Source: Neoarius graeffei (Eukaryota; Chordata; Actinopteri; Siluriformes; Ariidae). Taken from it: DNA of 64,000 bases. The position numbers were made by a program, and so were the translations under genes. The stretch is from NCBI RefSeq assembly GCF_027579695.1, contig NC_083572.1, positions 14,096,915-14,160,914 on the forward strand, in the 5' to 3' direction. The notes under the pieces were generated by a model that saw nothing but the letters and a program-made list of their open reading frames with translations, did not search any database and was not told the DNA's origin. Below are positions 1 through 64,000 of the stretch, piece after piece; position 1 is the first letter of the stretch, and each line of letters opens with the position of its first letter.

Positions 1-66
1 TCTGAAGATGCTCCACTGCCACAGTGTGTTGTCTGCCAAGAGGTGCTAGCTAACGATGCTATGAGA
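1..66 (+). pseudogene. hAT transposase zinc-finger fragment (ZBED5/ZMYM6-like)
   Basis: Frame 1 from the window edge reads a short stretch containing PLPQCVVC followed by EVLANDAM. This resembles the first half of the C2H2/BED-like finger of ZBED5- or ZMYM6-like hAT transposases, where CxxC is followed by a helix and an HLxxxH motif. The second half is missing: after the AM residues the frame runs straight into the lysine-rich minisatellite and stops. Only about 22 residues are visible and the rest lies left of the window, so the family call rests on a short match. Confidence 0.4.
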
Positions 67-585
67 TGTTTAAAATGTGTAAAACAAGATGTTTAAAAAA
101 AAAGTACAGATGTTTAAAATGTGTAAAAAAAAAAAAGATGTTTTAAAAAAGCACAGATGTTTAAAATGTGTAAAAAAAGGTTTTAAAAAAGCACAGATGT
201 TTAAAATGTGTAAAAAAAGAGGTTTTAAAAAGCACAGATGTTTTAAAATGTGTAAAAAAGAGGTTTTAAAAAGCACAGATGTTTTAAAATGTGTAAAAAA
301 AAAGATGTTTTAAAAAGCACAGATGTTTAAAATGTGTAAAAAAGGTTTTAAAAAAGCACAGATGTTTAAAATGTGTAAAAAAGAGGTTTTAAAAAGCACA
401 GATGTTTTAAAATGTGTAAAAAAAAAGAGGTTTTAAAAAGCACAGATGTTTAAAATGTGTAAAAAAGGTTTTAAAAAAGCACAGATGTTTAAAATGTGTA
501 AAAAAGAGGTTTTAAAAAAGCACAGATGTTTTAAAAAGCACAGATGTTTAAAATGTGTAAAAAAAAAGAGGTTTTAAAAAAGCTC
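62..585. repeat. AT-rich minisatellite, unit about 37-40 bp
   Basis: About 13-14 tandem copies of a unit built from GCACAGATGTTTAAAATGTG followed by an A-run and GGTTTTAAAAA. Units differ mainly in the length of the A-runs and in the optional AGAG before GGTTTT. The array gives spurious lysine- and phenylalanine-rich frames on both strands. Confidence 0.93.
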
Positions 586-591
586 ATATGT

Positions 592-968
592 CTCATCTCA
601 TCTCATTATCTCTAGCCGCTTTATCCTTCTACAGGGTCGCAGGCAAGCTGGAGCCTATCCCAGCTGACTACGGGCGAAAGGCGGGGTACACCCTGGACAA
701 GTCGCCAGGTCATCACAGGGCTGACACATAGACACAGACAACCATTCACACTCACATTCACACCTACGCTCAATTTAGAGTCACCAGTTAACCTAACCTG
801 CATGTCTTTGGACTGTGGGGGAAACCGGAGCACCCGGAGGAAACCCACGCGGACACGGGGAGAACATGCAAACTCCACACAGAAAGGCCCTCGCCGGCCC
901 CGGGGCTCGAACCCAGGACCTTCTTGCTGTGAGGCAACAGCGCTAACCACTACACCACCGTGCCGCCC
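592..968 (-). mobile_element. DANA/Mermaid-like SINE
   Basis: A full-length copy in reverse orientation. The tRNA-related head (GGGCGGCACGGTGGTGTAGT when read on the minus strand) lies at the right end and the GATGAGATGA-type tail at the left end. It is flanked by an 11-bp TSD (AGCTCATATGT) at 581-591 and 969-979. It sits inside the hAT relic, directly after the minisatellite. Confidence 0.92.
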
Positions 969-1132
969 AGCTCATATGTTTAAAATAAAAAAATGTGTAC
1001 AACAACCTTTTTTTTTTTTTAAATACGAATGGAACATTAAGTATAGCAACAATAAAAATTGTAAGGGGGGGGCACTGTTGTTTATTTGCTCTCTGAGGGG
1101 GGTCTGACTCTCCCACACTTTGAAAACCCCTG

Positions 1133-2150
1133 GTGTAGTGTATTTTACATCAATAAATTGCTGCATGGTCTTGTGACAGTGAGACCAATAATTAGATTCA
1201 CATTGCAGTTATGATACATATTTACTCCTTTCTTTGACACTGCATGCCCTGCGCCAGAAACAACACCACAACATTTATTATGATGCGACTCTGCTGGGTG
1301 TCAGCATTACTGTATCATTACAGTCGAATATTATCAGACATAAGAAGTAATCGATATCGATCTGCAGTAGTTTTAGATTAACTAACACTAAGGAAAGATG
1401 CTCATAATTGCTATTGAACTATACAATAATTATGTTTCCACAAATGTGCAGAGTAAGATATCATCCAGGTAAAAAAAAGCATACAATGCAAAGATACGTT
1501 GCCTGCTGTAAAGGAAACTTCTAATAAACACTTCAGAACGCTTAGCAGTTGTCTTTTCAGTTGTTTATTATAATAGATCATATAAAACAGATATATAAAA
1601 TAGGAAAGGGAAAAGAAGAAAGAGAAGAAAAAACAAAACACCACCTCTAGTGATGTTGAGAGTGCACTCTGAGTTGTTTCTTAGGAATGTTCTCTATTAT
1701 ACTCTGAAGATATTTGCTTACTGCTCGCGTGATTGGCTCAAGATTTTCTATGAAGCTTTGCTAAAGCGTGCACCTGGAATGCTCTGATGCGTGCAGGCAG
1801 ATGCGTAGTTAGGGAGACCTCAAGGCATCCTGCTTATCACCACCAAGGCCACAGAAAGGCGATTACAACATGGGAAAAACAACTTTCTCAGTACACTAAG
1901 CCACTTGAGTTCAACACAGAAACACAGAGAATAGGAATGTTCGTCCACTAAATTTCCCTCACATTGCTATGAAAAAAACTAGTCGGATAAAAACCTTCAG
2001 GGGAAAAAACCTACTGGAAAACATCCTCCTCGACTGAACGCAATGTATGAGCTCCAAGGGTTTCAGCTGCAATCTTGACATGTCACACAGTTGTCTGGTT
2101 ACAACTGTCAATTGTCCAACAAGCTAGTGGAATAATAAAGCTGTTTTATA
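1133..2150. other. no gene recognised
   Basis: This AT-rich stretch lies beyond the 3' end of ntan1. Both strands were examined. The small ORF on the minus strand at 1411-1644 is low complexity and has no family resemblance. No TIR pair, RNA gene or exon-like open frame with splice signals was found. Confidence 0.5.
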
Positions 2151-2151
2151 T

Positions 2152-2730
2152 TAAAGCTGTACTGCCTTTCAGATTTTTCAAGTTTAGGTCATAAAAAGAA
2201 TTTCCCCCGACACCTAATTATTTTTGTTTACTGGACCAAAAGCTACTGAATTTGAATCACAGACTGCCAATTTTATTAGTTTTTTTTTTTTTTTAAATAG
2301 AACAAGTAATGAATTTAGGGCCACATGGCCCTAAATTCTCCACTATTTTTTTCCTGTTTCACCATGACCCAATTCAAGATACGATATCATGCATGACGTG
2401 GTGGGCTTTCCCCGTTCGCACAAGGCATTGTGGGATACAAATTTGAAACAGGAGAGAAAAATGGAGGATGCGAATGAAACGTGAAAGACCGACTAGAGTA
2501 ACGGAAAGCGAGACTTCCTTTGTCTGCTTGAGTGCGTAAAGTAAGCAATTTCATGCACATTATTTGCTCAGGAATCCCCTCAAATTAAATAACTTCCCCG
2601 CTACAGAATGTCCTGGGTTTTTTTTTAGGTATTACAGAAATAAAAACACATCACAATGACCAAATTTCAGAGGGAACTATGTAAATTTCCCCGATTTTAT
2701 GAAATCGAAAAAACAAGTGCTGGATAAAAA
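2152..2730 (+). repeat. dispersed repeat family L, copy 1
   Basis: This copy shares long blocks with 50580-51345 in inverse orientation. Shared blocks include the palindrome TTTAGGGCCACATGGCCCTA at 2316-2335 and the neighbouring GGCATTGTGGGATACAAATT segment. One end reads AAAGCTGTACTGCCTTTCAG, which matches the far end of the other copy. It is probably a non-autonomous DNA transposon. No TSD was pinned down and the superfamily is unknown. Confidence 0.65.
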
Positions 2731-3619
2731 CCCATCTATTGTATGTAAATAAAGATACAAATTTTGTTGTCTGGTGGTCAAGTGTTATTGAGATACGTTG
2801 CCTTGCACTTACGATTGGGTTCCCTGTGCTGGTACACAGATGTTGTTTGTAGTACGTACATCATAGAGTCGCAAAAGCCATCAAAAATTCAGTCGACGAA
2901 TTACCATATTCTCTTAAGTTCAGCACGCTTTGCATGGGGGGAGCTCCTACTTATTAAAGAAAATCATTTGACACAAAATTTTAATTTAAAAATGATTTTA
3001 TGGCCTCTGCTTATGACACGGTCCATAGCAACGGTCTGTAGAATGCCATAATTGACCAATCAGAACAGAGCATTCAACAAAGCCTTGTAATAAAGTAATA
3101 ACATTTTGAATAGTTCAACTAAATGATAAATTAAATGTGAACAAACACATTTTTTGTCGCTGCAGATGATTTATTTTCCTTCATACTTTGTCTGGTTGCA
3201 TCTGTGTCTCGGAAGGTGCGTGGGAAAATTCCAGAAAAGGAATCTTCACGCAATGACATACCTGTTCCCGTTCAGAGCCACATTTCTAACTCCCAATTTG
3301 GGACATGTCAATCTAACACACTAAACCCAGCATGAGATAGGTTTCCAATACTTTTTAGTTCCACTGCAAAATGAAAAGAAACAACCTTTGAACAGGAAAC
3401 ACTTCGGAGATAAACTATTCCTTTAACAAATGTCCTTTTGCAGGAAATGTTATGAAATATCACCATAGTTCAGTATTGGTCTTCATTTATTATTATCTCC
3501 CCCCCCAGTCTCAATCTAAAATTATGAGAACTTTCTAACTGTTTCAATGTATTATACAGAATAAATAGTACAGTAAAAGGCTGGAAGTCTGAAGGCAGGT
3601 TGTAAACAGGAAACACCAC
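2731..3619. other. no gene recognised
   Basis: Ordinary AT-rich sequence. The open frame at 2764-3051 has no recognisable domain, no splice context and no similarity to the other frames in the window, so it was not called a gene. Confidence 0.5.
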
Positions 3620-4557
3620 ACTATCAGAAATAAGGGTACAGTAGGAGTCCGTTACAAGCTACACTAATGTACCCCCTCAGGCTCATTATTGGACCTCAAG
3701 GTAACTATAGGCCAAAAAGGTACATATACAGTACATCCCTAAAAACAGTATATAAAAGATACAAATAAGTACTTTAGAGGTTACTGCCCCAGTGACAAGC
3801 TGCTGTACCCCTAAAGGTACAGTAAATATATGTTATTTGCCAGCTGGGAGGTCCGTATCGTGAAATACCGTGACCGAGGTCTTGAAAGTACTGAGCGAGG
3901 CCCTCTGGGCCGAGGTCAGTATTCAAGGCCGAGGTCACGGTATTTCACCATACGGACCGACCTTCAGCTGGTAAATAATATATTTTTTTCTTTACCAAAT
4001 TCTAAACAGAAAATGAGAGTGCCCAAAAGGGAAAACCGAGCCGAGCCGCCATTTTGAATCCTCAATCACGGCTGTAATGCAAATTGCTTTCTCCTCGGTA
4101 TACAAGTGCACTTCCATGGCAGGAAAAAAAAAACAAAAAACAAAAAACTACATTTTGCTGCCTATGTAGTCCCCTATTTATACAAAATTGAGTCATTCAG
4201 GGTTCAGCCATGGTTTTTTGCTCAGCGTTAGCAAGTTAGGTTTTTAGCTTTCTCCTGAAATGTTTTCTTTTATTTCTTCTTCCTCAGGGTAGTAAAACTC
4301 GCTTCCGCTGTGAACACTGTCGTTATCGCTATCCATGCTGTAAAATTAATGCTATTCTGAGAAATGCGAAAATAAATGTTGACAAAAAATGCTACTATGT
4401 TTGTTGTTGTGAACGAGCAAGTCGCCAGAGGTCCGTAACCGGGGTCCATAACTTGGGTCCGGACCCCGGTCACGGACCCGCTCGCCAGCCAATCAGAGCG
4501 CAGGATTTGATGGAAACCAACGGCGAAAAAAATAATGTACTTTATTTTCTGAGAGAG
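3620..4557. mobile_element. MITE family F, copy 1, split by a palindromic element
   Basis: The left part (3620-3826) carries the tandem GGTAC motifs of a common fish MITE and begins CTATCAGAAATAAGGGTACA. The matching right terminus, TAATGTACTTTATTTTCTGA, appears only after the palindromic insert, at about 4532-4551. The same family is found at 18441-19380, also interrupted by another element. The AATAAA complement at 4541-4546 is the nearest polyadenylation-type hexamer downstream of ntan1. Confidence 0.65.
3830..4528. mobile_element. foldback-type element with a hairpin at each end
   Basis: Two large imperfect palindromes bracket this element. The first, about 3838-3972, pairs CAGCTGGGAGGTCCGTAT with its complement near 3955-3972, with GGTCACGG/CCGTGACC inside. 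The second, about 4416-4488, is built on GGGTCCGGACCC. The middle (4090-4240) recurs in reverse at about 42180-42360. The element is inserted in MITE copy F1. No transposase frame is present and the superfamily is unknown. Confidence 0.6.
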
Positions 4558-5033
4558 CAGATTCCTTTAAATGTAAACCAATTAAGAACCACTGTGATAT
4601 CAATCTGAATGTACAGTATATTACACATTGAATTTGTTAAAACTGTACGATTTCGGAAGAATATGCAGCACTTTTTCTTCATAACTCAAGAAGGATATAC
4701 CTCCATTCACATGCCCCAGCATATTTGTGATACAGATCAGAGAAAATCAAGTAACATAATACACTTTTCCATCACTGTACGCTGTATAAAACGAGTCCAT
4801 AAAGGGGTATTTTAGTTCTGTACAATATCTAAGACTTGAACTGAGGCATACTTTAAGTAATCCCCATGTTCTGAGTAGAAGTTTCTCTTTTGTGTTAATC
4901 CAAGTCTCAACCAAACACCCCTTGAACTGATCGTCCTAAGAGAAAAGGATTAACATGAAAGAGTAACATGGCTTCTTGCAAAGGCCTTTGGTTGGGTCAC
5001 AGTGCTGTTGATTGTTAAGGGCAGAGATCAGAG

Positions 5034-5565
5034 TTAAGGGCAGACTCTCTGCCACTCTCCCTGCGCCGATCGCTGGAAGAGCTGTGGCTGGTTTCCGGGA
5101 AACAGAGCGCCGGTGTTCGGGTGTTCCAGCAGGAAGCGGATTGTAGACTTGATGTGTTGGACGAAATGAGGGGGCTCAGCATAAGGAGATGTAGACAGGT
5201 ACTGTTAGATGGAAAGATCATCAAGCAAGATTGAGTGAGTCAGATTTTTTTTTTTAATATTCAAGTACAGAATAAATCAAAATTCGTAGTTACCTGTAAG
5301 ATCGTTTCGTCATCTTGATCCAGCCAGAAGGCGAGGTCTGTGCTAGGTGGCCACCTGCATGGGCAGATCTTCAGCTGCTCTTTACTAGAGTCGTACACAT
5401 TAGCTATCTGGTAAAATCAAATCAAATTTCAAATAAGTGTCATTTCTATTAATATGAGTCTAGAAATTATGCAAAATTACAGCGATTTCAATAAGACTAG
5501 AGAATGGAAAGAAGTCTGAATTATTAGGGAGCAGAGGTGGACAGTAACGAAGTACATTTACTTCA

Positions 5566-5641
<76 letters not shown>

Positions 5642-8600
5642 TTTTTTTTGGAAACTTATGACTTTAACTTCAGTACATTTGAAAGACAAATATCGTACTT
5701 TTTACTCCACTACATTTCTGTCAAGGTCCTCGTTACTATGAAGCAGTTTTGAAAGTGGATGTTTTTTTCTTTTCTAAAACATGATTGGTTTTGGGCGGCA
5801 CGGTGGTATAGTGGTTAGCGCTGTCGCCTCACAGCAAGAAGGTCCGGGTTCGAGCCCCGTGGCCGGCGAGGGCCTTTCTGTGTGGAGTTTGCATGTTGTC
5901 CGCGTGGGTTTCCTCCGGGTGCTCCGGTTTCCCCCACAGTCCAAAGACATGCAGGTTAGGTTAACTGGTGACTCTAAATTGACCGTAGGTGTGAATGGTT
6001 GTCTGTGTCTATGTGTCAGCCCTGTGATGACCTGGCGACTTGTCCAGGGTGTACCCCGCCTTTCGCCCGTAGTCAGCTGGGATAGGCTCCAGCTTGCCTG
6101 CGACCCTGTAGAACAGGATAAAGCGGCTAGAGATAATGAGATGAGATGATTGGTTTTTTCGCAGGTGACACTGAGACAGTCTATCAGTAATCACTAGGGT
6201 CACGTCACGTCCATAGACTGTATAAAATCAAGTTCAATGATTTCTCAGCAGCGTTATTTAACACAATCAGTTGATGACAGAATGGAAGGAGGCGGTTCTT
6301 CTGGGGAATGCACACCCCCATCATCCATGAACCCATGTTTCAGTTTTCTGAAAGGATTTAAAGATTCGTTTCGTTTTAAATGTTTGCCGAAAACGAACCA
6401 CATCACAGCCTACAAAAACTCGCCGTCCAACCTGCGGAAGCATGTTGAGGGATGTAAACATTTTATTCCAAGAGAAAGCTTGCAACGAAGTTGTCTGTGC
6501 TTTTAGAGCTCGCGATAAATGTTGCAATACCTATGCAGTCTGGTTAGTCAAAAGACTTCCTATGGATTCGCCCACCAAATTGCCGTAGCCTTGTCCACGG
6601 CTAACGTTTGCACATAGCTAGTTAACTTTGAAACTGTTAGTTAGCATGTAAACACGGAGTTACGCTAACATGAATAACGTTAACTTATCTGAAGTCCTTT
6701 CAGAAATGTTTTAGCATAATCTTGCCAAATAAACAGAATGTAGAAATGTTTCTTTTCTAGTAACATTAGCTACCCAATATGATTTTGAGTTTGAAAAGAG
6801 TTTGCTAGCATGTCAGGTGACTAGTCACTGACTAGCTAGCTTAACGTTAAACCACCATGATGGCACAGCATGCATTCATTTTATGAATTCACAGTTCTGT
6901 CTTTGGTAACGGTGTTAGGTTTTGTAAGCGTTGTGGCAATAATACAACAATGCGTTGACAGAAAATGTACTTTTAATACTTAAGTATTTTCAAAAGCAAG
7001 TACTTCAGTACTTAAGTAAAACTTTGACCGGACAACTTTCACTTGTATCGGAGTAACATTTGACCAGTGGGATCTGTACTTTGACTTAAGTAATGAAGTT
7101 GGGTACTTTGTCCATCTCTGTTAGGGAGCACGATATCATTCCTTGGTTTTAATGGGCCTCATTTATGTGTAATTAGTATGAATAAGCAGGCGATTATAGA
7201 AAATTCGCGCGTGCTGATTATTGAGAAATAGTCCGAATTTCTCGATAATCACCTCGAGCGACTCAGCAAAATGGCTACCGATCGCGGTCACTGTAAGCGA
7301 GGAGGAATTACACATTATGAAAGAAAACGCTGTTCCTAAAACCACTAAAGATGCTACGAAGTTTGGTTTAAAAACTATTCAAAGGCAAAGTGGAATTGTA
7401 TTTTATTTTATCCATTTCAAAACAAAACTATTATGTGACTCAGCGTAGATAAGTGACAAGTCTGTGCTGTGCCATTGTTACATTTGTATGCCGCTTTTGA
7501 AATATGAAATTTAAAAAAAAAAAAATCACCTGTGTATTTATACTAAAACAATTATCCATCTCAGACTCAGTGAATCTCATCTCATTATCTCTAGCTGCTT
7601 TATCCTTCTACAGGGTCGCAGGCAAGCTGGAGCCTATCCCAGCTGACTACGGGCGAAAGGCGGGGTACACCCTGGACAAGTCGCCAGGTCATCACAGGGC
7701 TGACACATAGACACAGACAACCATTCACACTCACATTTCACACCTACGGTCAATTTAGAGTCACCAGTTAACCTAACCTGCATGTCTTTGGACTGTGGGG
7801 GAAACCGGAGCACCCGGAGGAAACCCACACGGACACGGGGAGAACATGCAAACTCCACACAGAAAGGCCCTCGCCGGCCCCGGGGCTCGAACCCAGGACC
7901 TTCTTGCTGTGAGGCGACAGCGCTAACCACTACACCACCGTGCCGCCCCGACTCAGTGAATAATAACCTTGACCTCATCTGCTTTATTATTCACCAATAT
8001 TCACTTCACCTTCAGCGAATAATTGTTAAATGCCCCCGCCCATAGTGCAAACGGAAAAAAAAAAAAAAATCCTGCTATATTGACAAAAATTCCCGCAACA
8101 CGGATTTTTGTGTCTTCATGTGCATATGGTGATTATTTCAATGCAGTTTTAAAATAACCAATTATATTCATCATATTCATAAATCACAGCTGATTTATAG
8201 TTACTGACTCCCACAAAACGGCATAAAAATCCATGAGAGAGCTGAAAATGACAAAAAGACACTACATGGTGAAACAGTGCCTTGTAAATGTGACCTGCGC
8301 TAAATTTTTCCTGTAATTCAGCTCAGCCACTGTAGCAGACACACATTAACTCTTGCTTCCTTAATAGGGCACACTTACTTTTGTTCTAATTTAATTAAAG
8401 CTCATCTTATTTGTCTTCATTTATGGATTTTTTTTTAAATAATTGCTTTCTTTCAAGTCATTAATTATCTTGAATTTACTCATGACTACATTTTCATTTA
8501 TGTTTAGTTGAAATACATAACCTATTTATGAAAACTTAAAGGAGAACTGAAGTCATTTTTAAACTTGCTTTATTTCTTAATTAACGTGTTATTCAAGTAC

Positions 8601-11600
8601 GTTTTCGGTTTTTAGTAACCTTATATCGTGACTCATATTGGCAACTAATTGCAATTAAATATTATACTTATCGGCCTGTTCGGTTTTTAGCCATGTTGAA
8701 TTTAGTTCGTTTGGTCCGTGGCAGGTGTCGCTTATCCGCACGATATTCACGAGACTTGTGCGAGACTTCGAAACGTGAAGCGTCAGCCAGGTGTCGGTGC
8801 CGCCATTTTGAAAACTGCTTTCCAAACAAAATATTGCACAAAAATGAGTTTAAATGACGATTACTGCCTACTTTTTCAAACTTTCCTGATTGCTATCAAA
8901 ACGAACAAAACTTCCGGCTTGATTACATCAGCATTCGAAAGAGGGCATGCGCGGCTTTTGACAACGTTGGCAGATGTTGCCCTGTGTCCGAAATCACTCC
9001 CTACTCACTATATAGTGAGGATGCCATTTTGTAGTGCTGTTCAAAACCTTACGCTACATTCACACTGCAAGGCTTAATGCTCAATTCTGATTTTTTTGTG
9101 AAATCCGATTTTTTTGTGAGGTCGTTCACATTAACAAATATATGCGACTTGTATGTGATCCTCAGTATGAACGAAAAGCGACCTAAAAGTGTTCCGCATG
9201 CGCATTGCAGGATACGACGACGTCACACGCAGTGAGCATGGCCAGTGTTTACGGAAGTAAAACCGCCTGGTTGCGGTATGACCCATCCAATCTAGCTTGA
9301 ATAGCTGTATCCCCCCCAAATGGAAATCAGCTCCCTAACCTCTGCGTCCTTCCATTGAGAAGATTCAGAACCTTCACAGCCCGAAGTGTCCCTCGCATTG
9401 ATGTCATGCGCAGGGGCGCAGATACGTTTTTTGAACTGGGAGGGACAAAGCTGCCAGCAAACCAACCCCAACCCCGATATGCCTGTCAAACTTGTTGTTA
9501 GTAACCATAGCAACCAAGCTCGAGCTCGCAACCTGTGCAGTCTGCGCAGCTCAACCAACCGAATATCAGTCTTTGTTTTGTTTTATGTGAGTTGTTGCAA
9601 CTATGTATACACTGCCGTGCACCTCAATAAACTGAATGGTAATTAGTCTTTTGATTTTTCCGTGAGGTTTGCCTTATGCAAAGAAAGACAGCATAGACGT
9701 TTTTTCCTCCCTATAAGTGGGGGGGACCGAGCGAGGTGAATTTAAATCTGGGTGGGACGAGTCCCCCCCTCTATCTGCGCCCGTGATTATGCGCCATGTT
9801 GTTGTAACTTTTTTTGAGAGACCCGCTGCCTACTTCAGCGCAGAATAGTGACGTTTGTGGCTTGTTGATGACGTGTAAATCGGATGAATGCGACCTGGCG
9901 GTTCAGACTGAAGTCGCATATGAAAAGAGCGGATAGGAATCGGAATTAGGACCACATATCCAAACGGCCTGGGTCGGATTTGAAAAAATCGGATCTGTGT
10001 CGTTCATATTGTCAATAAAAGATCGGATACAGGTCACATATGGGCGAAAAGATCGGATTTGAGTCACTTCAGCCTGCAGTGTGAACGTAGCCTTAGTGAG
10101 GATTATTTAAACCCTATATAGTGCACTCAAAGTATCCCACAATGCATGACGTAAAGTAGTGTACAACTGATGGTCACTAACCAAAGCGATTAATCACATC
10201 ATGCATTGCGGTCATGCTGAAAGAAATAAAATTAAAAGTCTCAAATTTGATTTAATAAAAGGCAGCAGCAAAGAAGAAAGTATTCAGCATTGATTTAAAA
10301 GAACTGAAAGATGCAGGTACTTTGTATTGATTAATGTGGGAAATGCGCTCAGTATAATATGGATTTATCACAAAAATACATGCATGTATTTATTATTTTG
10401 AAAACCCACCAGCCGACTGACCTGGCACGTTTTAATTGTGCGACAGTAATGATGTAAATACCAGCGCGACGCACAAGTGTCCGAAAGTGTTTTTTTTTAC
10501 CAATGAGCTCACTATATAGTCCTCTATATAGTAATTCCCTATATAGGGAGTAGTGAACAAGTGAGCAATTTCGGACACAGGGTTGTTCACTTTGATTTCC
10601 GCTGTACATTTTACTTACGTCCTGCAATGTCTCGCACAGGTCTCAACAAATCTCGTTTACGGCCATTGCTTTGACATACGGACTGATATATTCCATAGCA
10701 AATTTCAAACACTCATAACTTGCTATAGCAGTGACAAAATAGCGATCAAAAATGCATTCCTGGTTGGGGCGTCGTGGCTCAGGTGGATAAGGCGCCATAC
10801 CATAAATCCGGGGACCTGGGTTTGATTCCGACCCGAGGTTATTTCCCGATCCCTCCCCGTCTCTCTCTCCCGCTCATTTCCTGTCTCTACACTGTCCTAT
10901 CCAATAAAGGTGAAAAAAGCCCAAAAAATATCTTAAAAAAAAAAACCCACACACACATTCCTATATTTAATAAAATGAGATAAATAGAATTTTGATGATA
11001 AAAAAATTTGCCTTCAGTTCTCCTTTAACAGCGTAATCCATATATAAACCTGCAGTCACTCATTGCCAATTACACAATTTAAAGTCAAACATTCGAGGTT
11101 CATTTTAATGAGTGCCTTCATACATAAATTTATGTTAACTTAAAAAAAAACAACAACTCAGTAGCTCTTTTAGGACAGGAACATTTTTCTCAAATCGTGG
11201 TAAACAAAAACAGATGACAACATTAGACTAGTATGATTTTTTTTTTTTGCTAGTAGAAAAAAAAGTCAGTCTGAAAAAACAGTGTTCATAAGTATGCAAA
11301 AGACAGAAGCTGCTCCAGAATTAAAAAGGATCGCGTTGATACCTGTCCACCCGTGAAGCTACGTGCTGACCTCAAATCCTCGGCAGGTCCTTTGTGTGGA
11401 AACGCAGCTGGGAAAACCTCACCCGTTTTAACATTCACACCTAACAAGCACACATGCAGACATTTATATCAGTATCACAAGTGTAACTCATCGCATTGTG
11501 CTACTGTGTGCCAGATTATCAGGATTCTCTTACACTTGTGCATACAGCAAATGCAGATAAAGATCAGGCACTGTTACCATCTCCTTTAGTGTCACATTAC

Positions 11601-14600
11601 AGTGCTGCTTATTCTAAAATGTCCCATGAATTGGCACTTTTGTTGTCTAAACGGTGTTGAGCTAGGTCAGAGAATATACTACGTTACCTATTCCGTAGAT
11701 AATTGGTCTGTGAATCCCATCCGTCACGACATCATTCATATCTATAAAACACAGCGCAACGGTCAGTCAGTGTGATAAAGATGCTGGTTACATGAGCATG
11801 TGCACATGCTACTAAATTACCAGTAATGCAGCAAGTTTCCAGGTGAATTTCTTCCTTTTGTTTCTGAAACGCCACTGCAACACCAAAACACACAATCCAT
11901 AGATGTTGAATAACTTGCCAAAATTTTAAATGCTGTCTGTACACTCTGATTTGGTGCAAAAAAAACCCCCCCAAAAATCCCATCATCCATACCCAAAATC
12001 TCCCGGCTGAGGTTATGTGACGTCTTATTGTCATCATCAAACCCCCCAATGAGATGAAGCTCTAACCTGAATAAAATATAATACACAGTATATTCCTTCA
12101 AAAAAACAAAAAAACAAAACTGACATCACTGACGATAACAAACCAACACATTGTGGTTTCACAGTAAGAATGCTACAAAAGTCTCACCTGCCTGCTTTCA
12201 CTGGGTTGCTTAATGCCATGACCGCATTAACCAAGAGAGGGACTTCAGTCCGTGTGCTCGAGCCATCAAGGTGAGCCAGACAAGTCGCTCCGCTTCCTTT
12301 AAAGGCAGAAAGAACAAAAATAATACTGCCACAATCTTAAAAAAAAAAAAAAACCCCGCAAACCCTCATTTGAAAGAGAGTACAGGTGCTCATTGTTACC
12401 TGTATGGCGTAGAACTATTAAGTGACACGTTGTTGCGTCTTCAGAGCCAATAACTGAAACGGAGCCTGCAGAAAGATGCACATTTAACGTTATACAGTAA
12501 AATAAAAGTATTATTAATCTGAGCTTTTCGCTATTACAGATCAACTGACCTAAAGAGTGGTGGGCAAAGAAAATCTTATTTATACCTCCAACTCCATCAA
12601 GACCAAATGGAGTCAAACAAACAAATCATTTCTCTCTGTGCTTCCACGGAAGGCGGTCGCATTCTCTCTGCTCTCCCTCCTTCCCCCCCCGCTTGTGCTT
12701 TTGTCTTGTCTCATCTGCTGTACTTTTTGAAGAGACTCTCCCCACATTACTTTCTAAACTAAAAAAAGCATGGAATTGGTAAACTGGTCTCCTAACAAAA
12801 TTGACACAGTTTTCTCGACGAGAAGCCTGGGTTCGGGTGAACCCGCCTGTCCTGCCGGAACGTTTGCGGCTGGTTATGCGATGGACGCATGGGAGCGGTG
12901 GCGAGTCGTGTGCCTGGCAAGTCTTTCTGTGGAGGACATTGAAGATATCTACCTATTCGGAATCATGATTACAGGACTTTTGCTGATTGGATTAGGCATT
13001 GCCCTGGTATATCGAGGAAATCAGACAACGGTGACAGCTGTTCAAAGCCCCACAAAGCTGCCCGATATGATTGAAGCGGTGGGCAAAGCTGTTGGCACTC
13101 AGACTGTGGATATTCAGAACTTGAACCACAATATGGTTGTTATCTTGGAGAAGCTTTCAGCTTTGCAAGGAATAAGTTTTTCGGAGACCAATTTGAACAG
13201 AATGGACGAAATGGACAGATATGGACGAGCGGTGTGGACGTGCAAAGACTGCGTCTGGAAAGACCAAACAATTTATATCTTATCGACATTTGGCTCCCTG
13301 AGACAGCACCGGCCTCGGTTAAGGCCATTGCTGAGACAACATTTCCCCCTGAAGGTCACTGCTGGGAGACGCTCTTGCATTCCTCGCATTCCTTCTTCAA
13401 CTTTCCGCGGTCGCCATTTTCACCCCCAATGTGACAAGCGGGTGCGTGACCAGCACCTTAATGGCTGCAGGAGCGGACGGCTGTTTGCTTGTGCTGGGTT
13501 ACCTCTACCTCCTTTCCCCCCCTTCAAGTCCCATGTTTTAAAGTGTACTTGTGTTCTTATGTGGAGAGGTTTTTAAATGTTCCCACACTGTACTCCTGAC
13601 AGGAGCATAGTGTGTGTGTGGGGGGGTTCTTTTTTCCTCGTCTCTCCTCATGTTATTATTGTGTTTCCTTTTCTTTTATCCCTGTCTTCCTGTCCTGTTC
13701 CCCCTCTGTAAGGACAGGTTGATGGTCAATTTCACTGGCAACAGTGATAAAGGGTTCATTCATTCATTCATGTTTATACAATGACATTAGTGCCATTGTA
13801 GGTTCCAAAAATAATAATAAAAACCTGGAGCTGGGAGGGGGAGACCTCAGAGATACTCTCGGAGATCTATCCATCCATTATTTGTAGCCGCTTATCCTGT
13901 TCTACAGGGTTGCAGGCAAGCTGGAGCCTATCCCAGCTGACTATGGGTGAGAGGCGGGGTACACCCTGGACAAGTTGCCAGGTCATCACAGGGCTGACAC
14001 AAACAACCATTCACACTCACACCTACGGTCAATTTAGTCTAACCTGCATGTCTTTGGATTGTGGGGGAAACCGGAGCACCCGGAATAAACCCACACAAAC
14101 ATGGGGAGAACATGCAAACTCCGCACAGAAAGGCCCTCGCCGGCCGCTGGGCTTGAACCCAGGACCTTCTTGATGTGAGGCGAACTCTTGTAGATAATAA
14201 ATTAATACATTTTCATGTATGGGCGGCACGGTGGTGTAGTGGTTAGCGCTGTCGCCTCACAGCAAGAAGGTCCGGGTTCGAGCCCCGTGGCCGGCGAGGG
14301 CCTTTCTGTGTGGAGTTTGCATGTTCTCCCCGTGTCCGCGTGGGTTTCCTCCGGGTGCTCCGGTTTCCCCCACAGTCCAAAGACATGCAGGTTAGGTTAA
14401 CTGGTGACTCTAAATTGACCGTAGGTGTGAATGTGAGTGTGAATGGTTGTCTGTGTCTATGTGTCAGCCCTGTGATGACCTGGCGACTTGTCCAGGGTGT
14501 ACCCCGCCTTTCGCCCGTAGTCAGCTGGGATAGGCTCCAGCTTGTCTGCGACCCTGTAGAACAGGATAAAGCGGCTAGAGATAATGAGATGAGAGATGAG

Positions 14601-17600
14601 ACATTTTCATGTACATGTCCCCAAAAAGCCAAGGATCGCTAGATTAAATGACTATAGACCCATCACCCTGACTTCTGTGGTTATGAAATCCTTCGAACGC
14701 CTTGTGCTTTGCCACTTTAGAGGAGGCTTGTAGTACTCGATTCCAACTTGTGCCCTAATTTTGACTTGGACTTGAACACTGATGACTTGGACTCATGCAT
14801 TAACTGCATTCGGACTCTGATTTTTTTTCTTTATTTTTTGTAACGTGCCATAATAATTGGGCATAAGATATTTATATCTACATTCATTTAGGTACTAATT
14901 TCATGCAAGAGTGTCACACCTGCACACCTTGGCGTGTGCATCAGATAGACTCTCGGGCACGCTCCAGACAGCGCGTGTGCCAAGTGGACTCTCGCACGCA
15001 GGCCATAAATGACTTGCATCTGCACAGGATCAAGGTGCAATCAGCACGCCTATGTATATAAAAACCGTGAAAACGCACTTACTTTGCAAAGTATTGAGTT
15101 GCATTGCTGACACATTACCGAGCCTTATTTCCTTGTTTGTTTTCCTGGGTTCCTGATCTCCTATTTCTCGTCTTTGATTCTGTCTCATCTACGATAGCCT
15201 GTTTGTGCCTCGCTCGACTTATTGCCCGTTTCACCGTTTTACGATTTTGCCTGCCGTTCTGGATTGTTTACCTGTCTTCACTTGTATTAATAAATACACC
15301 TTCTGTGCTTACATCTGTCTCCCAACCATCTCTGACAGAATACTTCGCACTTCCTGATAAAGAGAATGCACATTCACCTGTTCATACGTCAGGTTCAGGA
15401 ACAAACTAATGTTAATGGTGCTAAAACAGCCACCGTCAAATGGTGCGGTTGGAGTCTTGTTCTCGGAAACGACTTGGATCAATAGTGGACTCGACTCAGA
15501 ATTTTCTTACTGACTTGGATTTGAACACTGGGGACTCGAGACTGGACTCAGACTCAAGGTTTAGTGACTCGATTACAACACTTCCTTAAAGCCATCACTG
15601 ACCCACTCCTGGACCCCATGCAGTTCGCCTGCAGACCCAACAGATCTGCAGACAATGCTGTCAACATGGCTCTTCATTTCATCCTCTAGCACCTGGACTT
15701 CCCAGGAATCTATGCCAGGATCCTATTTATGGATTTCGGTTCTGCCTTCAACACAATCATCCTGGCTCTTCTGCAGGACAAGCTCTCCCAGCTGAGTGTG
15801 CCTGACTCTACCTCCAGGTGGATCACTGACTTCCCGTCTGACAGGAAGCAGCCCCAGCTTCACGTGAAACACATCTCTGACTCCCAAACCATCAGCACCA
15901 GATCCCCCCCCAAGGCTGCATCCTCTCTCCTCTACTCTTCTCCCTGTACACCACCCTGCACCTCCAGTCATCAGTCTGTCATGCTCCTAAAGTTCGCTGA
16001 CACCACCGCCCTCATTGGACTGGTCTCTAATGAAAAGGAGTCCGCCTACACGTGGGAGATTGACCATCTGGTATCCTGGTGCAGGCAGAACAATTCGGAC
16101 CTTAACGCTCTAAAGACAGTGGGGATGACTGTAGACTTCAGGAGGAGCTCTGCCACACACACCCTCTCCCATCACCCTGTTTGACTCCCCAGTAACCTCT
16201 GTGGAGTATTTCCGCTTCCTGAGCACTACAATCACTCAGGACCTCAAGTGGGAGATGAATACCTGCTCTCTCATCAAGAAAGCACAGCAGAGGATGTACT
16301 TCCTGCAACAGTTGAAGAAGTTTGATCTGCCAAAGACAGACAGTGATGGTACACTTTTCCACCGCCATCATCAAGTCCATCATCACCTCCTCCATCACCA
16401 TCTGTTCCACTGCTGCCACTGCCAGGGACAAGGGCAGAATGCAGTCTATCATTCACTTTGCTGAGAGGATAATTGACTGCAACCTTCCGTCTCTTCAGGA
16501 CCTGTCCCGAGTCCAGAACCCTGAGGAGAGCAGAAAGGATTGTGGCCGACCTCTCTCACCCCAGACACCAACTTTTTAAATCACTCCCCTCTGGTACATA
16601 CATGCCAACCTATACGGAATGTCCGTATTTTATACGGATTTGATTCAATAAACGTAGTATACGGGCGTATAAATAAAGTTATACGGATTCTTTAAAAAAC
16701 TTCAATATTTATTTAGAGCTATAATCAATTCCCACGATGATAAAAGAGCGCATAACATTTACAAACGTACTGTACACCACAGACAGCCAGTAAAGAGTCT
16801 TATGAAATCGCGCGTTATCTTGTGGTAGCGAGACTTCGTTCCACTTTTGATCATGCGCACACCGCATTGCGAGAATCCCGCCAATCGTGAAGTCATAGAC
16901 ATATAAACATAGATGCCGCCTTCTGCATAGAATCATACGTCATCCTCGTTGCCATATTGGATGTGGCAAAGTGGAGATTCTTCAACCGTCTCGGCGTCTA
17001 GACAGTAACCGAGAATAAAGATGCCTCATTCATGTGCTGCGTTTAACTGTACCAACAGGTTTACCATCCAAACGAGATCACATGGGATTACCTTTCACAG
17101 GTGAGACTGGAAAAATACTTTTCATTGTATTTGGTCATTATAACGTAATTTTACGAACAGATTTTTCTGACTTTGTGGCTAATATGAAGTCTCGTGCATA
17201 ATAGTCGCTCGGTGAAACCTGTCTCCAAACAACGAAGTATTTCCTTCGTAACTACGCTGATAACACTTTGTGTTTTTGTCAAACATTGGAGCTTTGTATT
17301 CATTCTGAAGGTTTATTGTTATTAATATTGAATAAAAAGTAACTGGGATATATCATTGTTAATTATCATTCAAATTTTAGGTAAATTATTTTAAATTGCA
17401 TCTTATACGGATTTTATAAGGGAAATAAGGATTTTGGAGGTTGGTTATACAGGTTTGATTGACCAAAGGTTGACATGTATGCTGGTAGGAGGCTGCGGTC
17501 CTTTAGAACCAAAACCTCACAACATAAGGCCAGCTTTTTCCCCACTGCAACTGGCCTCATCAGTAAGGTCCAAGACCCCTATTGACTAAACTCTAACCTC

Positions 17601-20600
17601 ACTCTCATTCTGTAACATTAATGCGCTTCCTGTTTGAACTGCCATTTTGCACATTTCATGATCATGTCAGGCATCTTCATTCTGTGAACTTTTATTGCAC
17701 ATTCTGGCACCCACTGTACAGCTTGGTTACTGACTTAGCCCATTACACATATTCTCTTCTTCTCACACATTCATATCATGTCTCTTCTCCATCTTCATCA
17801 TGTGACCCATTTTTGCACATTCCGGGACATACTGTATAACTTGGACTTCAACAACTCACGCATATACCCCTTAAATTTGTCCACTTTTCAAATTTGTATA
17901 TTTCAGATTCTTCTAAATTTTTATTCTGTGGATATAGCTACTTTTGTCTATCTTCACTGTTCAAGCACCAATCACCAAAGCAAATTCTTTGTATACAAGA
18001 AGGTACTTGGCAATAAACTCAATTCTGATTCTGATTTGAGAAAAAAAAAATAAAATTCCGAGATTTAAAAAAAGCTACTCAGAAAAAAAATAGTGCTTTT
18101 TTGGTCAAGGAGTTATAGGAAATGCAGTCCTTCCTCTTCGCTCGCACAATATAAAAGAAGCTAAGATACATTTCCCAGAATGCACTGCAGCCAGGAAGCA
18201 TGTGATGGTCATCTCAGAGTATCCAAGGGTTTTTTTTTGGAAGTACAAATTTGTGACGCTTTAATTTTGAAATTTCAGAGGGTTTTTTTCTTGCAAATTA
18301 TGACTTCATAATCTCAGAGAATATCTGAGTTTTTCTTGCAAATTTATGACTTTTTAATCTAAAATTTTTTTTTGAGTTTTGCTCTTGGAACATTACCCCT
18401 TCCCCAGCTTCATTTTTTTCCTTCTGAATACCTACAATACGCTGTTAGAAATAGGGTACAGTAGGAGTCCATTTCTGTCACCCAAGGTACAATTTACACT
18501 AACGTACCCCCTACGGCTCATTATTGGACATCAAGGTAAATAGGTGTACCTTTTTCGGGTCAAAAAGGTACATATATGTTCCCAAGCAGCATATAAAGGG
18601 TACAAATAAGTACCTTTGAGGGTAACAAGCTGTTGTACCCTCTAAAGGTACCTCTAATGCCGCTTTTCCACTACCAACGCGGCTGAGTTGGGCTGAGCCG
18701 TGCCGTGCTGAGTCGAGCTGAGTGGGGCTGGTGGAGTTGTATTTCGACTACAACCGTGCTGAACCGTGCTGGCTGGAAGTGGGTGGACACATTGGGTGGA
18801 GTTAGCGAAAGTGGGTGGACGTCACGTGATGTCGTTAGGCGGCGCAAACGGTGACATCAGTGACCTTTTAAGCGGTAGTCTCACGACCCGGATAGTAAAC
18901 AATAAACATGGAGGACATGGAGTCGTTAGTGTTGCTGGTCTTGGTGCTGTGGCTTGTTGTCACCGACAACGCCAACAGATACTGGCAAGAGCGTATAGAT
19001 GAGGCGAGGCGCATAAGGCTTCAGAAATTCTTGTAATTCGTAATTCTTCTTCTTCCGGGTTTACGGTGTTTACAGATCCCAGCGTGCTCGCGGGGCGTGT
19101 GTGGGCATGTGAGGACACTCCTCCTCACCAATCAGTGCACAGGGGAGTGTCTCCTCACGCCCCTAGCCCTACTCGGCTCGGTTTGGCTCGGTTCAGCCCC
19201 ACTCCAAAACCGTGCGAGTTTTGGGTGCTAAGCAGGGCTGAAGCGAGCTGAGTCGTGCTGCTCTGAGGTAGTCGAAACGTGAGCCGTGTCGGGCTGAAGT
19301 GAGCTGAAGCGAGCTGAAGTGAGCTGAAAAAGGGTAGTGGAAAAGGGCCATAAATGTACTTTGTTTTCTGAAAGTGTAGCCCTAATACACACACCATTGC
19401 ATGTTTGGTGCTCAACATTGGCTTTAATAAATAATAATAAATAAATAAAAATACTGAAACTACACTCAGCATAGTAATGGAAGTCTCACAAAATCTTTTC
19501 TGCAGCTATCTTCTTAAAGCCGTATAGTAATGTCACACTGCTTTGGACTAAAATCTGAATAAATGAACAACCTTTCAAAGTGGGGCTTAACCCAATAATA
19601 TTAACCCCTTGGCTGCCACCCATAATTAATTGTAATGTGCCGGGCATATAGGACAAAAATAGGTCAAAATTGGGATATTTTGATAATCTTTCTCTAACTT
19701 GTTCAGAACTTTCATCTCATCTCATTATCTCTAGCCGCTTTATCCTTCTACAGGGTCGCAGGCAAGCTGGAGCCTATCCCAGCTGACTACGGGCAAAAGG
19801 CGGGGTACACCCTGGACAAGTCGCCAGGTCATCACAGGGCTGTTCAAAACTTTACATTTTTAATATTTGTATAGAAAAATCACAAAAAAACACTGTTGTA
19901 GAGTAATAATAACTTTAGTAATCAAAAACAACTTCAAAAACATCCAAATAAAACAAGGTCTTGTCAATGAGAACCTGTCCATAAACATGAATTACTAATA
20001 CTTGAAAACACAATGTACAGCAAGGGTCCAGTATTCCAAGTAGCTGGGTACCATTTTTATGATGGTCTTTGGTATGACCTGACAGTGAATAGAACTCGAG
20101 ATCTCCTGATCGAGAGGCGGACACGCTAACCACTAGGCCAACTCACGGTCATGTACCACTCTGAAGTAAAAGTAATGTGCCATGTAAGTTACATAAAAGG
20201 AAGTGTTTATGATGAGTAGCGTACGTCATAAGGCACAGCGGTAAAAGATTTCATGACATATGTGACTCGTCCAAGGGCATTGAAGGGGTTAATGTGTTAG
20301 CCATCCTGAACAACTGGAACGGTGTCCTTGGTGCTATTTATGATCATTTCATCCACTAGGTATTCTACTAAAAAGTTACAAATGATGCCACTTTAAAACC
20401 AACTTTGCATATTCCTAATAGGTGACAAAAATTGAATAAATATATGGCTTCGCAATGCTTAATGAGGATGTTGAAGTACGTATGTTAAGACTTACCATGC
20501 GTTAATGAAAAATATTTAGGTAAAATACCATCGATAACATAGATACCATAGATCCAAAAGAATGAGCACTTTTACTTTTTATTACCAGAGGACTTTTAAA

Positions 20601-23600
20601 AGTTTCAACTTATGTACATTCTTGTCCGGATACTTCCATGTTTAATAGAGTACAATTCTGACACAATAGCTATACTTTCTCCACTCTACTTCCAATTTCT
20701 CAGTACTTTGTCCACCCCTGGTCATTGACTTCATCACTTTCTCATGGTTAGTTTCTAGGATCTTTGCTTGTTTACGAGGTACACCTTGGCCACTCAGTGT
20801 ACAAAAATAATGATTATCTGGATAAATCCATCCAAGGTTTGTGGACACCTGCCCATCACACCCAAATATTGCTAGAAAGTTGGAAGGACTTGATTGTCTA
20901 GAATGTCTTCGTATGCTGCAGCATTACAATTTCCTTTCACTGGAACTAACAGGCCTAAACTAACAGGCCTAGGGTGTCACGGTGGTGTAGTGGTTAGCAC
21001 AGTCGCCTCCAAGGTGCTGGGTTCGAACCCAGCGGCTGGCGAGGGCCTTTCTGCGTGGAGTTTACATGTTCTCCCCGTGTCTGCATGGGTTTCCCTCAAA
21101 GACATGCAGTTAGATTAACGTGGGGTGGCCTTGGGCTGAAGTGCTCTTGAGCAAGGTACTCTAGTGTGGCTGCCCACTACTCTGGGTGTGTGCGTGTGTT
21201 CACTGCTTCAGATGGGTTAAATGCAGAGGATGAATTTCACTGTGCTTGAAGTGTGCATGTGACAAATAAAGGCCTCTTCTTCTCTTCTTAAACATGTTCC
21301 AACATGTGCACAAAGCAAGGTCCATAAAGACATGGTTTACCAAGTTTGGAGTGGAAGAACTTGAATGGCCTGCACAGAGCCCTGACCTCAAACCCCATTG
21401 AACACCTCTGGGATGAACTATACATCAGTGATCTCACTAAAGTGATCCCACAGTCACATTCTAAAATCTAGGGGAAACCCTTCCCAGAAGTTATTATAAC
21501 AGTGATACCCCACTAATAACCTCTTTCCATCAACGCAAACTAGATGCTAGTTCTGGATTGGAGATGGATCAACTTGCTGAGCCACTTCACATTGTTATAT
21601 CACTGTATATGTCTCCAGTTTCCCAGCAACACTAGCGCCAAGCACAACAGTGGCGGATTACTGGATCAGGCGAATTAGACGCTAGACTAGCTTGTTTTTT
21701 TTTAAATATATTAAATCACAAAGTTTTAGTTGGTCTTGTTTGTCATGATAATCCCGCCCCAGCCCCTGACGTAAGCAGTTCTCGGTTCTAGACCAGCAAA
21801 GTGTTAGTGCTGCTCTCAAAGAGTAGCCTAGTAAACTAGACCCAACCGCCTAGCAGCCAAAAATATTTTTTGCCTAGCGAATGGGTCTAGCCTCGCACCA
21901 TATAAACAAAAACACCCCGGGCATCAAATCGTGCCCGCCAATCACAACGCAAGGTTTTTGTTTGGATTCTTTGGGTGGGCTTTTGCAGGAGTGACGACAA
22001 AGCTGCGCGACACTGGAGAAAGCGCAACAGGAAAGATGGCTACGGCTAGTGAACAGCGCACGTTTGACTCCGCTTTGGAATCAGTTTTAGAAGAATTAGA
22101 CTTGGAGTTTTCGTTGAAACATGAGCAGGAAGAGGCTCTCCGCTCATTCCTTTTCAAGAAGGACATTTTCGCTGTTTTGCCGACCGGCTATGGCAAAAGT
22201 CTGATCTACCAGCTGGCTCCACTCGTAGCCAAAAGGATGGGGCTAGTTTGTGCAGTACGAAGGATTAATAAACTGCTTTGAAACATTACTTTTTGATTGT
22301 TTCTTATTTTCCCGTTATTTTAAATTTAAGGGAAATTATTTCACCAAACACCACTAAATAAAAACTCTCAAAAACAGTTTAAGCAAACCCTTGAAAAACA
22401 CTTGGAAAAAAATGTGCATGTGGTACAGACTCCAAACTTGTGGTCATTATCTCCAAACTTCTTAATATCTAGAACCTGTTTATTAATTAATACGCATTTT
22501 GAAAAATTATTTAATTTCAAGGCCTCCCCCACTGCTTTCTGTCGCTCTGACTACATCACAGTTGCGCTGATTGGTCAGAGTGTTGGCCTATACGCACAGA
22601 GACAGTTTGAAAGACAGCGGTTTGTTCCTCCTACCTGCTTCGGAAATGTCTACGGATCGAGGCCAGACTAAATATTCACATTCGCTACGTTCACACTGCA
22701 AGGCTTAATGCTCAATTCCGATTTTTTTGTGAAATCCGATTTTTTTGTGAGGTCGTTCACATTAACAAATATATGCGACTTGTATGTGATCCTCAGTATG
22801 AACAAAAAGCGACCTAAAAGTGTTCCGCATGCGCACTGCAGGATACGACGACGTCACACACAGTGAGCATGGCCAGTGTTTACGGAAGTAAAACCGCCCA
22901 GTTGCGGTATGACCCATCCAATCTAGCTTGAATAGCTGCATCCCCCCAAATGGAAATCAGCTCCCTAACCTCTGCGTCCTTCCATTGAGAAGATTCAGAA
23001 CCTTCACAGCCCGAAGCGTCCCTCGCATTGATGTCATGCGCAGGGGCGCAGATACGTTTTTTGAACTGGGGGGGACAAAAAACTGGGGGGGGGGGGGGGG
23101 GGGGGGGGACAAAGCTGCCAGCAAACCAACCCCGATATGCCTGTCAAACTTGTTGTTAGTAACCATAGCAACCAAGCTCGAGCTCGCAACCTGTGCAGTC
23201 TGCGCAGCTCAACCAACCGAATATCAGTCTTTGTTTTGTTTTATGTGAGTTGTTGCAACTATGTATACACTGCTGTGCACCTCAATAAACCGAATGGTAA
23301 TTAGTCTTTTGATTTTTCCGTGAGGTTTGCCTTATGCAAAGAAAGACAGCATAGACGTTTTTTCCTCCCTATAAGTAGGGGGGACCGAACAAGGTGAATT
23401 TAAATATGACTCGTCCCACCCTCTATCTGCGCCCGTGATTATGCGCCATGTTGTTGTAACTTTTTTGAGAGACCCGCCGCCTACTTCAGTGCAGAATAGT
23501 GACATTTGTGGCTTGTTGATGACGTGTAAGTCGGATGAATGCGACCTGGCGGTTCAGACTGAAGTCGCATATGAAAAGAGCGGATAGGAATCGGAATTAG

Positions 23601-24372
23601 CACCACATATCCAAACGGCCTGGGTCGGATTTGAAAAAATCGGATCTGTGTTGTTCATATTGTCAATAAAAGATCGGATACAGGTCACATATGGGCGAAA
23701 AGATCGGATTTGAGTCACTTCAGCCTGCAGTGTGAACGTAGCCATTTAGTCTGGCTTGCCAGGCTACTCAAAGAGTGGATTCTTTGGCTGTCAAAACACA
23801 AAGAACTGGTTCAAGATTAGGCACCGGATGTGAACCGGGTCTTGAACCACTTTAGTGGAAATGGGGGTACCAATGTGGAATGGGACGTTCAGTGTGATGG
23901 TCAGGTGTCCACCAACTTTTGGCCATAGAGTGCATTTTCTATACATCATTTGTTCCATATCCAACGTTCAATCTTTATCCTACAGATTGCACTGGTTATA
24001 TGATAAAATTAATCAGTGAGTGTTTTCTTTTATACTGTTATTTGTGACTTTGAAAGTACAGTAAATGATGCAGAAGCAGCCATTATAATAAAACTCACCG
24101 TCTGCTGGGATTGTGGCTGCAAATTCCCGCTGTTGGACATAAAGCAGGCACTTTGGATCCACTGTCACAATGGGTCTGGAGCGAAATGTTTTGGCATTTT
24201 CCTTCAGGAAACGTAAAAAGATGTCATATATTAACCTACTAATACCAGTTAGAAACAGTGTATTAAACCCAGGCCTGGCCATGGCACTCACCTTTAAATG
24301 GGAATACTTCGAGAATAGTTCAGTTGTTGATATTACACGGTCGATTCGTTTGTTTTGAGTCAGAAGTGGCAT
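5034..24372 (-). CDS. ntan1: N-terminal asparagine amidohydrolase NTAN1
   Basis: Converts N-terminal Asn of proteins to Asp, which feeds ATE1 arginylation and Arg/N-degron proteolysis; a cytosolic/nuclear enzyme. Ten coding exons on the minus strand, in order: 24372-24292, 24201-24099, 12465-12400, 12296-12188, 12066-11993, 11874-11821, 11741-11688, 11440-11343, 5407-5294, 5201-5034. They join in phase to 306 aa (the human protein is 310). The product starts MPLL, so removal of Met exposes Pro2 as in the mammalian enzyme. It keeps LLYVQQREF, then SEDATTC with the nucleophile Cys75, ELHLIGGFDDD, RPIIYGI and FWLDQDD, ending AEPPHFVQHI...CP-stop. Introns 2 (11.6 kb) and 8 (5.9 kb) are swollen by transposons; the acceptor of exon 8 is pyrimidine-poor. 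The start fits the family N terminus exactly. No close polyadenylation signal is seen; the nearest hexamer is at 4541-4546. Confidence 0.95.
5569..5638. repeat. (TA)n microsatellite
   Basis: About 35 uninterrupted TA dinucleotides near the left end of the hAT element. The run splits a motif that is continuous in related fish hAT elements. Confidence 0.97.
5793..6145 (+). mobile_element. DANA/Mermaid-like SINE
   Basis: A complete plus-strand copy with the GGGCGGCACGG head and a GATGAG tail. A perfect 12-bp TSD (ATGATTGGTTTT) lies at 5781-5792 and 6146-6157. It is nested in the Tol2-like element and so is younger than it. Confidence 0.93.
6237..6506 (+). pseudogene. hAT transposase N-terminal BED-finger remnant (Tol2-like)
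   Basis: An open frame of 89 codons. Its middle reads KDSFRFKCLPK, then ITAYKNSPSNLRKHVE. This corresponds to the BED zinc finger of Tol2-type transposases, where the motif is KCxxCLPxxK...SPSNLRKHIE. The second cysteine of the CxxC pair is missing and the frame ends soon after the finger. No catalytic domain follows before the element's right end, so this is a relic of an autonomous parent. Confidence 0.72.
7576..7949 (-). mobile_element. DANA/Mermaid-like SINE
   Basis: A full-length reverse copy in ntan1 intron 8. A perfect 12-bp TSD (GACTCAGTGAAT) lies at 7564-7575 and 7950-7961. Confidence 0.93.
9052..10092. mobile_element. MITE family C, copy 1
   Basis: The ends are CGCTACATTCACACTGCA and the complement of GGCTACGTTCACACTGCA, with a 3-bp TSD TTA (9049-9051 and 10093-10095). 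Copy B2 at 63300-63350 shows the uninterrupted version of this insertion site (complement reads AAACCTTAGTGAGG), which confirms the borders. The sister copy is at 22683-23743. Confidence 0.85.
9411..9785. mobile_element. element D inside C1
   Basis: The TIR CAGGGGCGCAGATA at 9411 matches the complement of the right end near 9772-9785. A homologous segment sits at the same place in C2 (23041-23452), a reversed copy is at 24755-25125, and a short fragment is at 26432-26485. The related ORF at 25057 suggests a hAT-like parent, which is inference. Confidence 0.7.
10762..10955 (+). mobile_element. tRNA-derived SINE (second family)
   Basis: It begins with GTGGCTCAGGTGGATAAGGC (A-box like) followed by GGGTTTGATTCC (B-box like). 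A CT-rich body and an A-rich tail come next. A 7-bp TSD (CATTCCT) lies at 10755-10761 and 10956-10962. The same family is found in reverse at 38223-38405. The tRNA-like head is part of the SINE, not a functional tRNA gene. Confidence 0.85.
12640..13772 (+). mobile_element. unclassified retroposon-like unit with one ORF and a 3' ATTC-repeat tail
   Basis: A pyrimidine-rich leader (12650-12720) precedes the ORF at 12770. A C/T-rich 3' region ends in GATAAAGGG followed by (TTCA)n at 13748-13770. A short tandem tail of this kind is typical of non-LTR retroposition. No reverse transcriptase, TIR or TSD was identified, so the boundaries are approximate. Confidence 0.4.
12770..13576 (+). CDS. unrecognised 268-aa membrane protein ORF in ntan1 intron 2
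   Basis: I do not recognise this protein. The longest frame in the non-ddx17 part after the transposases, it starts MELVNWSP with A at -3. Residues about 50-64 (ASLSVEDIEDIYLFG) lead into a strongly hydrophobic segment, about 63-84 (GIMITGLLLIGLGIALVYR), that looks like one membrane helix. A hydrophilic part follows with spaced hydrophobics (IQNLNHNMVVILEKLSALQ, about residues 113-132) suggesting a coiled coil. After about residue 150 the composition changes to Arg/His/Pro-rich, which may mean a frameshift or the end of true coding. It is antisense to ntan1 and probably belongs to a mobile element. Confidence 0.4.
   Translation: MELVNWSPNKIDTVFSTRSLGSGEPACPAGTFAAGYAMDAWERWRVVCLASLSVEDIEDIYLFGIMITGLLLIGLGIALVYRGNQTTVTAVQSPTKLPDMIEAVGKAVGTQTVDIQNLNHNMVVILEKLSALQGISFSETNLNRMDEMDRYGRAVWTCKDCVWKDQTIYILSTFGSLRQHRPRLRPLLRQHFPLKVTAGRRSCIPRIPSSTFRGRHFHPQCDKRVRDQHLNGCRSGRLFACAGLPLPPFPPFKSHVLKCTCVLMWRGF
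13866..14182 (-). mobile_element. SINE, head-truncated and diverged
   Basis: A reverse copy beginning with the ATCCATCCATTAT-type tail. It ends at CTTGATGTGAGGCGA, so the tRNA-like head is missing. Several differences from the other copies mark it as older. Confidence 0.8.
14221..14600 (+). mobile_element. DANA/Mermaid-like SINE inside the LINE
   Basis: A complete plus copy with a 13-bp TSD (ACATTTTCATGTA) at 14207-14219 and 14601-14613. The LINE reading frame resumes directly after the right TSD. Confidence 0.92.
14729..15583. mobile_element. TIR element inserted in the LINE, itself carrying an LTR-like segment
   Basis: The left end, TTGTAGTACTCGATTCC, is matched by the complement of the right end, GTGTTGTAATCGAGTCAC, with further GGACTCGA/TCGAGTCC motifs inside. 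This is the pattern of a fish hAT-type MITE. The TSD was not resolved. The insertion splits the LINE RT frame between the block 2 and block A regions. Confidence 0.55.
14912..15337 (+). mobile_element. possible solo LTR of a Ty3/gypsy-type retrotransposon
   Basis: It starts TGTCACACC and ends TCTGACA, followed by GAATACTTCGC as after many fish gypsy LTRs. A TATA box (TATATAAAA, 15055-15063) and an AATAAA (15288-15293) lie in the expected order. No second LTR or internal gag-pol is present. The frame at 15104-15409 reads through the U5-like part and was not called as a gene. Confidence 0.45.
16597..17481 (+). mobile_element. THAP-bearing TIR element with 6-bp TSD
   Basis: The left end, CATACATGCCAACC, matches the complement of the right end, CATACATGTCAACC. 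The flanks are a 6-bp TSD CTGGTA (16591-16596 and 17482-17487). Joining the flanks restores the L2 3' sequence CCCTCTGGTAGGAGGCTGCG. It carries one THAP-like exon and no transposase core. Confidence 0.75.
17021..17100 (+). pseudogene. THAP zinc-finger first exon of a transposase
   Basis: An ATG opens 26 codons reading MPHSCAAFNCTNR, then HGITFHR, followed by a perfect donor (AG|GTGAGA). This is the CxxxxC...GITFHxFP start of a THAP domain as found in P-type, ISL2EU and Kolobok transposases. No downstream exon with the DHF part or catalytic domain exists before the element ends, so it is an orphan exon. Confidence 0.75.
18658..19350 (+). mobile_element. Harbinger-type MITE family E, copy 1
   Basis: The ends are TGCCGCTTTTCCACTAC and the complement of TGGCCCTTTTCCACTACC, with a 3-bp TSD TAA (18655-18657 and 19351-19353). 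Two more copies lie at 53183-53867 and 60097-60759. It carries the small conserved ORF at 18908-19036. Confidence 0.87.
18908..19036 (+). pseudogene. conserved 42-codon ORF of MITE E, probable orphan first exon
   Basis: It reads MEDMESLVLLVLVLWLVV, then a charged part with NRYWQERIDEARRIRL, and stops. The same frame is preserved in E2 (from 53443) and E3 (60337-60465). A short acidic start, a Leu-rich run and an Arg-rich end resemble the N-terminal exon of fish PIF/Harbinger transposases. This is inference: no catalytic region is present. Confidence 0.45.
19711..19842 (-). mobile_element. SINE, 5'-truncated
   Basis: Only the tail-proximal 130 bp are present, in reverse, ending at CATCACAGGGCTG. 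Near-identical flanks (TTCAGAACTT at about 19700 and TTCAAAACTT at about 19844) suggest truncation at insertion. Confidence 0.8.
20971..21290 (+). mobile_element. V-SINE-like element with a L2-like tail
   Basis: It has a tRNA-type head (GGTGTAGTGGTTAGCACAGTC, then GGGTTCGAACCC). The body differs from the DANA-like copies, with CTTGAGCAAGGTAC and GGTTAAATGCAGAGGATG, and the tail is TGACAAATAAAGGCCTCTTC with CTT repeats. This is a separate SINE family from the common one in the window. Confidence 0.75.
22036..22281 (+). pseudogene. RecQ-like DNA helicase N-terminal fragment of a transposon
   Basis: ATG at 22036 opens a frame of 81 codons: MATASEQRTFDSALESVLEE, then a Q-motif-like LKHEQEEALRSFL. 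Walker A follows as LPTGYGKSLIYQLAPLV, as in RecQ-family helicases (TGxGKSLCYQLPA). The frame breaks off after KRMGL, before the DExH box, and ends in unrelated residues. It is likely a relic of an accessory helicase from the autonomous parent element. A host recql gene is excluded because the fragment lies between the TIRs. Confidence 0.68.
22683..23743. mobile_element. MITE family C, copy 2
   Basis: The ends are CGCTACGTTCACACTGCA and the complement of GGCTACGTTCACACTGCA, with a 3-bp TSD ATT (22680-22682 and 23744-23746). It is about 95% alike to C1 by eye, and it carries the D segment (23041-23452) at the same place. It is nested near the right end of the RecQ-bearing element. Confidence 0.85.
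23085..23109. repeat. poly-G run
   Basis: A G-homopolymer of about 24 bases in the D segment of C2. It is absent from C1, so it expanded locally or reflects sequencing error. Confidence 0.85.
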
Positions 24373-24439
24373 TTTCCCCCAACAAATATGAATAAATATC
24401 CCTAACAGTATTTATTCTGTGATATTTACTGCACACTCT

Positions 24440-24520
24440 GCTTATGCGCGTGCACTTCCTGTGTTTCACCCCTCCGCCGTCACAGCACGGGGGCTGCGCT
24501 CCAATCCGCGCATGCGCAGC
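24440..24520 (-). promoter_or_regulatory. likely ntan1 core promoter
   Basis: It lies 70-150 bp upstream of the ntan1 ATG in a GC- and CpG-rich patch. It holds a perfect NRF1 palindrome GCGCATGCGC (24508-24517), a CCAAT pentamer (24501-24505) and an ETS-like ACTTCCTG (24454-24461). No TATA box is seen. This is the usual layout of a TATA-less housekeeping promoter. Confidence 0.6.
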
Positions 24521-24692
24521 GAATTAGTGCTCGTGCTGTAGAAATTCTGTCCGCTTGTCGAATCGGATTGGAACACAGCCCGTGCACTGGGAACACTGAG
24601 ATCATCAAACGTGCCGCTTCAAACGTATGCAAATTCGAGTGATGCATATTTAATTGGGGTCCTCCACAGTAACAGTGTTTCTGGTCGGACAG

Positions 24693-24742
24693 TATAATAA
24701 TAATAATAATAATAATAATTATTATTATTATTATTATTATTA
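24693..24742. repeat. (AAT)n(ATT)n self-complementary microsatellite
   Basis: About eight AAT units run directly into about eight ATT units, so the whole 50 bp can fold back on itself. Confidence 0.95.
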
Positions 24743-24754
24743 TGCGGGCGGCAC

Positions 24755-25125
24755 AGGCGCAGATAGAGGGGGGGATTCGTCCCACCCAGATTTAAATTCA
24801 CCTCGTTCGGTCCCCCACCCCACTTATAGGGAGGAAAAAACGTCTATGCTGTCTTTCTTTGCATAAGGCAAACCTCACGGAAAAATCAAAAGACTAATTA
24901 CCATTCGGTTTATTGAGGTGCACAGCAGTACATACATAGTTGCAACTGCGCAGACTGCACGGGTTGCGAGCTCGAGCTTGGTTGCTATGGTTACCCACAA
25001 CAAGTTTGACAGGCATATCGGGGACAGCGGCTCCTAGTTCAGGACCCCAACACGGCATGATGAAGGGTGCCAAAAGGCAGAAAACGATTGCGTCGTTTTT
25101 TCAAAAAAAAAAAAAAGACAAGTGA
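24755..25125 (-). mobile_element. element D, copy 3 (reversed)
   Basis: The complement of the D segments inside C1 and C2, starting CAGGCGCAGATAGAG. It extends past their common end into the ORF at 25057, so it preserves a part of the parent element that the C-borne copies lack. Confidence 0.65.
25057..25125 (+). pseudogene. N-terminal remnant of a hAT (TTF/ZMYM1-type) transposase
   Basis: The frame reads MMKGAKRQKTIASFFQKK and then lysines encoded by an A14 run, where the frame is lost. Basic N termini of the form KRQxxIxxFF are typical of hAT proteins with a TTF-type zinc finger. The QKTIASFF part also matches the PCNA-interacting (PIP) box QxxhxxFF. No downstream domain remains. Confidence 0.45.
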
Positions 25126-25833
25126 CAGGGAGCTTCATGTGCTGTTAAATAGCTCTGGGGTGATAGTTATGCAAATACTGCTTACGAGTTCAGGAAAATC
25201 TCCGTTTGGAGGGGTACAGAAGCCCTACCCCTTCCCCTACCCCTCCGCGTTAACTGGGATTGGGATACCCCTACCCCTTCACGTGAACGCGCAAAATGGA
25301 GGGGAAGGGCCAAGGGGTTGGTCCAAGGGGTGAAATGGGATTCGGCCTTTATCATATCACCTTGCAATTTTTTGATAGTCTGTTCAAAGTAATGTCGTAG
25401 TGAAAGTAAAATCGTCCGGAGTAGAGATGCCTTTCTGGTAGCCTCCTTCTTTCGGTGGTAGCCTGTAGATATAGTGCTCAGAAGGCAGTTTTAATGTTTA
25501 ATCTGGCGTTCCCTGCCATAATTTCAGCGAGCATATTGTTTCATAAGGAAACTTTGCGAAGAGTTGTTGACTGACTGCCGCTCACGCAACACACAGGCAT
25601 AGTTAGAAAGTCAGGATGCACTGGTTTACACTTTACACACACACACGTAGCCCAGCCTCTCGCTATGTTTAACAGTTGGAATTTAGCGGTTTTAAAACTA
25701 GTTTTGCAATTTCTGTGCGTGATGATAATGTGTAAACTTTGGATTTCCATAGGCTATGTTAAAATGTTATCATTGTCCTGGCCTGCAGGTAGTTCCTGGT
25801 GATGGCAGTGAGGGAGGTGAAATAACATGTATA

Positions 25834-26359
25834 CACACGTTCAAAAGTTTGGGGTCACCCAGACAATTTTGTGTTTTCCATGAAAAGTCACTTTTATTTA
25901 CCACCATAAGTTGTAAAATGAATAGAAAATATAGTCAAGACATTTTTCTGGCCATTTTGAGCATTTAATCGACCCCACAAATGTGATGCTCCAGAAACTC
26001 AGTCTGCTGAAAGGAAGGTCAGTTTTATAGCTTCTCTAAAGAGCTCAACTGTTTTCAGCTGTGCTAACATGATTGTACAAGGGTTTTCTAATCATCCATT
26101 AGCCTTCTGAGGCAATGAGCAAACACATTGTACCATTAGAACACTGGAGTGAGAGTTGCTGGAAATGGGCCTCTATACACCTATGGAGATATTGCACCAA
26201 AAACCAGACATTTGCAGCTAGAATAGTCATTTACCACATTAGCAATGTATAGAGTGGATTTCTGATTAGTTTAAAGTGATCTTCATTGAAAAGAACAGTG
26301 CTTTTCTTTCAAAAATAAGGACATTTCAAAGTGACCCCAAACTTTTGAACGGTAGTGTG
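25834..26359. mobile_element. Tc1-type MITE
   Basis: The termini are CACACGTTCAAAAGTTTGGG and the complement of CACACTACCGTTCAAAAG, with TA at both flanks. This is a common fish Tc1-derived MITE without coding capacity. Confidence 0.85.

Positions 26360-26363
<4 letters not shown>

Positions 26364-26403
<40 letters not shown>
26364..26403. repeat. (TA)n microsatellite
   Basis: About 20 TA units directly after the Tc1-type MITE, continuing as a short ACACATATATACACA stretch. Confidence 0.95.
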
Positions 26404-26404
<1 letters not shown>

Positions 26405-26431
26405 GCACACATATATATACACAAAATGGAA

Positions 26432-26485
26432 TCATTTGCTGGCAGCTCAGTCCTCCCCAGTTCAAAAGTCCTATCTGCGCCCCTG
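26432..26485 (-). mobile_element. fragment of element D
   Basis: TTTGCTGGCAGC to CTATCTGCGCCCCTG is the complement of the D left end, cut off by the SINE that follows. Confidence 0.6.
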
Positions 26486-26487
26486 GC

Positions 26488-26816
26488 GGGCGGCACGGTG
26501 GTGTAGTGGTTAGCGCTGTCGCCTCACAGCAAGAAGGTCCAGGTTCGAGCCCCGTGGCCGATGTGGGTTTCCTCCGGGTGCCCCGGTTTCCCCCACAGTC
26601 CAAAGACATGCAGGTTAGATTAACTGGTGACTCTAAATTGAGCGTAGGTGTGAATGTGAGTGTGAATGGTTGTCTGTGTCTATGTGTCAACCCTGTGATG
26701 ACCTGGCAATTTGTCCAGGGTGTACCCCGCCTTTCACCCGTAGTCAGCTGGGATAGGCTCCAGCTTGCCTGCGACCCTGTAGAACAGGATAAAGTGGCTA
26801 CAAATAATGAGATGAG
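26488..26816 (+). mobile_element. DANA/Mermaid-like SINE
   Basis: A plus copy with a complete head and tail and an internal deletion of about 50 bp around the CCCCGTGTCCGC region. It is followed at once by another copy. Confidence 0.9.
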
Positions 26817-26821
26817 ATTAT

Positions 26822-27088
26822 GGGTGGTATGGTGGTGTAGTGGTTAGCGCTGTCGCCTCACAGCAAGAAGGTCCGGGTTTGAGCCCCGAAGCTAGCGAGG
26901 GCCTTTCTGTGCGGAGTTTGCATGTTCTTCCCGTGTCCGCGTGGGTTTCCTCCGGTTTCCCCCACAGTCCAAAGACATGCAGGTTAGGTTAACTGGTGAC
27001 TCTAAATTGACCATAGGTGTGAATAGGCTTCAGCTTGCCTGCGACCCTGTAGAACAGGATAAAGCAGCTAGAGATAATGAGATGAGAT
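26822..27088 (+). mobile_element. DANA/Mermaid-like SINE, internally deleted
   Basis: It lacks the section between GGTGTGAAT and GGCTTCAGCTTG. It is arranged head-to-tail with the preceding SINE and directly abuts the truncated 5' end of an RTE-like LINE. Confidence 0.88.
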
Positions 27089-27980
27089 TATTATCATGCT
27101 TCGCAGATGCCTGCAACGAGTTTGGGCTCACTATAAGCCTGAAGAAGACCAGCATCGTGGGCCAGGACGTCAGCAGAGCTCCCCACATCACCATCGGCAA
27201 CCTACCGAGCTGAGCGTGTGGATCGGCAAAGCAGTAACAGCAATGGCCTGTCTTGCGAAGAGAGTCTGGGACAACACCATGCTCACGACCAACACCAAAA
27301 TGAGAGTGCATCAGGCCTGCATGCTGAGCACTCTCTTCTATGGAAGCGAAGCATGGACCCTCTACTCCTGCCAAGAACGCAGACTGAACGCCTTCCACAT
27401 GTGCTGTCTCAGAAGACTTCTGGGCATCACCTGGCAGGACCGTGTCACCAATACCAATGTCCTGGCCAAGGCAGGGATGCCCACATGTTTGCCCTGCTGA
27501 CCCAGAGACGCTAGGCCACATCAGCTGCATGGACAACGGCCGCATCCCAAAGGATGTGCTGTATGGTGAGCTGGCCACAGGCTCCAGACCCACAGGATGA
27601 CCCGCACTACACTACAAGAACGTGTGCAAGCGCAACCTGAGGGCAGGTGGCTTCAACCCTGCAGACCTGGAGACGGCGTCCTCAGACTGCACCGGCTGGC
27701 GGTCCACCACCAAGGCCGTCGTTGGGGAAGCCAAGGAAAGGAGAGAGACCCGGTGGGGGGAGAAGAGGCTCCAACGACAGCGAAGACTGTAGTTGGCACC
27801 AACAGACACCCGACCAAGCAACTTCACCTGCAGCAACTGTAGCAGATCGTGCGGCTCACGCATTGGCCTATACAGTCATACGAGGTGCTGCAACTCGATA
27901 ACTGACGGATGACCCCTGGCACAGATCACCATGATCTTTCGAGATTGAAGGAGCCAACAACAACAATAATAATAATAATG
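27089..27980 (+). mobile_element. RTE-like LINE, 3' end only
   Basis: The 3' end of the RT frame is followed by GATCTTTCGAGATTGAAGGA and a CAACAA/AAT tail, as in vertebrate RTE-type LINEs. It is heavily 5'-truncated, starting inside the RT domain. Confidence 0.75.
27096..27840 (+). pseudogene. C-terminal reverse-transcriptase fragment (RTE-like)
   Basis: Translation gives NEFGLTISLKKT and then, in another frame, KAVTAMACLAKRVWDN. LFYGSEAWTLYSCQERRLNA and RRLLGITWQDRVTNTNVL follow, the characteristic post-catalytic thumb/C-terminal segment of these RTs. At least two frameshifts are visible (near 27210 and 27490), so it is a dead copy. Confidence 0.8.
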
Positions 27981-28925
27981 TGAAAGAAGGGCGGCACGGT
28001 GGTGTAGTGGTTAGCGCTGTCGCCTCACAGCAAGAAGGGCCGGGTTTGAGCCCCGTGGCTGGCGAGGGCCTTTCTGTGTGGAGTTTGCACGTTCTCCCCG
28101 TGTCCGCGTGGGTTTCCTCTGGGTGCTGCGGTTTCCCCCACAGTCCAAAGACATGCAGGTTAGGTTAACTGGTGACTCTAAATTGACCGTAGGTGTGAAT
28201 GTGAGTGTGAATGGTTGTCTGTGTCTATGTGTCAGCCCTGTGATGACCTGGGGCCTCATGTACAAAGCTTGCGTACGCACAAAAAAGCTACGTACGTCAC
28301 TTTCTGCGCAAACATTCGTATGTACAAAGATTGACTTGGCGTGGAAAAGTGCGGTACTCTACGCAAACCTCATGGCTAGCGTACGCACATTTCTGGTGCA
28401 TCTTGGTACTTGGCGACACTTAGAGGCAGAGCAACGCAACTACATTTAGGCCTACTCGGTCAAGAGTCATGACATGGAGATAAGAGGCATCCAAAAATGC
28501 ATCGGAACATCAGGATGCGTGAATTGAAATGTATGTCAGTCATACGACATTGTCGAGACACATAATGCGAGACTGTTGGGTAAATGCCAACAGATCCATC
28601 AACCATCCCTTCCATATTGTAATTACGGGAAATGAGAAACCCCAGCAATATCATTTCGATATTATTCCCATTGACTATTGGTTAATTAATTAAATTAAAG
28701 AATGCACATGCAGGACCATGCATTGCAGCTAGCTTAATAGATCTTCCTCGCGCATTTGCCGCGAGGTGTCAGACTGAAATATTATTATTAGTTGATGTTG
28801 CGTGGGGTAGCCTTATCACATAATTACCAAGATCAATATATGAAACGATTTCCAAGTGTGTACAAATCAGACACAACCGCGGTGTGTGGGGACCAATCAC
28901 TAGCATGCATCAAATTAAATGAGGA

Positions 28926-28932
28926 TATAAAA
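28926..28932 (+). promoter_or_regulatory. TATA box of the Harbinger transposase gene
   Basis: TATAAAA lies 14-20 bp before the first ATG at 28946, with a further in-frame ATG at 28964. The close spacing may mean that translation begins at a later ATG. Confidence 0.5.
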
Positions 28933-28945
28933 GCATGCGCAATAT

Positions 28946-30086
28946 GTGGCGATAACCGATAGGATGACAATGGCGTTGTTAGCCTTATTGGAAGACGCTG
29001 CAAATGGTCGGATTAGGAGGGAATGGGTGTTCCGTGATTACACCGATTTCCTGGCTTACGATGATGACTGGCTTATCAGCCGATTCAGACTTCCAAGAGC
29101 CATTCTTTTGGAGCTCTGTGCTGAGTTGGGCCCGGGGTTGGAGAGGGAGACGGCGAGGAGTCACGCCTTACCCGTTCCTATCCAAGTCCTGACCACGCTT
29201 GGGTTCCTAGCAACAGGCTCATTCCAGAGGGAACTGGCCGACCGGTCGGGAATGAGCCAGACAGCTCTCAGCCACGCTATTCCGTCTGTGTTAAATGGAA
29301 TCATCCGACTGTCGGCCAGGTACATACGGTTTCCCTATGATGTGGCAGACCAAGCACAGATAAAAGCGCAATTTGCAGCGATAGCCAGTTTTCCAAATGT
29401 AATCGGAGTGATCGACTGCACGCATATTGCTATAAAGGCGCCATCTGAGGGTGAACATGTGTACGTGAATAGGAAACATTTCCACTCTATAAACGTACAG
29501 ATTATATGTGATGCCCAAATGCGCCTGACAAATATCGTAGCAAGGTGGCCTGGGGCGACCCACGATGCATTTGTCCTGGCGAACAGCTCGGTGGGAAACA
29601 GACTGGATGCCGGCAGAGTGCATGATGGGTGGTTACTTGGTAAGCAATCTAAAACACTTGAAGTGAATTCACTTGAAATATACACATGTTGGATAGCTTA
29701 TGCTGGACCTATCCCAATTGCTCATAGGAGACAGCGGCTACCCACTCCGAAAATGGTTACTGACCCCCCTAGCCAACCCACGGACTGATCAGGAGCAGCG
29801 CTACAACAACCTCCGCGCACGGACGCGGTCAGTGGTGGAGCGCACCATTGGCCACCTGAAAAGCCGGTGGCGCTGCCTTGACCGGAGTGGGGGGGTGCTG
29901 CTCTATCAGCCCGACAAGGCGTGCCGTATTGCGCTGGCGTGTGGCATGTTACACAATGTGGCGCAGCGGCACGGCGTGCCAATAATGGAGCGAGACCTGC
30001 CGGAGGACCCAGACCCTGGGCCTCACAACGAGGTGCCACAGCGACATGGCATACAAACCTGGCAGCGCTTAATAGCCACAATGTGA
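28946..30086 (+). CDS. HARBI1-like DDE transposase of the Harbinger element
   Basis: Cuts and pastes the element. Exon 1 is 28946-29639 and exon 2 is 29728-30086. The 88-bp intron has GT (29640) and AG ends, and the joined product is 350 aa, the usual HARBI1 length (human 349). A helical N-terminal part (residues about 75-125, with the SQTALSHAI HTH-like segment) precedes the RNase H-type DDE core. Core motifs are GVIDCTH with Asp157, WPGATHDAF with Asp207, and SVVERTIGHLK with Glu269. All three acidic residues are intact and no stop or frameshift is present. The start could be Met1, Met7 or Met9. Related transposases need the Myb-like partner encoded next door for nuclear entry and DNA binding. 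Confidence 0.9.
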
Positions 30087-30119
30087 AAAGGTAAGGGCAG
30101 ACGGGACACGGGACACCAT

Positions 30120-31272
30120 TCATTTTTTAAGATATTCTTTTAATGTGTTATTCAGTTCCTTCAATTCCTCGTGGATTCCCTCAAGGTTGTCGTTAATCGC
30201 CTCTATCCCCTTTAAAATTTCCCCCTGCGACTCAAGGACCGTGCGCGTCAGCACGCGGCCTGTGGACCCGGCGACAGGGGCAGGCGGTGGAGAAGGGGGG
30301 CAGGTGACAGTGACGCTGGATCCGCTCGGCTGGGGGTCCTCTTCCTGCTTGGGTGGGATGGACTGGGGGCCTCCTGTTGTTCCCTGGCACCCTGCTAGAA
30401 TACATTTGTCATTAAAATCCTATTGTGGAAAATATGTGCACATGTTTTATTTCTGGTTACATGTGGCTAGGAATATTGGGCCTACTAAGAGAGGAAGACA
30501 TTTCTTCAAATACAGGATGTCCCCGAAAAAATTTACACATTAGAGCACTAAAGGTGTTTTTTTGTTTTCAAAACCCATGTAACTCAAATAGACACTCATT
30601 GTGGCGCAGGCACTGCGGACGATGCGAATCATACCGTTATCTTGGTATAGGCTACATTCACATTCAGTGGCATACAATCAGTGACCGTTGCATGTCTCAT
30701 AGCATACACTTTGAACATCACTTTAATTGGAGGTGACAGAACAATTAAGTGATGTATGTGAATTCAATTACACTGTGCTAAAGGCAGGGATTTCAGTTCA
30801 CACATACTTTATGGCGATTTAGAGTATAGGCTACATTTTTCGGGACGCCCTGTATGAAAATGATTACAGCACCTGTGAGATCCTGCTGGGCCAAGTCGGA
30901 GTCCCCCTCTTCGGGCGGAACCACGCCGACTAATGCATGGTCACCGAGGACCGCGGTCACCCTCTGGTCGAACGGGGAGAGGGCCTCGACCCCTGGCCCA
31001 CCACCCGTTTTCATTGCGCTCCTGTGCTGCGCAGCCATCCTCCTTTTCACATCTTTGATGTCCGACCATTTTTTTTTAGTGTCGGCTGTGGATCGATTGT
31101 TGGCCCCAACTTGATTGATGACATTAGTTATTTGCTCCCAATTCAGACGTTTGGTTTTGGTGCTGATTCCGGAGGAGAGGCTTCCGAACAAGATCTTGTG
31201 TCTTGCCTCTACCTCTGAAATCAGCGCCTCCACCTCGCAATCTGTGAAATTTCTTTTTCGAGATTTCGCCAT
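30120..31272 (-). CDS. Myb/SANT-like accessory protein of the Harbinger element
   Basis: The partner protein of PIF/Harbinger transposases: it binds the element ends and brings the transposase to the nucleus in studied relatives. Exon 1 is 31272-30873 and exon 2 is 30394-30120, joining in phase 1 to 224 aa. Residues about 5-80 form a Myb/SANT-like trihelix (NFTDCEVEALISEVE, Trp45 in RLNWEQI, Trp69 in KKKWSDIK), as in NAIF1/MSANTD proteins. A Pro/Ser-rich linker follows. The last 40 residues (LEGIHEELKELNNTLKEYLKK) look like a coiled coil. The gene converges with the transposase; the two stop codons lie about 33 bp apart. The 478-bp intron contains a mariner-type MITE, which leaves both splice sites intact. 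Confidence 0.85.
30513..30852. mobile_element. mariner-type MITE in the intron of the Myb-like gene
   Basis: The termini are CAGGATGTCCCCGAAAAA and the complement of CAGGGCGTCCCGAAAAAT, with TA on both sides (30511-30512 and 30853-30854). CAGG(G)TGTCCC termini are typical of mariner elements. It has no coding capacity. Confidence 0.82.
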
Positions 31273-31305
31273 GTCTTTTACCTAACGCGGGCCTTACTGC
31301 AGGTC

Positions 31306-31313
31306 TATTTATA
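31306..31313 (-). promoter_or_regulatory. TATA box of the Myb-like gene
   Basis: TATAAATA on the minus strand, 34-41 bp upstream of the ATG at 31272, within 240 bp of the element's right terminus. Confidence 0.55.
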
Positions 31314-31599
31314 CTAATTAACATATTCAGTGTGGAATAATTGAGGGAGGAGACGGGGTGGGGAACGGGGCTCGTGCATGTGCGCCGAATTCCACGTTGA
31401 TTGGGATGTACAACAGGAGAGTGCGTGGAAACCTTCGTACGCACTGATTGATACATCCGGATTTTTTTGGTCGTACGCAAATTTCCCGATTTTGACGTGC
31501 GCACATATTTAGTGGGAAATCCACGCAGGTCTTTGTACATGAGGCCCCTGGCGACTTGTCCAGGGTGTACCCCGCCTTTCGCCCGTAGTCAGCTGGGAT

Positions 31600-32848
31600 A
31601 GGCTCCAGCTTGCCTGCGACCCTGTAGGACAGGATAAAGTGGCTAGAGATAATGAGAATGAATGAGATAATGTGAAAGAAGTGATTTTCAAAATATTACC
31701 CAGGATTTGCTGAGACAGATGTGAATTTAGGTGAGATTAAGAGTGAATTAATTATCTGGGATAATGAAGAAATCATCCATCCATTATCCGTAGCCGCTTA
31801 TCCTGTGCAGGGTCACAGGCAAGCTGGAGGTACACCCTGGACAAGTCGCCAGGTCATCACAGGGCTGACACACAGAGACAAACAACCATTCACACTCACA
31901 CCTCCGGTCAATTTAGAACCACCAATTAGCCTAACCTGCATGTCTTTGGGGGAAACCAGAGGAAACCCACACAGACACAGGGAGAACATGCAAACTCCAC
32001 ACAGAAAGGCTCCTGTCGGCCACTGGGCTCGAACCCAGAACCTTCTTGATGTGAGGCGACAGTGCTAACCACTACACCACCGTACCGCCCAGTCCAAAAC
32101 ATTATAATATAAATATGATAAAAGAAGGCGGTGTAGTGGTTAGCACTGTCGCCTCACATCAAGAAGGTTCTGGGTTTGAGCCCAGCAGATGGCGAGGGCC
32201 TTTCTGTGTGGAGTTTGCGTGTTCTCCCTGTGTCTGCGTGGGTTTCCTCTGGGTGCTCTGGTTTCCCTCACAGTCCAAAGACATGCAGGTTAGGATAATT
32301 GGTGTTGACCGTAGGTGTGAATGTATGCGCACGTGTGAGTGTGCAGAAAGGAACAGGCCAGCCTACCGCTGCAACTCTGGCCAAGTCAACTCAAACGTGG
32401 TTCGCCTCAAGCCTGGACCGGGTTCGGTGGTGACGACGATTTCGCCTCCATAAGGCAAGGTGGTCCATGAGTAGGCCAACTATCAACATTTTCTTTTCTA
32501 CAAACTAAAAGTACTCTGCTGTAGTCACCTAAATAATATATTTTTAAAAACTGCACAACAGGGGCGGCACAATGGTGTAGTGGTTAGCGCTGTCGCCTCA
32601 CAGCAAGAAGGGCCGGGTTCGAGCCCCATGGCCGGCAAGGGCCTTTTTGTGTGGAGTTTGCACGTTCTCCCCGTGTCCGGGTTTCCCCACAGTCCAAAGA
32701 CATGCAGGTTAGGTTAACTGGTGACTCTAAATTGACTGTAGGTGTGAATGTGAGTGTGAATGGTTGTCTGTGTCTATGTGTCAGCCCTGTGATGACCTGG
32801 TGACTTGTCCAGGGTGTACTCCGCCCTTCGCCCATAGTCAGCTGGGAT
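31600..32848. repeat. tandem duplication, unit A (1,249 bp)
   Basis: The sequence is repeated at 32849-34097 without visible differences over the unique part. The unit runs from a SINE tail through about 430 bp of unique sequence plus a diverged head-to-head SINE pair, into the body of another SINE. The break lies in the block AGTCAGCTGGGATAGGCTCC shared by all SINEs. Confidence 0.93.
31780..32345. mobile_element. two old SINE copies head to head (unit A)
   Basis: A diverged reverse copy (31780-32091) and a diverged forward copy (about 32126-32345) face each other across about 35 bp, forming a long imperfect inverted repeat. The forward copy ends in GTGTGCAGAAAGGAACAGGC rather than the usual tail. 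The same pair recurs at 33029-33594. Confidence 0.82.
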
Positions 32849-32915
32849 AGGCTCCAGCTTGCCTGCGACCCTGTAGGACAGGATAAAGTGGCTAGAGATA
32901 ATGAGAATGAATGAG
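32562..32915 (+). mobile_element. hybrid SINE at the duplication junction
   Basis: The left flank carries the 14-bp TSD of the SINE at 33811 (AAAACTGCACAACA). The right flank carries the TSD of the SINE at 27990 (ATAATGTGAAAGAAG, 32916-32930). The body switches from variants of the former to those of the latter after GGATAGGCTCC. Confidence 0.9.
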
Positions 32916-34097
32916 ATAATGTGAAAGAAGTGATTTTCAAAATATTACCCAGGATTTGCTGAGACAGATGTGAATTTAGGTGAGATTAAGAGTGAATTAA
33001 TTATCTGGGATAATGAAGAAATCATCCATCCATTATCCGTAGCCGCTTATCCTGTGCAGGGTCACAGGCAAGCTGGAGGTACACCCTGGACAAGTCGCCA
33101 GGTCATCACAGGGCTGACACACAGAGACAAACAACCATTCACACTCACACCTCCGGTCAATTTAGAACCACCAATTAGCCTAACCTGCATGTCTTTGGGG
33201 GAAACCAGAGGAAACCCACACAGACACAGGGAGAACATGCAAACTCCACACAGAAAGGCTCCTGTCGGCCACTGGGCTCGAACCCAGAACCTTCTTGATG
33301 TGAGGCGACAGTGCTAACCACTACACCACCGTACCGCCCAGTCCAAAACATTATAATATAAATATGATAAAAGAAGGCGGTGTAGTGGTTAGCACTGTCG
33401 CCTCACATCAAGAAGGTTCTGGGTTTGAGCCCAGCAGATGGCGAGGGCCTTTCTGTGTGGAGTTTGCGTGTTCTCCCTGTGTCTGCGTGGGTTTCCTCTG
33501 GGTGCTCTGGTTTCCCTCACAGTCCAAAGACATGCAGGTTAGGATAATTGGTGTTGACCGTAGGTGTGAATGTATGCGCACGTGTGAGTGTGCAGAAAGG
33601 AACAGGCCAGCCTACCGCTGCAACTCTGGCCAAGTCAACTCAAACGTGGTTCGCCTCAAGCCTGGACCGGGTTCGGTGGTGACGACGATTTCGCCTCCAT
33701 AAGGCAAGGTGGTCCATGAGTAGGCCAACTATCAACATTTTCTTTTCTACAAACTAAAAGTACTCTGCTGTAGTCACCTAAATAATATATTTTTAAAAAC
33801 TGCACAACAGGGGCGGCACAATGGTGTAGTGGTTAGCGCTGTCGCCTCACAGCAAGAAGGGCCGGGTTCGAGCCCCATGGCCGGCAAGGGCCTTTTTGTG
33901 TGGAGTTTGCACGTTCTCCCCGTGTCCGGGTTTCCCCACAGTCCAAAGACATGCAGGTTAGGTTAACTGGTGACTCTAAATTGACTGTAGGTGTGAATGT
34001 GAGTGTGAATGGTTGTCTGTGTCTATGTGTCAGCCCTGTGATGACCTGGTGACTTGTCCAGGGTGTACTCCGCCCTTCGCCCATAGTCAGCTGGGAT
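32849..34097. repeat. tandem duplication, unit B
   Basis: The second copy of the 1,249-bp unit. Its predicted frames at 32970-33317 and 33364-33702 are identical to those of unit A, so the duplication is recent. Confidence 0.93.
33029..33594. mobile_element. two old SINE copies head to head (unit B)
   Basis: An exact repeat of the pair at 31780-32345, shifted by 1,249 bp. Confidence 0.82.
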
Positions 34098-34162
34098 AGG
34101 CTCCAGCTTGCCTGCGACCCTGCAGAACAGGATAAAGCAGCCAGAGATAATGAAATGAGATG
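33811..34162 (+). mobile_element. DANA/Mermaid-like SINE (original right-hand copy)
   Basis: Flanked by its own TSD, AAAACYGCACAACA, at 33796-33809 and 34163-34176. It is internally about 10 bp shorter than the consensus at CCCCGTGTCCGGG. Confidence 0.9.
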
Positions 34163-34189
34163 AAAACCGCACAACATCCAAAAGGCTTT

Positions 34190-34253
34190 TAAGCTGTGGC
34201 CTAATGGTTAGAGAAGCAGCTTTGGGACCACAAGGTTGCTGGTTTGATTCCCT
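34190..34253 (+). repeat. tRNA-like SINE head
   Basis: It reads AAGCTGTGGCCTAATGGTTA, then GGTTGCTGGTTTGATTCCC, matching A and B boxes of a tRNA-derived fish SINE. There is no clear cloverleaf 3' half, so it is not a tRNA gene. Confidence 0.6.
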
Positions 34254-34379
34254 CTGCTAAATTCCTGTTATGTAACGTAATGCTTCTGACTGATCATAAT
34301 CAAGAAATCAACAATGCTGTGGTAGAACTTGTTTATAGTTTTTTTCCTTCCAGTTTTATGACTGAAAATGTAAAACGTA

Positions 34380-35060
34380 AAGACCAGGTATACATTTCAA
34401 AGCGAAGCTGGTAATCTTGCTCGAAGGTGGAAGGTTAACTTGTGCTGGAATGAGCATATTAATAACATCTGCAAGAAGGCAAATTCAACTCTTGGGCTAC
34501 TGCGTTATATCCTTAGTGGATGTGATCCAAAAGTTAAAGATCAAGCCTATCGTTCGTTGGTGCGTCCAAAGCTCGAATATGGTTGTAGTGCGTGGAACCC
34601 CTATACTAAGCAGAGTATCGACCAAATTGAAATGGTCCAGCGTTGCGCTGCACGATTCGTCTACAATGACTATTCTCGTTTTAGTCATGCGACTCCAATG
34701 ATAGAGCATCTTGCTTGGGATTCTCTTGAAGATCACAGACTTTTCTTTCAAGCCAGTATGTTCTACAAGATCTTAAATGGACATGTTGGCATTTGTTTCC
34801 CTCCTGAAGTGCGTCAAATTACAAGAGCTACTAGACTACCAAACACTCGTCCTTTTCATCAAATCAGTGTATCAAATAATGTTTTTAAGTTTTCTTTTTA
34901 TCCAAGGACGATAATAACATGGAATAATTTACCTATAAATGATGTAAATTTAAATAATTTTAAATCCATTGCTCTTGCAGCCATTACGTCATAAGCAAGT
35001 ATTTTATATAAGTTTTTAGATTATATTGTAAATAGATTTTGTTGACCATTATATTTATAT
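34380..35060 (+). mobile_element. 5'-truncated non-LTR retrotransposon (jockey-like)
   Basis: An RT-end coding fragment followed by an AT-rich 3' region. The hAT element at 35061 is inserted in this AT-rich 3' flank. Confidence 0.7.
34440..34994 (+). pseudogene. C-terminal reverse-transcriptase fragment (jockey-like)
   Basis: An open frame of 184 codons starts inside the RT thumb: HINNICKKANSTLGLLRYIL, then YRSLVRPKLEYGCSAWNPYT. It continues with QIEMVQRCAARFVYNDYSRF and ends FYPRTIITWNNLP. This matches the segment after the catalytic core in jockey-like non-LTR RTs. The catalytic YADD and all upstream domains are missing, so it is a dead-on-arrival copy even though this part stays open. Confidence 0.85.
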
Positions 35061-35742
35061 TAGTGCTGTCAAAAATGTCGCGTTATTAACGCGTTAACTT
35101 GACTCAATTTTAACGGCGATAGTTTTTTTTATCGCGAGATTAACGCTCTGTGACGTGATGCCACGCCCCGCACAGCCAGAGTCCTCTGCCCTCCCCCGAA
35201 GAGCCACGGTGCTCGGCTTAGGTTTCGTTTTCCCATCGGCGGCTCCAGCCCCACTTTGCAGTGGCTGTGACAAGACGTGTTATGCTCTGCAATAAAAAAA
35301 AAAAAACATTGGTACAACCAGTGTTCGAACTATGACGATATTTTCGGGGGGTCCCTTTTTTTTCCCTTGGGGGGGGTGCTTGCGCTTGTCTCAGATGGCG
35401 GATCTCCATCGCTCGCTCACTTCGGATATGCAAATGCTTCCCGTTACACACGATTGCTATGTCAATAAACATCATTTTGCCAATATTTTAGAGACCCCCC
35501 CAACATTTCCCAAATCATGTTTTCAAGGGATCTCATGTCTGTTTCAGGGGATCTCGGATCCCCCGAGTACCCCCGTAGTTCGAACGGTGAGCAAGCCCAT
35601 TCACTTTTTTATGCTGATAAGAGAATTTACAATGGTTTTTCATGTGACAAAAATGTGCGATTAAATTGCGATTAATCGCGAGTTAACTATGACAGTCGCG
35701 ACATTAATCGCGATTAAATATTTTAATTGCTTGACAGCACTA
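35061..35742. mobile_element. hAT MITE with nested insert
   Basis: The ends TAGTGCTGTCAAAAATG and the complement of TAGTGCTGTCAAGCAATT carry repeated TTAATCGCGATTAA motifs. A perfect 8-bp TSD (ATTTATAT) lies at 35053-35060 and 35743-35750. The inner stretch 35319-35590, bounded by AGTGTTCGAACTA and TAGTTCGAACGGT, looks like a further TIR element. It ends about 810 bp upstream of the ddx17 ATG. Confidence 0.85.
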
Positions 35743-35750
35743 ATTTATAT

Positions 35751-36555
35751 ATTTTATTTATATTTTTATTTAATTTTTTTCCCTCCTAGAATAGTGTATG
35801 CTGTTTTTAGGAGTATTTTCATTAAAGGATTTTGTTTAGATTGGTGTAACCTTTCTTTGTAATTTGCTACTTGACACAAATATTTGTCAAAATTTCAGTT
35901 GGAACAGAAAAACGTTTTTGTGCTACACCTGGCAACCCTGACTACAGCGTTCATCAGTTGTGTACGGAGGAGGACGGGGTCCAAGCCAAGGCCTACATCT
36001 GAACTGCTATCGCGTCGGATAATTCAGCTGTGTTTTATACACAAAAAATATTTAACATTTTTAGAAATTAGTTTATCGCTTTTTTTTTGAAGGGGGGCAT
36101 TAAATTTACATCTTTGAGGCTATTCTTTTGCAAAGCGCGCGGGGGTTTGAAAACTAGCTAAGCTAGGTTTTAGCTAGCTAACAAACAAACAGACTATTTT
36201 TCTCCTTAAACACTTTAAGAAACGTTTGTAATTGAGTAATTGAACAGTTTTTCGACTAAAGCGAGTATTTCTGTCGAATTAACTGTTAAGGTATATATAT
36301 GCCATATTTTTGTACTTCTTTGTTACTTTAGCTAAAGTAGCTAGCTCGCTAAGTGGCTAAGCAGCTGCGGCTTCCTGACGAAAACATTTTGTTGGCGAAA
36401 TAAATGTGAAGAAAAATTATCGTTTAATTTACAATTTAAACATACTTTGTCCACAAAGGATAAGACGTAAGTTGCAATTTAACCCGACAACCACAGTTTT
36501 GCGTTCAAAAAAAGAGCTCGGTTTTTTTTAAATTTAAGTCAACAACAACATAAAA
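35751..36555 (+). promoter_or_regulatory. presumed ddx17 upstream region and 5' UTR
   Basis: The first unique sequence upstream of the ddx17 start codon. No TATA box at a clear distance and no recognised transposon are seen, and several ATGs precede the start. A short GC patch (GCGCGCGGGGG) lies at about 36137. The transcription start cannot be read from the sequence. Confidence 0.35.
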
Positions 36556-63939
<27,384 letters not shown>

Positions 63940-64000
63940 GTATGTTCTCAGATTAGAGAGAGATACTTACACAATCCCTGTAAATACATACACACGTACC

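Follow-up and report, generated by a model that had tools for sequence, protein, structure and literature searches.

The question raised by this locus is whether it holds a whole PIF/Harbinger transposon that has moved recently or could still move, as a first-pass annotation proposed. We confirmed that a two-gene DNA transposon occupies positions 28251-31547 (3,297 bp) of the window, by which we mean the whole 64-kb stretch of DNA that was analysed, and that both of its genes are open. Very probably, it is a structurally complete cut-and-paste element from the Harbinger (PHIS) superfamily, within which the NuwaI group suits it best. Whether it still works is a separate matter, to which we return after describing its ends and its genes.

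The terminal inverted repeats (TIRs) are as perfect as had been claimed: GGGCCTCATGTACAAAG at 28251-28267 (plus strand) is matched at 17 of 17 positions by its inverted counterpart at 31531-31547 (minus strand). Beyond these 17 bp, same-offset similarity between the two element ends disappears at once; a second inverted pair, displaced and 18 nt long (89%), lies inside the TIRs at 28269-28286 and 31463-31480. With up to three mismatches allowed, the TIR occurs at only two places in the 64 kb, both of them element ends, against an expected mean of 0.15 (two or more matches arose in 2 of 100 shuffles). Neither this search nor BLAST found a further copy of the transposon in the window.

The exact CTG duplication reported earlier is likewise present, at 28248-28250 and 31548-31550, with the proviso that its length could be 1, 3, or 5 bp: CCTGG stands in both flanks (28247-28251 and 31547-31551), and equal ends would result whether T, CTG, or CCTGG had been duplicated. 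We chose the 3-bp reading because of the superfamily rule; the 5-bp reading would move the limits of the transposon to 28252-31546. The element sits inside a dispersed host repeat of ∼370 bp, of which the left part (27989-28250, plus strand) and the right part (31551-31657, plus strand) match other copies in the window. When the flanks were joined with CTG kept once, and the resulting 40-base empty site was searched across the window (up to 8 mismatches), it was found uninterrupted at 11 other places, six of them exact; of the remaining five, three have a single mismatch, one has two, and one has three. About nine of the 11 are independent, since two pairs sit in a recent tandem duplication. 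The 11 uninterrupted sites fix each transposon end to within one base. The ∼370-bp repeat is itself present in many copies on both strands throughout the window; its appearance suggests a putative SINE of tRNA origin, like Mermaid of catfish. The look of this repeat, the gene content, and the kind of element are what point to a fish as host.

The transposase gene (28964-30086, plus strand) consists of two exons, 28964-29639 and 29728-30086 (up to the stop), and encodes 344 amino acids without an internal stop. Its product matches the Pfam family DDE_Tnp_4 over the entire profile (1-158 of 158; E 2.7e-37). The catalytic residues are D151 and D201, encoded by exon 1, and E263, encoded by exon 2; the first-pass annotation meant these same residues, but its numbers (D157, D207, and E269) were a constant 6 too high. 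The predicted 88-bp intron (29640-29727) has GT-AG ends, and its removal rebuilds the GDSGYP motif exactly. Aligned end to end with an approximate vertebrate HARBI1 sequence, the transposase is identical at 130 of 338 aligned residues, and the D, D, and E positions coincide.

The Myb-like gene (31272-30120, minus strand) converges on the transposase gene and also has two exons: exon 1 (30873-31272) carries the Myb/SANT domain (Myb_DNA-bind_5, E 1.3e-17) and exon 2 (30120-30391) runs to the stop. Both this Pfam match and that of the transposase exceed the cutoff by a wide margin. The partner is open across both exons, as had been stated; its 223-residue product contains three short basic clusters. 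Its predicted intron is 481 bp long (30392-30872) and, like that of the transposase gene, has GT-AG ends, in agreement with the earlier claim of one canonical intron per gene; both introns were predicted from these ends and from the reading frame. The acceptor is a TAG-CAG tandem, and by reading the frame is kept with either. Among solved structures, neither the transposase nor the Myb-like protein had a significant match (best E 0.46 and 1.3). In the transposase gene we saw neither a stop nor a frameshift nor the loss of a splice site, in keeping with the earlier statement that it lacks a disabling change, and the same holds across all 567 residues of the two proteins. As far as the letters can tell, the label "apparently intact" stands.

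One feature absent from the first-pass annotation is a probable nested MITE in the Myb-like intron at 30513-30852 (∼340 bp), which has imperfect CAGG...GTCCC ends, recognized as inverted by reading, and a flanking TA. Support for it is moderate: when the two halves of this intron were paired, the best score was 25, a value that 8 of 500 resampled pairs attained (mean, 17.8; largest, 30). A BLAST search with slightly wider limits found no other copy of this MITE in the window. Since the nested insertion would be spliced out, it would not by itself disable the Myb-like gene.

Two observations bear on the age of the transposon. The host repeat copy that it interrupts differs from the local consensus at 8 of 369 positions (2.2%; the seven other copies differ by 0.27 to 5.22%), a figure to be read against a crude consensus built from eight window copies, which include the interrupted one and two from the tandem duplication and omit those that are incomplete or more diverged. 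The copy is older than the insertion that interrupts it, so this ∼2% divergence sets a rough upper bound on its age. The CpG observed/expected ratio is 0.836 in the element versus 0.681 in the remaining window; the value of the element is equaled or exceeded in 37 of 230 overlapping windows of its size and is thus above average but unexceptional, and CpG content is weak evidence on age. Taken at face value, the transposon looks fairly young. For the earlier suggestion of recent activity, what we can offer is indirect: open genes, and insertion into a repeat copy ∼2% away from the local consensus.

The rival that survives best accepts the structure of the element and its NuwaI classification and concerns activity only: the copy may be whole but dead, whether missense changes, the nested intron insertion, or silencing stopped it, and any movement of the family would then come from another copy. 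We judge this about as probable as its opposite. The probable 340-bp MITE speaks for it, as do a CpG ratio that is above average without being extreme (37 of 230 windows reach it) and a host repeat copy diverged by ∼2%, which would allow a long time since insertion. Against it stand 567 residues free of stops, frameshifts, and lost splice sites, and the retention of the DDE residues and of GDSGYP. That both proteins are functional seems to us possible but somewhat doubtful.

As to its group, the structurally complete element has both features of PHIS/Harbinger transposons in the broad sense, a DDE_Tnp_4-type transposase with D, D, and E and a second gene with a Myb/SANT domain, so that the earlier name "PIF/Harbinger" holds in that sense. 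In the strict sense it does not hold: the scheme of PMC4482050, as far as the consulted part of that source goes, reserves PIF/Harbinger for elements with a TWA duplication and defines NuwaI by CWG, and the site here is CTG (or T or CCTGG), as judged with the 11 empty sites. The same part of PMC4482050 describes NuwaI elements as having TIRs of 12-61 bp that usually start with GGG, a DDE transposase, and a Myb/SANT partner, and as living mostly in bony fish (12 of 16 host species). Our element shares all of this, with a CTG duplication at its one insertion in the 3-bp reading and a 17-bp TIR starting with GGG; it differs in being shorter (3,297 bp) than the NuwaI average of ∼4,462 bp given there. 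The C|TNA|G target of NuwaII is not present, because CCTGG contains no TNA. ISL2EU elements have a related DDE transposase, but they carry a YqaJ exonuclease partner and use an A|AT|T target, according to the portion of the literature at hand, in place of the Myb-like partner and CTG site found here. The NuwaI placement fits the sequence features that were compared, namely, target site, TIR, and Myb partner.

An improbable alternative is that the element belongs to PIF/Harbinger in the strict sense and carries CTG in place of TWA by chance. The two genes and their Pfam families are those of that group, and some authors do not set NuwaI apart (NuwaI goes unnamed in the main text of PMC9179366). 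However, TWA is contained in none of the 1-, 3-, and 5-bp readings of the target site, and the GGG start of the TIR is that of NuwaI as PMC4482050 describes it in the part consulted. Compared with one strict member, the zebrafish Harbinger3_DR, the NuwaI-like element shares the two genes, the DDE transposase, the Myb-like partner, and a repeated subterminal motif, but it lacks the TWA site and is a natural copy, whereas Harbinger3_DR is a reconstruction (PMC2836001 and PMC9710019, both consulted in part).

The first-pass annotation further argued that most fish Harbinger copies are MITEs, so that a copy with both genes whole may be recently or still active, and this argument from rarity is weak. 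The consulted portion of PMC9179366 reports two-gene Harbingers and their expression across teleosts, families that by description resemble ours in layout and host, although the word "intact" is absent from its main text. PMC4482050, in the portion available to us, counts 11 potentially active NuwaI families with both genes intact. In sea kraits, the natural vertebrate element Harbinger-Snek is described as having intact two-gene copies and, in one species, RNA reads over both coding regions of a single intact copy (PMC8437027, consulted in part); it resembles our element by that description and differs in its snake host. Together, these reports mean that a complete fish copy is probably not news. 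Our own searches outside the window, in contig collections that may omit records from the genome of the window itself, returned no relatives: in viral contigs, queries with exon 1 of the transposase, with the Myb domain, and with a pattern joining TIR and subterminal region yielded none (0 of 5 and 0 of 27 pattern matches confirmed; 0 matches), and of 105 pattern matches in prokaryote contigs none was confirmed. A literature search for 13 bases of the TIR, or for their complement, found no related report. Rfam gave no match in the window. Elsewhere in the PHIS superfamily, the Spy element is reportedly naturally active (PMC11304231).

The surroundings of the transposon bear on a further, very improbable explanation, that the element was misplaced into the host repeat during assembly. 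Its flank is rich in repeats and adjoins a tandem duplication, in which 31548-32914 recurs at 32797-34163 (unit, 1,249 bp); the 9 mismatches and 2 gap columns between the copies all lie near the two ends, leaving a core (31586-32873) without differences. This duplication (31548-34163) is either very recent or itself an assembly effect. The short exact target-site duplication and the TIR-to-TIR join are nonetheless a trace of transposition, not of misassembly. We also considered, and rejected, the idea that the transposon caused the tandem duplication: up to 32834 the middle repeat copy follows the right one, and from 32874 onward it follows the left one. This switch puts the crossover beyond the insertion, on its right, so that in our interpretation ordinary recombination between host repeats explains the duplication. 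As for a domesticated host gene pair of the HARBI1/NAIF1 type, which two open genes lying side by side might suggest, we regard it as next to excluded by the perfect TIRs, the target duplication, and the little-diverged repeat used as target, the domesticated pairs of insects being devoid of TIRs and duplications according to the part of PMC9710019 consulted.

A host gene recognized near the transposon is NTAN1 (N-terminal asparagine amidohydrolase), whose exons extend on the minus strand from 24372 to ∼5043. Several of them were found by tblastn with an approximate NTAN1 protein sequence (best E 2e-20), and exon 1, at 24372-24292 with a consensus donor, was found by reading; one exon matched Pfam with E 1.2e-4 and 21.7 bits, below the curated cutoff of 24. 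With exon 1 there, the structurally complete transposon lies upstream of the gene, 3.9 kb from its start codon. A candidate exon 1 at 58.1 kb, which would have made the element intronic, was discarded (E 15; no in-phase donor by reading) in favor of the better one at 24372-24292, and comparing the NTAN1 protein with the transposon interior gave only chance-level matches (E 6.5 and 9.4). The window also holds a fragment of a Tc1/Sleeping Beauty-like transposase at 48079-48519 (minus strand; Pfam matches below curated cutoffs) and a tandem array at 64-536 with a unit of ∼41 bp.

Within the NuwaI-like element, each gene is preceded by a TATA box: TATAAAA at 28926-28932 (plus strand), 38 bp before the transposase start codon, and TATAAATAG at 31305-31313 (minus strand), 41 bp before the Myb-like start codon. 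The two stops are 33 bp apart. Polyadenylation-like ATTAAA hexamers occur at 30411 (plus strand) for the transposase gene, within the Myb-like intron, and at 30144-30139 (minus strand) for the Myb-like gene, just before its stop; if both signals are used, the two transcripts would overlap in antisense.

The element ends also share a short motif. Five matches to CGTACGCA fall at four places, and within the window they are confined to the element ends, where they do not form an inverted set. In the left subterminal region (28270-28387, plus strand), the matches at 28270 (minus) and 28272 (plus) overlap to form one palindrome, and another lies at 28380; the right region (31436-31479, plus strand) has matches at 31436 and 31472. 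The pentamer GTACG/CGTAC occurs 10 times in 294 bp of element ends versus 1.04 expected under a first-order model (0 of 5,000 simulations reached this count), a figure that is somewhat flattering because the motif and the stretches were picked after the sequence had been viewed and each CGTACG is counted twice. The Myb-like protein of Harbinger3_DR binds a 9-bp subterminal motif, according to the consulted part of PMC9710019; on that basis, the CGTACGCA sites are likely candidate binding sites of the Myb-like protein described here.

By analogy with studied relatives, transposition would involve two proteins: the transposase would supply the nuclease, and the Myb-like protein would bind DNA and carry its partner into the nucleus. 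Each gene would be transcribed from its own TATA promoter toward the other. The Myb-like protein would then enter the nucleus, bind the repeated CGTACGCA-type motif, and bring in the transposase; the Harbinger3_DR counterpart is needed for nuclear location of its transposase, as stated in the consulted parts of PMC9710019 and PMC2836001. Using D151, D201, and E263, the transposase would cut at the TIRs and, with a stagger of 3 bp, insert the element at a CWG site.

The most ambitious reading appears unlikely: a naturally intact NuwaI-type Harbinger that still moves in a fish, has proteins recognizing CGTACGCA and targeting CTG, and would be for vertebrates what Ping/Pong is for rice. The transposon, real and ordinary, is very probably one more member of the described NuwaI group; what is new is the confinement of CGTACGCA to the element ends in the window, the two TATA boxes, the probable nested insertion in the Myb-like intron, and the place upstream of NTAN1. 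Here is a natural copy that is complete, whose ends are delimited, whose two genes can be read, and which carries a candidate motif for protein binding; cell assays could test it directly. Should it prove mobile, it would provide a system native to fish whose target, CTG, is unusual.
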